Origin: Desulfocarbo indianensis
GTDB taxonomy: Bacteria > Desulfobacterota > Desulfarculia > Desulfarculales > Desulfarculaceae
Length of the DNA stretch: 64,000 nucleotides
Assembly (NCBI GenBank): GCA_001184205.1
Contig: LBMP01000001.1
Location: 539,365 to 603,364 of the forward strand
Reading direction: 5' to 3'
A model generated the notes under the pieces. That model was not told the origin of the DNA. It saw only the letters and a list, made by a program, of their open reading frames with translations, and made no database searches. Every line of letters begins with the position of its first letter. The stretch's first letter is position 1. The position numbers were made by a program, and so were the translations under genes. Positions 1-64,000 of this stretch are shown here, in pieces.

Positions 1-492
<492 letters not shown>

Positions 493-679
493 GGCTTGGA
501 ACCCTACCCCAATCCTAAAAAAACAGGGGCCCCGGCGGGAAATCCCGCCGCCCGGACCAAGGCTGCGAACGCCGGCGCCCGGACCGGACCGGACCAATAA
601 TAGCGAGCCCCTATGGTACCCCTCCCCGGCCCGGGAGGCAAACCTTGGTTTAGGCCGCGTAGTTCGCGCGTGTACGCCC

Positions 680-792
680 GCGCCGGACCCGGGCGCGAAG
701 CGCCCCTCGATCATGCCTCGGCATTTTTCATATGGGGCCCATGAACGCCAACCCGCTGTTCAATGCCGCCCGGTTATCATGAACTCCGCAGG

Positions 793-795
<3 letters not shown>
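680..795 (-). repeat. Interspersed 260-bp element, diverged copy 1 (5' half)
   Basis: Read on the minus strand, the element starts with the carB stop codon: TAGCCTGCGGAGTTCATGA, matching the element end consensus TAGCCCGCATATTTCATGA. For about 95 bases it follows the copy at 22160 closely, sharing CGGGCGGC, CCCATxATGAAAAA and GGCAT-ATCGAGGG blocks. A perfect GGGCGC/GCGCCC hairpin with loop TTC sits at about 688-705. Similarity fades below about 680, and no far-end inverted repeat is seen in the remaining gap (493-680), where I find no gene. This is the most diverged copy. Confidence 0.7.
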
Positions 796-4041
<3,246 letters not shown>

Positions 4042-4242
4042 TTACCTGTCTCGATGATGAGTCGTTTTTCGCGCCGGTTTGCGGTGAACCCTTGGGCGGC
4101 CGCGCCCGCCGTCAGTCCGCGGCCCCTCGGCTCCTCCTGGCGACTTTTCGCCCCCTGTCGGACCTCCCGCCCCCCCCGGCCCGCCCCCCCCGGCCCGCCG
4201 GCTTCACTCATACCAGCAAAGCGAAATTAAACCAAGGCCCTG

Positions 4243-5133
4243 CTAACGTTTGGGCTTGTAGCCCTCCACCAGCATGACTTTCAATAGCTCCAGGGGCGTG
4301 GCCAGGCCGTTCTTGTCCGCCGCTCCCTTGAGGGTGTCCTGGTGCCCCATGACGATGCCCGCCGCCTCAAGCCTGGCCTTGATGGCCTGCGGGGCCTGGC
4401 CGGCGGCCTGGGCCACGCCCTCCAGGGTCTTGTTGCCGACGCCGCTGCCGGCGAACAATTCCTCCACCTCCTGGGCGCTATAGCCGCGCCCGGCCGGAGC
4501 CTTGACTTGCACGACCTTTTGCAGGGGCTGGATCAGGGCGAAAAGCTCCATGGGCGAAAGCTGGTTGCGGCGGGCTATGTCCAGGACGGTGGCCTCGGGC
4601 CGGGCGTCCTGGACGCCCTTGGCCTCCAAAACGGCCAGCGCCTGAGGCAGGGGGATGCCCACTTTTTTGGCGAACACGCTGAGCTTCAATTCCTCGGCAT
4701 GGCCGAAGGGCGGCTCGTAGGCCGGGTCTTGCACCCAGACGGCCTTGAGATAGGCGTTGAAATCCAGAAGCCAGCTCAAGGGGGGGAAGGGCTTGACGCC
4801 GGCGGCCACCACCAGAAGCAAGGCCGCCAGGCTGATCCAAAGCTCTTTTTTGCGCCCCCGCATCTGGGCGGCCTTGCCCTTCAAGTAATTGAGGAAAGGC
4901 TTCCAGTTGAAATAGAGGTGGATGCCGGCCGCCGCCAGGAAAAGCAGGGAGCTGATGATATGAATGTTGTCCCATTGGGTTTTGCTCAGGCTGAGAAAGC
5001 GCCAATCGGTCCAATAGGCGATGCGGCCGTGGGGCATGAGATAGGCCACCAGGCCGGACACCCCCATGACCGCCAGGCCGGAGGCGCACAAGAGCGAGGT
5101 CAGACCGCGTCCGCTAAGTTTTTTGTCAGGCAT
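4243..5133 (-). CDS. DUF4405 membrane protein with soluble C-terminal half
   Basis: A 296-residue protein. The N-terminal third matches the DUF4405 pattern: one hydrophobic segment (about 12-32) ending in LMPHGR, then HIISSLLFLAAAGIHLYFNWKPF with spaced histidines that could hold haem as in small cytochrome b domains. A third hydrophobic segment follows at about 98-115 (SLAALLLVVAAGV). The rest is soluble and looks like two or three small helical repeats (SAQEVEELFAGSGVGNKTLEGVAQAAG; ATVLDIARRNQLSP). It lies between the STAS-like gene and carB, 25 bases after the former. Role unknown; a membrane redox or sensing role is inference from the histidines. The 200 bases upstream toward carB are C-rich simple sequence. 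Confidence 0.7.
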   Translation of the reverse strand: MPDKKLSGRGLTSLLCASGLAVMGVSGLVAYLMPHGRIAYWTDWRFLSLSKTQWDNIHIISSLLFLAAAGIHLYFNWKPFLNYLKGKAAQMRGRKKELWISLAALLLVVAAGVKPFPPLSWLLDFNAYLKAVWVQDPAYEPPFGHAEELKLSVFAKKVGIPLPQALAVLEAKGVQDARPEATVLDIARRNQLSPMELFALIQPLQKVVQVKAPAGRGYSAQEVEELFAGSGVGNKTLEGVAQAAGQAPQAIKARLEAAGIVMGHQDTLKGAADKNGLATPLELLKVMLVEGYKPKR

Positions 5134-5158
5134 GGCGCCGGCTCCTTCGTCCGTTTGC

Positions 5159-5539
5159 TCAACTTGGGCCGCCCTGCGCCAGCCATTCCAGGGCCTGCTC
5201 CAGGGAGCGGAACACCCCGAACTGGGTGGGCAGGCCCTCGGCGAAGACCTCGCCCATCCTGGCCAGGCCGTAATCCGCGTCCCTGGGAGCCACCAGGGCG
5301 GTCCGGCCCTCGGCGCGGATGAAATTATTCTGCTCCATGAACCTGATCAGCCCCCGCACGTCCTGGGTGGCCAGCCGCTGCAAGTCGGCCTGACGCAAAT
5401 CCCACAGCACGCATCTGGTGGGGCCGCCTTCATAGAACGAAGCTATGGCCTCTTCCAACTCCCGGCGGCCGACGGCGCCCCTCACCTCGAAAAAGGTGAG
5501 GTTTTGCTCCAGGTCCCTTTTTATGGTGATGGCTTCCAT
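5159..5539 (-). CDS. STAS/SpoIIAA-like protein
   Basis: A 126-residue soluble protein that reads like the SpoIIAA-like/STAS superfamily: beta strand TFFEVRGAVGRRELEEAI, then RCVLWDLRQADLQRLATQDVRGLIRFM, the strand-helix pattern of an anti-sigma-factor-antagonist fold, and a C-terminal FRSLEQALEWL helix. Such proteins often act as protein-interaction modules or lipid-binding domains. No catalytic motif is visible. The gene sits 62 bases after carA and 25 bases before the DUF4405 gene on the same strand, so it is probably co-transcribed, but nothing links it to carbamoyl phosphate. Family call moderate; function unknown. Confidence 0.65.
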   Translation of the reverse strand: MEAITIKRDLEQNLTFFEVRGAVGRRELEEAIASFYEGGPTRCVLWDLRQADLQRLATQDVRGLIRFMEQNNFIRAEGRTALVAPRDADYGLARMGEVFAEGLPTQFGVFRSLEQALEWLAQGGPS

Positions 5540-5601
5540 AAGTTTCCCGGCCCGGGGCGGGCCGTCCCCGGCCGATCCCCAACCCCACCGACTGGCGCGT
5601 T

Positions 5602-6768
5602 TCAGGCGGCGCTGGGAAGGCCGCCTCCCCGCATGAGGTCCACGAAACGATCGAACAGATAATCCGCGTCATGGGGTCCGGGGCTGGCCTCAGGATGATA
5701 TTGCACGCAAAACAGAGGCAGCTTTTTGTGGCTCAGGCCCTCCAGGGTGCGGTCGTTCAGGTTGACATGGGTCATGACCACGTCCGGGTCCTCGATGCTG
5801 GCGGAATCCACGCAAAAGCCGTGGTTCTGGCTGGTTATCTCCACCTTGGCCGTGGCCAGGTCCATGACCGGCTGGTTGGCGCCCCGGTGGCCGAATTTCA
5901 GCTTGTAGGTCTTGCCGCCCAGGGCCTGGCCTATCATCTGGTGCCCCAGGCAGATGCCGAAGATGGGCAGCCGGCCCATGAGGGCGCGCACGCACTGCAC
6001 CACGTAGGTCACCGGCTCCGGGTCGCCCGGCCCGTTGCTGAGGAACAGGCCGTCGGGCTGAAGCTTGGCGATGACCTCGGCCGGGGTGAAGGCGGGCACC
6101 ACCAAGACCTTCAGGTTGCGGGCCGCCAGGCGGCGCAGGATGTTGTATTTCACTCCGCAATCCAGGGCCACCACCTTGAACCCGCCCGCGCCGCCTTTCC
6201 ATATGGCCTCGGGGTCGAACTCGCCGCCCAGGTCGATTTCCGGGCCGGGGCGGCCCTCCAGCCAGCGGTAGGCCTTGGGGCAGGTCACTTCCCTGACCAA
6301 ATCCACCCCCACCAAGCCGGGGCCGCTGTTGGCCTTTTTGCGCAGGCTCGCGGGGTCCAGGTCTTCCGTGGAAAGCACGCCCTGCATGGCCCCGCCGATG
6401 CGCAGATGGCGGGTGAGCGCCCTGGTGTCCAGGCCCTCCACCCCCATCACCCCGGCCTCTTCCAGATAGGACCGCAGGCTCTGCCGCGAGCGGAAATTGG
6501 AAGGAAAGTCTATGTATTCCTTGACTAAAAAGGCGCTGACCTGCACCCGGGCGCTTTCCACGTCCTCGGGGTTGGCGCCATAGTTGCCGATGAGGGGATA
6601 GGTCATGGCCACCATCTGGCCCCGGTAGGAAGGATCGGTGAGCACCTCTTGATAACCGGTCATGGCCGTGTTGAAGCAGACCTCGGCCTTCACCTCGCCC
6701 GAGCCCGCGAAAGCCCGGCAGGGAAACGCCGCGCCATCTTCCAGTACCAGCAAAGCCTTTTGGGCCAT
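5602..6768 (-). CDS. carA: Carbamoyl-phosphate synthase small subunit
   Basis: Glutaminase subunit that supplies ammonia to CarB. The 388 residues are full length: N-terminal CarA-specific domain ([42 protein letters not shown]) and a C-terminal class I glutamine amidotransferase domain with the nucleophile elbow [18 protein letters not shown], the oxyanion region [10 protein letters not shown], and the His/Glu pair in [15 protein letters not shown]. It starts at an ATG and heads a minus-strand run carA - STAS-like - DUF4405 - carB - purF. Confidence 0.97.
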
Positions 6769-6908
6769 AAAAAGTCCTTATCGGGTTTCAGGTGTAAAGC
6801 AAATCACCCTAACTAGCGCTTATCGCAAGCCATTGCCGCCCTGGCCGCGGTTTGGGGGCCTTGCCTAAATCCCACCCGGCGCCTTGGCGGCCCCCCTTAG
6901 CGCCGGGG

Positions 6909-8144
6909 TCAGCGCGCCTCGGCCAGCCCCTGCACCACCAGCGAACGGTCCAGGGGGTTGACGTTTTCCACGATGAACCGGCGCACCGCCTCGCCCAGGG
7001 GATTGCCCTGTTTGTAGCACATAAAGCCCAATTTGACACCCAGGGCCTTGGCCGCGCGGGAGGCCAAAAGGGGCCAAACCGCCCCCAGGTCGCCGATCAG
7101 GGGCAGCGAGCCGGGCAGGCGGGCGAAACCGCTCATTTCCATGCGGAAAGGCAGCTTCAGCCCCGCGGCCTTGGGCAGGCCCCGGTCGATGGCGCGGCCC
7201 ACGGCCCCCTTGCGGCGCTCCAGGTCCCAGGCCCTTTGCAGGGCCGGGTCCAGGTCTATGCGCAAAATCGCCTTGTCGCGCAGGGAATAGGTGAACTGGC
7301 CCTCGTGGCGGGACCAGATGCCGTGGCCGGTGAAAAGCTCGAAGGGGCCGTCGTGAATTTCCTGGGCCAGGGCCAGGCCGGATTCGATGATGAGATCGGC
7401 CGAGGCCAGGAGCCGGGCCACCCTGGCCGAGCGCTCGGCCACGCTGATGGAATCCCCCACGGCCAGGCCCACCTGGCCGCCGCCCACCAACTGGGGCACG
7501 GTGACCAGGCAGGGGACTTCCCGGCGGGCGCAGGCCCCCAGCATGGTCAGGGGATGGCAGCCCCAGCCCGCCAGCTCCTCCAGGGGACGCCCGTTGGCCC
7601 GGGCCAGGGAGGCCAGCTCCTGGGCCGCGCGCTCCACCCACAGGCCGGTGGGGTAGGCCAGGTTGCCGGCCACCTTGATTATCTCGCGGCCGGGCGCGGC
7701 CAGCATGCGGCGATAGAGGTCCAAGTCGATCACGGTCTGGGCTTGCAGGCTGGCCAGCTCCTCGGAGCCCAAAAGCGCGGCCTCCAGCTTGCCGTCGGCG
7801 GGCAGCACCTCGGGCCCCAGGCCCAGGCGGCGGCCCTCCACCCGGCGCACCCGCTCCAATACCCCGGCCATCTCGTGGCCCACCACCGCCGAGGAGGTGA
7901 GCACCCCGTCCACCAGGCCCAGGCGCACCAGCTCGGCGATCTGGCAGGTGACGCCCTCGTGCAGGTTGGGGCCGGAGCCGGTGGCCACCACCACCCGCCC
8001 CCCGCGCCGCTTGACGCCGGCCCACAGGCGCACGGCCTTGCCCAGCCCGGCGAGGGTCGCTTCGGGCAGGGTCCGGCTCAGCTCGGCCAGGGCGGCGGGC
8101 CCCACCTTGGGCGGCGCGGCGGCCGCGGCGCGGCGGCGTTTCAT
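6909..8144 (-). CDS. Unrecognised conserved-looking protein, possibly nucleotide-binding
   Basis: A 411-residue soluble protein; the ATG at 8144 overlaps the waaA stop (ATGA), so the two are translationally coupled. It has a glycine-rich strand-loop VVVATGSGPNLHEG followed by TCQIAELVRLGLVDGVLTSSAVVGHEM, then AGNLAYPTGLWVERAAQELA, VPQLVGGGQVGLAVGDSISVAERSARVARLL, and LFTGHGIWSRHEGQFTYSL. The layout faintly recalls the deoxyhypusine-synthase-like NAD-binding fold, but the active-site lysine region is not evident and I would not assign that function. Position between waaA and carA suggests nothing definite. The N terminus MKRRRAAAAAPPK is basic and low-complexity. Confidence 0.6.
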   Translation of the reverse strand: MKRRRAAAAAPPKVGPAALAELSRTLPEATLAGLGKAVRLWAGVKRRGGRVVVATGSGPNLHEGVTCQIAELVRLGLVDGVLTSSAVVGHEMAGVLERVRRVEGRRLGLGPEVLPADGKLEAALLGSEELASLQAQTVIDLDLYRRMLAAPGREIIKVAGNLAYPTGLWVERAAQELASLARANGRPLEELAGWGCHPLTMLGACARREVPCLVTVPQLVGGGQVGLAVGDSISVAERSARVARLLASADLIIESGLALAQEIHDGPFELFTGHGIWSRHEGQFTYSLRDKAILRIDLDPALQRAWDLERRKGAVGRAIDRGLPKAAGLKLPFRMEMSGFARLPGSLPLIGDLGAVWPLLASRAAKALGVKLGFMCYKQGNPLGEAVRRFIVENVNPLDRSLVVQGLAEAR

Positions 8145-9445
8145 GACAGGGCTCCTCGCGTTTCCAGCTCGCGCAAGATCAGTCGGGCCGCGGCTCCGGC
8201 CGAGCCGGACCAGCGCTCCACCACCCGGCGGGCGGCTTCGCCCCTTTGGGCGGCCTCGGCGGGCCGGGCCAGGACCCGGCCCCAAAAGGCGGCCAAATCC
8301 TCGGCCCCGGCCAGGCGGATTGCCGCGCCGGCCTCTTCCAGGGCCTGGGCCGCGTCGGCGAAATCTTCCATGGATTCACCATAGCACACGGGCAGACCCC
8401 AGGCCGCCGGCTCCATGGGGTTCTGCCCGCCCAGGGGAACCAGGCTGGCCCCCAAAAAGGCCGCCCGCGCCAAGCCGTAAAGGGGCATGAGCACCCCCAT
8501 GGCGTCCACCACCACCACCCGGCAGTCGGGCCGCCGGGGTTGATCGTCGCTCAGGCCGCTCCAAAGCCGGGCCTTGAGCCCCCTGGCCCCGCAGGCCTCC
8601 AGCCAGCGGGGGGCCTTTTCCACGTGGCGCGGCGCGGCGATAAGCACCGCCTGGGGATGCTCCGGGAGAAGCCGGGCGAAAGCGGAAAGCACCGGCTCCT
8701 CCTCGCCGCCGCGCACGCTGCCCGCCGCCAGGAGCGGGGCCCGGCCCAGGGCCAGGCGCGGGGCCAGGTCTTGGGCGGCCCGGGGCCGGGCCCGCCGCGC
8801 CAGGCCGGCGTACTTGGCGTTGCCGTCGATGGACACCCTGGCCGGGTCCGCGCCCAGGGCCAGCGCCCTTTGCGCGTCCGCCTCGCCGATCATGGAAAGC
8901 CGGTCGAAGCGGCGCAGGGCGGGCTTCACCAGCCAGCGCAGCTTCTCGTAGCGCGGGAAGCTGCGGGGGCTCAGGCGGCCGTTCAGCAAGAGGAGCGAGC
9001 TGCCCCGGCTTTGCAGCCAGGCCAAGAGGTTGGGCCAGAGCTCGGTCTCCAGGGAGGCGTAGACCTGGGGCCTTATCTTGGCCGCCGCCGCCATCACCGC
9101 CCAGGGCAGATCCAGGGGAAAGGCGGCCACCGCCGCCCGCTGGGCGAAAACCTCGCGGGCCTTTTCCAGGCCCTTGGCGGTGCTGGAAGTGACGGTGAGG
9201 TTCAGGCGGGGCGCTGCGGCGAAAAGCTCCTCGGCGATGGCCGCGGCCACGCTGACCTCGCCCACGCTAACCGCCTGCAGCCACACCCGGGGGCCGGGCC
9301 GGGCCGGGGCCAGATGGCGGTAGAGGCCCACCCGGGGCCATAGCTCGCCCCAGCGGCCGGCAAGCCGGGAGGCCAGCCACACCGGAGGCAGAAAAGCCGA
9401 GGCCGCGCCGGCCGCCAGGTTGTAGAGCATCAGGGAAGGTTCCAT
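8141..9445 (-). CDS. waaA: 3-deoxy-D-manno-octulosonic acid (Kdo) transferase
   Basis: Adds Kdo from CMP-Kdo to lipid A precursor at the inner face of the inner membrane, indicating an LPS outer membrane. Typical KdtA features: N-terminal membrane helix (MLYNLAAGAASAFLPPVWLA), WLQAVSVGEVSVA, LTVTSSTAKGLEKA, ASLETELWPNLL, LLLNGRLSPRSFPRYEKL, and the CMP-Kdo site FLGASLVPLGGQNPMEPAAWGLPVCYG. Length 434 is usual. Start is uncertain: a TTG at 9496 and ATGs at 9445 and 9430 are in frame with no convincing ribosome site; the family usually begins close to MLYN, so 9445 was taken. Confidence 0.93.
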   Translation of the reverse strand: MEPSLMLYNLAAGAASAFLPPVWLASRLAGRWGELWPRVGLYRHLAPARPGPRVWLQAVSVGEVSVAAAIAEELFAAAPRLNLTVTSSTAKGLEKAREVFAQRAAVAAFPLDLPWAVMAAAAKIRPQVYASLETELWPNLLAWLQSRGSSLLLLNGRLSPRSFPRYEKLRWLVKPALRRFDRLSMIGEADAQRALALGADPARVSIDGNAKYAGLARRARPRAAQDLAPRLALGRAPLLAAGSVRGGEEEPVLSAFARLLPEHPQAVLIAAPRHVEKAPRWLEACGARGLKARLWSGLSDDQPRRPDCRVVVVDAMGVLMPLYGLARAAFLGASLVPLGGQNPMEPAAWGLPVCYGESMEDFADAAQALEEAGAAIRLAGAEDLAAFWGRVLARPAEAAQRGEAARRVVERWSGSAGAAARLILRELETRGALS

Positions 9446-9550
9446 ATAGTGGAAAACCGCCCGGCCGGACCGGGCCCGCCATGAGGATTTCAGCAACCTA
9501 AGCCCCGCCGGGGGTTAAAAAGACCTGCCGCTTTTGGGCCCCCCCGGCCG

Positions 9551-10177
9551 CTATAAATATCCCAGGTCCTTGAGCCGCTCCACCACCCGCGCTTCTTCCT
9601 CGGGGGTGTAGGCGCTCTGCCGGCCCTCGCCCCGCTCCCCGCCTCCGGGGGGAATCAGGCCCGCGCCCTCCAGCCAGGCCAGAATGCGCCCCAGGGATTC
9701 TTGCGGCCCCTCGGCCCCGGTGGGGCAGACCACCTCCGCCGCCTCGGGCGGCTCAAAGGGATCGTCCAGGCCGGTGAAGCCCTTGATCTCCCCGGCCAGG
9801 GCCCGCTGGTAGAGGCCGCTTTGGTCGCGGTTTACCAGGGTCTCCAGGGGGCAATCCAGAAAAACCTCCACGAAGGGGCTCAGGAGCCCGCGCAGCTCCC
9901 GGCGCAGATCCGCGTAAGGCGCGATCTGGCCCACCACGCAAGAAACGCCGTGGCGGTTCAGCATGGCCGCCAGCCGGGCGGTGCGCAGGCAGGCGGCCCG
10001 GCGCTCATCCGCCGCGTGCCCCAGTTCCGGCCACAGCTCGCCGCGCAGCTCGCCGCCGTCCAGGCGCTCCACCGCCAGGCCCCGGCCGGCCAGCTCCCGG
10101 CGCAGCTCCAGCCCCAGGGTGGTCTTGCCGGCCCGGGGAGGGCCGCAGAGCCAAGCCGTGAACGCGGGAAAACTCAT
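9551..10177 (-). CDS. Adenylylsulfate kinase-like protein with sulfatase-type tail
   Basis: A 208-residue APS-kinase-family protein, predicted to phosphorylate APS to PAPS. P-loop GPPRAGKTT at about 12-20; VGQIAPYADLRRELR; EVFLDCPLETLVNRDQSGLYQRALAGEIKGFTGLDDPFEPPE is canonical. The usual LDGDxxR is LDGGELRGEL, one substitution in the APS-binding region. The last about 20 residues (YTPEEEARVVERLKDLGYL) are not part of APS kinase; the same kind of tail closes many sulfatase and phosphodiesterase proteins. The next gene upstream in the same operon (19 bases away) is such an alkaline-phosphatase-superfamily protein, which itself lacks the tail. A PAPS role in modifying a surface polymer is inference. 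Confidence 0.85.
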   Translation of the reverse strand: MSFPAFTAWLCGPPRAGKTTLGLELRRELAGRGLAVERLDGGELRGELWPELGHAADERRAACLRTARLAAMLNRHGVSCVVGQIAPYADLRRELRGLLSPFVEVFLDCPLETLVNRDQSGLYQRALAGEIKGFTGLDDPFEPPEAAEVVCPTGAEGPQESLGRILAWLEGAGLIPPGGGERGEGRQSAYTPEEEARVVERLKDLGYL

Positions 10178-10196
10178 GGCCGAAAGCGGGCGGACA

Positions 10197-11555
10197 TCAC
10201 AGCAGGGACCGCCCCTCCAGGGAGGCCGGCGGCGCCAAATCCAAAAGCCGGAGCACGGTGGGCGCGATGTCCATGAGCGAAACCGGCCCTTGCGCGTCCA
10301 GGGCCTTGACGTCCTTCACCAGCACGAAAGCGCCCTCGGTGGTGTGCATGCCCGGCAGCTCGGGCGGACCCAAAAGGCCGGGTCCGTCCAGGTTGGCCTT
10401 GAGATCGAAGCCGGGCATGGGCTCCACGATGAGGTCCGCCGCCCTTTTGAGCTGGCCGCCGGAGTAGAGCTCCTCCCGGCGGTGCACCTTGCGCACCATC
10501 TGCTCGCCGGTGTCGGGATGGGTGAGCCCGGAAAGCCGGTGCACCAGTTCCTCGCGCAGCTCCTCGTAGGGCTTGCCCCGCTCCACCGAGCCGCGCTCCT
10601 CGCGGCCCTTGAGATTCAAGTATATCCTGCCGGGAATCAGGCTGTAGGCGCGCGACTCCTGGTGCAGGTTCAGGAGCTCCTTCTTGCCGCGCCCGAAGAG
10701 CAGATAGCCGTTTTTTTCCAGCCATTGGTTGAGATAGAGGTTGGCCCTGGTGCGGGCGAAGCCGTGGTCGCTCACCACCATGAGCTGGCAGCCCTCGGGC
10801 AACAGATTGGCCAACTCGCCCAGGTAGGAATCCAGCCGGCGGTAGAAATCCAGGAACTCGCCGCTCAAGCCCTCTCCGCCTTCCTCGCGGTCGGCCCACA
10901 GGAAATGATTGATGCGGTCGGTGGCCATCACGTGCAGGTGGAAGTAATCCCAGGGCTCGGACTGCATCAGCTTGAAGGCGGTGACGAAGCGGCGGGAAAG
11001 GGTCTCGTCCAAATCCGCCAGAAAGGCGGCGGTGTCCTCCCTGGCCAGGGAGGTGTCCACGTCTATGCGGTAATCCAGCTCCATGAGCCTGGGCGCCAGC
11101 TCCACCGGATAGGTGGCCTTGCCCAATTCCGGGCTCAGGAAGCAGGAGATCATGAACCCCTCCACCTCCTTGGGCGGATAGGTAAGCGGCAGGTTGATCA
11201 CCCCCACCCGCCGGCCGGCGCGGCCGACGATATCCCACAGGGTGGGCACCTTGAGGTCGCGGGCGTCGGGAATGTGCACCCGGAAGGGGTTGGGCTCGCG
11301 GTCCACGAAGCCGTAAACCCCATGGCGGCCGGGGTTCTGGCCGGTGGCGTAGGTGGCCCAGGCCACGGTGCTCACCGCCGGCAGGGTGGTCAGCATGGGG
11401 CTCACCGCGCTTCCGGCCATCATGCCGCCTAAATTGGGCATCACGCCCTGGGCGGCCAGGTTGTGGGCGAATTCCAGGCCCACGCCGTCCAGCCCCAGGA
11501 CGAAAACCCGATCAGTTTGAGAGCCGCGACCGAAAAGGCGTTTGAGAAAACCCAC
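10197..11555 (-). CDS. Alkaline-phosphatase-superfamily phosphodiesterase
   Basis: A 452-residue type I phosphodiesterase/nucleotide pyrophosphatase-like protein. The first metal Asp is in VFVLGLDGVG (about 18-27); the nucleophile region is PAVSTVAWATYATGQNPGRHGVYGF; DYFHLHVMATDRINHFLW and LMVVSDHGFARTRANLYLNQWL carry further metal ligands; GMHTTEGAFVLV near the C terminus supplies the last His. No signal peptide, so likely cytoplasmic or membrane-peripheral. Starts GTG at 11555 with AGGGGA ahead. Substrate unknown. It heads the minus-strand run with the APS-kinase-like gene, waaA and the unknown gene, and is divergent from ileS. Confidence 0.85.
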   Translation of the reverse strand: MGFLKRLFGRGSQTDRVFVLGLDGVGLEFAHNLAAQGVMPNLGGMMAGSAVSPMLTTLPAVSTVAWATYATGQNPGRHGVYGFVDREPNPFRVHIPDARDLKVPTLWDIVGRAGRRVGVINLPLTYPPKEVEGFMISCFLSPELGKATYPVELAPRLMELDYRIDVDTSLAREDTAAFLADLDETLSRRFVTAFKLMQSEPWDYFHLHVMATDRINHFLWADREEGGEGLSGEFLDFYRRLDSYLGELANLLPEGCQLMVVSDHGFARTRANLYLNQWLEKNGYLLFGRGKKELLNLHQESRAYSLIPGRIYLNLKGREERGSVERGKPYEELREELVHRLSGLTHPDTGEQMVRKVHRREELYSGGQLKRAADLIVEPMPGFDLKANLDGPGLLGPPELPGMHTTEGAFVLVKDVKALDAQGPVSLMDIAPTVLRLLDLAPPASLEGRSLL

Positions 11556-11662
11556 TTAAATCCCCTGTCCTCAAAGCATTTTGCTCCAAACTCTATAGCC
11601 AGCCACTTGGCAAGTCAAGGGCTTTGCCCCTCCGCCCCCGCCGGGAGCCGCCGCGGGCGGCC

Positions 11663-11690
11663 TTGACTTCGCCCACTCATGTGGTACATA
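11663..11690 (+). promoter_or_regulatory. Candidate sigma-70 promoter of ileS
   Basis: TTGACT (11663-11668), 16-base spacer, TACATA (11685-11690), ending 47 bases before the ileS start. The TTGAC lies inside CCTTGAC (11661-11667), which pairs with GTCAAGG at 11614-11620, a 7-bp inverted repeat. I looked for T-box features and saw none. Confidence 0.45.
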
Positions 11691-11737
11691 GCGAAGATTC
11701 TAGGCATTTATTCCCTCTAGCCGTCCGAGGACTTCCC

Positions 11738-14527
11738 ATGGACTACAAAGCCACCTTGAATCTTCCCAAGACCGATTTTCCCATGAAGGCCAACCTGCCC
11801 AAGCGCGAGCCCCAGCTCCTGGAGCGCTGGGAAAAGGAAGGCCTCTATCACCAGCTGCGCCAGGCCGCAGAGGGCAAGGATAAATACATTCTGCACGATG
11901 GACCGCCCTATGCCAATGGCCACATCCACATGGGCACCGCCCTCAACAAGGTGCTCAAGGATTTCATCGTGAAATCCCGCCAGATGTCGGGCCTGGACGC
12001 GGTGTACGTGCCGGGCTGGGATTGCCATGGGCTGCCCATCGAGCACGAGGTGGACAAGAAGCTGGGCCCCAAGAAGGCGGCCATGAGCCAGGCCGACGTG
12101 CGCCGCGAGTGCCGGGTCTACGCCGGTAAGTTTCTGGATATCCAACGGGAAGAGTTCAAGCGCCTGGGGGTGTTGGGCCATTGGGAAGAGCCCTACATAA
12201 CCATGAATTACCCCTACGAGGCGGTGATAGCCAGGGAGCTGGCCCGCTTCTATCACAACGGCGGGGTGTACCGCTCCAAAAAACCCATCTACTGGTGCAA
12301 CGACTGCGTCACCGCCCTGGCCGAGGCCGAGGTGGAATACGCCGACCACACCAGCCCCAGCATCTACGTGGCCTTCCCCCTCCTGGACGACCTCTCCGCC
12401 AAATACCCCGGCCTCAAAGGGCTGGAGGTGTTCCTGGTGATCTGGACCACCACCCCCTGGACCATCCCGGCCAACCTGGCGGTGGCGGCCCATCCTGATT
12501 TCGAATACGTGGCGGTGAAGCGCCAGGGCAAGGCCTACGTCATGGCCAGCCGCCTGGCTCCCCTGTGCATGGACACCTTCGGCCTGGAGGGCTGGGAGAT
12601 AGCCGCCCAGATCGACCCCAAGGACCTGGAGGGCGTTAAAGCCAAGCATCCTCTGTATGACCGCGAGTCCCTGGGCGTGCTGGCCGACTACGTGACCCTG
12701 GAGGCGGGCACCGGCCTGGTGCACACCGCGCCGGGCCACGGCCGCGAGGACTACGAGACCGGCCTCCGCTACGGCCTGGAGGTTTATTCGCCGGTGGACG
12801 ACCACGGCCGCTTCACCGAGGAGGTGGGCTTTTTCGCGGGCCAGAAGGTCTTCGAGGCCAACGAGGCGGTGGTGGCCAAGCTGAAGGAAGTGGGCGCGCT
12901 TTTGGGCAGCGAGAAGATAACCCACTCCTATCCCCACTGCTGGCGCTGCAAGAAGCCGGTGATCTTCCGGGCCACGGCCCAGTGGTTCATCTCCATGGAG
13001 GAAAACCGCCTGCGGGCCAAGAGCCTGGAGGCCATCCGCCGGGACGTGCAATGGGTGCCCAAGTGGGGCCGCGAGCGCATCTACGGCATGATCGAGAACC
13101 GGCCCGACTGGTGCATCAGCCGCCAGCGCTCCTGGGGCGTGCCCATCATCGTGTTCCGCTGCGAGGACTGCGGCCAGAACGTGCTCACCCCGGAGATGAG
13201 CGAAAGCGTGTGCGCGGTTTTCGAGAAAGAGGGCGCCGACGCCTGGTTCGAGCGCACCCCGGCCGAGCTTCTGGGCGGCAAGGACGCCTGTCCCCTGTGC
13301 GGCGGCCGCAACCTGGCCAAGGAAAACGACATCCTGGACGTGTGGTTCGATTCGGGCTGCTCCCAGGCCGCGGTGCTGAAAGCCCGGCCCGAGCTGCGCT
13401 GGCCCGCCGACCTCTACCTGGAGGGCTCGGACCAGCATCGCGGCTGGTTCCACAGCTCGCTGTTGTGCGCCATGGGCACCGAGGGCGCGCCGCCCTACAA
13501 GATGGTGCTCACCCACGGCTTCGTGGTGGACGGCGAGGGCCGCAAGATGTCCAAGAGCCTGGGCAACGTTATCCCGCCCCAAAAGGTGATAGACCGCTAC
13601 GGCGCGGAGGTCTTGCGCCTGTGGGTGGCCGCCGAGGACTACACGGTGGACATCCGCATCTCCGACGACATTCTGAAGCAGCTTTCCGAGGCCTACCGCC
13701 GCATCAGGAACACCATGCGCTTCCTTTTGGGCAACCTCTTTGACTTCGACCCGGAAAAGGACCAGGTGGCTCCGGCGGACATGGGCGAGATGGACCGCTA
13801 CATCCTGGCGCGCCTGCAAGACCTGGTGGACGAGGTGCTGGCGGCCTATGACGAGTTCGCCTTCCACCGGGCCTTCCACCGGCTGCACAACTTCTGCGTG
13901 GTGGATCTCTCCGGCTTCTACCTGGACGTGATAAAGGACCGGCTCTACACCCACAAGACCGACGGCCCCTCCCGCCGGGCCGCCCAGACCGTGCTCCACC
14001 GCATGGCCTCGCAAATGGTGCGGCTCATGGCCCCCGTCTTAAGCTTCACCGCCGAGGAGGTGTGGGACCATCTGCCCGGAGCCAAAGCCCAAGCCGCCAG
14101 CGTGCACTTGAGCCTGTTCCCGGAGCGCCGCCAGGGCCAGCCCGGCCAGGAGGAGAGCGCTCTCAAAGAAAAATGGCAAAAGCTCCTGGCCATCCGCGAC
14201 TGGGTGAACGTGGGCATGGACAAAGCGCGCAAGGAAAAGCTCATCGGCAATTCCCTGGACGCCAAACTCACGGTGGAAACCGCCAGCGAGGAGGGCCGGT
14301 TCCTCCAGGCCAACGCCGAGGCTTTCCAGGAGCTGGCCATGGTCAGCGAGCTGGTTTTCGCTGGCAGCCTGGAGGCGCCCACGGTGAGCGGCGAGGAAAA
14401 AGAGATGAAGCCCCTGTATCTCATTGAACGCACCGAGCAGGAAAAGTGCCCGCGCTGCTGGAAGCGGCGGCCCGAGGTGGGGCCGGAGCAGGAGATCTGC
14501 CGCGACTGCCGGGAAGCCCTGGCTTAG
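11738..14527 (+). CDS. ileS: Isoleucyl-tRNA synthetase
   Basis: Charges tRNA-Ile. A 929-residue class I synthetase: HIGH-type motif GPPYANGHIHMGTAL (about 53-67), CP1 editing domain with VIWTTTPWTIPANLA, KMSKS motif GRKMSKSLGNVI (about 600), anticodon-binding helices, and a C-terminal zinc finger CPRCWKRRPEV...CRDCREAL. The start MDYKATLNLPKTDFPMKANLPKREP with GAGGA 8 bases upstream is preferred over an upstream in-frame start at 11624. It is followed after 12 bases by lspA, a common pairing. Confidence 0.98.
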   Translation: MDYKATLNLPKTDFPMKANLPKREPQLLERWEKEGLYHQLRQAAEGKDKYILHDGPPYANGHIHMGTALNKVLKDFIVKSRQMSGLDAVYVPGWDCHGLPIEHEVDKKLGPKKAAMSQADVRRECRVYAGKFLDIQREEFKRLGVLGHWEEPYITMNYPYEAVIARELARFYHNGGVYRSKKPIYWCNDCVTALAEAEVEYADHTSPSIYVAFPLLDDLSAKYPGLKGLEVFLVIWTTTPWTIPANLAVAAHPDFEYVAVKRQGKAYVMASRLAPLCMDTFGLEGWEIAAQIDPKDLEGVKAKHPLYDRESLGVLADYVTLEAGTGLVHTAPGHGREDYETGLRYGLEVYSPVDDHGRFTEEVGFFAGQKVFEANEAVVAKLKEVGALLGSEKITHSYPHCWRCKKPVIFRATAQWFISMEENRLRAKSLEAIRRDVQWVPKWGRERIYGMIENRPDWCISRQRSWGVPIIVFRCEDCGQNVLTPEMSESVCAVFEKEGADAWFERTPAELLGGKDACPLCGGRNLAKENDILDVWFDSGCSQAAVLKARPELRWPADLYLEGSDQHRGWFHSSLLCAMGTEGAPPYKMVLTHGFVVDGEGRKMSKSLGNVIPPQKVIDRYGAEVLRLWVAAEDYTVDIRISDDILKQLSEAYRRIRNTMRFLLGNLFDFDPEKDQVAPADMGEMDRYILARLQDLVDEVLAAYDEFAFHRAFHRLHNFCVVDLSGFYLDVIKDRLYTHKTDGPSRRAAQTVLHRMASQMVRLMAPVLSFTAEEVWDHLPGAKAQAASVHLSLFPERRQGQPGQEESALKEKWQKLLAIRDWVNVGMDKARKEKLIGNSLDAKLTVETASEEGRFLQANAEAFQELAMVSELVFAGSLEAPTVSGEEKEMKPLYLIERTEQEKCPRCWKRRPEVGPEQEICRDCREALA

Positions 14528-14539
14528 GGAGGCGCGCGG

Positions 14540-15010
14540 ATGGGGGGACGCATGCTGAAGGTGGCCGCCACGGCCCTGATCCTGGTGGCGCTGGATCAGA
14601 TCACCAAGTTCATGGCCGAAAGCTGGCTCACCTTGGCCTCCCCGGTCACGGTGATTCCCCGGCTGTTCGACCTGCACCTGGTCTACAACACCGGCGCGGC
14701 CTTCAGCGCCTTCGCCGGCTGGGCGGGGGCGCGCTGGCTGTTCATGGCGGTGCAGCTCGTGGCGGTGGCCCTGGCCTTTTGGCTGGCCCGGGGCAACGTG
14801 GGCAAGAGCAAGATGGCCCAGCTGGCCCTGGGCCTCATCGCCGGCGGCGCGCTGGGCAACTTCATCGACCGGGCCCGCCTGGGCAAGGTGGTGGATTTCA
14901 TCGACTGGCACCTGGGCGACCTGCACTGGCCGGTGTTCAACCTGGCCGACGCGGGCATCAGCGTGGGCGCGGTTCTCTTGGGCTGGCTCATCCTGCGCGG
15001 CCGCGCCTGA
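14540..15010 (+). CDS. lspA: Lipoprotein signal peptidase (signal peptidase II)
   Basis: Inner-membrane aspartyl protease that removes the signal peptide of diacylglyceryl-prolipoproteins. 156 residues, four hydrophobic helices; LVALDQITKFMAE, VYNTGAAFSAFAG, the catalytic-Asp motifs GGALGNFIDRARLGKVVDFIDW and PVFNLADAGISVG are all present. GGAGG lies 7 bases before the start. Placed between ileS and lgt, so lipoprotein maturation steps are adjacent. Confidence 0.96.
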   Translation: MGGRMLKVAATALILVALDQITKFMAESWLTLASPVTVIPRLFDLHLVYNTGAAFSAFAGWAGARWLFMAVQLVAVALAFWLARGNVGKSKMAQLALGLIAGGALGNFIDRARLGKVVDFIDWHLGDLHWPVFNLADAGISVGAVLLGWLILRGRA

Positions 15011-15104
15011 GGCCGGCGGGGGGCGGGGGCTGGGAGGACCGGCCCGCGTCTGCTACAATCTTCGCTGACCCTTTGAGCCGGCAACCACTTCCCGCGGGGC
15101 GGCC

Positions 15105-15869
15105 ATGCATCCCATTCTTTTTCAGCTCGGACCCGTGACCATATATTCATACGGCGCCATGCTGGCCCTGGGGGCCGGCCTGGGCCTCATCGTGCTCAAC
15201 CGCCTGGCCGCGGCCAACGGCCTTAACCCGGACCGGGTGGGCAGCCTGGCCCTGTGGGTGCTTTTGGCGGCCATCGCCGGCAGCCGGCTGGTGTTCGTTT
15301 TCCTGGAGCCGGCCTCCTTCATCGCCGCGCCCTGGCGGGTGCTGTATTTTTGGGAAGGCGGCCTGGTGTTTTACGGCGGGGTGGCCGGCGGGCTCATCAC
15401 CGGCTTCCTCCTGTCCCGGCGCTGGGGTATTCCGCTGCTGCCCTTGTTCGATTGCTTCGCCCCCGGTCTGGCCCTGGGCCAGGCGGTGGGGCGCATCGGC
15501 TGCTTTATGGCGGGCTGCTGCTACGGCCAGCCCTGTGAGGGCTGCGCTTTCGGGGTGACCTTCACCGACCCCCACACCCTGGCCCCTCCCGGCGTGGCCC
15601 TGCACCCCACCCAGCTCTATTCCTCGGTCGCCCTGTTCATCATCTTCGGCGCGAGCCTTTTTGCGTGGCGATGGAGGCGCTTCGCCGGCCAGGTGTTTTT
15701 CACCTACGGCCTGCTGCACGGCATCGCCAGGGTGATCATCGAGCAGTTCCGGGGCGATTGGCGGGGCGAGGCCCTGGTGGCCGGGCTTACGCCCACCGCG
15801 CTTTTCGCCCTGGGCTTCGCTCTGTTCAGCGCCCTGATGCTGGTTTATCTTTTCCGCAAAAAAGCCTGA
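15105..15869 (+). CDS. lgt: Prolipoprotein diacylglyceryl transferase
   Basis: Transfers diacylglycerol from phosphatidylglycerol to the lipobox cysteine, the step before LspA. 254 residues with about seven membrane helices; YSYGAMLALGAGLG, FYGGVAGGLITG and the signature ALGQAVGRIGCFMAGCCYGQPC are diagnostic, as is LHPTQLYSS and the HGIARVIIEQFRGD stretch near the end. It follows lspA by 94 bases and precedes gcvH by 15. Confidence 0.96.
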   Translation: MHPILFQLGPVTIYSYGAMLALGAGLGLIVLNRLAAANGLNPDRVGSLALWVLLAAIAGSRLVFVFLEPASFIAAPWRVLYFWEGGLVFYGGVAGGLITGFLLSRRWGIPLLPLFDCFAPGLALGQAVGRIGCFMAGCCYGQPCEGCAFGVTFTDPHTLAPPGVALHPTQLYSSVALFIIFGASLFAWRWRRFAGQVFFTYGLLHGIARVIIEQFRGDWRGEALVAGLTPTALFALGFALFSALMLVYLFRKKA

Positions 15870-15884
15870 AAAGGAGAGGTCCCC

Positions 15885-16265
15885 TTGGAGTTTCCCCCGG
15901 AGCTGAGCTACAGCCAGGAGCACTTCTGGGTGCGCCAGGAAGACGACGGCCAGGTGGTCTTGGGCATCAGCGATTACGCCCAGGATCAATTGGGCAAGGT
16001 GGTCTACGTGGATTTGCCCGAGGCGGGCGACCAGGTGGAGGCCGGCCAGGAGATGGGCGCGGTGGAAAGCGCCAAGAGCGTCAGCGACCTTATCTCGCCG
16101 GTCAGCGGCGAGGTGCTGGAGGTCAACGAGTCCCTGGCCGACGATCCCGCCGCCTTGAACGACGACCCCTACGGCCGGGGCTGGCTGGCGCGGGTGAAGC
16201 TGGAAGAAAGCCTGCCCGCTGGCCTAATGAGCGCCGCCCAATACGCCAAGCTCCTGGGCCTGTAG
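15885..16265 (+). CDS. gcvH: Glycine cleavage system H protein-like lipoyl carrier
   Basis: A 126-residue lipoyl-domain protein. It reads SYSQEHFWVR, LGISDYAQDQLGKVVYVDLPEAGDQV, and GAVESAKSVSDLISPVSGEV with the lipoylated lysine at Lys64, then NDDPYGRGWLARVKL. Start is TTG at 15885 with AAGGAGAGG upstream. No other glycine cleavage genes are nearby, so it may serve as a stand-alone lipoyl carrier (for example for lipoate assembly) rather than in glycine breakdown; that is inference. It converges on the flippase-like gene. Confidence 0.9.
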   Translation: MEFPPELSYSQEHFWVRQEDDGQVVLGISDYAQDQLGKVVYVDLPEAGDQVEAGQEMGAVESAKSVSDLISPVSGEVLEVNESLADDPAALNDDPYGRGWLARVKLEESLPAGLMSAAQYAKLLGL

Positions 16266-16277
16266 AACGGAAGCCGG

Positions 16278-16314
16278 GCCGGCGGGCCTAGCCGGGGCCG
16301 GCGGGCTTAGCCGG
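16278..16314. repeat. Direct repeat between convergent genes
   Basis: Two nearly identical 18-base units, GCCGGCGGGCCTAGCCGG (16278-16295) and GCCGGCGGGCTTAGCCGG (16297-16314), between gcvH and the converging flippase-like gene. The second unit holds that gene's stop codon (TAA on the minus strand). GC-rich and able to fold; possibly a terminator region created by a small duplication. Confidence 0.6.
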
Positions 16315-17329
16315 TCTTGCCTTCCGGGTCCAGTTGCTGGCCGCCGCGTTGCAGGCCGCCCAGGCTCATGCCTTTTTTCCACATGAGATAGAGCGCCGTC
16401 CCGGTCAGGGGAAAATACTGGGCCGCCCAGAACAAGAGGCTGTAGGCCAGGGCCTCCTGCTCGCCGGCGCCGGCCATCATCAAGGCCCAAGTCACCCCCA
16501 ATTGAAAGGCCCCGATATAGCCCGGCCCGGCCGGCACCGCCGAGCCCAGGCTGCCCCCGGCCAGGGCCATGGCCGCCAGGGTCAGGCTGAAGGGCAGGCC
16601 CGCCGCCGGCAGAAAAAGCCAATAGGCGGCCAGATAGGCCAGCCACAGCAGGATGGAAAGCGATACGGCCGCGGGCAGGGCGCTGCCCCGCCCCAGCATG
16701 GCCAGGCCCTGGTGAAACGATTCCATGGCGCCCCGCGCCTTTTGCCCCAGGCGCGGCGACAAGCGGGCCAGCCAGCCGGAAACCAGCCGCATGCTGACTC
16801 CTGGCCAGCGCCACAGGGCCGCCGCCGCGGCCAGGGCGATGAGATACACGGCCAGGAGCCCATAGCCGGCGGCGCGCAGATAGCCCACCGAAAAAGCCCC
16901 GGCCTTGGCCTGGGGGTCCACCATGAGCAGCGCCAGGAACAGGAACATGAGCAGCGCCATGCCGTCCAGGATGCGCTCCACCAGAATGGTGGCCAGGACG
17001 CTGGAGGCGGGCAGGCGCTCCAGGCGCGCCAGGGCGTAGGCGCGCACCAATTCGCCCAGCCTGGCCGGCAGCACGTTGTTGGCGCCCAGGCCGATGACCG
17101 CCGCCCAGGTCAGGTTGGCCAGGCCGGTTTCGCCCAGGGGCTCCAGGATGATCCGCCAGCGCAGGGCGCGCAGCCAAAAGGAAACCGCCAGGAACAGATT
17201 CACCCCCAGGAAGTAGAGGGGGTTCACCTCCTTTATGGTCCGCCACAGGAGGCCGAAGTCCAGCTCCCGCAGCACCCAGGCCAGGCAAGCCAGGCTGACG
17301 GCCAGCCCTATGGCGACCTGGCGCTTCAT
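16307..17329 (-). CDS. Lysylphosphatidylglycerol-synthase-TM/UPF0104 flippase-like protein
   Basis: A 340-residue inner-membrane protein with about eight helices and the pattern of the YbhN/AglD family: GLAVSLACLAWVLRELDF at the start, WAAVIGLGANNVLPARLGELVRAYALARLERLPASSVLATILVERILDGMALL, and AGGSLGSAVPAGPGYIGAFQLGVTWAL. Family members lack the catalytic domain of MprF and may flip lipid-linked substrates. The start ATG overlaps the M48 protease stop by four bases (ATGA), indicating translational coupling. Confidence 0.82.
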   Translation of the reverse strand: MKRQVAIGLAVSLACLAWVLRELDFGLLWRTIKEVNPLYFLGVNLFLAVSFWLRALRWRIILEPLGETGLANLTWAAVIGLGANNVLPARLGELVRAYALARLERLPASSVLATILVERILDGMALLMFLFLALLMVDPQAKAGAFSVGYLRAAGYGLLAVYLIALAAAAALWRWPGVSMRLVSGWLARLSPRLGQKARGAMESFHQGLAMLGRGSALPAAVSLSILLWLAYLAAYWLFLPAAGLPFSLTLAAMALAGGSLGSAVPAGPGYIGAFQLGVTWALMMAGAGEQEALAYSLLFWAAQYFPLTGTALYLMWKKGMSLGGLQRGGQQLDPEGKTG

Positions 17330-19182
17330 GGCCTTGGCTCGTTCGCCAGCTTTTCGAAGCGGGCCAATTGCCGCTGGAAATATTCCACCCTTTGCCGGGG
17401 GCCGGCCTGGAGGGCCGAGCGGGAGGCGGCCAGGGCCATCTGGTATTGGCCGTTCAGGTAATAGGCCTCGGCCAGGGTGTCCCAGATATGGGGCAGGGGC
17501 GAGCGCCTCACCGCCTCCAGGGCCAGGGCCAGGGCCAGGGCCGGCCGCCGCATCGCGGGGTCCTTGGCCGTGGCGTAGAGCCAGGCCAGGGAATTGAGGG
17601 CCTCCGGGTCCTGGGGGGCCAGCTCCGCCGCGGCCCCCAAATGGCGCAAGGCCTTGGACTCGTCGCCGTCCTCCATGGCCATGATGCCCAGGCCCAGTTG
17701 CAGGGCGGCGTCATGGGGGTCCATGGCCAGCCGGTTTTCCATGGCCCGCACCACCATGCGCCGCTGCACCCCCTCGCCCCAGCCCCAATGGCCGCTGGCC
17801 AGGCCCAGGCCGCTCACCCCGATGAGCAGGGCCAGGTAGGCGGCCAGGGCCGTCTTGAGCCCGCGGGCGTGGGCCTCTATCAGCTCCGGCCTGTCTTGGG
17901 CCCGCAGCAGCACGGCCACCCGCTGGCCCACCGAGAAGTGGTGCCAGGAGGGCACGTCGCGGGTTTCTCCCGAGAGCTGGGCCACCTTCTCCAGGGCCCC
18001 GGCCAGGGGCCGGGCCTCGCCCATAAGCCGCAGGGCGAAGAGATCGGCCTGGCGCTCGAAATTGCGCATGAAATAGCCCATGACGAAACGCAGGTACAAA
18101 ACCAAAAGCGCCACCAGGGGCAGGGCCAGAAAAACGCTGAACAGGCCGCCGCCCGGATTGTCCCCGGCCAGGAGGCCCGCCCCCCAACTGGTGCCGGCCA
18201 GCCAAAGCGCCGCCATCTGCACGCCCAGGGCCATGGGCCAGGCCAGGGCGTAGGCCAAGATGAAAAAGCCCAGAAAAAAAAGCAGGTAGGAAACGAGGTG
18301 CCGGTGATGCACGTGGCCCGCCTCGTGGGCCACCACCCCGGCCAGCTCCTGCGGGCTCATGGCCTCCACCAGGGCCGGCGAGAGCAAAAGATAGCGGAAG
18401 CGGGGCGCCACCCCCAAGATGCCGGCGGTGAGCAGGCGGCCCCGCAGGATGGGCCAGCTCAGGATGGCCCCCACCTTCACCCCGGCCCTGGCCAGCACGC
18501 TTTCGGCCAGCTCGCGCACGGGGCCCGGCGGCCAATCGCGGCAGCCCCACCACAGGCGCACCAGCCAGGGGAAGAACACCGCCATCAGGGCCACGAAGGC
18601 GGCCAGAAACACCAGGTCGCCCGGGCCGGAATCCAGCCAGGCTCCGGCGGCCGGCCAGAACAGGGGCAAGAGATCCCTGAGCAGCACCACCGCCAGCCAG
18701 GGGAAGACCACCGGAGCCACGAAGCGCATCTGGCCCCAGACGAACTGGCCGCGGCTCAGGCCGTTCTGGAAGACCACCTTTTCCAGAGGATGGGTGGCCG
18801 ACCAGACCAGGGCCAGCATGAGGAAATAGAGCGCCACCGCGCAGAGGCCGGAGAGGGTCTCCGAGGAGGCCACCAAAGGCAGCGAGGAAAGATGGGCTTT
18901 GAGATCGAAGGCGATGATCATGAAGGCCAGCGCCGCCACGGCCAGCACGTGCAGCTCGGTTATCACCTGGCGGCCCCGCTTGGCCGGGTCCGCCGGCGGC
19001 CGGGGCCCGGCCAGGCGGCCCAGGGTCATGAGCACCCGCAGGCGGGCCGCCACCCAAAGCAGCAGCAGCAGCGCGGCCGAGGCCAGCGCGCTTTCCCAGG
19101 GGCCGAATTGCGGCTGCGAGGGGCGATAGGCCTCCCACACCGCCATGACCAGGATGAAGGCTATGATCTGGGAAAAAAGCAA
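17326..19182 (-). CDS. M48-family membrane metalloprotease with C-terminal TPRs
   Basis: A 618-residue protein. N-terminal half: several membrane helices. The zinc protease site ELAGVVAHEAGHVHHRHL (HExxH near residue 286) is followed by two more helices and the third ligand motif NFERQADLFALRLMG, as in HtpX/Ste24-type M48 enzymes. The C-terminal about 150 residues form TPR-like repeats (LGLGIMAMEDGDESKALRHLGAAAELAPQDPEALNSLAWLYA). Likely degrades misfolded membrane proteins or processes a partner. The start is TTG at 19182, chosen because the first hydrophobic segment (LFSQIIAFILVMAVWEAY) begins there; ribosome site weak. Coupled to the downstream flippase-like gene. Confidence 0.85.
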   Translation of the reverse strand: MLFSQIIAFILVMAVWEAYRPSQPQFGPWESALASAALLLLLWVAARLRVLMTLGRLAGPRPPADPAKRGRQVITELHVLAVAALAFMIIAFDLKAHLSSLPLVASSETLSGLCAVALYFLMLALVWSATHPLEKVVFQNGLSRGQFVWGQMRFVAPVVFPWLAVVLLRDLLPLFWPAAGAWLDSGPGDLVFLAAFVALMAVFFPWLVRLWWGCRDWPPGPVRELAESVLARAGVKVGAILSWPILRGRLLTAGILGVAPRFRYLLLSPALVEAMSPQELAGVVAHEAGHVHHRHLVSYLLFFLGFFILAYALAWPMALGVQMAALWLAGTSWGAGLLAGDNPGGGLFSVFLALPLVALLVLYLRFVMGYFMRNFERQADLFALRLMGEARPLAGALEKVAQLSGETRDVPSWHHFSVGQRVAVLLRAQDRPELIEAHARGLKTALAAYLALLIGVSGLGLASGHWGWGEGVQRRMVVRAMENRLAMDPHDAALQLGLGIMAMEDGDESKALRHLGAAAELAPQDPEALNSLAWLYATAKDPAMRRPALALALALEAVRRSPLPHIWDTLAEAYYLNGQYQMALAASRSALQAGPRQRVEYFQRQLARFEKLANEPRP

Positions 19183-19265
19183 GGAGGCACCCTTTTTGGT
19201 GAAGAGGCGAGGAAACAGGCAAGGCCCGGCGCATGATCCGCCGGGCCTTGCCTGGTGATAGCTGG

Positions 19266-19358
19266 TGGCGGAGAGAGAGGGATTCGAACCCTCGGAGGAG
19301 TTTTTAACCCCTCACTCGCTTAGCAGGCGAGCACCTTCGGCCTCTCGGTCATCTCTCC
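19266..19358 (-). tRNA. tRNA-Ser (anticodon GCT)
   Basis: 93 bases including encoded CCA. Acceptor GGAGAGA pairs with TCTCTCC, discriminator G. Anticodon stem CTCGC/GCGAG with loop CTGCTAA gives anticodon GCT, reading AGC/AGT. The long variable arm expected of tRNA-Ser and the T loop GGTTCGAATCC are present. Confidence 0.98.
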
Positions 19359-19435
19359 GCGTGCCGACTCAACTTTGGTCCGCGCCCCGGCCCGGCTGAT
19401 GGAATGATGGGCGCATCAGGGCGGCGCTTAGGTTT

Positions 19436-19523
19436 TGGCGGAGGGAGTAGGATTCGAACCCACGGAGCATTGCTGCTCAGCGGTTTTCAAGACCGCCGCC
19501 TTCGACCACTCGGCCATCCCTCC
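19436..19523 (-). tRNA. tRNA-Ser (anticodon TGA)
   Basis: 88 bases including encoded CCA. Acceptor GGAGGGA pairs with TCCCTCC. Anticodon stem GCGGT/ACCGC with loop CTTGAAA gives TGA, reading TCA and related serine codons. Long variable arm (GAGCA.../...TGCTC) and GGTTCGAATCC T loop present. It lies 77 bases from the other tRNA-Ser on the same strand, so the two may share a transcript. Confidence 0.98.
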
Positions 19524-20029
19524 GCGTCGCCGACAGATGAAAGCATTGGCGCCGGCCGTTAACGCCTGGCCTCTGATCGCCCAGGCGTGGACGGCCCTTG
19601 GGCCCGCACGGACCCAAGGGCATTATCTACCACCCCCCCCAAGGCGCGTCAACCGTTTAGGGCTTGGCCCAGCCGGCGGCGCGGCGGTCCCAAACAGGCA
19701 ATCCCCCCCGCCGGAAGGCCTTTAATTCCATCAAAACCGCAGTGGTTTAAGGGCGAAGATCCACCGCGGCCTTCAGGCGTTTGCCGGGTGGACGCCACGT
19801 TTGAAGGTGGTATATTCTATACTCTAGTAATTAATGTCAAGTGCGGTTGTGCAGACCGCGGAAAGCGCGAGGGGGGGAATGCGGTTGCGGCAGAGCCATG
19901 CGCCGCCGGCCCCGCCCCGGCTTTATTTACGGCCGCGAAGCCCCGCCAGGCGCGCGGCCGCGACGCGGCGGCAGGGGTGGAATCCGCGCAACCGGCTTAA
20001 CCGGCCAGGATATTCAAGGAGCCACGAGA
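19524..20029. other. Gene-free stretch upstream of the molybdoenzyme
   Basis: About 500 bases with no convincing gene; open frames here are GC-driven. A short A+T-rich patch at 19801-19845 (TATATTCTATACT within it) stands out in otherwise GC-rich sequence and is the likeliest promoter area for the molybdoenzyme operon and/or the tRNAs, though no well-spaced -35/-10 pair is clear. Confidence 0.5.
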
Positions 20030-22162
20030 ATGACTTCAAGCAAGGCGCCCAACGTTAGCGGCGTGGAAAGCCCGGGACGACGCACGGTGAAAAGCCTGTG
20101 CGGCATGTGCGCGGTGCGCTGTCCCATCCAGGTGGAGGTGGAGGACGGCCGCGTCAAGTGGCTGCAGGGCAATCCCAACGACAAGGCCATGGAAGCCAGC
20201 CTCTGTCCCAAGGGCGCGGCGGGCCTGGCCATGGAATACGACGACGAGAGGCCCCAATACCCGCTGATCCGCAGCGGCGAGCGCGGCTCGGGCCAATGGC
20301 GGCGGGCGAGCTGGGACGAGGCCCTGGATTACGTGGCCGGCAAGCTGAAGGAAGTCATCGACGAATTCGGCGGCAAGGGCGTGGCGCTCTCCGACCGGGG
20401 CGGCCCCTTCGCCGATCTCACCAAAAGCTTCCTCAAGGCGCTGGGCTCTCCCAATTACTTCAACCACGACTGCACCTGCGGCCGCAACGCCCACCACGCC
20501 ACCCAAAGCGTTTTCGGGCTGGGGCGCACCGGCGCGGTCTACGACATCAAGAACACCAAGCATTTGGTGCTTTACGGCCGCAACCTCATCGAGTCCCTGC
20601 AGGTCAAGGAGGCCAAGGAATTCATCAGCGCCATGTCCTCCGGCGCCAAATGCACCTATATCGACCCCCGGGCCTCCCTGACCGCCGCCAAGGCCACCCG
20701 CTACTGGCAGATCCGGCCCAACGCCGAATACGCCCTCAACCTGGCCATGATCCACCACGTGCTGGCGGAAAAGCTCTATGACGCCGAGTTCGTGGAGCGC
20801 TGGTGCACCGGCCTGGACGAGCTGCGCCAGGCCGTGCGGCCCTACACCCTGGAATGGCAGGAGGCCCACACCGGCATCCCCGCCAGGGAGGTGAGGCAGT
20901 TCCTCGCCGAGATAGCCGCCGCCGCGCCCAGGGTAATCTTCCACGCCGGCTGGATGACCGCCCGCCACGGCCAAAGCTTCTACACCAGCCGCACCAGCCA
21001 TATCCTGAACGCGCTTTTCGGCGCCATCGAGACTCCCGGCGGGGTGTGCCTCGGCAAGAAGGCCGCCGACGCCGGCAAGAAGGACATCCGCAAGCTGGGC
21101 GACCGCATCCCCAAGGTGGAGGAGCCGCGGGTGGACGGCATCGGCTGGAAGCACAAGCATTGGGACGACGGCCCCGGCCTCTTGCATCTGCTTTTCCCGG
21201 CCATCGAAAGCGGCGATCCCTATCAGGTGGGCGCCTACCTCATCTACCGCCACGACCCCATGACCGCCCTGCCCGACCCCGACGAGCAGAAGCGCTATTA
21301 CGACAAGCTGAAGCTCATCGTGAGCATCGACGTGAATTATTCGGAGACCGGCTGGTACTCCGACGTGATCCTGCCCGAGTGCACCTATCTGGAAAGAGCC
21401 AACCTCATAGCCAGCAAGGGCGGCCTCAAGCCCAATTTCCAGCTGCGCGATCAATGCGTGGCCCCGCGTTTCGATTCGCGGCCGGCCTGGTGGATTTTCC
21501 GGGAGCTGGCCAAGCGCCTGGGGGTGGGCGAATACTTCGATTTCGAGACCATCGAGGAAATCTGGGAATACCAGCTGGAAGGCACCGGCGTAAGCCTCAA
21601 GGAATTGCGGGAAAAGGGCGTGGTCTCCCTGGCCGGCAAGCCCATCATGTGGGACCGCGCCGACGGCCTCAAGTTCAAGACGCCCTCGGGCAAGATCGAG
21701 TTCATCAGCCGGAAGCTGGACGAGGCCGGCTTCCCCTCCATCGCGCCTTTTCAGCCGCCCTCGGAACTGGCCGAGGACGAGTTCCGCCTGCTCTTCGGGC
21801 GGGGGGCGGCCCACAACCACGGCCACACCATGAACAACCCCCTCCTGCACGAGCTGGTGCCGGAAAACAGCCTGTGGCTGCATCCCGAGCGGGCCGGCGA
21901 GCTGGGCATCGCCGACGGCGATTTGGTGGAGGTGATGAGCGACGGCTACAGCGCCAAGGGCAAGGCCACCGTGACCCCCTGGATTCATCCGGACGCGGCC
22001 TTCATGTTGCACGGCTTCGGCCGCACGGTGCCTTTGCAAACCAGGGCCTGCGGCAAGGGCATGGCCGATCAGCGCCTGCAAAAGGGGCTGCTAACGGTAT
22101 ACGACCCGGTGGGCGGCGGCAACGCGCTGACCCAATGCACCATCCGCGTGCGTAAAGCATAG
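20030..22162 (+). CDS. Cytosolic PsrA/PhsA-type molybdopterin oxidoreductase
   Basis: A 710-residue DMSO-reductase-family catalytic subunit. An N-terminal [4Fe-4S] site is formed by Cys24, Cys27, Cys31 and Cys59 (CGMCAVRC...SLCPKG); the pterin-binding body and the C-terminal molydopterin dinucleotide domain (LLFGRGAAHNHGHTMNNP; HPERAGELGIADGDLVEV) follow. Aligning HDCTCGRN with the HTSTCPAG site of thiosulfate/polysulfide reductases makes Cys150 the probable Mo ligand. There is no twin-arginine leader, so unlike respiratory PsrA/PhsA it should stay in the cytoplasm. Start ATG at 20030 with AAGGAG 8 bases upstream; an upstream in-frame start at 19841 has no support. Downstream genes supply an Fe-S subunit and NAD(P)-type flavoproteins. 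Substrate unknown. Confidence 0.9.
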   Translation: MTSSKAPNVSGVESPGRRTVKSLCGMCAVRCPIQVEVEDGRVKWLQGNPNDKAMEASLCPKGAAGLAMEYDDERPQYPLIRSGERGSGQWRRASWDEALDYVAGKLKEVIDEFGGKGVALSDRGGPFADLTKSFLKALGSPNYFNHDCTCGRNAHHATQSVFGLGRTGAVYDIKNTKHLVLYGRNLIESLQVKEAKEFISAMSSGAKCTYIDPRASLTAAKATRYWQIRPNAEYALNLAMIHHVLAEKLYDAEFVERWCTGLDELRQAVRPYTLEWQEAHTGIPAREVRQFLAEIAAAAPRVIFHAGWMTARHGQSFYTSRTSHILNALFGAIETPGGVCLGKKAADAGKKDIRKLGDRIPKVEEPRVDGIGWKHKHWDDGPGLLHLLFPAIESGDPYQVGAYLIYRHDPMTALPDPDEQKRYYDKLKLIVSIDVNYSETGWYSDVILPECTYLERANLIASKGGLKPNFQLRDQCVAPRFDSRPAWWIFRELAKRLGVGEYFDFETIEEIWEYQLEGTGVSLKELREKGVVSLAGKPIMWDRADGLKFKTPSGKIEFISRKLDEAGFPSIAPFQPPSELAEDEFRLLFGRGAAHNHGHTMNNPLLHELVPENSLWLHPERAGELGIADGDLVEVMSDGYSAKGKATVTPWIHPDAAFMLHGFGRTVPLQTRACGKGMADQRLQKGLLTVYDPVGGGNALTQCTIRVRKA

Positions 22163-22423
22163 AGCCCGCGTATTTCATGATGGTCGGGCGGCGTTAAACA
22201 ACGAATTATTATCCAGGGGACCCATTATGAAAAAGGCTGCGGCATTATCGAGGGAAAGCCTGTACCAGGGCCCGGCGCAGCCAGGGGCCGGCAAACAAGG
22301 CGTCTGGCAAGCGAGGGCCGCGGGCGTGGCCAAAGCTACGTCAAGGCCCGAGAGCGGCCAGCAACGCAGGATGGCGGCGGCTGGCGCGGCCGGACGCGCG
22401 GCCTTCATGAAATATGCTGGCTA
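22160..22423. mobile_element. Interspersed 260-bp element, full-length copy 2
   Basis: 264 bp between the molybdoenzyme and its Fe-S subunit. Left end TAGAGCCCGCGTATTTCATG begins at the molybdoenzyme stop codon; the right end read inward from 22423 is TAGCCAGCATATTTCATGA, an imperfect terminal inverted repeat. The interior has nested hairpins, with an apical stem CGTGGC-CAAA-GCTACG at 22325-22340 (one G-U pair) inside a GGGCC/GGCCC stem. No protein is encoded. Its right end stops 17 bases before the Fe-S subunit start, so it lies within the operon. Confidence 0.8.
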
Positions 22424-22440
22424 GAATCAGGAGCGGCGAC

Positions 22441-22977
22441 ATGAGCAAATATTTTCTGCTGCAAGACTCGGAGCGTTGCATCGGCTGCCAGGCTTGCGAG
22501 GTGCATTGCAAAACCAACAAGAACCTGGGCGTGGGCCCGGCCCTCTGCCAAAACATGAGCGTGGGCCCGGTGGAGGTGGGCGGCGTGCCCCGGGTGCGCT
22601 TCGTCTTCATGCCCTGCTTCCATTGCGAGGAGCCCTGGTGCCTCAACGTCTGCCCCTCCGGCGCCATCAAGAAGCGCGAGGACGACGGCATCGTCTATAT
22701 AGAGCCCGCCCTGTGCATAGGCTGCAAGAGCTGCATCACCGCTTGTCCCTGGGGCGCCTGCCAATGGGACCCGGCCAACAACAAGGCCGTCAAATGCGAC
22801 TATTGCAAGGACAGGGTGGACCAGGGCCTGAAGCCGGCCTGCGTCACCAAATGCCTTACCCAGTGCCTGCAATTCGGGGAGGCCACCCGGCTGCCCGCCC
22901 ACCGGCGGGAACGCTTCGCCAAGACGGTGGCGGCCGATTCCTTCAGCCTCAAGGACATGCCGGTTCCGGGCCGCTAG
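22441..22977 (+). CDS. Four-cluster [4Fe-4S] subunit (PsrB/PhsB/DmsB type)
   Basis: A 178-residue electron-transfer subunit for the upstream molybdoenzyme. It carries the classical sixteen-plus cysteines of this family: CIGCQACEVHC (Cys13-23), CFHCEEPWCLNVCP, CIGCKSCITACP, and CDYCKDRVDQG...CVTKCLTQC. No leader peptide or membrane anchor, consistent with a cytosolic complex. ATG at 22441 has AGGAG 8 bases upstream and is preferred to 22414, which lies inside the repeat element. A NrfD-type membrane subunit, usual partner of PsrB, is absent; the flavoproteins 58 bases downstream are the likely electron partners. Confidence 0.93.
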   Translation: MSKYFLLQDSERCIGCQACEVHCKTNKNLGVGPALCQNMSVGPVEVGGVPRVRFVFMPCFHCEEPWCLNVCPSGAIKKREDDGIVYIEPALCIGCKSCITACPWGACQWDPANNKAVKCDYCKDRVDQGLKPACVTKCLTQCLQFGEATRLPAHRRERFAKTVAADSFSLKDMPVPGR

Positions 22978-23035
22978 GCCCGGCCCGCGTCGGAGGCGGC
23001 CAGGCATGCGCTTCATGAACGCAAGGTTTTCATAA

Positions 23036-26000
23036 ATGGAATCTTACACCACGGGACTATCCCTCATGCTGGGGCGGCTGCTCACCTCCTGGTGCCAGGA
23101 GCTGGACCCCGCGTCGCCGGAACGCTACCTGGAGACCGGCGGTTTCCAGGGCCTGGCCCGGGCGGCCAGCCACCCGGCGCTAGAGGTGATCGCCGAGTTG
23201 CGCGCCTCCGGCCTGCGGAACCGCGGCCCCGCCGTGGAGCCGGTCTACCTGGATTGGCAGCGCTTTTCGCGCCGGGGCGAACCCGGCCTCTTGGTGGCCG
23301 ACGCCTCGCAGCTGGACCCCCGCTGCCAAAGCGGGGCCATGCTCCTGGGCCGCAATCCCTTCGGCCTGCTGGAAGGCCTTTTGATAGCGGCCCAGGCCCT
23401 GGAGGTCTCCCAGGCCGTGGTCCTGCTGCCCAGCGAACTGGCCGGCTTCGAGGCCGGCCTGCTCAACGCCCTGGAAACCACCCGCCATCTGGTGGACCTT
23501 AAAAAAGACCTCAAGCTGGAGATAAGGCGGGACGCCTCGCCCTCCCTGTGGGAGCAGGCCCCGGCGAACGGCGAGGGCCAGCGCGCGCTCACCCACAACC
23601 TGGAAACCTGGTATCACGTCTCCCTGGTCATGTCCCTGGGGGCCGAGCGCTACAAGGCCCTGGGCCAGGAAGGCCACATCGGCACCTGGCTCATGACCAT
23701 CGGCGGGGCGGTGGCCAAGCCCGGCCTGGCCGAGGTGCCCCTGGGCGGTAGCCTGTGGCAGGTGGTGGAATCCCTGGCCGGCGGCGTGGCCAAGAAGGCC
23801 GATCCCCTGGCCGTGTCCCTGGACGGCGGCATGGGCGGCTTCCTCTCCCTGGAGGCGGCCCGGCTGCCCCTGGCCCCCGAGGAGCTGGCCGCCGCCGAGG
23901 TGAGCGCCTGCCCGGCCACCGCCTGGGTGGTGGAAAAGGGCGCCTGCCTGGTGGACATGACCCGGCGCGCCCTGCAACGCTGGTGGCAGCTGAGCGGCGA
24001 GGACTCCTCGCCCCAGCGGCGCCTCATCGCCAGGGCCCTGCGCCTGGTCACCGAGGTGGCCCGGGGCAAGGGTCGGCCCAGCCACCTGGCGGAGATGGCC
24101 GCCACCGCCCGGGAGATGGCCGCCGCGGGCCTGCGGTCCGCCTGGCCCCTGGCCAGCAGCCTGAAATATTTCCGGGGCCAATGGGAGGATCACATCTCCG
24201 GGCGCGGCTGCCCGTCCGGCTATTGCCTTTCGCGGCCGCCGGCCCCCTGCCACGCCACCTGCCCGGCGGGTATCGACATCCCCAGCTTCCTGGCCGAGAT
24301 CGGCCACGGCAACCATAAAAAGGCCGCCGGCCTCATCAGCAAGGACAATCCGCTTCCCTATTCCTGCGGCCTGGTCTGCCCCGCCCCCTGCGAGGGACAG
24401 TGCCTCAGGGGCGAGATGGACGGGCCCATCCACATCCGGGCCATGAAGGCGGTGGCGGCCAAGCGCGCCATGGCCGAGGGCGGCTATCCCAAGCCCCGCC
24501 TGGCCCGGGAGACCGGCAAGAAGGTGGCCGTGGTGGGCTCGGGCCCGGCCGGCGTCACCTGCGCCTATTACCTGGCTTTGAAGGGCCACCAGGTCACGGT
24601 CTACGAGGCCCAGGCCGAGCCGGGCGGCATGCTGCGCTACGGCATACCGGCCTACCGCCTGCCCCGCGAAATCCTGGACGAGGAATACGGCCAGCTCACC
24701 CGCCTGGGCATAAAGGTGGTGACCAGCCGGGAGGTGCAGAGCGTGCAGGAGCTCAGGGAGCTGGGCTTTGACGCCGCCTTCCTGGCCCTGGGCACCCAGC
24801 TCAGCCGCATGATCCCCATCGAGGGCGCGGATCTGCCCTTCGTCCTGGGCGGCCTGGATTTCCTCAAGGACGTGCGCGGCGGCAAGGACCCCCAGGTGGG
24901 CCCCCGGGTGGTGGTGGTGGGCGGCGGCAACGTGGCCATAGACGTGGCCCTTTCCGCCATCCGCCAGGGCGGCCACCGGGTGGACATGTTCTGCCTGGAA
25001 AAGCGGCGCGAGATGCCGGCCAGCTCCCACGAGGTGGAGCAGGCCCTGGCCGAGGGCGTGGCCATCAACAACTCCTGGGGCCCGGTGAAGGTGGCCCGCG
25101 ACGGGGTGATGACCTTCCAGCGCTGCACCAGGGTGTTCGACGAGCGCGGCCGCTTCAGCCCCCAGTTCGATGCTCAGAGGCTCTTCACCATCAAGGCCGA
25201 TCACGTCATCCTGGCCATCGGCCAGGCCACCGATCTGGCCTGCGTGGAGCAGGGCAGCCTGGTGGAGACCCAAAGGGGCATGATCTGCACCGACGACAAC
25301 CTGGCCACCCACGAGCCCGGCGTGTTCGCCGGCGGCGACGTGGTGCACGGCCCCCAGACCGTGGTCATGGCCATCCGGGCCGGCAAGCGCGGCGCGGCGG
25401 CCATCGACGCCTATCTGAAAGGCGGCAAGATCGACCCCCAGGTGGGCCGGCCCGTGCGGCGCGAGGTGGCGGTTCCCCTGGCGGTGCCGGCGGAAAAGCG
25501 CAACAGCCTGCGCCGGGCCGAGATTCCCTACATCGACGTGGAGGACCGCCGGGGCAATTTCCAGCACATCGAGCTGGGGCTCGACGACGGCATGGCCCTG
25601 GACGAATCCAGCCGCTGCCTGCGCTGCGACCTGTGCATCGGCTGCGGCCTGTGCCAGCTGGTGTGCAGCGAGGTGGGGGCCGAGGCCCTGCGCCTGCGGG
25701 ACACCAAGGCCGACCGCCTGGCCTTCAACGATTTCACCAGGCCCTCCAGCCGCTGCATAGGCTGCGGGGCCTGCTCCCAGGTCTGCCCCACCGGGGCCAT
25801 CAGGGTGGAGGACGATGGCTTCCACCGGCGGACCGTCATCACCGGCTCGGTGGTGAAAGACCACGAGCTTTTGCATTGCAGCATATGCAACGAACCCTAC
25901 ATGCCCCAGGTTTACCTGGAGCATCTCAAGAAGCGGGTGGGGCCGGCCACGGTGGCCCACGTGGACCGCAAGGTCTGCCCGGCTTGCGCGCGGCGGCAAA

Positions 26001-26056
26001 GGGCCCTGGAACTGGCCGGCATGCCTTTTCACCAGGCGGCTTTGGCCCAGGCTTAA
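23036..26056 (+). CDS. NuoF-like/GltD-like/ferredoxin fusion flavoprotein, paralogue A
   Basis: 1006 residues. Residues 1-395 align with NuoF in order: the GLRGRGGAGFPTG region reads GLRNRGPAVEPVYLDW, the NADExEPG region reads VADASQLDPRC, the GAGAYICGEE block is missing, the SLBB part (MTIGGAVAKPGLAEVPLGGSL) is kept, and the N3-cluster SCGKC is replaced by SGEDSS before the conserved SLKYFRGQWEDHI. So FMN, NADH and cluster sites all look lost. From about 405 follows a complete GltD/NfnB-type module: CHATCPAGID and CGLVCPAPC (Cys405-456), FAD fold VAVVGSGPAG (about 497), NAD(P) fold VVVVGGGNVAID (about 625). Then ferredoxin motifs CLRCDLCIGCGLC and CIGCGACSQVCP, and a CSIC/CPAC pair at about 947-984. 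Probably passes electrons between NAD(P)H and the molybdoenzyme. Confidence 0.88.
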   Translation: MESYTTGLSLMLGRLLTSWCQELDPASPERYLETGGFQGLARAASHPALEVIAELRASGLRNRGPAVEPVYLDWQRFSRRGEPGLLVADASQLDPRCQSGAMLLGRNPFGLLEGLLIAAQALEVSQAVVLLPSELAGFEAGLLNALETTRHLVDLKKDLKLEIRRDASPSLWEQAPANGEGQRALTHNLETWYHVSLVMSLGAERYKALGQEGHIGTWLMTIGGAVAKPGLAEVPLGGSLWQVVESLAGGVAKKADPLAVSLDGGMGGFLSLEAARLPLAPEELAAAEVSACPATAWVVEKGACLVDMTRRALQRWWQLSGEDSSPQRRLIARALRLVTEVARGKGRPSHLAEMAATAREMAAAGLRSAWPLASSLKYFRGQWEDHISGRGCPSGYCLSRPPAPCHATCPAGIDIPSFLAEIGHGNHKKAAGLISKDNPLPYSCGLVCPAPCEGQCLRGEMDGPIHIRAMKAVAAKRAMAEGGYPKPRLARETGKKVAVVGSGPAGVTCAYYLALKGHQVTVYEAQAEPGGMLRYGIPAYRLPREILDEEYGQLTRLGIKVVTSREVQSVQELRELGFDAAFLALGTQLSRMIPIEGADLPFVLGGLDFLKDVRGGKDPQVGPRVVVVGGGNVAIDVALSAIRQGGHRVDMFCLEKRREMPASSHEVEQALAEGVAINNSWGPVKVARDGVMTFQRCTRVFDERGRFSPQFDAQRLFTIKADHVILAIGQATDLACVEQGSLVETQRGMICTDDNLATHEPGVFAGGDVVHGPQTVVMAIRAGKRGAAAIDAYLKGGKIDPQVGRPVRREVAVPLAVPAEKRNSLRRAEIPYIDVEDRRGNFQHIELGLDDGMALDESSRCLRCDLCIGCGLCQLVCSEVGAEALRLRDTKADRLAFNDFTRPSSRCIGCGACSQVCPTGAIRVEDDGFHRRTVITGSVVKDHELLHCSICNEPYMPQVYLEHLKKRVGPATVAHVDRKVCPACARRQRALELAGMPFHQAALAQA

Positions 26057-26074
26057 GCCCTTAGCCGGCTTGCC

Positions 26075-26111
26075 AAAGGCCCCTCCCCGCCGCCGGGCGG
26101 AAGGGGCCTTT
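26075..26111 (+). terminator. Hairpin terminator after paralogue A
   Basis: Perfect 10-bp stem AAAGGCCCCT (26075-26084) / AGGGGCCTTT (26102-26111), with a short T-containing tail (GCCTTGTCT). It separates the first three genes from paralogue B, which has its own promoter. Confidence 0.75.
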
Positions 26112-26143
26112 GCCTTGTCTGGGACGTGAAAATCCGCCGGCCT

Positions 26144-26172
26144 TTGACCGCCGCCGGGGGATGGTATATTAT
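26144..26172 (+). promoter_or_regulatory. Candidate sigma-70 promoter of paralogue B
   Basis: TTGACC (26144-26149), 17-base spacer, TATTAT (26167-26172), located just after the terminator and 38 bases before the next start codon. Good match in spacing and sequence, in an otherwise GC-rich region. Confidence 0.65.
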
Positions 26173-26209
26173 AAACAGCCGTATTGACTAGATATTTGCA
26201 AGCATTTCA

Positions 26210-29200
26210 GTGGACTTGCCCATGCGTGAGGAGAGCAGCTTGAGCCAGCAGCGCCAAACCCCCAAAGACTGGGAACAGCCGCTTTTGAGCCGCCAGGCCG
26301 CCGCCCGGGGCCTGGATTTGGCCGGCTACCGGGCCGGCGGCGGGTTCAAGGGGCTGGCCGCGGCGCAAAAAATGCGGCCCCACGAGGCGATAATTCTCCT
26401 GCGCGATTGCGGGCTGCGGGGCCGGGGGCCGGGGGCCAGGCCGGTCTATCAGAAATGGTGGTCCTTCCTGGAGCGCCAGGGCCGGGGCCTCTTGTTGGTG
26501 GACGCCCGCGAGCCCGACCCCCGCGGCCGGGCGGCGGCCGGCCTTTTGCAAAACGATCCCTGGGGCCTGGTGGAGGCCCTGGCCATCGCGGCCCAGGTCT
26601 TCGGGGTGAGCCAGGCCAGCTTGCGCCTGCCGGACAGCCTGCACCGCCTCTGGCCGGACTTGCGCGACGCCCTGGCCGAGGCCGCCTCCGGGGGCGCGCT
26701 GGGCGGCCTGGACCTGCGTATCGAGCCGGAGGAGGAGCGTCCCGCCGCCACCGCCGCCCCCGTCGCCCAGGCGGGCATGGCCGCCAGGACCGCCCGGCCC
26801 GAACTTAACCACGCCCTACAGACCTGGTATCAGTTGGGCCTGGCCTTTGCCCTGGGCCCCGACGCCTACCGCGCCCTGGGCCGCAACCGCCAGGCCGGCA
26901 CCGCCCTCATCACGGTGGGCGGGGCGGTGGCCCAGCCCGGCCTCTACGAGGTTCCCCTGGGGCTGGAGCTGAGCGACCTTCTGCAGGCCGCCGGCGGGCC
27001 TCTGGCCTCGCGGGAGATCAAGGGCATCTGCCTGGAAGACGGCCTGGGCGGCTTCCTCACCCTGCCCAGAGCCGAGACGCCCCTGGCCCCCGAGGAGCTG
27101 ATGAGCCAGAAGCTGGCCCCCAGCTTCAACACCCTGTGGGTGCTGGACCAGGGCGATTGCCTGATCAACCTCACCCGCCGGGCCATGACCCGCGCCCTCA
27201 ACCTGGGCCTGGAGACCGAGGAAGCCTCCCGCCAGCTGACCCTGCACGCCATCCGCCTGGTGATCCAGCTGGCCCTGCGCGAGGCCAAGCCGGACCATAT
27301 CTCCAACCTCAAGGAGATCGCCGCCCAGATGGAGCGCATGGGCGCGGCCGCGGCCTGGGCCCTGCAAAGCTCGCTGCAATACTTCCCCGGCGAATGGCGG
27401 CTGCACCTCACCCGCGAGAGCTGCGCGGCCTTCGACTGCCTGACGCCCCTGGCGGCCCCCTGCCAGGCGGGCTGCCCGGCGGGCATAGACATACCCAGCT
27501 TCATGGCCCTGGTGGCGGCGGACCGCTACACGGCGGCGGTGGAGGTGATCCGCCAGGACAATCCCCTGCCTTACGTCTGCGGCCTGGTCTGCCCGGCGCC
27601 CTGCGAGAAAACCTGCGTGCGCGCCGGCCTGGACCAGGCGGTGAGCATCCGGGCCATGAAGGCGGTGGCGGCCAAGCACGCCCTGGAAACCGGCGGCTAT
27701 CCCCGCCCGCGCCTGGCCCCGCCCAGCGGCAAGCGGGCGGCGGTGATCGGGGCCGGACCGGCCGGGCTCTCCTGCGCCTATTTCCTGGCCCTGGAGGGCC
27801 ACGCGGCCACCATCTTCGAGGCCGAGGACCAGGCCGGCGGCACCGCCTTCAGCGGCATTCCCGCCTATCGCCTGCCCAGGGAGGTGATCCAGGCCGACGT
27901 GCAGGGCATTCTGGATTTGGGCGTGGAGATGCGCCTGGGACAAAAACTGGGGCGCGACTTCAGCCTGCAAAGCCTGCGCGACGAGGGCTATGACGCGGTT
28001 TTCCTGGGCATCGGCGCCACCTGCGGCTACCGCCTGGGCCTGCCCGGCGAAGATGATTTCCCCGGCCAAATCCTGGACGCGGTGAGCTTTCTGAAGGAAA
28101 TAGCCCAGGGCCGCAGGCAGCCCCCCGCCGAAGAGGTGGTGGTGGTGGGCGGCGGCAACGCGGCCATGGACGCGGCCCGCACCTGCGTGCGCCTGGGCTG
28201 CGCCAGCGTCAGCGTGGCCTACCGCCGCACCCGCCAGGAAATGCCGGCCCACGAGGAAGAGGTCGAGGAGGCCATGGCCGAGGGCGTGCGCTTCCTCTTC
28301 CTGGTGATACCCAAGGGCCTGCAAGGCGACGGCGGCCGGCTGAGCGGCCTGGCGTGCCTGCGGGCCGAACTGGGCCCGGCCGACGAATCCGGCCGGCGGC
28401 GGCCGGTGCCGCTGGAGGGCTCGGATTTCGTCTTGCCGGCCGGGGCGGTGATAGCGGCCATCGGCCAGAAGCTGGACGCGGACTGCCTGGACGCGGACTG
28501 CGGCCTGGAGCTGGCCCGCGGCTCCCGGGTGGCCGCCCAGGCGGCCACCGGCCAGACCAACCTGGGCTGGCTTTTCGCCGGCGGCGACGCGGTGACCGGC
28601 CCGGCCACGGTGGTGGAGGCGGTGGCCGCCGGCAAGCGGGCGGCCAGGGCCATGAGCCAATACCTGCAAGGCCAGCCGGTTGACCTGGCCCTGACCGCGC
28701 CGCGGCCCAGGGACCGGGTCGAGCCCATCGCGGCCGCGCCAAGGCAAAGGGCCCGCGCCACCCGCCTGCCCATGCCCCTGCGCCAGGCGGAGGAGCGCAA
28801 GCGCGATTTTGAGCAGGTGGAGCTGGGGTTCAGCGACGAGCAGGCCTTTGAGGTGGCGGCCCGCTGCCTGCGTTGCGATCTGTGCATCGGCTGCGGGCTC
28901 TGCCGCACCGCCTGCGCCGAAATGGGGGCCGAGGCCCTGCAATTCAAGGAGGTGGGCGACCGGCTGGCCTTCAGCGATTTCCTCATGCCATCCAAGGCGT
29001 GCATGGGCTGCGGGGCCTGCGCCAACGCCTGTCCCACCGGGGCCTTGCAGCTCTCGGACCACGACCGCAAGCGGCAATTGGTGATGACCGGCACCGTGCT
29101 CAAGGAATCCGATCTCTTGTCCTGCTCCATCTGCGGCCAACCCTACGCCTCCCAGATTCAGCTGGAAAAGGTGGGCCAGCGCCTGGGCGACCGGCTGCAC

Positions 29201-29353
29201 CAGCGGGTGGATGAACACATCTGCCCCACCTGCGCCCGCGTGCAGCAGGTGCGCGAAAAATGGGCCAACCGCTTTCTGCGCCGGGGAGCCCCCGGCGCGC
29301 CGGGCGCGCCCGGCGCGGAAGGGCCCAGCCTTTATCCGGGCCGCCGATCCTGA
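26210..29353 (+). CDS. NuoF-like/GltD-like/ferredoxin fusion flavoprotein, paralogue B
   Basis: 1047 residues with the same architecture as paralogue A. The NuoF part again lacks ligand motifs (GLRGRGPGARPVYQKWW; LVDAREPDPRG), keeps the SLBB part (ITVGGAVAQPGLYEVPLG) and ends SLQYFPGEWRLHL. The GltD part has CQAGCPAGIDIPSF and CGLVCPAPCEKTC (from about 418), FAD fold AAVIGAGPAGLSCAYF (about 511) and NAD(P) fold VVVVGGGNAAMDAA (about 643), then two ferredoxin motifs (about 886 and 931), and CSIC/CPTC near 971 and 1005. A GAPGAPGAPGA proline-alanine-glycine stretch lies near the C terminus. Start GTG at 26210 (ATG at 26222 is the alternative); ribosome site weak. Its own promoter and a terminator upstream suggest separate control. 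Confidence 0.87.
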   Translation: MDLPMREESSLSQQRQTPKDWEQPLLSRQAAARGLDLAGYRAGGGFKGLAAAQKMRPHEAIILLRDCGLRGRGPGARPVYQKWWSFLERQGRGLLLVDAREPDPRGRAAAGLLQNDPWGLVEALAIAAQVFGVSQASLRLPDSLHRLWPDLRDALAEAASGGALGGLDLRIEPEEERPAATAAPVAQAGMAARTARPELNHALQTWYQLGLAFALGPDAYRALGRNRQAGTALITVGGAVAQPGLYEVPLGLELSDLLQAAGGPLASREIKGICLEDGLGGFLTLPRAETPLAPEELMSQKLAPSFNTLWVLDQGDCLINLTRRAMTRALNLGLETEEASRQLTLHAIRLVIQLALREAKPDHISNLKEIAAQMERMGAAAAWALQSSLQYFPGEWRLHLTRESCAAFDCLTPLAAPCQAGCPAGIDIPSFMALVAADRYTAAVEVIRQDNPLPYVCGLVCPAPCEKTCVRAGLDQAVSIRAMKAVAAKHALETGGYPRPRLAPPSGKRAAVIGAGPAGLSCAYFLALEGHAATIFEAEDQAGGTAFSGIPAYRLPREVIQADVQGILDLGVEMRLGQKLGRDFSLQSLRDEGYDAVFLGIGATCGYRLGLPGEDDFPGQILDAVSFLKEIAQGRRQPPAEEVVVVGGGNAAMDAARTCVRLGCASVSVAYRRTRQEMPAHEEEVEEAMAEGVRFLFLVIPKGLQGDGGRLSGLACLRAELGPADESGRRRPVPLEGSDFVLPAGAVIAAIGQKLDADCLDADCGLELARGSRVAAQAATGQTNLGWLFAGGDAVTGPATVVEAVAAGKRAARAMSQYLQGQPVDLALTAPRPRDRVEPIAAAPRQRARATRLPMPLRQAEERKRDFEQVELGFSDEQAFEVAARCLRCDLCIGCGLCRTACAEMGAEALQFKEVGDRLAFSDFLMPSKACMGCGACANACPTGALQLSDHDRKRQLVMTGTVLKESDLLSCSICGQPYASQIQLEKVGQRLGDRLHQRVDEHICPTCARVQQVREKWANRFLRRGAPGAPGAPGAEGPSLYPGRRS

Positions 29354-29359
29354 GCTTGC

Positions 29360-29387
29360 TTGCCCCGGCGCTTGCCGCTAGTATAAT
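29360..29387 (+). promoter_or_regulatory. Candidate sigma-70 promoter of paralogue C
   Basis: TATAAT at 29382-29387 is a perfect -10 box; TTGCCC at 29360-29365 with a 16-base spacer is the best -35. It lies 36 bases before the GTG start of the third NuoF-like gene. Confidence 0.6.
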
Positions 29388-29422
29388 TTCAGAGGTTTCC
29401 GCTAGGGGAAGGAAGCAGGAGA

Positions 29423-30520
29423 GTGGATCACAGCCACAGTGAACATGCCCTGACCTGGGGACGTATGCTCATGGCCCGCATGAGCCCGGAAACGCCGGCC
29501 AGCCTGGAGGGCTGTCTGGAGGGCGGCGGTTTCGGCGGCTTGATGCGGGCGGAACGCCTTTCTCCCCTGGAGATAGTGATTTTATTGCGCGAAGCCCGCC
29601 TGCGCGGGCGCGGCCCCGGCGCCGAGCCTTGCTTCCTCAAGTGGTGGCGGCTGTTGCAGGACGAGGGCCGCCCCTCCCTGGTGGTTGACGCCCGCGAGCT
29701 GGACCCGCGCTCGGACTGCGCGGCCTCGCTTTTAGAGCGCAATCCCCACGGGCTGATCGAGGCGCTGGCCATCGCGGCCCTGGCCCTGGGCTCCGGGCGG
29801 GCCTATTACCGGCCGGCGCCCCACTTGGAGCGGTTCCTCCCCTCCCTGCAGGCGGCCTTGAGCGAGGCCGGCGCCAGGGGGCTTTTGGAGGTATGCTCCC
29901 TGGCGATATCGCCCTATCCCGCCGACGGGCCGAAGGGACCCTTCCTGTCTCACAGCCTGGAGACCTGGTATCACGTCAGCCTGGCCGCTTCCCTGGGCCC
30001 GGCCTGGTACACGGCCTATGGCGCGGCCGGCCAAAGCGGCACCCGCCTGCTCACCGTGGGCGGCGACGTGGCCGAGCCCGGCCTGGTGGAGGTGCCCTGG
30101 GGCGCGCCCCTCTGGCAGGCGCTGGAGGAAGCCGGCGGAATCCAAGACATCGCCAGCCTGCGAATGCTGTGTCTGGACGACGGATTGAGCGGCTTCCTCA
30201 ACCTGGAGCGGGCGGCCACGCCCTTGGCTCCCGAGGAGCTGCTGGCCGTCGGCGTCAACCCGGCGGCGGCCACGCTATGGGCCATGGGCCAGGAGGCCGA
30301 CCCCCTGGCAGCGCTGCGCCGGGCCGTGGCCAGGTCCCTGGAGCTGGAAGACGACCCCCAAGCCCTGAAGCTGGGGAAGGAGGCGATGGCGCTGGTGGAT
30401 GACGGCGCCGGCCTGGCGGAACTAAAGGAAATTGCCGTCCGCCTGCGCCGGGCCCGCGCCTTCACCGCCTGGCCCCTGCACAGCTTTGTCATGAATTTCC
30501 CGCAACATTGCCAAGCCTAG
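29423..30520 (+). CDS. Stand-alone NuoF-like protein, paralogue C (truncated at a repeat)
   Basis: 365 residues corresponding only to the degenerate NuoF part of paralogues A and B: ARLRGRGPGAEPCFLKWWRL, VVDARELDPRSD, NPHGLIEALAIAALALG, SLETWYHVSLAASLG, LTVGGDVAEPGLVEVPWG, LCLDDGLSGFLNLERAATPLAPEELL. It ends AWPLHSFVMNFPQHCQA, at the same place where A and B have AWPL(A/Q)SSL-YF and then continue into the GltD module. The TAG stop is the first triplet of a repeat copy, so the GltD half may have been removed by an insertion or deletion. It may still be functional as a scaffold. Start GTG with GGAAGG upstream. Confidence 0.8.
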   Translation: MDHSHSEHALTWGRMLMARMSPETPASLEGCLEGGGFGGLMRAERLSPLEIVILLREARLRGRGPGAEPCFLKWWRLLQDEGRPSLVVDARELDPRSDCAASLLERNPHGLIEALAIAALALGSGRAYYRPAPHLERFLPSLQAALSEAGARGLLEVCSLAISPYPADGPKGPFLSHSLETWYHVSLAASLGPAWYTAYGAAGQSGTRLLTVGGDVAEPGLVEVPWGAPLWQALEEAGGIQDIASLRMLCLDDGLSGFLNLERAATPLAPEELLAVGVNPAAATLWAMGQEADPLAALRRAVARSLELEDDPQALKLGKEAMALVDDGAGLAELKEIAVRLRRARAFTAWPLHSFVMNFPQHCQA

Positions 30521-30705
30521 CCCGCATATTTCATGAGCCTCGCATTAAAAGGTCGCATTCCGTCACCCGGACCGGCACAGCCAGAGGCCGGCAAACAAGG
30601 CGACCGGCAAGCGAGGGCCGCAGGCGTAGCTTAAGCTACGTCGAGGCCCGAGCGCAGCCAGCAACGCAGGGCGCCGGGCCCTGGCGCAATCGGACGCCCG
30701 GCTTG
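30518..30705. mobile_element. Interspersed 260-bp element, copy 3 (right end lost)
   Basis: Left end TAGCCCGCATATTTCATGA is the best match to the consensus and starts with the stop codon of paralogue C. The interior matches copies 2 and 7 (GGCCGGCAAACAAGGCG, GCGAGGGCCGCAGG) with a fully palindromic apical stem CGTAGC-TTAA-GCTACG at 30625-30640, and shares GGTCGCATTC-GTCACCCGG with copy 5. The right inverted repeat is not recognisable after CGGACGCCCGG. Confidence 0.75.
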
Positions 30706-30803
30706 CCCCGCGGCCCCCTTGGCCTTAAATTTATTGAATGTCGGATAAACGCCTCGCCCGGGCCCTTGGGGCCCTTTCATAATCGCCGGGAGAAAAACGC
30801 CTC

Positions 30804-33419
30804 ATGAAGCCACGCAGCCTTTTATTGGCCCTTTGCCTGTTGCTCTTAAGCGCCGCCGCCGCCTTCGCCGCGCCCCAACGCCACGTGCTGCCCTCGGGCC
30901 TCACCGTGATCCTGGACCAGAACCACGAAGCGCCGGTGGCGGCCTTCCAGGTCTGGGTGCGGGCGGGCAGCGCTTTCGAGCGTCCGGGGGAATACGGCAT
31001 CACCCATCTCATCGAACACATGATCTTCAAGGGCAGCCACGGCCAGCCGGCCGGGGCGCTGGCGCGCACCATAGAGGGCCTGGGCGGCGAGATAAACGCC
31101 TACACCACCTATGACCACACCAATTACTACGTGAGCGCGGCCAGCCGTTTCGCGCCCCAGGCGCTGAAGCTCTTGGCCGAGGCGGTGGTCAACGCCGCTT
31201 TCGACCCCGCCGAGCTGGAGCGCGAAAAAGAGGTGGTGGTGGAAGAGATCCGCATGAACCTGGACAATCCCTCCCGCCGCTTCAGCTGGGCGGTGATGCG
31301 GGAGACCTTCGGCCCGGACCACCCCTACGGCCGGCCCATCATCGGCAGCGAAAAATCGGTGCGGGCCTTCACCCGCCAGAACATCCTGGACTACCGCCAG
31401 CGCTGGTACACCGCGCCCAACATGATATTGGTGGCGGTGGGGGATTTCGAGGCTAATAAGCTCATGCCTCTGATCGAAAAGGCCTTCCAGGGCCTGCCCC
31501 GCCATTCGGCCCCCAAGCTGGAGGTGCCGCCGGTGAAGACCGCCCAGGGGCCGCGGCTCCTGGTGATGCGGGAGAAGGTGCGCCAGGCCTCCCTGTCCTT
31601 CACCTGGCTCACCCCCGGCCTGCCCAGCCCGGAGGTATATCCCCTGGACATGGCCGCCCAGGTCATGGGCGACGGCAAGACCAGCCGCCTTTACGCCAGC
31701 CTGAAAGAAAAGCGGGGCCTGGTGGACCGGGTCGGCGCCTACGCCTACACCCCCCAAACGCTGGGCGTCTTCGAGGTGGAGGCCCAGACCGCCCCCGACA
31801 AGGTCAGCCAGGCCTGGCGGCCGCTTTTAAAGGAGGCGCTTTCCATCATATCCGCGCCGCCCAGCCCGGCCGAGCTGAAGCGGGCCAGGGTGCAGTTGGC
31901 CGCCTCTTTTGTGCGCGGCCGGCAGACCATGGCCGCCCAGGCCCGCAAGCTGGGCTATTTCGAGATGTTCTACGGCGGGTTCGAGAAAATGAACGAGTAC
32001 CTGGAGCGCTTCAAGGCCACCGGCGCCGATCAGGTGGCCCGGACCGCCCAGGATTATTTCACCCCGGCGCGCCTCTGCCTGGTGATCCAGCTTCCCGAGG
32101 AGGCCAAGGCCCCGGACCTGGCCGCCCTCAAGCAGGCGGCCGGCCAATTGGCCCAGGGCCTCGAACCCCCGGCGGCGGAGGCCCCCCGGGCCAGCCGGGA
32201 GGTCCTGCCCGGCGGGCTGACCCTCATCGTCAAGCCCCAGCGGGCCCTGCCCCTGGCGGCCTTCACCCTGGCCGCGCCCGGCGGCCAGGAGAACGAGAGC
32301 GACGCCCAGGCCGGGCTCTACGAGCTTTGGGCCGAGAGCCTCACCAGAGGCGCGGCGGGGCGCTCCCACCAGGAACTCAACACCGAGCTGGAAGACATGG
32401 CCGCCAGCCTGGACGGCTTCGCCGGCAAGAGCACCTGCGGCCTGAGCGGCTCTTTCCTCTCCCAGGATTGGCAGCGGGGCCTGGAGCTTCTCTCCCAGGC
32501 CTGGCTGAGCCCGGATTTCCCGGCGGACCAGGTGGCCAAGGCCAAGGAGCAGCAATTGGCCGGCTTGCGCGCCCAGGAGAACTCGCCGGTGAGCCGCGCC
32601 TTCATCGCCTTCCGCCGCCTGCTCTACGGCGATCATCCCTACGCCCACAATCCCCTGGGCACCCCCCAGACCCTGGCCAAATTGACCCGCCAGGACCTGC
32701 TGGCCGCCCACGCCAAGGTGAAAGGCCCCGGCGGCGCGGTGCTCAGCGTGGTGGGCGACGTGGACCCGGCCCAGGTGCGGGAGCTGGCGCTCAAGCTTTT
32801 CGGCGCGGCCCAGGGCAAGGTGCTGGCGCCCCAGGTGGCCAACGCCCGGCCCGCCGCCCAGCCGCGGGAAAAGGCCCTGCATGATCCCCAGGCCAAGCAG
32901 ACCCAGCTGGTGCTGGGCTTCGTCACCCCGCCGGCCAAGGACCCGGCCCGGCTGCGCTTGCAGGTATTGCAGGCCATCCTGGGCGGGCAGGGCGGCCGTT
33001 TGTTCAGCGACCTGCGCGACAAGCGCTCCCTGGCTTACGCGGTGCAGCCTTTCTATTCCGAGAGCGCCCACGGCGGCGGCTTCGGGGTGTACATGGCCGT
33101 GGGGCCCGGCAAAGCCAAGGAGGCCCTGGAGGGGCTGACCGGCCATCTGCAAAAAATCCGCGCCCAGGAAGCCGGCCCGGAGGAGCTGGAGCGGGCCAAG
33201 GCCTATCTCCTGGGCAACCAGGCCATCGACTTGCAGAGCTACGGCTCCCAGGCCATGGACATGGCCATGAGCGAGCTTTTGGGCCTGGGTTATGATTATT
33301 ATTTGCGTTACCCCGACCAGATGCAGGCGGTGACCGCCAAGGAAGTGCGGGAGACCGCCGACAAGGTGCTGGCCCCCGGCCACCGGGTGGAGCTAACCCT
33401 GGGGCCGCCCCGGAAATAA
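30804..33419 (+). CDS. M16-family (insulinase-type) zinc peptidase
   Basis: 871 residues with a signal peptide (MKPRSLLLALCLLLLSAAAAFAAPQ), so exported to the periplasm or outer membrane. Inverse zinc motif HLIEH at residues 68-72 with the distal Glu in EKEVVVEEIRM; the N-terminal M16 half is followed by M16_C and a second, inactive pair of domains starting near LPGGLTLIVKPQRALPLAAF, the usual single-chain two-half arrangement. Family members degrade peptides or process outer-membrane proteins. Ends in a strong terminator. Confidence 0.93.
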   Translation: MKPRSLLLALCLLLLSAAAAFAAPQRHVLPSGLTVILDQNHEAPVAAFQVWVRAGSAFERPGEYGITHLIEHMIFKGSHGQPAGALARTIEGLGGEINAYTTYDHTNYYVSAASRFAPQALKLLAEAVVNAAFDPAELEREKEVVVEEIRMNLDNPSRRFSWAVMRETFGPDHPYGRPIIGSEKSVRAFTRQNILDYRQRWYTAPNMILVAVGDFEANKLMPLIEKAFQGLPRHSAPKLEVPPVKTAQGPRLLVMREKVRQASLSFTWLTPGLPSPEVYPLDMAAQVMGDGKTSRLYASLKEKRGLVDRVGAYAYTPQTLGVFEVEAQTAPDKVSQAWRPLLKEALSIISAPPSPAELKRARVQLAASFVRGRQTMAAQARKLGYFEMFYGGFEKMNEYLERFKATGADQVARTAQDYFTPARLCLVIQLPEEAKAPDLAALKQAAGQLAQGLEPPAAEAPRASREVLPGGLTLIVKPQRALPLAAFTLAAPGGQENESDAQAGLYELWAESLTRGAAGRSHQELNTELEDMAASLDGFAGKSTCGLSGSFLSQDWQRGLELLSQAWLSPDFPADQVAKAKEQQLAGLRAQENSPVSRAFIAFRRLLYGDHPYAHNPLGTPQTLAKLTRQDLLAAHAKVKGPGGAVLSVVGDVDPAQVRELALKLFGAAQGKVLAPQVANARPAAQPREKALHDPQAKQTQLVLGFVTPPAKDPARLRLQVLQAILGGQGGRLFSDLRDKRSLAYAVQPFYSESAHGGGFGVYMAVGPGKAKEALEGLTGHLQKIRAQEAGPEELERAKAYLLGNQAIDLQSYGSQAMDMAMSELLGLGYDYYLRYPDQMQAVTAKEVRETADKVLAPGHRVELTLGPPRK

Positions 33420-33446
33420 GCCCGGCCCCGGATCGAAGAAAGATAA

Positions 33447-33480
33447 AAAGGCCGCCGCGCATGATAACGCGGCGGCCTTT
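33447..33480. terminator. Bidirectional hairpin terminator
   Basis: Perfect 13-bp stem AAAGGCCGCCGCG (33447-33459) / CGCGGCGGCCTTT (33468-33480) with an 8-base loop. A-rich on one side and T at the other, so it can serve the M16 gene and the converging J-domain gene. The following 190 bases to the J-domain gene hold nothing I recognise. Confidence 0.85.
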
Positions 33481-33668
33481 GGCGTCCATTTATCCCCCGC
33501 CGGCCGGCGGGGACTCGCCGGCAAGCGCCTGGGCGAACTTCGGAGGGCCTTTGCGCCTATATCCCCCCCCGTCCGTCGGTCACTCATCCCCACGCAGCCG
33601 AGCACCCGGCGCGCGCCCTCGCTGACTATCCATCCCCCCTGGTCCGGCGGGAACTCAGCCCCTGGCGG

Positions 33669-34448
33669 CTAGTGATAGCTGGCCAGCACCCGGCGGTTGT
33701 GCTTTTTCAGGCGCTCCAGCTCGCGGGCCAGCTCCCGCTGGGTCAAGAGGCCGGTCTCCACGAAAAAGCGGCCCAGGCGGGGTTGCAGCTTGGCCTGGCG
33801 GTGCAGGATGGCGCGCACCCAAAAGCGGGTCAGCAGGCCTTTGCGCATGGCCGCCTCGCCAAAGGGCTCGGCAAAGCGGCGGTCGGCCATGATGGCCACC
33901 ACGTCTTCCTGGCTGAGCAGGTTCCAATCAATGGCTATGCCGCCGAAAGAGGGGCGCTGGCGCTTTTGCCAATTAAGGGCGGCCATGAAATCCTGCCAGC
34001 ACACCTTGCCGGAATAATAGAGATATTCGCCCAGGCGCAGAACCCGGCCCGGCGGCTGGCCCTGGTAGAAGCGGGGCTCTTCCCGGCTTTCGCGCCGGGG
34101 CGGCTCGTACCGGCCCTGATAGGCGGAAGCCGGCCGGCCGGCGGAGCGGGTGCGGGCGGCGCTTTGCCGGCCCGGCGGGGGAGCCAGGGAGGCGTTGGGA
34201 TCGCTTATGGCGCTTTTCAATTGCTCATAGGCCCAGACCAGCTTGATGAACTGCTCGTTCAATTGTTCGCGGTCCAGACCCACCACCTGCGCCCGGTCCG
34301 GGTGGGTGGTCAGCGCCTTGGAGCGGAAAGCGGCTTTCAGGCCCTCGGGCTGCAGATAGGAGAGGAAGGCCCGGTCGAAGTGCACTTCCGGCCCAAAGAG
34401 AATCAGGCAGGCTCGTCTGAGGGTAACCGAAGACTCGGGCGGCAACAT
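33669..34448 (-). CDS. J-domain protein
   Basis: 259 residues. N-terminal J-domain-like segment with the HPD tripeptide in ALTTHPDRAQVVG (about residue 48-60) and helices before and after (DREQLNEQFIKLVWAYEQLKSAI), so it probably stimulates an Hsp70. The middle (about 90-135) is low-complexity and rich in Arg, Pro and Ser. The C-terminal part, RVLRLGEYLYYSGKVCWQDFMAALNWQKRQRPSFGGIAI...LGRFFVETGLLTQRELARELERLKKHNRRVLASYH, is a repeated helical pattern seen in other deltaproteobacterial J-proteins. It precedes the psp genes in the opposite part of the same strand and has a strong own promoter. Confidence 0.8.
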   Translation of the reverse strand: MLPPESSVTLRRACLILFGPEVHFDRAFLSYLQPEGLKAAFRSKALTTHPDRAQVVGLDREQLNEQFIKLVWAYEQLKSAISDPNASLAPPPGRQSAARTRSAGRPASAYQGRYEPPRRESREEPRFYQGQPPGRVLRLGEYLYYSGKVCWQDFMAALNWQKRQRPSFGGIAIDWNLLSQEDVVAIMADRRFAEPFGEAAMRKGLLTRFWVRAILHRQAKLQPRLGRFFVETGLLTQRELARELERLKKHNRRVLASYH

Positions 34449-34473
34449 GGTCTACTCCAAGATACTTCGAGCA

Positions 34474-34503
34474 ACTATATTGCACATTTTGTGCCTATGT
34501 CAA
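34474..34503 (-). promoter_or_regulatory. Sigma-70 promoter with palindrome, J-domain gene
   Basis: On the minus strand TTGACA (34503-34498), 18-base spacer, TATAGT (34479-34474), 26 bases before the ATG. The spacer contains the perfect inverted repeat GCACA-AAA-TGTGC (34482-34494), placed where a repressor would block polymerase. Confidence 0.7.
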
Positions 34504-34533
34504 CAAAATGCCGCAATATATGGTGTGGATGCC

Positions 34534-34914
34534 CTACCGGGAACCTGCCCGCCGATCCCAATGAAAATCGCGGGAGGTCACCGAATCCTCCAGCCTACGC
34601 AAGCGGCGCTCCAGGTTTTCATAGGTGCGCTTGACCCGGCCCAGGGCCATGGAGCGGCTGTCGGCGTAGGAGTGGTAGAACTCCTCCTCGGCCTCGTCCA
34701 GGGGCCGGATGACCGGCGCGGGCTTCATGATGAGCGCCATTATTAAATATAGTATACCCGCTGGCCAAAACCCGGTGAAGATGAAAGCCACCAGGGAGAG
34801 CGCCCGCACCCAGAAAACCTTGAGGTCGAAGTATTCGGCCAAGCCCTTGCACACGCCCAGGATCACGCCGTCGCGGGAGCGGTACAGGCCGTTATTCAGC
34901 TTGGGAATTCTCAT
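34534..34914 (-). CDS. pspC: PspC-domain protein
   Basis: 126 residues. N-terminal PspC domain: LNNGLYRSRDGVILGVCKGLAEYFDLKVFWVRALSLVAFIFTGFWPAGILYLIMALIM, with the basic amphipathic lead and one or two membrane segments, then a C-terminal coiled-coil-like stretch (RVKRTYENLERRLRRLEDSV). In the phage-shock system PspC senses membrane stress and helps release PspA from PspF. Start overlaps the pspB-like stop by four bases. Confidence 0.92.
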   Translation of the reverse strand: MRIPKLNNGLYRSRDGVILGVCKGLAEYFDLKVFWVRALSLVAFIFTGFWPAGILYLIMALIMKPAPVIRPLDEAEEEFYHSYADSRSMALGRVKRTYENLERRLRRLEDSVTSRDFHWDRRAGSR

Positions 34915-35156
34915 GACTGATCCTTTCCAGGGCCCTGGCGTTCCAGGAGGATGGTTTCCAGGGCCTCGATGCGCTTTTCCATGCGGCTCAGGCCCTGGTG
35001 CAGCTCCTGCATGAGCCGCGCCTCCTCGGCCTGGGCCGCCTCGTCGCGGTCGCCCGCCTTGCCCTTGATGACCTTGATGATGGCCACGCCGATGCCTCCT
35101 AACAGGGCCAGCACCAAGACGGCGAAGCCCAGAATGGTTGCAATTACCGCAGGCAA
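34911..35156 (-). CDS. pspB: PspB-like small membrane protein
   Basis: 81 residues: an N-terminal membrane helix (VIATILGFAVLVLALLGGIGVAIIKVI) followed by a charged coiled coil (EEARLMQELHQGLSRMEKRIEALETILLE) as in PspB. Three bases after pspA and overlapping pspC, so part of a pspABC operon. Assigned from topology, coiled coil and neighbours; sequence identity to enteric PspB is limited. Confidence 0.8.
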   Translation of the reverse strand: MPAVIATILGFAVLVLALLGGIGVAIIKVIKGKAGDRDEAAQAEEARLMQELHQGLSRMEKRIEALETILLERQGPGKDQS

Positions 35157-35159
35157 GTC

Positions 35160-35870
35160 CTACTCCTTGGCGTCGGTGGCGGCGGCGGCCGGCGGCTCGG
35201 GGGGCTGCGCGGCTCCCCGGCGGGCGCGCTTCAGCTCGTCAAGTTCGCGCTCGATCTCCTCGTCGTCCTCCAGGCGGGCGAAGCTTTCCTCCAGGTCGGG
35301 CTTGCGGCCGAAATTGACCAGCTCGGCCTCGGCCTCCATGCGCTCCACCCGGTTCTGGAACTTTTCAAAGCGCATGATCACGTCGGAGGAATCGGCCCGG
35401 CGGATGTCCTGCTGGGCCCGCCGCTGGTTGCGGGCGTGAATATGGCGCTGAATGAGCAGGCGCTGCTTTTCGCGCACCGCGGCCAGCTTTTCCTCCAATT
35501 GCATTATATCATCCTGATAACGCTCCACCAGAGCCTGGGCCTCGGCCAGTTCGCGGTCCAGGGCGGCGGCGCGGTCCAGAAAGCGCCGCTTTTCCAGGAG
35601 CGCCTCCCGGGCCAGATCCTCGCGCCCCTTGTCCAGGGCCAGGGCGGCCTTCTGGCTCCATTGGCCGGCGCGGTCCTCGGCGGCGTCCCTCTGGCGGGCT
35701 ATCTTGGTGGCCTCGGCCATGGCCCCGGCGCAGGAGGCCTTGATTTCCACCAGGGTGTCTTCCATTTCCTGGATCATGAGGCGGATCAGCTTTTCCGGAT
35801 CCTCGGCCTTGTCCAGCATGGCGTTTATGTTGGAGCTTACGATGTCCCTCAGACGGGTGAAGATGCCCAT
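35160..35870 (-). CDS. pspA: Phage shock protein A
   Basis: 236 residues, PspA/IM30 family, almost entirely coiled coil: MGIFTRLRDIVSSNINAMLDKAEDPEKLIRLMIQEMEDTLVEIKASCA is the conserved N-terminal amphipathic helix and signature. It binds stressed inner membrane and normally inhibits PspF. The ATG at 35870 has AAAGGAG upstream; the longer frame reaching 35963 runs through the sigma-54 promoter and is rejected. Confidence 0.96.
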   Translation of the reverse strand: MGIFTRLRDIVSSNINAMLDKAEDPEKLIRLMIQEMEDTLVEIKASCAGAMAEATKIARQRDAAEDRAGQWSQKAALALDKGREDLAREALLEKRRFLDRAAALDRELAEAQALVERYQDDIMQLEEKLAAVREKQRLLIQRHIHARNQRRAQQDIRRADSSDVIMRFEKFQNRVERMEAEAELVNFGRKPDLEESFARLEDDEEIERELDELKRARRGAAQPPEPPAAAATDAKE

Positions 35871-35946
35871 TTTATTTCTCCTTTGGCTCATAAAGCCGGA
35901 CCAGGGGTGGGCGGTCCGGGATGATGCTTGCTTGGCCGTGTGGGGG

Positions 35947-35962
35947 AGCAAGAGGCGGGCCA
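35947..35962 (-). promoter_or_regulatory. Sigma-54 promoter of pspABC
   Basis: On the minus strand TGGCCCGCCTCTTGCT, matching the TGGCACG-N4-TTGCW consensus at all positions but one, with the invariant GG and GC 10 bases apart. It lies 77 bases before the pspA start and opposite the divergent pspF gene, exactly where a PspF-activated promoter is expected. Confidence 0.85.
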
Positions 35963-36040
35963 AGGGCGGGCCGATGTGGGATCACGCAATGATTCAAGCC
36001 GCTTGCCGCAGGGAGCCTGGGCGCGGGCTGTTGCGATTTG

Positions 36041-36057
36041 TTGGCTTTATTAGCCAA
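36041..36057. promoter_or_regulatory. Candidate PspF upstream activating site
   Basis: Perfect inverted repeat TTGGCT-TTATT-AGCCAA, about 80 bases upstream of the -24 element of the pspABC promoter and 24 bases before pspF. A nearby TTAGC...GCTAA pair (36050-36078) may be a second half-site. Location suits both activation of pspABC and autoregulation of pspF. Confidence 0.5.
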
Positions 36058-36080
36058 TTAATGGAGTTTAAAGCTAATTT

Positions 36081-37148
36081 ATGATATTTTTAGCCATGTT
36101 GGCCGACCGCCAAATAGCCCCGCCGCCGGGCGAGGCCCTGGGGCAGAGCGAGGCCTTTCTGGCCTTTTCCGAATCCCTTTCCAGAGTGGCCAAGGTGGAC
36201 CGGCCGGTGCTCATCATCGGCGAACGCGGCACCGGCAAGGAGCTGGCCGCCGCCCGCCTGCATTTCCTCTCCCGCCGCTGGCAAGCCCCCCTGGTGGCCC
36301 TCAACTGCGCGGCCCTGGCCCCCACCCTCATCGAGGACGAGCTTTTCGGCCACGAGGCCGGCGCCTTCACCGGGGCGCTGGGACGCCGGGCCGGCCGTTT
36401 CGAGGCCGCCCACCAGGGCACCCTTTTCCTGGATGAGATCGGCAATATCCCCCTCACCAGCCAGGAGAAGATCTTAAGGGTGGTGGAGTACGGCGTGTTC
36501 GAGCGGGTGGGCGGCACCCGGCCGGTGGAGGCGGACGCCCGCCTGGTGGCCGCCACCAATGCCGACCTGCCGGCCCTGGCCCAAGCCGGGCGCTTCAAGC
36601 AGGACCTCTTGGACCGACTTAGCTTCGAGGTGCTGGCCCTGCCTCCCCTGCGGGCCAGGGGCCGCGATATTCTGCTCTTGGCCCACCACTTCGCCGCCCG
36701 CATGGCCGCCCACCTGGGCCAGGCCGAAACCCCGTTTTTCAGCCAGGAGGCCCAGGAGGCGCTCCTGGCCCACGCCTGGCCCGGCAACGTGCGCGAATTG
36801 AAAAACGTGGTGGAGCGCGCGGTTTACCGTTCCGGCCGCCCGCAGATACGGGAGCTGGATTTCGACCCCTTTGCCGCCACTCGGCAATGGGATATGGAAC
36901 AGGCCACGGGCCAAGACCGTGTGACGCCGCCGGGCCGGCCCGCCATGGAGCCCGAGCCGTCAAGGCTTGGCGGGAGCCTTGCGGGCATGACCTACAAACA
37001 AGCCGTGGCCCAGGTGGAAAAACAATTGTTAAAACAAGCGCTGGAACAAGCCCATTTCAACCAGCGCCAGGCCGCCCGCAGCCTGGGTCTCAGCTATCAC
37101 CAGTTGCGCGCCCAGCTCAAAAAGCACGGCGGCCCCCAGGCCCTCTAA
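36081..37148 (+). CDS. pspF: PspF-type sigma-54 activator
   Basis: 355 residues: AAA+ sigma-54 interaction domain without a receiver domain, as in PspF. Walker A GERGTGKELAA (near 49), the sigma-54 loop GAFTGA (about 95), Walker B GTLFLDEIG, arginine-finger region, then a C-terminal helix-turn-helix (QAARSLGLSYHQLRAQLKKHG). It diverges from pspABC and would be held inactive by PspA. Start ATG at 36081, or 36096; neither has a strong ribosome site. Confidence 0.93.
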   Translation: MIFLAMLADRQIAPPPGEALGQSEAFLAFSESLSRVAKVDRPVLIIGERGTGKELAAARLHFLSRRWQAPLVALNCAALAPTLIEDELFGHEAGAFTGALGRRAGRFEAAHQGTLFLDEIGNIPLTSQEKILRVVEYGVFERVGGTRPVEADARLVAATNADLPALAQAGRFKQDLLDRLSFEVLALPPLRARGRDILLLAHHFAARMAAHLGQAETPFFSQEAQEALLAHAWPGNVRELKNVVERAVYRSGRPQIRELDFDPFAATRQWDMEQATGQDRVTPPGRPAMEPEPSRLGGSLAGMTYKQAVAQVEKQLLKQALEQAHFNQRQAARSLGLSYHQLRAQLKKHGGPQAL

Positions 37149-37557
37149 ACCAGCCCACGCCGGTTTTGTATTTGGCTTCTTGCCGGCCCCGGCAGGCGGC
37201 CCCGGCGGACTCCTCGTAATATCTACCTGATATTAATGGCCTATAACAGATCAGGCCTCATCTGGCCGCGTGAATACAAAATTGTTGTTTAAATACGACA
37301 ATTGCCAGGTTTTTGCGTCAAATTAATAAGTTAGCGCAAAAACCTGCTGCGCGGGCGCACCCCTTGATAATAAAATATTTCCCAGCGCCCCGATGGGCTG
37401 CATTGAGGTGATCGATCGATAAGCGCCTCGCCATTTCCGTTTTTTTGATTTTTACGCGCGGCCCGCGCCGGCCGCCTTTGCTTGAACCCCATCCCCCTGT
37501 TTTCCACGGCCCCCCGCCGCCCCCCAGCGGGCGGGGTCCGCTGAAAGGAGCCGCCCC
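37149..37557. other. 409-bp regulatory-looking region upstream of chemoreceptor
   Basis: No gene. The stretch 37215-37385 is notably A+T-rich and holds several inverted repeats: CCTGAT...ATCAGG (about 37223-37252), AATTGTTGT...ACGACAATT (about 37279-37302), and a perfect 12-bp pair listed separately. An ATCGATCGAT palindrome lies near 37414. Likely promoter and operator region of the chemoreceptor. Confidence 0.55.
37306..37346. repeat. Perfect 12-bp inverted repeat
   Basis: CAGGTTTTTGCG (37306-37317) and CGCAAAAACCTG (37335-37346) separated by 17 A+T-rich bases. The flanks are also related when inverted (TTGC before the left arm, CAG before the right arm read inward). The two half-sites are about two helical turns apart or more, compatible with a dimeric regulator or a looped RNA stem. 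Confidence 0.85.
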
Positions 37558-39432
37558 ATGCCTAAGCTCAAGCTCGGCGTCAAACTGTACATAGGTTTCG
37601 GCGTCGTGGTGCTGATCCTGGCCCTGGTGGGAGCCAATTCATTCTTTTCCTTGAACCAGGTGGCGGCCAGCGGCGACCAGGCCCTGGGCTCGGGCTCGCG
37701 GAACCTCTTGGTGAAGCAAAGCCAATACGAGCTTTTGCTTTGGATAAACGGGGTGAAGGACCTTTTCCTCAAGAATCAGTCCTCCATCGGCGTCTCCCTG
37801 GACCCTGGGCAATGCGGCCTGGGCAGCTTTCTGGCGGGGCGGGAAGCCAAGGAGATGGCCGCCGATGATCCTGAACTGGCCCGGCTCTTGTCCCAGGTTC
37901 AGGAGCCCCACGCCGGCCTGCACCGCTCGGCCGCGCAGATCCAAAAGGAATGGAAAGCCAACCATCCCGGCCTGGCCATGTCCCTGGCCGCGCGCTTTGC
38001 CGATCACCGGCGCTGGGCCGGCGGCCTGGTGGATTCCCTCCTGACCCAAAAGGACATCACCGTGGAGCTGGACCCGGCCCAATGTTCCCTGGGCAAGTGG
38101 CTGGCCTCGGACCAGGCCCGGGAGCTGCGCCGCCAGTGGCCCGCCTTTGACAAGCTCATGGCGCGGCTGGTGGAGCATCACCAGCGCCTGCACCAGAGCG
38201 CCCAGGACATCAAGGAGGCCCAGTGGCCCGACGTGCGCATCCAGCTTTACGTGCAGAAGACCCTGCCCGAGCTGAACGCCATCGCCGAAATCTTCGACCA
38301 GGCCCAGGCCATGGAACACGAGCTGGACAGCGCCCAGGCCAAGGCCAGGGAGGTGTTCCAGCAAAAGACCCTGCCCGCCTTCCAGGAAACCCGCGCCAGG
38401 CTGGATCGGGCGGTGGAGCACCTTTCCCAGGGGCAAAAAGAAGCCCGGGCCGCCATGAAGGCGGCGGCGGCCTGGTCGCGCTACGCCTCGCTTCTGGCGG
38501 CGGTGGCGGGGGTGGCCCTGGGCCTGCTTTTGGCCTTCTTCCTGACCCGCGGCATAACCAGAACCATCGGCCGGGTGGTGGGCGGGCTCGGCGCGGGATC
38601 GGGGCAGGTGGCCGACGCCTCGGGCCAGGTCTCGGCCAGCAGCCACGCCCTGGCCACGGCGGCCTCCCAGCAGGCGGCCAGGCTGGAGGAGACCTCGGCC
38701 TCCATGGAAGAGGTGTCTTCCATGACCAGGCAGAACGCGGACCACGCCAGCCAGGCCGACGGGCTCATGAAGGAGGTGGTGGCGGTGGTGGCCAGGGCCA
38801 ATCAAGCCATGGGGGAGCTGAAACGCGCCATGGGCAAGATAAACGCCGCCAGCGGGGAGACGGCCAAGATCGTCAAGACCATCGACGAGATAGCCTTCCA
38901 GACCAATCTCTTGGCCCTAAACGCGGCGGTGGAGGCGGCTCGGGCCGGCGAGGCCGGGGCGGGGTTCGCGGTGGTGGCCGACGAGGTGCGCAACCTGGCC
39001 ATGCGGGCGGCCGAGGCCGCCAAGAACACCAGCGCCCTCATCGAGGAGAACCTGAACGACATCCGGAGCGGCTCCAGCCTGGTGGACCACACCGACCAGG
39101 CCTTCTCCCAGGTGGAGACCAGCTCCGCCAAGGTGGCGGAACTGGTGGCCGAGATCGCCGCCGCCTCCCACGAACAGACCGCGGGCGTCAATCAGGTCAA
39201 CCAGGCCACCAGCGAGATGGACACGGTCACCCAACAGGTGGCCGCCAACGCCGAGGAATCCGCCGCCGCCAGCCAGGAGCTGGCCGCCCAGGCGGCCACC
39301 ATGCAGGGCCTGGTGCAAGACCTGCTGGTTTTCATAAACGGCGCCGACGGAAGCGCCCCGGCGGCGCCCAAGGCGGTCAAGGCCCTGCCCCCCGGCGGCG
39401 AGGGGCCGGACGCGGACTTTCCCCTGGATTAA
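37558..39432 (+). CDS. Methyl-accepting chemotaxis protein with tandem CZB-like sensor repeats
   Basis: 624 residues. TM1 about 8-28, periplasmic region about 29-305, TM2 about 307-330, HAMP, then the signalling domain with hairpin tip [24 protein letters not shown] (from about 442). The periplasmic region has two related units, [14 protein letters not shown]...[13 protein letters not shown] and [14 protein letters not shown]...[13 protein letters not shown], each with the C-x-L-G-x-(W/F) and HxxLH pattern of zinc-binding CZB domains; the second also has the leading His ([10 protein letters not shown]), the first does not. CZB domains are usually cytoplasmic, so the placement is unusual. No C-terminal NWETF-type tether is seen. 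Confidence 0.9.
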
Positions 39433-39510
39433 CCTGAGAGCTCCCCGCCGGGCTCGGGCGGGCATTCAGCGTTTCTCTTGGCAAGGGGGGGCCGCCGGGC
39501 TTTAAGGCCT

Positions 39511-40062
39511 TCAGCGCCAGTGGCGCTCCAAGCTGGCCAGGCGCTCCTCGGCCTGGTCCAGGCGGGCGGCCAGGCGGGAGGGTTTCAGGCGGGCCAGCCG
39601 TTCCGGGGTCATTATTTCCACCAGATGGTCGCCGCCCAGGGCCCGCTGGCCGGCCCGGGTCAAGAGGCGGGCCAGGTCCTGGAGCCTTTGGCGGGCGGCG
39701 TCATCCGGCTGGGCCGCCAGAATGGCCTGGCACAGAAACTCGTGGCACACCGGCGGGCGGCCCGCCGCCAAGAGACAGCCCTGGGGACCCAGACAGCCCT
39801 GCTCGGGGCTCCACGGGGCGTTTGCGCCCGACCATCGGCGCACCAGGGCCAGAAAAGGGCTTTCCCAGGATTCGCGGCACATTTCCGGCCGGCAGCAGAC
39901 CTTGGCGCAGGCCGCGCAGACCGGGCCGCAGGCCCGGCGCATGAGCCGGCCGGCCCGCATCTCCAGGGCGGCGTAGCGTTGGGCCAGGGCGGCGAGGGGG
40001 CCGTCCCCTTCCGGGGCTCGCGCTCCCCGCCGGGCGGGCCGGTTGAGATTCTGACTTGCCAT
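39511..40062 (-). CDS. Cysteine-rich hypothetical protein
   Basis: 183 residues. A central cluster CGPVCAACAKVCCRPEMCRESWESPFL (near 45-72), then CLGPQGCLL and VCHEFLCQAI, resembles the YkgJ-like zinc/iron chelating cysteine-rich family, though I cannot confirm it. C-terminal part helical (RLAARLDQAEERLASLERHWR). ATG at 40062 begins the conserved-looking part; the longer frame upstream to 40233 is low-quality. The 250 bases between this gene and the GGDEF gene are C-rich simple sequence with repeated CCGGCCCTC-like units and no gene. Confidence 0.6.
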   Translation of the reverse strand: MASQNLNRPARRGARAPEGDGPLAALAQRYAALEMRAGRLMRRACGPVCAACAKVCCRPEMCRESWESPFLALVRRWSGANAPWSPEQGCLGPQGCLLAAGRPPVCHEFLCQAILAAQPDDAARQRLQDLARLLTRAGQRALGGDHLVEIMTPERLARLKPSRLAARLDQAEERLASLERHWR

Positions 40063-40317
40063 GGCGAGGGGAATTATAGCAAGCGCCTTACCTTCGCGCC
40101 GGAGGGCCCGCGGCCAAGGTTGGTTTCCGCGCCGGTTCGCGCGCGTCAGGGGCTGTGGGGAAACTTTGTAAGGAATCTTCGCCCGGCTGCCGGCCCGCGG
40201 GACTGTCGCCCCCCCGGCCCTCTGGCCCGCCATCCCCCCCGGCCGCCGGCCCGCCGGCCCTCCGGCCCTCCGGCCGCCTCTGGCCCTCTGACCTGCCGGA
40301 CCCTTACGGCCTTCCCG

Positions 40318-41511
40318 TTAGTGCAGCGGCCTGGCCTGGTCTTGCAGCAAGGCGGCCAGGGGAGCGCCGGGGGAATCGGATTCGCCGCCTTCCAGGCTCA
40401 CTCCCAGGGTGTAGGGCTGGTTCACGAAGGGATCGTGATACACGTGCACCGCCCGCCCCCGCAATTTAAGGGAGGCCCTCTGGCGGCTGGAATAGATCAT
40501 CAACTCCAGGGGCTGGTCCTGCTCCACTTTCTGGTTCACGGCCAGGCGCAGTCCCTGGGGGCTGATGTCGCGGGTTTCGCCCAGATGGAAATCACGGCTG
40601 TTCCTGCCGGCGCGGTATTGCACCGGAGCCACGTACTTGACCCTGGGGTGACGCCGGCGCTCGGTGCCCGCCGAAACCACGATGTTGCGCCCCTGGCGCT
40701 TGGCCGCGTAAAGGGCCATGTCGGCCCGGTGGATCAAGCCGGTGGCGGTTTGGGCGTCGCTGGGGAAGCAGGCCACCCCGGCGCTCAAGGTGAGTCTGCC
40801 GCCCGGCAGGCATTCCTCGCCGGCGAAATGGTGCTTTTCCACGGCCAAGCGGTGGCGCTCCGCCGCCACCAGGGCCTCTTGCCGGCCGGCGCGGGGCAGG
40901 ATGACCAGGAATTCCTCGCCGCCGTAGCGGATCAGATGGTCCACCGCCCGGGCGGAGGCGGAAAGCAGGCCGGCCATCTCGGCCAAGACCCGGTCGCCGG
41001 CCAGGTGCCCGTGGGCGTCGTTGTATTGCTTGAACCAGTCCACGTCCAGCATGATCAAGCTGAAGGGCTGGGTAAAGCGCTTGGCCTCGGCCACTTGCTG
41101 CTGCATGATGCTTTTCAGGAAGCGCCGGTTGTGCAGGCCGGTGAGCTCGTCGCGGAAAATCGAGGATTCCTTCTGGCGGATGGTTTCGCCCTCCACCAGG
41201 AGGGGGTCTTCCATCTGGCCCGCCAGGTTGATCAGATAATCGCACATGGCCAGGCGCACGCCCACCTCGCGGCCCAGGGCCCGGCTCATGGCTTGGGTGT
41301 GTTCGAGGATATTCAGCCAGTGCAGCTGGGCTTCGCTTGGATCGAACTGTTTGCGCGTCAGCAGAAAAAGGATCTGGGAATAAATGGCATCGCCATGCTG
41401 CAGCGCCAAAGAGCGCCACACCTGGGGATCGCCGGCCCGCTTTTCGCGTTCCAGGCGCCGATAAAGCTCCAGCAGGACTCCGTCGGCCATTCTCTCAGAC
41501 GAATGGGGCAT
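40318..41511 (-). CDS. GGDEF diguanylate cyclase with PilZ domain
   Basis: 397 residues. A helical N-terminal region (about 1-110) without obvious transmembrane segment, a GGDEF domain (RDELTGLHNRRFL ... RYGGEEFLVILPRAG; active GGEEF) and a C-terminal PilZ domain (ERRRHPRVKYVAPVQYRAG ... DISPQGLRLAV), so it can both make and bind cyclic di-GMP. RxxD inhibitory site before GGEEF reads SARAVDHLIRY, not a clear RxxD. Start MPHSSER at 41511 follows GAGGAA; ATGs at 41550 and 41490 are alternatives. Confidence 0.9.
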   Translation of the reverse strand: MPHSSERMADGVLLELYRRLEREKRAGDPQVWRSLALQHGDAIYSQILFLLTRKQFDPSEAQLHWLNILEHTQAMSRALGREVGVRLAMCDYLINLAGQMEDPLLVEGETIRQKESSIFRDELTGLHNRRFLKSIMQQQVAEAKRFTQPFSLIMLDVDWFKQYNDAHGHLAGDRVLAEMAGLLSASARAVDHLIRYGGEEFLVILPRAGRQEALVAAERHRLAVEKHHFAGEECLPGGRLTLSAGVACFPSDAQTATGLIHRADMALYAAKRQGRNIVVSAGTERRRHPRVKYVAPVQYRAGRNSRDFHLGETRDISPQGLRLAVNQKVEQDQPLELMIYSSRQRASLKLRGRAVHVYHDPFVNQPYTLGVSLEGGESDSPGAPLAALLQDQARPLH

Positions 41512-41674
41512 GCTTTCCTCATAAGAGGAGAATACGTGCAACTTCCACATAAAAAAAACGCGGCTTTCGCTGCGGGCGCATCGACCCCTCCAGCGCCCCC
41601 AGCATAGCCGGATATAGTGAGCCAAAGCCGGCGGAGAAAGTCAAGTTAAAAAAATAAAGAGAAAATAATCTTGG

Positions 41675-41690
41675 CGCCTAAGCCTAGGCG
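41675..41690 (-). terminator. Small hairpin at gene end
   Basis: CGCCTA-GGCT-TAGGCG on the minus strand, overlapping the TAG stop of the next gene and followed by CCAAGATTATTTTC, a weak T-rich tail. Confidence 0.4.
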
Positions 41691-42121
41691 GTTCCCACCG
41701 TTTCCAGGTTTTCCAGAAGCTCCGCCGCGCGGCTGGCGTTATGGCCCCGGTTGTGGGCCGCCATGATGGTGTAGGTGAGGCGGTTTATGATCAGGCCGCG
41801 CAAAAGGAAATCCACGGCAAAGCGCTGGGGCTCGCTCAGGCCGGTAAGCGACATGATGCGGAAAGCTTTTTGCACGAAAGGCAGCACCTTCTGGTGGATC
41901 TCGCGCTGTTCCGGCGTAAGGGGGCCTTCCTTGCTGGCGCCCCACACGGCGGGCACCACGAAATCGATGGACTCGCGCAAAAGGCTTTCCTGGTGTTCCC
42001 AAAAGATGCGCTGGTTGAGTTCATCCAACAGCGGGCTGATCTGGCTGGCCAGCGCCGTGGGCTCCAGGGGCGGCTGTTCCTCTCGCTCCTTGCCCTTGCG
42101 GAACCTATCCCAGAAACCCAT
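41684..42121 (-). CDS. Hypothetical protein
   Basis: 145 residues, unrecognised. Basic start MGFWDRFRKGKEREEQPP, then a mostly helical body (ISPLLDELNQRIFWEHQESLLRESIDFVVPAVWGASKEG; RFAVDFLLRGLIINRLTYTIMAAHNRGHN) with no signal peptide or catalytic motif. ATG at 42121 has GAGAGG upstream. The longer frame to 42268 crosses an A+T-rich promoter-like patch (42205-42245) and is not used. Confidence 0.6.
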   Translation of the reverse strand: MGFWDRFRKGKEREEQPPLEPTALASQISPLLDELNQRIFWEHQESLLRESIDFVVPAVWGASKEGPLTPEQREIHQKVLPFVQKAFRIMSLTGLSEPQRFAVDFLLRGLIINRLTYTIMAAHNRGHNASRAAELLENLETVGTA

Positions 42122-42361
42122 GGCCGCACCTCTCCCCCTGGCGTCTTCTGATGGCGGCCCTGCCCGCCGGCGACGCCCGGCTTGATCTTTTTCTCCCTGC
42201 GTATGGGCAGTATGTTTAATTATATACTCTTTTTTTACGAATGAACAAAGTACCCCGCCGCAAATCACGCCGCCCCGTCAGGAGATTTCAGGGGATTTGC
42301 CCTTGAGCGCGCCCCGCGTTATGCTTGGCCAAGGGAATACCACTATGAAAAGAGGAGCCGA

Positions 42362-42913
42362 ATGGACCAGGCCAGTTTGCCCGACGATCTCAAAAGGGCC
42401 CTTGATTACCACGGCCACCTTTGCCCCGGCCTCATGATCGGCTGGCGCGCCGCCCGCGCCGCCTCCCAGGCCCTGGCGCTCAAGCCCAGCCAGGACGAGG
42501 AGCTGGTGACGGTGGCGGAAAACGATTCCTGCAGCGTGGACGCCTTTCAGGCGCTTTTGTCCACCACCTTCGGCAAGGGCAACCTGAAATGGCTGGATAA
42601 CGGCAAGCAGGTTTTCACCGTGATCGACCGCAAGGCCAACCGGGCGGTGCGGGTCTCCTTTATCGGCGACCGCAAGAAACACCGCCGGCCCGACGGCTCC
42701 ACCGACCGCGAGGCCTTCATGCAGGACCTCCTGAACGCACCCCAGGAGGAGCTTTTCGAGGTGAGGGAGGTGGCGCCCCAGCCGCCCAGGGAGGCCCAGA
42801 TCGAGCCCTCGGTGCTTTGCCAGCGCTGCGGCGAGCCCACCCAGCGCGGCAAGATGGTGGAAAAGGGCGGCCGGCTTTTGTGCCGCCCCTGCGCCGCGGA
42901 GCCGGCCTCGTGA
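42362..42913 (+). CDS. FmdE-family protein with C-terminal zinc ribbon
   Basis: 183 residues. N-terminal FmdE domain: DYHGHLCPGLMIGWRAARAA, ENDSCSVDAFQALLSTTFGKGNLKWLDNGKQVFTVIDR, with the conserved His and Cys that bind metal. C-terminal ribbon CQRCGEPTQRGKMVEKGGRLLCRPC. Related proteins occur with formylmethanofuran and formate dehydrogenase genes or as stand-alone proteins linked to molybdenum enzymes; role here unknown. Stop overlaps the HD gene start (GTGA). Confidence 0.88.
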   Translation: MDQASLPDDLKRALDYHGHLCPGLMIGWRAARAASQALALKPSQDEELVTVAENDSCSVDAFQALLSTTFGKGNLKWLDNGKQVFTVIDRKANRAVRVSFIGDRKKHRRPDGSTDREAFMQDLLNAPQEELFEVREVAPQPPREAQIEPSVLCQRCGEPTQRGKMVEKGGRLLCRPCAAEPAS

Positions 42914-43503
42914 AAGAGCTGGCGCGCTTCATGTTCGAGGCGGGCATGCTGAAAAAAATGCGCCGCAGCGGGTATCCCTTTTTGGGCTCGGGCGGCGAGA
43001 GCGTGGCCGACCATTGCTTCCGGGCCGCGCTTCTGGGCTATCAGCTGGCCCTGGCCTCCGACGGCCTGGACGCGCCCCGGGTGGCGCTCATGCTCCTGCA
43101 TCATGATCTGGCCGAAACCCGCACCGGCGACCTGAACTACGTGCACAAGCGCTATTCGGAAGCCAAAGAGGACAAGGCGCTGCGCCACCAGGCGCGCAAC
43201 CTGCCGCCGGCGGTGGCGGCCAGCATGCTGGAGCTGACCGCCGAGTTCAACGCCAAGGAAACGCCCGAGTCCCGGCTGGCCCACGACGCGGACCAGCTGG
43301 ATCTCCTGATAGAGCTGAAGGAGCAAAAGGACCTGAACAACCCCTACGCCTCGGCCTGGATTCATTACGCCCTGAAGCGCCTGGAGACCGAACCGGGCAA
43401 GGCCCTGGCCCGGGAGATCATGGCCACCGACTGGACCGATTGGTGGTTCGAAAAGCGCGACGATTGGTGGGCGCCCAACTGCCATCCGCCGGAGGACGAC
43501 TAG
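42910..43503 (+). CDS. HD-domain nucleotidase-like phosphohydrolase
   Basis: 197 residues. HD superfamily, closest in pattern to YfbR-type 5'-deoxynucleotidases: ESVADHCFRAALLGYQLAL, LMLLHHDLAETRTGDLN (HD pair) and AHDADQLDLLIEL (distal Asp). Starts GTG at 42910, overlapping the FmdE-like stop, so the two are co-translated. It ends in TAG, which is also the first triplet of a repeat copy. Confidence 0.85.
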   Translation: MKELARFMFEAGMLKKMRRSGYPFLGSGGESVADHCFRAALLGYQLALASDGLDAPRVALMLLHHDLAETRTGDLNYVHKRYSEAKEDKALRHQARNLPPAVAASMLELTAEFNAKETPESRLAHDADQLDLLIELKEQKDLNNPYASAWIHYALKRLETEPGKALAREIMATDWTDWWFEKRDDWWAPNCHPPEDD

Positions 43504-43636
43504 CCCGCGTATTTCTTGATGGCAGGGTGGTCCTGGCGGGTTTGTCGATCATGGCGGGCTGATTCAAAAACGAGCCTCTTACTCGGAGGTCGCGATTTGT
43601 CACCCCAACCGGCGCGGCCGGTCGCCCGAGCGGCTA
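43501..43636. repeat. Interspersed 260-bp element, shortened copy 4
   Basis: 136 bp that exactly fill the gap between the HD gene stop and the stop of the converging broken MBL gene. Left end TAGCCCGCGTATTTCTTGATG; body GGGTGGTC...GTTTGTCGATCATGG matches copies 5 and 6; right end read inward TAGCCGCTCGGGCG. Both ends supply TAG stops. The central hairpin region is deleted. Confidence 0.75.
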
Positions 43637-44163
43637 TTTCAAAAACGCCTCCACGAAGTTTTTATAAGAAAACTGGCCCTCGGTGAAGATCACCAGGCTG
43701 CTCTCCCGGCCGAAAATCTCCTGCACTATCTCCTCGGGGTTCATGCCCCGGCCGTGCAGCTCCAGGATGCGCCCTTGCATTCGCTCCAGATAGTCGATGG
43801 CCCTTTGCAGGCTGGGCAGGGCCGGCTCCACCGCGCCCAGGGGCGCGCAGAAAAGCGTCGCCGGGGCCAGGGCGGCCGGGCCAAAAGCGGCAGGCTGGCC
43901 GCCGGGGCCAGGAGGGGCGCTTTCAGTTCGCGGCTCAGGAGGGCGTTGCCGCCGACGTGATCCTCGTGATAATGGGTGTTGACGATGATCTCCACCCCGC
44001 GGGGCCTGAGTTCCTCCAGAAGCTCCCCGGCGGTGTGGGCGCAGCCGGTGTCGATGAGCAGGCCGTCCAGCCAAAAGCAGGAGGTCCAGTATTGCACCTT
44101 GCCCAGGATCTCCCGCCCCAGGCGATAGCGGGTCACTCCCCGGTGCTCGCTTTTTTCGATCAT
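43634..44163 (-). pseudogene. Broken metallo-beta-lactamase-fold hydrolase
   Basis: The N-terminal part (from 44163) reads LIDTGCAHTAGELLEELRPRGVEIIVNTHYHEDHVGGNALL, with an intact HxHxDH metal motif, then degenerates. The C-terminal part lies in another frame (AIDYLERMQGRILELHGRGMNPEEIVQEIFGRESSLVIFTEGQFSYKNFVEAFLK) and ends at 43634. The shift is near 43870-43900, and the middle of the family, with the HTPGHSxG and later metal ligands, is missing, so a deletion accompanied the frameshift. About 177 codons remain versus roughly 260-300 usual. Could be a sequencing error only in part; the deletion could not. Confidence 0.75.
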
Positions 44164-44259
44164 GGCCGGCCTCGTTGTGGGCGCCAGGCGCTTCTGCTAG
44201 AGTTTTCTAATGGCCACAAGCCTATGACACCTTAAACCGCAAGTCAAAGAGGTCCTCGC

Positions 44260-44775
44260 ATGAGCCATCGTTTCGCCTTGATCCTGGCCCTGCTCACGGC
44301 CCTGGCCCTGGCCGCGCCGGCCGCGGCTCTGGTAAAAACCGGGGCCCCGCTTCCCTCGCTCACCCTGCCCGGCCTAGACGGCCAAAGCCACGACCTGGGG
44401 GCCCTGGCCAAGGACAAGGTGGCGGTGGTGGTGTACTGGTCGGTTTCCTGCCCCCTCTGCCGCAAGCAAATGCCCGAATTCGTGGCCCTTAACAAGCGGC
44501 TGGCCGGCAACGCCTTTGCCATGCTCATGATAAACAGCGACGGCCCGGCCATGAAGCCCGCCGCCCAGGCCTATGCCGAGCAATACAACCTGCCCGGCCC
44601 CATTCTATTGGACGTCGGCGCGGGCGACAGCATGCCCTTCGGCCAAAAGATGGATTTGATCGCCACCCCCACGGTGCTGGTCTACGACCAGAAGGGGGTG
44701 CTGGTGCACGCCCAGGAGCTAAAAGTGGACCTCCCCCAGCTTAACCAGGCGGTGGAAAAGGCCCTCGTACACTAG
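44260..44775 (+). CDS. TlpA/ResA-like thioredoxin-fold protein
   Basis: 171 residues with a signal peptide or anchor (RFALILALLTALALAAPAAALVK), then a redoxin fold: TGAPLPSLTLPGLDGQSHDLGAL, active site VYWSVSCPLCRKQMPEF (CPLC), and cis-Pro loop LIATPTVLVYDQKG. Probably a periplasmic thiol-disulfide reductase that could serve cytochrome c assembly, whose ResB and CcsA genes are a few kb away. Confidence 0.87.
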   Translation: MSHRFALILALLTALALAAPAAALVKTGAPLPSLTLPGLDGQSHDLGALAKDKVAVVVYWSVSCPLCRKQMPEFVALNKRLAGNAFAMLMINSDGPAMKPAAQAYAEQYNLPGPILLDVGAGDSMPFGQKMDLIATPTVLVYDQKGVLVHAQELKVDLPQLNQAVEKALVH

Positions 44776-44822
44776 GTCCTTAGGGGGCTTCGGCTTGTGC
44801 GGCCGCCGGGCCGGTGCTATGC

Positions 44823-45082
44823 TAGCCCGGAAATTTCATGAGGGTTGGGTGGTCGTTAGCGGACTTGTCGATCAGGATGGGCTGATAAAAGAACAAGCCT
44901 CGTATTCGAAGGTCGCATTCTGTCACCCGGACCGGCACAGCCAGTTGGCCGCCGCCAAGGCGACCGGCCAGCCAAGGAGGCAGGTGTAGTTGTAACTACA
45001 GCGACGACTTGGCGCAGGCGGCAACGCAGGCGGCGGGCAACCGGCGCAGCCGGACGCCCGACCCTCATGAAATTCCGGGCCA
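44823..45082. mobile_element. Interspersed 260-bp element, full-length copy 5
   Basis: 260 bp with the clearest terminal inverted repeats: TAGCCCGGAAATTTCATGAG at the left and, read inward from the right, TGGCCCGGAATTTCATGAGG, continuing to GGGT-GGG on both sides (about 25 bases). Interior: stem GCCAAG (44971-44976)/CTTGGC (45008-45013) enclosing TGTAGTT-GT-AACTACA (44985-45000). These stems replace GGGCC/GGCCC and CGTAGC/GCTACG of copies 2, 3 and 7 with compensating changes. This copy is not at a stop codon; it lies 47 bases after the redoxin gene and 28 before the next gene. Confidence 0.85.
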
Positions 45083-45110
45083 GGCGAGTTTGGCCGGGAG
45101 GTGAAGAATC

Positions 45111-45794
45111 TTGAGCTATTACCCAGCATTGCTGGATTTGGCCGGGCGGCTGACGGCCGTGATCGGCGGCGGCCGGGTGGCCGCGCGCAAGGTGGCCTCC
45201 CTGCTGGAGGCGGGGGCCAGGGTGCGCCTGGTGGCGCTCCGCCTGGCCGGGGAAACCGAGAAGCTGGCCGGGAACCCCGCGGTGGAGCTGTTGCTCCGCG
45301 AGTTCCAGCCCTCGGACCTGGACGGCGCCCGCCTGGTGATCTGCGCCACGGATAATGAAGACCTGAACCGCCGGGTGGCCGCCGAGGCGGAAAAGCGGGG
45401 CCTTTTCGTCAACGTGGTGGACGTGCCCCGCTTGTGCAGCTTCATCGTGCCGGCGGTGGTGCGCCGGGGGGAGCTGACCCTGGCGGCCAGCACCGGCGGG
45501 GCCTCGCCGGCGGCGGCCCGGCGGCTGCGCGAGCGCCTGCAAGAGGAGTTCGGCCCGGCCTGGGGACCCTATCTTAAACTGATGCGGGCCTTAAGGGAGC
45601 GGGTCACCGCCCTGGGCCGGCCCGCCGAGGAAAACCGGCCCTATTTCTTCGCCCTGGCCGATTCGGAGCTCTATGCCAAGGTGGCGGCAAAAGACGCGGC
45701 GGCAATCGACCGCGTCATCGCCGGGGTCTTGGGACCGGGCTTCGGCCTGGCCGAGCTGGGCTGGAGCGCCGCCGATCTGGAGGCCGAGCCATGA
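45111..45794 (+). CDS. Precorrin-2 dehydrogenase / sirohydrochlorin ferrochelatase-like
   Basis: 227 residues, the Met8p/CysG N-terminal type: NAD-binding TAVIGGGRVAARKVASLLEAGARVRLVA, ATDNEDLNRRVAAEAEKRGLFVNVVDVPRLCSFIVPAVVRRGELTLAASTGGASPAAARRLRERLQ. Oxidises precorrin-2 to sirohydrochlorin and may insert iron, for sirohaem and, in sulfate reducers, the alternative haem route. TTG start at 45111 with GGAGGTG 8 bases upstream. Overlaps the next gene (ATGA). Confidence 0.92.
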   Translation: MSYYPALLDLAGRLTAVIGGGRVAARKVASLLEAGARVRLVALRLAGETEKLAGNPAVELLLREFQPSDLDGARLVICATDNEDLNRRVAAEAEKRGLFVNVVDVPRLCSFIVPAVVRRGELTLAASTGGASPAAARRLRERLQEEFGPAWGPYLKLMRALRERVTALGRPAEENRPYFFALADSELYAKVAAKDAAAIDRVIAGVLGPGFGLAELGWSAADLEAEP

Positions 45795-46636
45795 GCAGCG
45801 CCCTGCACTGCGCCACCCTGGCGGCCTATATCCTGGCCACCGGCCTGTACCTGGCCTTCGTGGTCTGGCAGCGCCGCAGCCTGCACCTGGCGGGCCGCGT
45901 CGCCCTGTGGGCCGGCTTCGGCCTGCACACCCTGGCCATCTGCTCGGCCTGGCTGGAGAGCGGGGCGCTGCCCGCCACCAACCTGCGCCAAAGCCTTGAT
46001 ATTTTTTCCTGGGGCCTCATGGGGGCCTCTTTGGTGATCAATCTGCGCCGCGACGTTATGATCCTGGGGGCGCTCACCGCGCCCTTGTGCTCGCTGCTGC
46101 TTTTGGCGGCCTCGGTGCTGCCCATGCCGGATGCGCCGCCTTCCAAACTGCTTTCCAGCCTGTGGGTGGCCGTGCACGTCATCACGGTGCTGGCCGCCTA
46201 CGGCCTGCTGGCGGTCACCTTCCTGGGCGGGGTTCTCTATCTGGCCCAGGACAGCCTGATCCGCGCCAAGAACCTGGGCGCGGCCTTCAGGCGCCTGCCC
46301 TCCCTGACCCGCCTGGACGCCCTCAACCACAGCGCCCTGGTGGCCGGCTTCATCCTGCTCACGGTGGGGCTCATAACCGGGGCCATCTACGCCCAGATCA
46401 AGCTGGGCTCCTATTGGCGCTGGGACCCCAAGGAGGTTTGGGCGCTCATCACCTGGCTGCTCTACGCCGCCCTGATCCACACCCGCCTGGTGCAGGGCTG
46501 GCGGGGCCGGCGGGGGGCCTGGCTGGGGGCCCTGGCCTTCGGGGTGCTCCTGTTCACCTTCCTGGGGGTGGGGCTCTTGTTCCCCGGCTACCACGCCTTT
46601 GACTCGCTGCCCAAGCTGGAAGGCAACCTGCCGTGA
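45791..46636 (+). CDS. CcsA/HemX-type cytochrome c assembly membrane protein
   Basis: 281 residues, about eight membrane helices, with the tryptophan-rich WWD motif GSYWRWDPKEVWALITWLLYAALIHTR and conserved histidines. Homologues next to hemA are called HemX and may influence GluTR level; others are haem exporters for system II cytochrome c assembly. Overlaps the upstream tetrapyrrole gene and the hemA start, so all three are translationally coupled. Confidence 0.87.
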   Translation: MSSALHCATLAAYILATGLYLAFVVWQRRSLHLAGRVALWAGFGLHTLAICSAWLESGALPATNLRQSLDIFSWGLMGASLVINLRRDVMILGALTAPLCSLLLLAASVLPMPDAPPSKLLSSLWVAVHVITVLAAYGLLAVTFLGGVLYLAQDSLIRAKNLGAAFRRLPSLTRLDALNHSALVAGFILLTVGLITGAIYAQIKLGSYWRWDPKEVWALITWLLYAALIHTRLVQGWRGRRGAWLGALAFGVLLFTFLGVGLLFPGYHAFDSLPKLEGNLP

Positions 46637-47931
46637 ACCTGGTACTGATCGGCCTCAACCACAAAACCGCGCCGGTGGAGGTGCGGGAGTGTCTGGCGCC
46701 CAAGCCCGAGGCCCTGGAAGAGAGCCTCCTGGAGCTGACCGAGCTCCCCGGCGTGCGCGAGGCGGTGATGGTGGCCACCTGCAACCGGGTGGAGGTGCTG
46801 GCCGTGGCCGATCATGACCAGGCGGCCCAGGCCATCGCCGCCTGGCTGGCCGGCAACAAGCCCCTGGAGCCGGAGGCGGTGAGGCGCGCCCTTTATTCCC
46901 ACCGGGGCGAGGAGGCGGTGAGGCACCTTTTCCGGGTGGCCGCCAGCCTGGATTCCCTGGTGGTGGGCGAGCCCCAGATCTTGGGCCAGATCAAGGAAGC
47001 CTACCGCGCCGCCGCCGAGGCCGGGGCCAGCCGCACGGTTTTGAACCGGCTCATGCACAAGACCTTTCAGGTGGCCAAGCGAGTGCGCAGCGAGACCAAC
47101 ATCGGCGGCGCGGCGGTGAGCGTCTCCTATGCGGCCGTGGAGCTGGCCAAGAAGATTTTCGACGACCTGCACGGCCTGAGCGCGCTTTTAGTGGGCGCCG
47201 GCGAGATGGCCGAGCTGGCCGCCGAGCACCTTTTGGCCAACGGGGTGGAAAGGGTCTTGGTGGCCAACCGCACCCTGGAGCGCGCCGTGGAGCTGGCCGG
47301 CCGCCTGGCCAGGGGCGAGGGCGTTGGCCTGGCCTTCGGCCTGGGCGATCTGCCCGAGGTCTTGGGCCGGGTGGACATCGTCATCACCAGCACCGGCGCG
47401 GAGCACATGGTGATCACCCAGGACATGGCCAAGAAGGCCGTCCGCAGCCGGCGGGGCAAGCCGGTGTTTTTCATAGACATCGCGGTGCCCCGCGACATCG
47501 AGCCCCGCGTGGGCGAGCTGGACGGCTGTTTTGTCTACGATATCGACGACCTGACCCAGGTGGTCGAGGCCAACCGGGAGAGCCGGCGGGGCGAGGCGGC
47601 CCGGGCCGAGCGCATCGTGGCCGAGGAGGTGGTCAAGTTCAACCGCTGGCTGGGCTCCCTGGACGTGGTGCCCACCATCGCCGACCTCACCAAAAAGGCC
47701 GAGGACATCCGCGCCGCCGAGCTGGCCCGCACCCTGCACGACTTGAACGGCCTGAACCCGGAGCAAAAAGAAGCCCTGGATAACCTCACCAGGGCCATGA
47801 TAAAAAAAATCCTGCACGACCCCATCATGTTTCTCAAGGACCAGCATTTCCACGCCTCGGACCGGGCCCGGCGCGAACAACTGGCCCTGGTGCGCCGCCT
47901 GTTCCACCTGGGCGAAAACGGCGAGGATTAG
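46633..47931 (+). CDS. hemA: Glutamyl-tRNA reductase
   Basis: First step of C5-pathway tetrapyrrole synthesis: reduces Glu-tRNA to glutamate-1-semialdehyde. 432 residues: LIGLNHKTAPVEVRE, MVATCNRVEV with the catalytic Cys, SLDSLVVGEPQILGQIKEAY, NADPH fold SALLVGAGEMAELAAEHLL, and a C-terminal dimerisation helix. GTG start at 46633 overlaps the preceding stop. The hemB/hemC genes that often follow are absent here; kdsD comes next after about 130 bases with no gene. Confidence 0.97.
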   Translation: MNLVLIGLNHKTAPVEVRECLAPKPEALEESLLELTELPGVREAVMVATCNRVEVLAVADHDQAAQAIAAWLAGNKPLEPEAVRRALYSHRGEEAVRHLFRVAASLDSLVVGEPQILGQIKEAYRAAAEAGASRTVLNRLMHKTFQVAKRVRSETNIGGAAVSVSYAAVELAKKIFDDLHGLSALLVGAGEMAELAAEHLLANGVERVLVANRTLERAVELAGRLARGEGVGLAFGLGDLPEVLGRVDIVITSTGAEHMVITQDMAKKAVRSRRGKPVFFIDIAVPRDIEPRVGELDGCFVYDIDDLTQVVEANRESRRGEAARAERIVAEEVVKFNRWLGSLDVVPTIADLTKKAEDIRAAELARTLHDLNGLNPEQKEALDNLTRAMIKKILHDPIMFLKDQHFHASDRARREQLALVRRLFHLGENGED

Positions 47932-48062
47932 CCGGCGGGGGGCAGGGCGTGGGCGAAGGCCGAGCCGGAGCCCGGCGGGGACGTTGCGCGATAAGGGGTT
48001 ACGTGCTAACCATTTAGCCGTAAGGGAAGCCTGAGGCCCTGTATTTGCGAGGGAGGCGTCAG

Positions 48063-49058
48063 TTGTCATCCGTGTTGAAAACAGCCCGCGAAGTGCTTTC
48101 CCTGGAGGCGGAAGGCATCCTGCGCCTGCGCTCGCGCCTGGGCGCGGGCTTCGAACGGGCGGTGGAATTGATCCTGGCCTCGCCGGGCAAGGTCATCACC
48201 ACCGGCATCGGCAAGAGCGGCATCGTGGCCCGCAAGGTAATGGCCACCTTCAACTCCACCGGCACCACCTCCATCTACCTGCACCCGGTGGAGGCCATGC
48301 ACGGCGATCTGGGCATCGTGAGTCGGGGCGACGTGGTGCTGGCCATCTCCCACAGCGGCGAGACCGGCGAGCTGGTGGCCCTGATCCCGGTGCTGAAGGA
48401 GCACGGGGCCAGCGTGGTCTCCTTCACCGGCGGCCTGGATTCCTCCCTGGCCCAGGCCTCGGACGTGGTGGTGGATTGCGGCGTGGAGCGGGAGGCCTGC
48501 CCCCTGGGCCTGGCCCCCACCACCAGCACCACCGCCGCCCTGGCCATGGGCGACGCCCTGGCCGTGGTGCTCATTGAAAAGCGCCAGTTCAACGCCGAGG
48601 ATTTCCGCCGCCACCACCCCGGCGGCAAGCTGGGCGAGCATCTTTCCCTGAAGGTCAGCGAGGTGATGATAAAGGGAAGCAAGCTGCCCAACGTGCGCCC
48701 CTCCCTGAACGCGGCCAAGGCCCTGGAGGTCATCCAAAAGGGCGACTTGGGCACGGTCTTGATCACCAGCCGGGGGGTGCTGCAAGGCATCTTCACCGAC
48801 GGCGACCTCAGGCGCACGGTTTTGAAGGGCCTGGACCTGAGCGCCACCGCGGTGGGCGAGATAATGACCAGGGACCCGCTCTCGGTGGGTCCCCAGGCCA
48901 CCGCGGCCGAGGCCCTGCACCTGATGGAGGAAAAACTCATCACCGCGCTGCCCGTGGTGGACGAGCGGGGCAAGGTGCTGGGCATCGTGCATCTGCACGA
49001 TCTCCTGGGCCGGGGCCGGGTCAGCTTCCGGGCCCTCACCAACAAGAACACCTGTTAG
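48063..49058 (+). CDS. kdsD: Arabinose-5-phosphate isomerase (KdsD/KpsF)
   Basis: Converts ribulose-5-phosphate to arabinose-5-phosphate, the precursor of Kdo, which WaaA (8.1 kb) uses. 331 residues: SIS domain (TTGIGKSGIVARKVMATFNSTGTTSIYLHPVEAMHGDLGIV, SHSGETGEL, PLGLAPTTSTTAALAMGDALA) followed by two CBS domains (VSEVMIKGSKLPNV; VGEIMTRDPLSVGP). TTG at 48063 is chosen for the GGGAGG six bases upstream; TTG at 48045 is possible. Confidence 0.95.
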   Translation: MSSVLKTAREVLSLEAEGILRLRSRLGAGFERAVELILASPGKVITTGIGKSGIVARKVMATFNSTGTTSIYLHPVEAMHGDLGIVSRGDVVLAISHSGETGELVALIPVLKEHGASVVSFTGGLDSSLAQASDVVVDCGVEREACPLGLAPTTSTTAALAMGDALAVVLIEKRQFNAEDFRRHHPGGKLGEHLSLKVSEVMIKGSKLPNVRPSLNAAKALEVIQKGDLGTVLITSRGVLQGIFTDGDLRRTVLKGLDLSATAVGEIMTRDPLSVGPQATAAEALHLMEEKLITALPVVDERGKVLGIVHLHDLLGRGRVSFRALTNKNTC

Positions 49059-49071
49059 GAGCGGATCAGGC

Positions 49072-49998
49072 GTGCAGCCGGCGCCCCAAGGCCTATTGAT
49101 CGAATTGCCCACCCCCCTTTTGGATGAAGGCGGGCTGGACGCCCGCGGCCTGGCCAGGCTGGTCCGCCGCGCCGCGCCGGCGGCCCACGCCATGGCCGTG
49201 GCCGGCCCCCTGGCGGGCCAGGGCCAGCGCCTGGGCGAGGACATCTGGCGCGGGGCCGTGGAAACGGCGCTCAGCGCCGCCCCCAAGAGGCTGCCGCTTT
49301 TGGTGGGGCTCGCCGCCGCCGAAAGCCGGACCGTGCTGGCGCGGGCGCGCTGGCTGGCAAGCCAAAGCCAGGGCCGGGAAATCTGGGGCCTGGATCTGGC
49401 CCTGTATCATCATTCCAACCGGGGGCTGCCCGCTTGGCTGGATGAACTGGCCTCGGCCCTGGGCCGGCCCGTGATCCTGGCCAACCTGCCCGACCAGGTG
49501 CGGGGCCGCCGGGGCCCGGCGCGCCATTTGAACCTCATGCCCAAGGTGGCGGCCAAATGCGGGGAAAGCCTGGCCGGTGTGATCCACGCCGGCTCCCTGA
49601 AGCTGGGCCGCGATTTCAGCCGCGCCCTGGCCGCCCGCCCCCTGGCCAGGCTCTACGAGGGCGACGAGCTCAGCTTTCTGAGCCGGCCGGCCAGCGCGGG
49701 CCTCTTGAGCCCCGGCGCGGCCATCATGCCGGAGGCCTGGCGGCTTCTGACCGACAGCGCCCTGGGCCTGGCCCAGGAGGGGCTCACCGGCCCCAAGGAG
49801 CGCCGGGCGCTGATCCAGGCCGGGGTCCTGGCCCGGGAGCTGGGCGGGCTCATGGCCTCCCGGCCGGCGGCCATGGCCTGTCTCCTGGCCCATGCCCTGG
49901 GCCTCGGCCAAAGCCCCCGCGCGCCCGGCCCCCGGCTGGAAGAGGCGGTGCGCCGGGCGGCCCTGGCCTGGCTGGAAAAATCCGGGTTGTCCCAATAA
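49072..49998 (+). CDS. DapA-like (class I aldolase fold) protein lacking the catalytic lysine
   Basis: 308 residues that follow the dihydrodipicolinate synthase/N-acetylneuraminate lyase order: ELPTPLLDEGGLDARGLARLVRRA, then LPLLVGLAAAESRTVLARARWLA, RPVILANLPDQV where family members have the YYN-P segment, and LAGVIHAGSLKLGRDFSRAL where they have GIKE(A/S)SGD. The Schiff-base lysine position appears to be His and the Tyr is also gone, so aldolase activity is doubtful. GTG start 13 bases after kdsD, so they are probably co-transcribed. Function unknown. Confidence 0.65.
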   Translation: MQPAPQGLLIELPTPLLDEGGLDARGLARLVRRAAPAAHAMAVAGPLAGQGQRLGEDIWRGAVETALSAAPKRLPLLVGLAAAESRTVLARARWLASQSQGREIWGLDLALYHHSNRGLPAWLDELASALGRPVILANLPDQVRGRRGPARHLNLMPKVAAKCGESLAGVIHAGSLKLGRDFSRALAARPLARLYEGDELSFLSRPASAGLLSPGAAIMPEAWRLLTDSALGLAQEGLTGPKERRALIQAGVLARELGGLMASRPAAMACLLAHALGLGQSPRAPGPRLEEAVRRAALAWLEKSGLSQ

Positions 49999-50102
49999 TG
50001 GGTAGTGTTGTCCAATAAAGAGCTGCGTGGTAGGCTTTAGCCCCTGGCGGCGAAGCCGGCTTGGGCCCGCGCGAGGCATCTTCATCCACAAACGGAGTTG
50101 GC

Positions 50103-51458
50103 GTGAGCGAGACCCCCTCACCTGCGTCCCCGGGAGAACGCGTCTGGAATTTTTTCGCCTCGGTGAAGCTTTCCTTCGCCCTGCTCCTGATATTGGCCGC
50201 CACCTCGGTGGCCGGCACCCTCCTCCCCCAAAAGGAGCCGGCCCAGCTCTATCTGGAGCAGTTCGGCCCCACCTGGGGCGGCCTCATCCTGGGCCTGGGC
50301 CTGGACGACATGTACCACGCCCTGTGGTTCCTGCTCATCATGAGCCTTCTGGCCGCCAACCTGGTGATCTGTTCCCTGAACCGGCTGCCGGGGGCGCTCA
50401 AGATAATCCGCAAGGACCCGGCCGTGGACCTGGACAAAAAGCGCTCCCCGGCCCACGGCTTCACCCTGGCCGGCACCCCCGCCGCCTCGGCCGAGACGGC
50501 CCGCCGCGCCCTGGCCAAGGCGCTGGGCAAGGTCTGGGAAAAGCCTTTTCAAGCCGGCGGCGGCCAGGGCCTGGTTCTGCTCTCCCAAAAAGGCGCCTGG
50601 AGCCGCCTGGGCGTCTACGTGGTGCACTTCAGCGTGCTCGTCATTTTCGCGGGGGCCATGGTGGGCAATCTGTTCGGCTTCAGCGGCATGGTGACCATCA
50701 ACCAGGGCCAGACCGTGGACCACATCATGCAGGAGCGGGGCCAGGAAAAGCTCCTGGGCTTTGAGCTGCGCCTGGACAAGTTCACCATCAGCCGCTATCC
50801 CAACGGCATGATCAGCGAGTTCCGCTCGGACGTGACCTTTCTGCAAAACGGCCGGGAAGCCCAGAAAAACTCCCTGGTGGTCAACGACCCCGCCGTGTTC
50901 GAGGGCATCGACTTCTACCAGTCGTCCTATGGCCAGCGGCCGGGCCTGGTGACCGTGCGGGTCAGCCGCGACGGCCAGACCTTCGACGCCAAGCTGGAGC
51001 CGGGCCGCTGGAACCCCCTGCCCGGCGGCGGGCAGGCCGGGGTGGTGGAGGTTCACCAAAACGTGAACATGGGCCAGATGTACAGCGGCCCCCTGGCCCG
51101 CCTGGCCTATCAGCCCGAAGGCGGCGAGCCCCTGGCCATAACCGCCTTCAAGGCGGGCAACCGGATGCCCCAGAGGGGGCCGGTCAAGATAGAGCTGGTG
51201 GACCTGGAAATCGTGCCCTACAGCGGTTTGCAGGTCAAATACGATCCCGGCGTGTGGTTGATCTGGGTGGGCTGTTCCCTGATGGTGATCGGCTTCTTCA
51301 TCGCCTTTTACCTTTCGCACCAAAAAGTCTGGGTCCGCCTGGAACCCGCCAAGGGCGGCAGGACCAGGGTGGAGATCTCCGGGGCGGCCAACAAAAACCG
51401 CCTGAAGCTGGAGAAGATTATGGAGCGCCTGGCCGGCGCCATGAGGGGAGGGGAGTAG
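50103..51458 (+). CDS. resB: ResB-like cytochrome c biogenesis protein
   Basis: 451 residues. Three N-terminal membrane helices (SVKLSFALLLILAATSVAGTLLP; LWFLLIMSLLAANLVICSLNRLPG; VYVVHFSVLVIFAGAMVGNLFG), a large periplasmic domain and a final helix (VWLIWVGCSLMVIGFFIAFYLSHQKVWV), the ResB/Ccs1 layout. With CcsA it delivers haem to apocytochrome c (system II). GTG at 50103 has GGAG upstream; the longer frame from 50061 is not supported. Confidence 0.93.
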   Translation: MSETPSPASPGERVWNFFASVKLSFALLLILAATSVAGTLLPQKEPAQLYLEQFGPTWGGLILGLGLDDMYHALWFLLIMSLLAANLVICSLNRLPGALKIIRKDPAVDLDKKRSPAHGFTLAGTPAASAETARRALAKALGKVWEKPFQAGGGQGLVLLSQKGAWSRLGVYVVHFSVLVIFAGAMVGNLFGFSGMVTINQGQTVDHIMQERGQEKLLGFELRLDKFTISRYPNGMISEFRSDVTFLQNGREAQKNSLVVNDPAVFEGIDFYQSSYGQRPGLVTVRVSRDGQTFDAKLEPGRWNPLPGGGQAGVVEVHQNVNMGQMYSGPLARLAYQPEGGEPLAITAFKAGNRMPQRGPVKIELVDLEIVPYSGLQVKYDPGVWLIWVGCSLMVIGFFIAFYLSHQKVWVRLEPAKGGRTRVEISGAANKNRLKLEKIMERLAGAMRGGE

Positions 51459-51461
51459 GCC

Positions 51462-52289
51462 TTGGAAGCTATATCCAACACCATGTTGGTGGCCGTCACC
51501 TTCGCCTATCTGGGCGTCAGCGTGCTCTATCTGTGCAACATGGTTTTCAAGCGCGGTTTTTTCGGCCGGGCCGCCACCATCTTCACCTGGCTCACCCTGG
51601 CCGCGCACACCACCGCCATCATCCTGCGCTGGGTGGCGTCCTACGAGCAGGGCATCGGCCACGCCCCGTTTTCCAACCTGTTCGAGTCGCTGGTATTCTT
51701 CGGCTGGACCATCGCGGTGATCTATCTCTTCATCGAGGGCAAGACCAGGCTCAAGCAGATCGGGGCCTTTGCCATACCCCTGGCCTTCTTCGCCATGCTT
51801 TACGCGCTCAAGCTGGATCCGGGCATCAAGCCGCTCATGCCGGCGCTCAAGTCCAACTGGCTCATCGCCCACGTCATCACCTGCTTTTTGGGCTACGCCG
51901 GGTTCGCCGTCTCCGCGGCCTTGAGCTTCATGTATCTGCTGACCAAGCAGGAGCAGACCGCCGGCTCCCGCCGGGCGCTCACCCTGGACCAGCTCATCTA
52001 CGAAACCGTGGTGGTGGGGTTCATCCTCCTGACCGCCGGCATCGTCACCGGCAGCATCTGGGCCAACAGCGCCTGGGGAACCTATTGGCAATGGGACCCC
52101 AAGGAGACATGGTCCCTGATCACCTGGCTGGTGTACGCCGCGCTTTTGCACAGCCGCTACATGCGGGGCTGGCAGGGCAGGCGCCTGGCCTGGTTTTCCC
52201 TGATAGGCTTCGGCTGCGTCCTGTTCACCTACTTCGGGGTCAACCTGCTTTTAAGCGGCCTGCATTCCTACGCCACCGGCAAGACCTAG
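51462..52289 (+). CDS. ccsA: Cytochrome c assembly protein CcsA/ResC
   Basis: 275 residues, about eight membrane helices, with the haem-handling WWD motif SIWANSAWGTYWQWDPKETWSLITWLVYAALLHSR and flanking histidines (LAAHTTAIIL; IAHVITCFLGYAG). Forms the haem-transport complex with ResB, which ends three bases upstream. TTG start at 51462. Its TAG stop is the first triplet of repeat copy 6. Confidence 0.95.
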   Translation: MEAISNTMLVAVTFAYLGVSVLYLCNMVFKRGFFGRAATIFTWLTLAAHTTAIILRWVASYEQGIGHAPFSNLFESLVFFGWTIAVIYLFIEGKTRLKQIGAFAIPLAFFAMLYALKLDPGIKPLMPALKSNWLIAHVITCFLGYAGFAVSAALSFMYLLTKQEQTAGSRRALTLDQLIYETVVVGFILLTAGIVTGSIWANSAWGTYWQWDPKETWSLITWLVYAALLHSRYMRGWQGRRLAWFSLIGFGCVLFTYFGVNLLLSGLHSYATGKT

Positions 52290-52542
52290 CCCGCATGTTT
52301 CATGAGGATTGGGTGGTCGTCAGCGGGTTTGCCGATCATGGTGAGCTGATAAAAGAACAAGGCTCGTATGCAAAGGCCGCGTTCCGTCGCCCGGACCGGC
52401 GCGGCCAGTTGGCCGCCGCCAAGGCGACCGGCCAGCCAAGGAGGCAGGTGCAGGCGTAACTTCAGCGACGACTTGGCGCGGCCGGCAACGCAGCGTGCCG
52501 GGCCCTGGCGCAGGCGGACGCCCGCCCCAAAAAGGCGGGCTA
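52287..52542. mobile_element. Interspersed 260-bp element, full-length copy 6
   Basis: 256 bp that fill the space between the stop codons of ccsA and a converging small gene; TAG at each end is the stop of each gene. CTAG flanks the element at both sides, as a 4-bp target duplication would. Left end TAGCCCGCATGTTTCATGAG; the right end is a GCCCGCC/GGCGGGC hairpin with loop CCAAAAA. Body is close to copy 5 (GATAAAAGAACAAG, GGCCGCCGCCAAGGCGACC, GCCAAG/CTTGGC stem at 52435 and 52472); the apical hairpin is weaker. Confidence 0.82.
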
Positions 52543-52671
52543 GACGGCATAGCGCCCGAGAAGCGCCTTGGCCAGGGCCAGGCGCTCCTCGGGCGGCAGT
52601 TCGAAATATAGGCCGGATTGCATGAGGCAGCGGACCATCTCGCGCAGGCCCCTGTTAAAGCTTGCCCCCAT
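52540..52671 (-). CDS. Small protein, 43 residues
   Basis: ATG at 52671 has a strong GGAGG six bases upstream. The product begins MGASFNRGLREMVRCLMQSG and continues LYFELPPEERLALAKALL, an amphipathic helical small protein with a single cysteine. No homologue recognised. The longer frame to 52812 is unlikely. The TAG stop is supplied by the repeat element. Confidence 0.5.
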   Translation of the reverse strand: MGASFNRGLREMVRCLMQSGLYFELPPEERLALAKALLGRYAV

Positions 52672-52834
52672 GGCGGACCTCCTTGTCCCGTGGGCGTTCG
52701 CTCGCTTTGCTCTACTTTTCTTATCGGCAAAAGGGCCGCCCGGCTTTAGGCGCGGCCGGCGAGGTTGACGAACGATAAAGGCTTTGCTAGCCTGGGCCCT
52801 TGAATCGTCCATCCGAAAAAAAGGCGCGAGGCAA

Positions 52835-53470
52835 ATGAAGATTCTACAGATGCTGGTGGGGCAGATGGCGGTTTTCGCCTATGTGTTGGGCTGTGAGCAA
52901 ACCGGCCAGGCCCTGGTGATAGACCCGGCCGGCAACGAGGACCGCATAAAGGCCGAGGCCGAAAAGAACGGCTTCACCATCGTCAAGATCGTCAACACCC
53001 ACGGCCACCCGGACCACACCTGCGGCAACGCCCGCCTCAAGGAGCTGACCGGCGCCCCCATCGTGGTGCACCAGGACGACGCCCAGGACATGATAAGCCC
53101 CCACGCCCAGGATTTCGCCCGCATGCTGGGCTGCGCCGGCACCCCGCCGGCGGACGAAACCGTGAGCGAGGGCGACCACATCAAGGCGGGCCAGGAAGTA
53201 GACCTCACCGTGATCCACACCCCCGGCCACACCCCGGGCTGTATTTGTCTTTACACGCCGGGCCACGTATTCACCGGCGACACCCTTTTCGTGGGCGGGG
53301 TGGGGCGCACCGATCTGCCCGGCGGCTCCTGGCAGATCATGGCCGATTCCATAGCCAAGCGCATCATGACCCTGCCCGACGAAACCGTGGTATGGCCGGG
53401 CCACCACTACGGGCCCGCGCCCAAGTCCACCGTAAAACAAGAGCGCGACAGCAATCCCTTTCTCCGCTAG
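52835..53470 (+). CDS. Glyoxalase II-like MBL-fold hydrolase
   Basis: 211 residues, full metallo-beta-lactamase fold: VNTHGHPDHTCGNARL (HxHxDH), VIHTPGHTPGCICL, FTGDTLFVGGVGRTDLPGGS and VWPGHHYGPAPKSTV, which together give all metal ligands of the hydroxyacylglutathione-hydrolase-like group. Cytosolic. ATG at 52835, weak ribosome site. Its TAG stop is the start of repeat copy 7. Confidence 0.92.
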   Translation: MKILQMLVGQMAVFAYVLGCEQTGQALVIDPAGNEDRIKAEAEKNGFTIVKIVNTHGHPDHTCGNARLKELTGAPIVVHQDDAQDMISPHAQDFARMLGCAGTPPADETVSEGDHIKAGQEVDLTVIHTPGHTPGCICLYTPGHVFTGDTLFVGGVGRTDLPGGSWQIMADSIAKRIMTLPDETVVWPGHHYGPAPKSTVKQERDSNPFLR

Positions 53471-53640
53471 ACGGCATATTTCAGGAGGGACGGTTCGCAC
53501 TCGGGCCCGGCACAGCCAGCCGCCGGCAGACAAGGCGTCTGGCAAGCGAGGGCCGCAGGCGTAGCCAAAGCTACGTCAAGGCCCGAGAGCGGCCAGCAAC
53601 GCAGGATGCCGCTGGCTGGCGCAGCCGGCCGGCGGCGGCG
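53468..53640. mobile_element. Interspersed 260-bp element, copy 7 (right end degraded)
   Basis: Left end TAGACGGCATATTTCAGGAG starts with the upstream gene's stop codon. The body is nearly identical to copy 2 over GACAAGGCGTCTGGCAAGCG and AAAGCTACGTCAAGGCCCGA. Stems: CGTAGC-CAAA-GCTACG (53560-53575), GGGCC (53550-53554)/GGCCC (53580-53584), and an outer CAGCCAGC/GCTGGCTG. The right inverted repeat is not recognisable. Confidence 0.78.
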
Positions 53641-53662
53641 TTTAAGGCCTTGAGGCGATAAA

Positions 53663-53687
53663 CCCCGGACCCAGGATCGGTCCGGGG
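53663..53687. terminator. Hairpin terminator-like structure
   Basis: CCCCGGACC (53663-53671) / GGTCCGGGG (53679-53687), 9-bp perfect stem with 7-base loop, no T run. Lies between repeat copy 7 and the phosphorylase gene; the next 160 bases hold no gene. Confidence 0.5.
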
Positions 53688-53846
53688 CCGGCGGCGTTGC
53701 CTAGCGGGCGGCCCCCCTCGCGCCTGGGCCGCGGCCAAGGATTCGCTTGCATTGCCGCGGTCAAAACGCCAAAATTGATGCGTAGCATGCCTGCCACAAC
53801 CACCGCCGGAACCATGCCCGTCAAGGCGGCCAGGGAGGAGTTTTAA

Positions 53847-56399
53847 GTGAGACCTACCTTGAGTTTCCAGGTGCGGCCCAAGCTGCCCAAGCAACTGACG
53901 CCCCTCACCGAGCTGTGCCACAATTTGTGGTTTTCCTGGAGCCCCGAGGCGGTGGAGCTGTTTCAACGCATTGACAGCCGGCTCTGGCCCAAGGCGCGGC
54001 ACAATCCGGTGGCCCTCCTGAACCAGGTCAGCCAGAAACGGCTGGAAAGCCTTGCCAAGGATTCGGGCTTCGTGGCCCAGATGGAAAGGGTGCACGGCCA
54101 GCTCAAGGGCTATCTCGGCGCCGAGGGCTGCCCCTTCCTGGGCGACCGCACGCCCCCCGATTTCAAGGTGGCCTATTTCAGCGCCGAATACGGGCTGGCC
54201 GACTGCCTGCCCATCTACTCCGGCGGCCTGGGCATGCTCTCGGGCGACCACCTGAAAAGCGCCAGCAACCTCAACGTGCCCCTGGTGGCGGTGGGCCTGG
54301 CCTACCGGCAGGGCTACTTCACCCAATACCTGAACCCCAACGGCTGGCAGCAGGAGGAATACCACCCCAACGATTTCTGGAACCTGCCCATGGAGCTGGT
54401 GCGCGACGAGGCGGGCAACGAGGTTTCCATCAGCGTGGACATCATGGGCCAGCCGCTAACCGCCCGCATCTGGCTGGTCAGGGTGGGCCGAGTTTCCCTG
54501 TACCTCATGGACGCCAACGTGGACGCCAACCCGCCCGAGCTGCGGGCCATAACCCACCAGCTCTACGGCGGCGACCGCGAGATGCGCATCCGCCAGGAGA
54601 TTCTCCTGGGCATCGGCGGGGTGCGCCTCCTGGAAGCCCTGGGCATCAAGCCCAACGCCTTTCACATGAACGAGGGGCATTCCGCCTTCGCCTCCCTGGA
54701 GCGCATCCGCCTGCTGCGCCAGAACGACGGCCTGAGCTTCGACGAGGCCCGCGAGGTGGTGCGGGCCTCCAACGTCTTCACCACCCACACCCCGGTGCCG
54801 GCGGGCAACGACTATTTCGAGCCCGACATGGTAAAAACCCATTTCCAGAACTACGTGGGCGGCCTGGGCATATCCATGCCGGTGCTTTTGGGCTACGGCC
54901 GCACCCATCCCACCGACCAGGAAGAGCAGTTCTGCATGACCGTGCTGGCGCTGCGCCTCTCCGGATTTTCCAACGGCGTGAGCCGCCTGCACGGCCAGGT
55001 GAGCCGGGACATGTGGAAAGAGGTCTGGCCCCATTTCCCCCCCGAGGACGTGCCCATAGGCCACATCACCAACGGGGTGCACATCCCCAGTTGGCTCTCC
55101 ACCGAGATGGCCTACCTCTACCACCGCTACCTGGGCCCCGAATGGAACGAGGACCCGGATTCCCAGGCGGTTTGGGCCAGGGTGCTTAACGTGCCCGACA
55201 GCGAGCTTTGGCGCGCCCACGAACGCCGCCGGGCCCGGCTCATCAGTTTCGTGCGCAACCGCCTGGCCGGCCAGCTCAAGCGCCGGGGCGCCAGCCCCGA
55301 CACCATGAAGCACGCCCGCGAGGTCTTGAACGACGAGGCCCTGACCATCGTCTTCGCCCGCCGTTTCGCCACCTACAAGCGCGCCATCATGCTCTTCCGC
55401 GATCTCGACCGCCTGGCCGCCATCGTGGGGGACCCGCAATGCCCGGTGCAGTTCATCTTCGCCGGCAAGGCCCACCCCAAGGACGCCGAGGGCAAGGAGT
55501 TCATCCGCCGGGTGGTGGAAGTGGCCCAGGACCCGCGCTTCCGGGACCACATGGTCTTCCTGGAGGATTACGACATCAACGTGGCCCGCTATCTGGTGCA
55601 GGGCGCCGACGTCTGGCTCAACAACCCCCGCCGGCCCCTGGAGGCCTGCGGCACCAGCGGCATGAAAAGCGCGGCCAACGGCGGCCTCAACCTTTCCATC
55701 CTGGACGGCTGGTGGGACGAGGGCTATGAGCCGGGCCTGGGCTGGGCCATCGGCTCGGGCGAGGAATATGAAAACCCCGACCTGCAGGACCAGGTGGAGG
55801 CCCAGGCGCTTTACCGGCTCCTGGAATCGGAGGTGGTGCCGCTCTATTACCGGCGCGACCAGGACGGCCTGCCCCGCGGCTGGATACGCTACATGAAAAG
55901 ATGCCTGGCCAGGCTTTGCCCCATCTTCAACACCCACCGCATGCTGGAGGATTACAGCGACCTGGCCTACGTGCCCGCCGCCGAAAGCTTCAACGCGCTA
56001 AAGGCCGACAACTACGCCCGGGCCCGCGACCTGGGCGGCTGGGTCCGCCGCATCATGGAGAACTGGAGCCAGGTGCAGGTGCTGGAAGTGAACAGCCCCT
56101 TAAGCGGGCCGCTCACCCATGGCCAGGAAGTGGAGGTCCGCGCCAAGGTGAAGCTGGGCAACCTCCTGCCTTCGGACGTGGCCTGCGACATCTACTTCGG
56201 GGCCCTGGACGCGGAAGGGGAATTCGCCGAACGCAAGGTGGAAACCATGCAGGACACCAACGGCCAGAACGGGGTTTTCGATTTCCAGGGCTCGCTCACC
56301 TGCGATTTCAACGGCCAATTGGGCCTTTCGGTGCGGGTGGTGCCCTACCATCCCCAGCTTTCCTCGCGTTACGCCCTGGGCCTGGCCGCCTGGGGCTAA
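53847..56399 (+). CDS. glgP: Alpha-glucan (glycogen/maltodextrin) phosphorylase
   Basis: 850 residues, GT35 family of the longer, DUF3417-containing type: N-terminal LTPLTELCHNLWFSWSPEAVELFQRID, then AYFSAEYGLADCLPIYSGGLGMLSGDHLKSAS, HMNEGHSAFASLERI, TTHTPVPAGNDYF, and the PLP region EACGTSGMKSAANGGLNLSILDGWWDEG. Releases glucose-1-phosphate from storage glucan in the cytoplasm. GTG start at 53847 with GGAGGAG. The TAA stop lies inside the first unit of a tandem repeat. Confidence 0.95.
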   Translation: MRPTLSFQVRPKLPKQLTPLTELCHNLWFSWSPEAVELFQRIDSRLWPKARHNPVALLNQVSQKRLESLAKDSGFVAQMERVHGQLKGYLGAEGCPFLGDRTPPDFKVAYFSAEYGLADCLPIYSGGLGMLSGDHLKSASNLNVPLVAVGLAYRQGYFTQYLNPNGWQQEEYHPNDFWNLPMELVRDEAGNEVSISVDIMGQPLTARIWLVRVGRVSLYLMDANVDANPPELRAITHQLYGGDREMRIRQEILLGIGGVRLLEALGIKPNAFHMNEGHSAFASLERIRLLRQNDGLSFDEAREVVRASNVFTTHTPVPAGNDYFEPDMVKTHFQNYVGGLGISMPVLLGYGRTHPTDQEEQFCMTVLALRLSGFSNGVSRLHGQVSRDMWKEVWPHFPPEDVPIGHITNGVHIPSWLSTEMAYLYHRYLGPEWNEDPDSQAVWARVLNVPDSELWRAHERRRARLISFVRNRLAGQLKRRGASPDTMKHAREVLNDEALTIVFARRFATYKRAIMLFRDLDRLAAIVGDPQCPVQFIFAGKAHPKDAEGKEFIRRVVEVAQDPRFRDHMVFLEDYDINVARYLVQGADVWLNNPRRPLEACGTSGMKSAANGGLNLSILDGWWDEGYEPGLGWAIGSGEEYENPDLQDQVEAQALYRLLESEVVPLYYRRDQDGLPRGWIRYMKRCLARLCPIFNTHRMLEDYSDLAYVPAAESFNALKADNYARARDLGGWVRRIMENWSQVQVLEVNSPLSGPLTHGQEVEVRAKVKLGNLLPSDVACDIYFGALDAEGEFAERKVETMQDTNGQNGVFDFQGSLTCDFNGQLGLSVRVVPYHPQLSSRYALGLAAWG

Positions 56400-56527
56400 A
56401 GGGCGAGGGGGGCGGTTGGCCAAACCCGGCTAAAGGGCGAGGGGGGCGGTTGGCCAAACCCGGCTAAAGGGCGAGGGGGCGGTTGGCCAAACCCGGCTAA
56501 AGGGCGAGGGGGCGGTTGGCCAAACCC
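56394..56527 (+). repeat. Four-copy 33/34-bp tandem repeat at the phosphorylase end
   Basis: Units at 56394-56427, 56428-56461 (34 bp), 56462-56494 and 56495-56527 (33 bp, one G fewer in a G run), followed by a partial GGCTAGCGGCGAG. Each contains GGCTAAAGGGCGAGG and GGTTGGCCAAACC, a near-palindrome. The first unit includes the glgP stop codon, so the array grew from the gene's end. The 165 bases after it hold no gene. Confidence 0.95.
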
Positions 56528-56692
56528 GGCTAGCGGCGAGAGGGAGGCGAGGGTGCGCCGGAACGCAGGGCATCAGCCGGCGGGCGGCTGGGCGTCGTTT
56601 CCCAAGACGTTTTCACACGTTGCCGGTCTTGCCCTTGGCGGCTGCCCGCGCCTTCATGCCGGGCCGGTTTTCGGGACCCGAGGCCGCGGCCT

Positions 56693-59600
56693 TTACAGGC
56701 GGTCCGCGAAGCACCCCGCCGGCGAGACGCCGCCGGCCGGGGCCACGTCCAGGGAATCCGACTGATCCAGGAAATGGGAGGGCCGCTTTTTTTCCTGGGT
56801 CGCCAGCTTGTTGATGAGTTCCTGGCAGGTGGCCAGGTATTGGCTCCAGCGGTCCAGGTAAAACGCCAGGGGCCGGGAAAAGCGCTTGCCCACCAGGCCG
56901 TCCACGAACATCTGGCTGATCTCCCGCTGCCGCCGCAAGATAAGCTGGGAGCGGGCTATGATGCCCAGCTCCTCGCCGCTTAAGCCCTGCAACAAAGCCT
57001 TGAACATGCCCTGCGAGCGGGGCTGATACATCCAGAAATAGAGCAGGTCCAAGGCATGGATGATCATCACCCCCGCCAGGTCCCGCACCCGGGGGTCCAG
57101 GCTCTGCAAGAGGCTCTTGGGCTTCAGCAGCATCTCCTTCACGTCGTTTTCCGGGAAAAGCAGTTCCAGCCGGGCATAGGTGTCGAAGAGCTGCCCCAGC
57201 TTGCCGGCGTAATCCCAGGCCCGCATGCGCAGGTTCTGCATGCGGTCGGCCATGCCCTCGATGAAGCCGGCCACGAAATCGGAGGCCGCCTTGGATATCA
57301 CCGCCGCCCATTGTTGCAGCATCTCATCCACGCCGGGCAGGCCGTACCAGCCCATGGCCCCGGCCAGCGCCGCGTTGAAACCCACCGCCAGGGGGAAGGC
57401 CAGAATGCTGCGAAAAAGGTTGCCGATGGCCGCCGAGCGCGGCAGGCCGCGCAGGATGTTGTGGGTGCAGATGTAGAGCCCGTTGACCAGCGACATGACC
57501 GCGTAGAGGGCCGCCGGGTTGGTATGGGTGTTTATGCCCAGCCCGCGGTCCATGAGCAGGGTCTTGACCAGGTAATCCAAGAGCGGCACGGAAAAACCGG
57601 TGAACAAAAGGCTGTCGGCCAGGCGGCTCCAGCTCACGTAGTTGTTCCAGCGCAAAAGGGGCGAGCGCCGCGCCCCGCCGCCGCCCAGCACCGATTGCAG
57701 GATGTTCCGCGAGCCGGTTATGGCGAACCAGATGGGGGCGCCCAGCCAGGCCAGCACCCACCAATCCTGGCTCAGGGCGAAGGTGAGCGCGGCGGGGATG
57801 AAGCCGATGAGCACCTTGAGCCCGTTCTTGAGGCCGGTGTTCAGATAGGACCAGCCATAGCCGAGGCCCCTCTTGCCCCTCGGACGCCCGCTTTCGCCAT
57901 GGGCGGCCAACCCGTTGGTTTCGGCGCGCAGCCCGCCGCCCAGGGAAATCAGGTTGCCGCCCTTGGCCTGCTCCCCCTTCATCAATAAATGGCGCTCCAA
58001 ATGCCAATCGCGCCTCACCCGCAGGCCCAGCCGGCCCAATCCGGGCGCGCGCCGGGCCAGCCTGAGCCATCTCCTCTGCCGGGGCCGCGTGGTGGGCGCT
58101 TCCAGATAGCTGACCTGCTCGTGCACTAGGGACTCCACCGGCAAGACCAGCCGGGAGGGCTGGCGGCCCCGCATGGCCTTTTGGGGGCGGTGGGGCAGGG
58201 TCTCCAGCACCGCCAGGCCCATGCCCGGCGAATTGATGGAGCGGCCGGTGGAATCGCTGCCCAACCGCGACTTGAGCGGCACCCGGCGGTACAGGTTGCT
58301 CAGTTGGCTTATGTTCAGGAGCACCGGCCGCAGCCGCGCCAGGCGTTGGGCGGAGTCGGGCCGGCCCGACTCCTCCACGCCCTTCATTATGTCCCTGATG
58401 CGCTGCTTGATGATTATGGCGTTGCCCGAGTTCAGGGCCTGTTGCAGGCGGCTGATCTCGGCCATCTGCCCGGCCTTGCCCGCCACGTAATCCTTGAGGT
58501 TGAATATCTCCAGATGGGTGATGCCGCCCTGGCACTCGTTGACGAGCTCCAGCACGTCCTCCACTCTAAGCCCGCTGAGGTTCAGGGTGACGCGAGCGCC
58601 GGCGTGGAGCTTGGCCAGGCGGTCCAGGAGCTCCTCGGGCTTGAGCCTGGCCAGTTCGGGCAAATCCGGATCGTCCGGCTGCAACAGCTCGAACCCGTCG
58701 CCATGGACGGAGCCCAGGTAGCGCTGGGCGATGGTCTCGGGCAGGAGCCCGTCCAGCCTGCTCAATTGCGCGCTGAGCCCCGCCCGCTCATTGGGCGCGG
58801 CCTGGGAGAGCGCGGCTTTTATCTCCTCGGCTTTCGCTTGCATGAAGGGCCATAAATGATTGTGGATGAACTGGGCCAGATGCAAGATGGAGGCCTGGCC
58901 CATGCCCACGAATTCCAGGAATTGGGCGGGGTCCAGGGGGGGCATGGCCAGGCCCAGCTCCTTTTCCAGCGCCAGCCTTCCCTCCTGGTTGAAGCTGCGC
59001 AAAGCTTCCAACACCCGGCAAGCCTGGTATTCGGAAACCTGGCGGCCCAGGGCCATGAACTCCTCCACCTCGTGCTGGCGCAGGAAGCCGATGAACTCCT
59101 GGGCCGGGCCGATGCCCCGCGGCGACCAGATCAGGTGGGCGAAGCCGTCGCCCCAGCGCGCGGCGAACTCCACGCCCAACCTCACCTTGATGCCCATGAT
59201 CTCGGCGGCCTCGATGAGCTCCGAGGCGGCCCGGGGCGAGACGTGGTTGTAATGGATCACGGTGAGGGAGCGGATGCCCTTGATCCAGGCGTCCAGGATC
59301 AAATGGGTGGGGAACTTGCGGCCCTTGGTGTTGGCGTCGTGCACGTGGTCGTCAAAGGAAAGCTGGCTCCAATCCTCGGGCATTTCCAGCAGATGGAACC
59401 GCTGGAGCAGGCGGCGCACCACAAAGGGCTTGCCGGCCGAGGCCAGGCGGAAATCGTGGGCCAGCTCCAATTGGCGGCTGGTGTCGCCCTGGGAGCGCAC
59501 CAGCTCCTTCATGATCTGCACCAGCACCCGGCCGGTGTTGATCCGCAGCTCGCTTTGGGCGCAGTGCAAAACCTCGTCGCGCACCGTGCGCAGGGCGTTC

Positions 59601-59833
59601 AGCCGGTCCTCGACGCGGCCCTCCTGCAGGGCGTCCAAAAGGTGGATCACCGCGTAGGCCACCCGCAGGTCTTTGGAGGCGGCCATCTCCTTGATGCCGT
59701 TGGGGTGCAGATTGGGCGTGAAAAGGCTCTTGACCTGGCGGCGCGACTTCTCCCGGTGAAGCACTTCATTCACCATGACGAGAAGCTCATGATCCTGGGG
59801 ATCAAATAAAATATGCCCGCCCGCTTCCGGCAC
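56693..59833 (-). CDS. Large PHP-like protein with C-terminal membrane domain
   Basis: 1046 residues, not matched to a named family. Residues about 155-240 look like a PHP metal-dependent phosphoesterase core: FDDHVHDANTKG (His163, His165), DAWIKGIRSLTVIHYNHVSPRAASELIEAAEIMGIKVRLGVEFA. A helical and leucine-rich middle follows (VTLNLSGLRVEDVLELVNECQGGITHLEIFNL). From about 650 there are several membrane segments (LIGFIPAALTFALSQDWWVLAWLGAPIWFAI; LYAVMSLVNGLYICTHNI; LAFPLAVGFNAALAGAMGWYG) and a helical C terminus. GTG start at 59833 preceded by a G-rich site. Monocistronic; the 240 bases upstream contain paired GTAACAT motifs near 59930. Confidence 0.65.
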   Translation of the reverse strand: MPEAGGHILFDPQDHELLVMVNEVLHREKSRRQVKSLFTPNLHPNGIKEMAASKDLRVAYAVIHLLDALQEGRVEDRLNALRTVRDEVLHCAQSELRINTGRVLVQIMKELVRSQGDTSRQLELAHDFRLASAGKPFVVRRLLQRFHLLEMPEDWSQLSFDDHVHDANTKGRKFPTHLILDAWIKGIRSLTVIHYNHVSPRAASELIEAAEIMGIKVRLGVEFAARWGDGFAHLIWSPRGIGPAQEFIGFLRQHEVEEFMALGRQVSEYQACRVLEALRSFNQEGRLALEKELGLAMPPLDPAQFLEFVGMGQASILHLAQFIHNHLWPFMQAKAEEIKAALSQAAPNERAGLSAQLSRLDGLLPETIAQRYLGSVHGDGFELLQPDDPDLPELARLKPEELLDRLAKLHAGARVTLNLSGLRVEDVLELVNECQGGITHLEIFNLKDYVAGKAGQMAEISRLQQALNSGNAIIIKQRIRDIMKGVEESGRPDSAQRLARLRPVLLNISQLSNLYRRVPLKSRLGSDSTGRSINSPGMGLAVLETLPHRPQKAMRGRQPSRLVLPVESLVHEQVSYLEAPTTRPRQRRWLRLARRAPGLGRLGLRVRRDWHLERHLLMKGEQAKGGNLISLGGGLRAETNGLAAHGESGRPRGKRGLGYGWSYLNTGLKNGLKVLIGFIPAALTFALSQDWWVLAWLGAPIWFAITGSRNILQSVLGGGGARRSPLLRWNNYVSWSRLADSLLFTGFSVPLLDYLVKTLLMDRGLGINTHTNPAALYAVMSLVNGLYICTHNILRGLPRSAAIGNLFRSILAFPLAVGFNAALAGAMGWYGLPGVDEMLQQWAAVISKAASDFVAGFIEGMADRMQNLRMRAWDYAGKLGQLFDTYARLELLFPENDVKEMLLKPKSLLQSLDPRVRDLAGVMIIHALDLLYFWMYQPRSQGMFKALLQGLSGEELGIIARSQLILRRQREISQMFVDGLVGKRFSRPLAFYLDRWSQYLATCQELINKLATQEKKRPSHFLDQSDSLDVAPAGGVSPAGCFADRL

Positions 59834-60074
59834 GACCGCCCCCGCTAAGACAATCCCAAAACGCGGTTTCCCAAAGCCCTTTGCGTAAACGCCATCGCCG
59901 AGATGGTCTCCGGCTTATATGTTACAGTATCATGACAATCATGTTACTAAAATAAGGTGTCGTCCTCATTCTGTAGGTTGGAAGGCCCCTATTGACCTGG
60001 CCGCGCCGGGTATCGCGCATCGTGGAATCTTGAAGCTATTGCTTTAATTTTACCGCGTCCGGCCGGGGCCAGTT

Positions 60075-60557
60075 TCAGCGCGCCGCGCAAACCTCCTTGG
60101 CCGCGAGCATTCGCCGCAGCTCTTGCGGGTCGAGCTCGGCCAGCAAGCCCCGCCGGCCGGCATTTATGTAGATACGTTGTAAGTCCATTATACTTTTTTC
60201 ATAATAAACCGGTAGTTGCCGCTTGGTGCCAAAGGGGCTGATGCCGCCAACCTGATAGCCGGTGTAGCGCTCCGCGTCGGCCGGGCCGCAAGGGCTCACC
60301 GCCTTCACCCCCAGTTCCCGGGCCAGGGCCTTGGTGGATACCTCTTTGTCGCCGTGCATCAGCACCAGAAAGGGATGGCCGCCCTCGTCCTGCATGACCA
60401 GGGTCTTGACCACCGCGTGCTCTTCCACCCCCAGCTCGCCGGCCGCCCGGGCGGTTCCGCCGTGGTCCTCATAGGCATAGGGCCTGAGGCTGAAATCCGC
60501 CTTGGCCGCTTTCAGGGCCCGCAAGGCCGGGGTGGCGGGCGTCTTGCCCTTGGCCAT
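60075..60557 (-). CDS. ybaK: YbaK/EbsC-type aminoacyl-tRNA deacylase
   Basis: 160 residues; hydrolyses mischarged Cys-tRNA-Pro. Family signatures: TPALRALKAAKADFSLRPYAYEDHGGTARAAGELGVEEHAVVKTLVMQ, ELGVKAVSPCGPADAERYTGYQVGGISPFGTKRQLPVYYEKSI. GGAGG lies just before the ATG. Confidence 0.95.
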   Translation of the reverse strand: MAKGKTPATPALRALKAAKADFSLRPYAYEDHGGTARAAGELGVEEHAVVKTLVMQDEGGHPFLVLMHGDKEVSTKALARELGVKAVSPCGPADAERYTGYQVGGISPFGTKRQLPVYYEKSIMDLQRIYINAGRRGLLAELDPQELRRMLAAKEVCAAR

Positions 60558-60648
60558 GGTCGCCTCCTTGGATTAAAGGTCGGCCTCATCGCCGCCGATA
60601 AGCAGTATAGGATAATTATGTCGAGGACTTCAAACCAGGGGGGCCCAT

Positions 60649-61074
60649 GTGGGCGGCTTGGAGCTGAGGCCGGGCCTGAGCGCCTTTTTCGCGGGCCTGG
60701 ATTTTTCCCAGTCCTGGCGAGGCTGGGGCAGGGTGGCCTGGGGCATGAGTTTCGACGCCGTCAAGCGCAACTACCCGCAAGCCGCCGAGATTTCCGGCCG
60801 CAAGCTGGAATACCGGCCGGAGACCGATCCGGCCGGACGCTCCTATAAGCTCGTTTTCTCTTTTGATTCCGGTCATCAACTCAGCTCGCTCACCCTTTCC
60901 TTCGCCGGCGTCAGCGAGACCGCCGATTACGCCAAACTGGTGCGGGAGTTCGCCCGCCGTTTGGGCGCTCCCCAGGCCGTCAGCGCCGATTCCGCCACCT
61001 GGCGCAGGGACCAGAGCCAAGTGACCATCTCGGCCAAACCAGGCGGCGGCGTGGTGCTCTCCGAGACGGCCTAG
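60649..61074 (+). CDS. Hypothetical protein
   Basis: 141 residues from a GTG start. After a short lead it reads GWGRVAWGMSFDAVKRNYPQAAEI, a pattern common in small exported or lipoprotein-like domains where W-G-M-S-x-x-x-V precedes a beta-rich fold, then LVFSFDSGHQLSSLTLSFAGVSETADYAKLVREFARRLGAPQ. No signal peptide visible. Function unknown. The 250 bases after it hold no recognisable gene. Confidence 0.6.
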   Translation: MGGLELRPGLSAFFAGLDFSQSWRGWGRVAWGMSFDAVKRNYPQAAEISGRKLEYRPETDPAGRSYKLVFSFDSGHQLSSLTLSFAGVSETADYAKLVREFARRLGAPQAVSADSATWRRDQSQVTISAKPGGGVVLSETA

Positions 61075-61323
61075 GAGCCGTTATTGCCTTTGAATTAAAG
61101 CTATTTTCCTTGCCTTGCCTTGCGTAATGCCTCACAATGTTTTGTAGAGTCCAGGAAGGACCTGCCCCCGACGCGGCCAAGGATAGAGGCCGCCGTCGCC
61201 TAGGGGGGCTTCAAGTAAAGCCAGCGATGCGAGCGCGCAGATGCCCGTCCCCTTTGCCGCCTGCCCTCTATTGCCGCCCCTCCCTTTCCATGCAGGATCG
61301 GCGGGCCGAAGTGAAACCCTACC

Positions 61324-62016
61324 ATGAATTGGGGCAGGGTGGAAAATTCCCTCACTCGCGTGGCGCCGGGGGTTTTCATCGTGGGCGGTCCCGACTTGAG
61401 CGACCCCCGCGACTGTCTTTGCTACCTGGTGGTGGGCTCCCAGGCGCGGCTTCTGGTGGATTGCGGCGCCGGGCCCAGCGCGGCCCGCATCCTTGAATTC
61501 GCCACCGAGGCGGCGGGCGCTCCCCCCACCCATCTGGCCCTTACCCACGCCCACATAGACCACGCGGGAGGCGCGGCCGAGCTGAAGCGCCTGGCCGATT
61601 GCCAGGTGCTGATCCACGCCGAGGACGCGCCGGTGCTGGCCCAGGGCGACGCCTTGCGCAGCGCGGCCAATTGGTATGGGCTCAAGCTGGCGCCCCTGGA
61701 AGCGGACGGCTTTCTCAAGGACGGCGATGAGCTGGACTTGGGCGACGGCCAGATCGTCAGGGTGATTCACACGCCCGGGCACACCCCCGGCTCCGTGGCC
61801 TTTTATTGCCCCTGCGGCGGCGCTAGGGTGCTTTTCGGCCAGGATATCCATGGTCCTTTTTCGCCGGCTTTCGGCTCCGATCTGGATGACTGGCGGGAAT
61901 CCATGGAAAAGCTCCTGGAGCTGAAGGCCGACATCCTGGCCGAGGGCCATTACGGCGTGTTCAGGCCGGCCCAGGAGGTGGAGGCCTTCATCCGGGGCCA
62001 ACTGAACGCCCACTGA
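61324..62016 (+). CDS. MBL-fold metallohydrolase
   Basis: 230 residues: FIVGGPDLSDPRDCLCYLVVGSQARLLVDCGAG, HLALTHAHIDHAGGAAEL (HxHxDH), RVIHTPGHTPGSVAFYCP, FGQDIHGPFSPAFGSDLDDWRESMEKLLEL and a closing EGHYGVF. Complete metal site; substrate unknown. It is one of three MBL-fold genes in the window, one of them broken. Confidence 0.88.
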   Translation: MNWGRVENSLTRVAPGVFIVGGPDLSDPRDCLCYLVVGSQARLLVDCGAGPSAARILEFATEAAGAPPTHLALTHAHIDHAGGAAELKRLADCQVLIHAEDAPVLAQGDALRSAANWYGLKLAPLEADGFLKDGDELDLGDGQIVRVIHTPGHTPGSVAFYCPCGGARVLFGQDIHGPFSPAFGSDLDDWRESMEKLLELKADILAEGHYGVFRPAQEVEAFIRGQLNAH

Positions 62017-62150
62017 ACCCTGCCCGTTTCGCATCCCCCCGTCAAGTCGGCCCCAGGGAGAGGCCCAGGTTAGCGGCGCGCTCCGCCGGGGCAAGGCCCC
62101 CCGGAAGCGCCGGCTCGCCGTATCCCTTTAATCAGTGGTAGAATAGCGCC

Positions 62151-62483
62151 ATGAGCCTTGACTACAGCGAGATAATCCAGGGGCCGCCCGGCAAGGTGGC
62201 CCAAGACCTCAGACGGCGTTTGGCCGAGCTTAGGGCCGGCTGGCCCGCGCTTAAAACCGGCGTCACCTCCGACCCGGAGCGCATGCTGGACACCCTGCGC
62301 CAGGGCGGGTTTTCGCCCGCCATGAAGCTTTTGTGGGTGAGTTATTCCGCGGCCCAGGCCAGGGAGATGGGCGAGCTGCTGCGCGCCTGGGACGAGAGCC
62401 TTTTCGCCCTGGACCCGGCGCTGAACTGGGAGGCCGAGGCGGCCCTGGGCTTGAGCTATTACGTCTTCGCCGCCCTGGGTTGA
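62151..62483 (+). CDS. Hypothetical protein
   Basis: 110 residues, start MSLDYSEIIQGPPGKVAQDLRRRLAELRAGWP. Helical; ends EAEAALGLSYYVFAALG. Converges on the next gene with an 11-base gap. No family recognised. Confidence 0.55.
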   Translation: MSLDYSEIIQGPPGKVAQDLRRRLAELRAGWPALKTGVTSDPERMLDTLRQGGFSPAMKLLWVSYSAAQAREMGELLRAWDESLFALDPALNWEAEAALGLSYYVFAALG

Positions 62484-62494
62484 GCCGCCCGTTT

Positions 62495-63193
62495 TTACAT
62501 TTCGAGAAACGTGGCTAGCTTGCGAAATAGCCCGGAAATTATAAAATGTCCTTCCGCGTCCAGTGTATCAAGATATCCTGTAATTGAAGTCACCAGGCCC
62601 GTCCGCTCCAGCCGTTGTAAGTAAAACCTTACTTCTTCCTCTGGTAGATCAAAACCACTCAATATCCTTTTCCATCCTTTTTCCTTTTCCCACTCGGTGA
62701 TATGCGCATCTTCGGGCGGCCCATCTTTTTGCACCCGGTATAGCGCTTTCAAGATTTCCAATTCGGTGGGCGTTATTTCAGCGAGGATGCTCAGGTACGT
62801 CTCCGGGTCGTGTTGTGGTTGAGGCCAAGTTGTGGCCGCCCCTAAAAGAACCCTTGCGTAGATTTTTACTTTTTCCCTGCTCCTGGTGCGGGCCGCCGCA
62901 TCCATGGCCATAATCGCCAAGTCGAAAAATTCTTCCGTATTGAAAAAATCTTTGTTTATTTTTTTATTGTCTATTTCTTCAATCTGTTTTTTAAGCTCTT
63001 CAAACAAACCCATTATGCGCTTACGGGTTATTTCGCTCCCTTTTGATTTCAGCCAAGCGTCAAGAGGGCCGCCCAAATACGGTATGGCTGTCACAAGCGC
63101 TTGTAGGGCCCATTTTTCGCCATAGCGTTCCCACGCTTCTTCCGCCGCTTCATTTGTGGCGCGGACGATCGCCTGTTCGGTATCCTCACTCAT
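62495..63193 (-). CDS. Low-GC hypothetical protein
   Basis: 232 residues. Helical N-terminal region EQAIVRATNEAAEEAWERYGEKWALQALVTAIPYLGGPLDAWLKSKGSEITRKRIMGLFEELKKQIEEID, then a region typical of proteins that count sick or stressed cells (FNTEEFFDLAIMAMDAAARTRSREKVKIYARVLLGAAT), and a C-terminal winged-helix-like end (YRVQKDGPPEDAHITEWEKEKG; EEVRFYLQRLERTGLVTSI). Base composition is clearly more A+T-rich than the rest of the window, so recent transfer is likely. Similar hypothetical proteins often lie in accessory or defence DNA; a defence role here is only a guess. ATG at 63193 preceded by a G run. Confidence 0.6.
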   Translation of the reverse strand: MSEDTEQAIVRATNEAAEEAWERYGEKWALQALVTAIPYLGGPLDAWLKSKGSEITRKRIMGLFEELKKQIEEIDNKKINKDFFNTEEFFDLAIMAMDAAARTRSREKVKIYARVLLGAATTWPQPQHDPETYLSILAEITPTELEILKALYRVQKDGPPEDAHITEWEKEKGWKRILSGFDLPEEEVRFYLQRLERTGLVTSITGYLDTLDAEGHFIISGLFRKLATFLEM

Positions 63194-63324
63194 ACGCCCC
63201 CCTAAACGCTTGCCGGTTTTCCGGCGGGTTGTTATTGTCCCTTTCAAGATATTAAGCGGGTTGGCTCGTCATGCACAACCAGCCCTGTTTCCATTCCCCG
63301 CTAACCCCGTATCGGGAGATCCTC

Positions 63325-63717
63325 ATGAGCGACGATCTGAAAGCCAAAACCGCGGCCACCGCCGAAACCCTGTTCGCGGGCTATAAGGGCGAGCGGCCCT
63401 ACGAGCTTTGGCGGGCCTTTGACAAGGGCCTGGCCAAGGACATGAGCCTCTACATAACCGGCCAGATGTACGCCCGGGAAAAGCTGCCCCATCCCACCCG
63501 CCAACTGGTGGCCATCGCCTCCCTGGCCTCCCTGGGCCATGTGGACGAACTGCGCCTGCATGTCTACGCCGGTCTGCAAGTGGGTCTGAAACCGGAAGAG
63601 GTGGCCGAGGCCATTTTCCAGGTGGGCACCTATGCCGGCGTGCCCAGGGTGAACCAGGCCCTGGCCGTGCTCAAGGAGGTGCTGGAAGCGCGGGGGCAGT
63701 GGCCCCTGGGCGGCTAA
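63325..63717 (+). CDS. Carboxymuconolactone decarboxylase-family protein
   Basis: 130 residues: LWRAFDKGLAKDMSLYITGQMYAREKLPHPTRQLVAIASLASLGHVDELRLHVYAGLQVGLKPEEVAEAIFQVGTYAGVPRVNQALAVLKEVLE, the gamma-CMD/AhpD fold. It lacks the CxxC of AhpD-type peroxidases, so it is the decarboxylase-like type of unknown substrate. ATG at 63325 has GGGAG upstream and is preferred to 63271. Confidence 0.88.
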   Translation: MSDDLKAKTAATAETLFAGYKGERPYELWRAFDKGLAKDMSLYITGQMYAREKLPHPTRQLVAIASLASLGHVDELRLHVYAGLQVGLKPEEVAEAIFQVGTYAGVPRVNQALAVLKEVLEARGQWPLGG

Positions 63718-63741
63718 ACGCCCATCCCTCAAGAAAAGCGC

Positions 63742-63762
63742 GGAGCCCCGCACGGGGGCTCC
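63742..63762. terminator. Hairpin terminator between convergent genes
   Basis: GGAGCCCC (63742-63749) / GGGGCTCC (63755-63762), 8-bp perfect stem with loop GCACG, between the CMD-family gene and the converging partial membrane gene. Confidence 0.6.
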
Positions 63763-63830
63763 GGCCCTCGCAGCCGCAAGGGACCGGACCTTCCCTACCT
63801 TTATCAAGCGGCGGGTTCGCCCGCCCGGGT

Positions 63831-64000
63831 TTACTGCGGGGGCTCCAGGGGCCTTTGCGCCGGCGTATCATCCACCGTGGGCCAGCGCACAAAGGCGAAG
63901 CGCCAGACCGCCGCCACGTAGACCAGCGGCATGAATAAATACAGCCATTGCCTGGCGCTGAAGTGGAGTTCCTGCCCCAGTTGCAGATCCTCGGGCGGCA
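63831..64000 (-). CDS. Partial membrane protein, C-terminal end
   Basis: Runs off the right edge; about 56 C-terminal residues visible, ending with a TAA at 63831. It reads LQLGQELHFSARQWLYLFMPLVYVAAVWRFAFVRW then a short polar tail TPAQRPLEPPQ. One membrane helix near the end. Not identifiable from this part. Confidence 0.6.
   Translation of the reverse strand, partial: PPEDLQLGQELHFSARQWLYLFMPLVYVAAVWRFAFVRWPTVDDTPAQRPLEPPQ

Follow-up and report, generated by a model that had tools for sequence, protein, structure and literature searches.

Does the short repeated element at 44823-45082, in a stretch of 64,000 nucleotides from Desulfocarbo indianensis (the window), contain hairpins that are kept by selection on a folded molecule, or do the matching arms reflect palindrome ancestry alone? 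A preliminary description of the window had reported stems whose pairing was kept between copies while their sequence changed, and proposed selection on folded RNA or cruciform DNA and not only on the ends. The compensatory changes in the hairpins are real and statistically supported. The explanation preferred here, which is considered likely but far from certain, is that the element carries a conserved hairpin module of ~125 nt that operates as one folded strand, most likely RNA from the + strand, and is dispersed through the genome at gene ends, with transcription and function being inferred. The element and the other copies in the window are as follows.

44823..45082, + strand: full MITE-like element of subfamily A, 258 bp, without an open reading frame of its own
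44825..44849, + strand: its left terminal inverted repeat, GCCCGGAAATTTCATGAGGGTTGGG, from an inverted-repeat search
45057..45080, - strand: its right terminal inverted repeat, from the same search
22163..22424, + strand: subfamily B element with core 22267-22398
30518..30700, + strand: element with a shortened left part and a B-type core, 30567-30698
43501..43629, + strand: core-less copy with only the terminal repeat and left part, the halves of helix P1 being joined as CCGGCGCGGCCGG
52287..52538, + strand: subfamily A element with a decayed apical stem, core 52391-52522
53468..53633, + strand: core 53502-53633 of B type, its left terminal repeat degraded and its right one missing

The element at 44823-45082 lies between a gene at 44260-44775, which we take to be thioredoxin-like, and a gene from 45111 that presumably resembles siroheme/precorrin-2 dehydrogenase. 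It is flanked by TA at 44823-44824 on the left and by CA, a decayed TA, at 45081-45082 on the right. The terminal inverted repeat of the family is GCCCGCATATTTCAYGA, with TA at the ends, and the inverted-repeat ends read GCCCGGAAATTTCATGAGGG... The 5.1 Mb genome holds about 60 copies (56 BLAST matches to the 44823-45082 element, with copies elsewhere in it that are 93% and 92% identical), divided into subfamilies A and B with ends and interior in common, and a genome-wide search for the terminal repeat gave 78 sites compared with 0 in the reversed control. TA occurs at both ends in 41 of 91 two-ended copies from this and the sister genus and at the right end in most of the others, and the outermost bases of complete copies are YTA...TAR, which together indicate the behaviour of a TA-duplicating MITE. 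The family also satisfies the MITE criteria in being short, non-coding, multicopy, bounded by terminal inverted repeats and associated with a target-site duplication. The TA duplication and the YTAR target, and only these features, are consistent with the IS630/Tc1-mariner type. No recognised transposase gene of an autonomous partner was detected in the two terminal-repeat-pair regions examined, one spanning a wide pair and one beside a tight pair, and searches of phage and virus contigs and plasmids returned no match.

The core-less copy 43501-43629 is consistent with loss of the hairpin by slippage between the 9-bp repeats GGCRCAGCC on either side of it, and several other core-less copies are present in the genome (L025-L030). 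The genes upstream of 43501 and 52287 take their stop codon from the element's own TAG, and relatives of the gene upstream of 52287 terminate in TAA without an element. Divergence at 52287 was too great for a base-exact empty site to be defined, and the empty-site comparison at 44824 was uninformative because the upstream gene differs in the same-genus relative.

Inside the terminal repeats, the following parts of the hairpin core were delimited.

44932..45053, + strand: structured hairpin core of 122 nt (covariance-model match 44927-45058, 124 bits)
44932..44936, + strand: 5' side of P1, CCGGC, pairing with GCCGG at 45049-45053 and followed by a 3x3 internal loop
44940..44956, + strand: 5' side of P2, pairing with 45029-45045; the most covarying helix, with double changes in 12 of 17 pairs
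44960..44968, + strand: 5' side of P3, GCG.CCGGC, pairing with 45017-45027, with near-invariant AAG and CAA on its flanks
44971..44976, + strand: enclosing stem GCCAAG of subfamily A, pairing with CTTGGC at 45008-45013
44984..44991, + strand: 5' side of the apical stem, GTGTAGTT, pairing with AACTACA at 44994-45000

Alignment A1 of 57 copies gives one long imperfect hairpin of 48 pairs, running from P1 (CCGGC/GCCGG) through the 3x3 loop, P2 (17 pairs), AAG/A, P3 (GCG-CYGGC/GCCRG-CAA-CGC), AA/GCA and P4 to the apical stem. Four cores of the window fold at z -3.2 to -5.6 relative to shuffles, and core 52391-52522, the apical stem of which is broken (GTGCAGG/AACTTC), folds no better than its shuffles (z -0.1).

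The apical stems first reported were all recovered at their positions, namely (G)CGTAGC/GCTACG in copies 3 and 7 (cores 30567-30698 and 53502-53633), CGTGGC/GCTACG with one G-U in copy 2 (22267-22398), and TGTAGTT/AACTACA in copy 5, where the arms occupy 44985-44991 and 44994-45000 within 44927-45058. The enclosing stems that had been set beside them as a further instance of kept pairing, GGGCC/GGCCC in subfamily B and GCCAAG/CTTGGC in subfamily A, are both present but do not compensate base for base. GCCAAG/CTTGGC corresponds to A1 columns 45-50/85-90 and GGGCC/GGCCC to columns 49-53/82-86, and a tandem G.A mismatch is found at columns 47-48/87-88 in B and at 51-52/83-84 in A. The different registers and the relocated mismatch indicate that the enclosing stem is a rearranged helix rather than a case of simple compensation. 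In A1 the tandem G.A shifts by four positions between B and A and the flanking helix re-forms.

Paired cells account for 86.5% across the 57 copies, compared with 79.9% in shuffles and 22-46% when the partners were slid, and double changes were observed at 25 pairs versus 14.7 in shuffles, with none of 500 column shuffles reaching any observed value. To allow for phylogeny, 143 distinct copies were tested against an R-scape-like null in which parsimony events were re-placed at random columns on the tree; covariation at E<0.05 was obtained for 8 of 48 structural pairs and 0 of 8,208 other column pairs. An independent set of 31 copies assigned to Geothermobacter and close relatives, aligned by sequence only, gave 3 of 32 structural pairs and 0 of 9,148 others. 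A covariation test of the kind that the preliminary description proposed is significant, under phylogenetic nulls, at structural pairs only.

Which kind of molecule is folded can be approached from the difference between the two strands. The + strand is the better folder in 132 of the 143 near copies (mean -76.0 vs -68.2 kcal/mol), in 134 of the 143 when DNA parameters are used, and in 87 of 93 distant copies. Of the changes away from Watson-Crick pairs, 152 produced G-U and 93 produced A-C (p 2e-4). The better folding of the + strand and the excess of G-U over A-C point to a single folded strand, RNA or single-stranded DNA, as the object of selection, and disfavour a cruciform, which would weigh both strands equally.

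Unpaired positions are conserved as well. On a 190-copy tree A32, G54 and A81 did not change on any branch and columns 31, 33, 44, 91, 99, 100 and 101 changed at most 5 times each, compared with about 36 changes on terminal branches alone in flank columns. CAAGGCG was present in 27 and CAACGCAG in 23 of 30 distant matches that had been found without requiring either motif (shuffles 0.5 and 0.1). Covariation in two sets, invariant unpaired bases and the presence of the fold where the terminal repeats differ or are absent support selection on the fold beyond the ends, as originally proposed; of the two molecules named in that proposal, the strand asymmetry favours a folded single strand over cruciform DNA. 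Palindrome ancestry alone, given there as what would refute the proposal, is unable to account for invariant loops and conserved mismatches. Terminal branches carry about 189 pair-breaking and 72 compensated changes, versus about 50 and 52 on internal branches, which suggests that many copies decay after insertion, as 52391 did.

The core occurs in three ways, in a TA-duplicating frame, in a frame with 8-10-bp target duplications, and alone. The first frame, with ends reading TA followed by GCCCGCATWTYTCAYSA, can carry the core in Desulfarculaceae, in another family (f31) and in Thermoanaerobaculia. The second, with ends CGTAAAAAGTC/GACTTTTTACGAAGCCGTC, carries it in Desulfobacterales-like genomes, where direct repeats of 8-10 bp begin exactly at the right end; repeats of at least 7 bp were found in 6 of 14 cases compared with 1% of mismatched pairs. 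Loci with this second frame (CGTAAAAAGTC...GACTTTTTACGAAGCCGTC) are L098, L107, L116, L121, L151, L159 and L187. About half of the copies in the sister genus are solo, without a recognisable frame, and no target duplications above chance were detected at solo cores.

Copies are preferentially located where genes end. They lie between convergent genes in 46 cases and between divergent genes in 7 (p 4e-8), and for solo copies the counts are 30 and 0. Copies with terminal inverted repeats that lie between co-directional genes are in sense orientation at 28:10 (p 0.005), and solo copies in such pairs have no sense bias (11:13). The 3' end of the solo core is within 12 nt of the opposing gene's stop codon in 34 of 44 cases, whereas its start is that near the left gene's stop in only 1 of 42 (p 7e-14), and distant copies display the same asymmetry (20 of 34 vs 2 of 24). 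Of the 33 stops abutted by solo cores, 32 read TAG or TAA, compared with 231 of 312 for other nearby genes (p 0.002), and TGA accounts for 1 of 33 abutted stops versus 81 of 312 others. The gene calls were heuristic, relying on GC by codon position, so individual cases may err, but the asymmetry is too large to be explained in this way. In the MITE form, too, the terminal repeats lie next to stops, with left distances clustering at 99-105 and right distances at 23.

Some copies look as if they were inherited between species. At one gene end occupied in two species (L307/L166), where the neighbour protein is about 75% identical, the cores are 94% identical and mutually rank 1 of 202, and at a second shared gene end (L283/L161/L124) the copies match one another best, or nearly so. 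These cross-species matches indicate that copies can persist through speciation, the left intergenic sequence being no longer alignable. At about ten further gene ends shared between species the core types are unrelated, suggesting repeated insertion at preferred ends, or hot spots, and these sites were left out of the evidence for constraint. Unrelated types were seen at L032/L061/L299, L003/L286, L006/L177, L312/L064/L016 and others.

The core, relatives of which are found at gene ends in various sulfate- and metal-reducing bacteria, probably works as a folded RNA (or single-stranded DNA) and is also mobile between genome sites, its transcription and function again being inferred. Transposases acting in trans would copy the module, through either the terminal repeats of a carrier MITE or the hairpin itself, and the module would survive because a gene stays intact when the TA within its stop codon is the point of insertion. 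As part of a 3' untranslated RNA it might then serve, as ERIC or NEMIS hairpins do, in processing, in blocking decay or in termination. Any one copy may last long enough to pass from species to species and decay afterwards. A host function of the core has not been shown and is inferred only by analogy with the ERIC and NEMIS hairpins.

That framed copies tend to lie in sense between co-directional genes (28:10) favours RNA, and the solo antisense stop-codon rule with the missing sense bias (11:13) favours insertion by a mechanism that recognises a single folded strand. A solo 3' end abutting the antisense stop of the right-hand gene is not predicted by an RNA role and might be predicted by an insertion-site rule, and single-stranded DNA also tolerates G.A pairs and G-T wobbles, which counts against the RNA reading. 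It is possible, though rather unlikely, that the hairpin is instead a folded single-stranded DNA substrate of a recombinase or transposase, comparable to attC sites or IS200/IS605 ends, with covariation arising from selection for the mobility of source copies. Preference for a single strand (132/143 and 87/93), solo copies without target duplication, and the fixed solo orientation with the 3' end at a TA-containing stop (34/44 vs 1/42; TGA 1/33 vs 81/312) all fit such a substrate, and the order of P1, an unpaired spacer and P2 recalls attC architecture. However, neither this genome nor any of three relatives rich in cores, of which one is a single-contig genome, has a Y1 transposase (PF01797), P1 lacks the AAC/GTT of attC boxes, copies are dispersed rather than arrayed, and orthologous copies are kept at high core identity. 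The RNA role and the one-strand insertion mechanism could both be true, at different stages.

A protein-bound cruciform or double-stranded palindrome in which the two strands matter alike would suit a long, near-perfect hairpin between convergent genes, where REP/BIME sites for gyrase or IHF also lie, but is very unlikely given the strand asymmetry in stability and in G-U over A-C; moreover the tandem G.A and the conserved G-U turn into C.T and A.C on the other strand. Palindrome ancestry with quasi-palindrome correction, in which template switching across the hairpin matches the arms without selection, could draw on some adjacent multi-base changes and on the core-less copies, which resemble slippage across the hairpin between the GGCRCAGCC repeats. 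It is nevertheless highly improbable, since correction would erase mismatches, whereas conservation extends to the internal loops, the tandem G.A and the bulges, where the bases vary least of all, and two separate alignments covary significantly only at structural pairs. That the repeats are ordinary REP/REPIN units, dispersed by a RAYT (Y1) transposase of the same genome, can scarcely be credited: copy number, extragenic location, palindromy and convergent gene ends agree with REP placement (PMC3733652), but the unit is a multi-helix fold of ~125 nt, not a 20-40 nt hairpin tagged with GTAG or CGTC, and PF01797 is absent from G000 (the present genome), G008, G010 and G012.

The preferred reading, a dispersed module working as one folded strand, can also be compared with known repeats. 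ERIC/IRU elements are imperfect, non-autonomous, intergenic hairpins with a TA target that are often transcribed. They are 127 bp long and MITE-like (PMC2759123). The core has about the same hairpin length but also occurs in other frames and alone, and has no sequence homology to them; membership was rejected because the element has no sequence match in E. coli (5,426 genomes). NEMIS/Correia and other TA-duplicating IS630/Tc1-like MITEs carry terminal inverted repeats with TA at both ends and form a hairpin in transcripts. The element resembles them in its terminal inverted repeats and TA ends, but the termini differ, no autonomous partner was found, and the core here is also common to a frame making 8-10-bp duplications. 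The GTAG and CGTC families of REP/REPIN are similarly placed at convergent gene ends (PMC3733652) and share with the core high copy number, extragenic location and enrichment between convergent genes and beside stop codons; the core differs in its ~125 nt, its elaborate internal loops, and the lack of a foot tag and a resident Y1 transposase. REP/RAYT membership was rejected for want of a 20-40 nt hairpin with a GTAG/CGTC foot and of a Y1 transposase in the four genomes named above, and integron attC membership because the foot is CCGGC/GCCGG instead of RYYYAAC/GTTRRRY boxes.

The closest precedent is a set of 24 'predicted short RNA elements' in the Geobacter metallireducens genome paper, intergenic and multicopy with the central palindrome GRCGTAGCGCTGCTACGCC, which were also reported in other Geobacter and in Desulfotalea (Aklujkar et al. 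2009, PMC2700814, available in part). The palindrome closely matches the apical helix described here (GGCGTAGC..GCTACGYC), and near-identical apical helices occur among the present copies, such as GGCGTAGCAGCGCTACGCC in L125 and L168. From the close match of the apical helices, the taxon and the spread, the class census covering that group, it is inferred that the 24-member family very probably belongs within this hairpin family. As far as the available part of the published report goes, it offers a BLAST alignment of the elements without a covariation model (PMC2700814), and the 2009 guess of short RNA elements now becomes testable. Rfam 15 returned nothing credible for the core at gathering or relaxed thresholds. 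The covariance-supported fold, its spread, the several mini-transposon frames and the oriented stop-codon placement are new as far as Rfam and literature searches show.

Covariance model R1 counted 40 cores in this genome, where only strong ones were included, and 59-111 per genome in four sister-genus genomes. Full-length R1 matches were obtained in 44 of 395 genomes of the phylum, from 28 genera and including families far from that of the host, and none in most others. Distant copies retain AAGGCG, the apical helix GTA(G/C)...(G/C)TAC and AACGCAG, while their stems are completely different. With the broader model R2 the core was detected in the class around G296, which its sequences place as that of Geothermobacter, where 84 of 117 genomes and 49 of 55 genera have it; as Geothermobacter copies were included in building it, matches in that genus, but not in others, are by construction. 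When named genomes were scanned by pattern, most of the matches were in Deltaproteobacteria, and Thermoanaerobaculia, Omnitrophica and Clostridia also yielded folded candidates. The hairpins resembling the core in hosts of other phyla are L134, L152 and L154 (gut Clostridia MAGs), L142 (Omnitrophica) and L148, L157 and L158 (Thermoanaerobaculia). These candidates are few and tentative, having been chosen by loop motif pattern and R1 score, and neither binning contamination nor transfer is excluded.

Only tentatively, and as a claim that is more doubtful than supported, can one ancient folded domain be proposed (in Desulfobacterota, perhaps Acidobacteriota and Clostridia) that was adopted by unrelated mini-transposons, one frame duplicating TA and the other 8-10 bp, and also inserts alone exactly at stop codons in a fixed orientation. 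If true, this would be a mobile RNA/DNA module of a new type, directed by its hairpin and having a conserved partner in the host or in mobility. Repeats dispersed in bacterial genomes are commonly regarded as parasites or short REP palindromes; in contrast, this is a long, multi-helix, strand-specific fold preserved by compensatory change across much of a phylum, absent from Rfam and reaching about 110 copies in a genome. It raises the question of why different mini-transposons share one fold parked at stop codons, and provides a ready covariance model for annotating the genomes of Geobacter, Desulfuromonas and sulfate reducers. Tandem arrays of at least three cores were also observed (L094, L144, G334:C2:79614-80416 and G460:C1:2486179-2486583), their hosts belonging to the group around Geothermobacter (G296, G334) and to another family of its class (G460).
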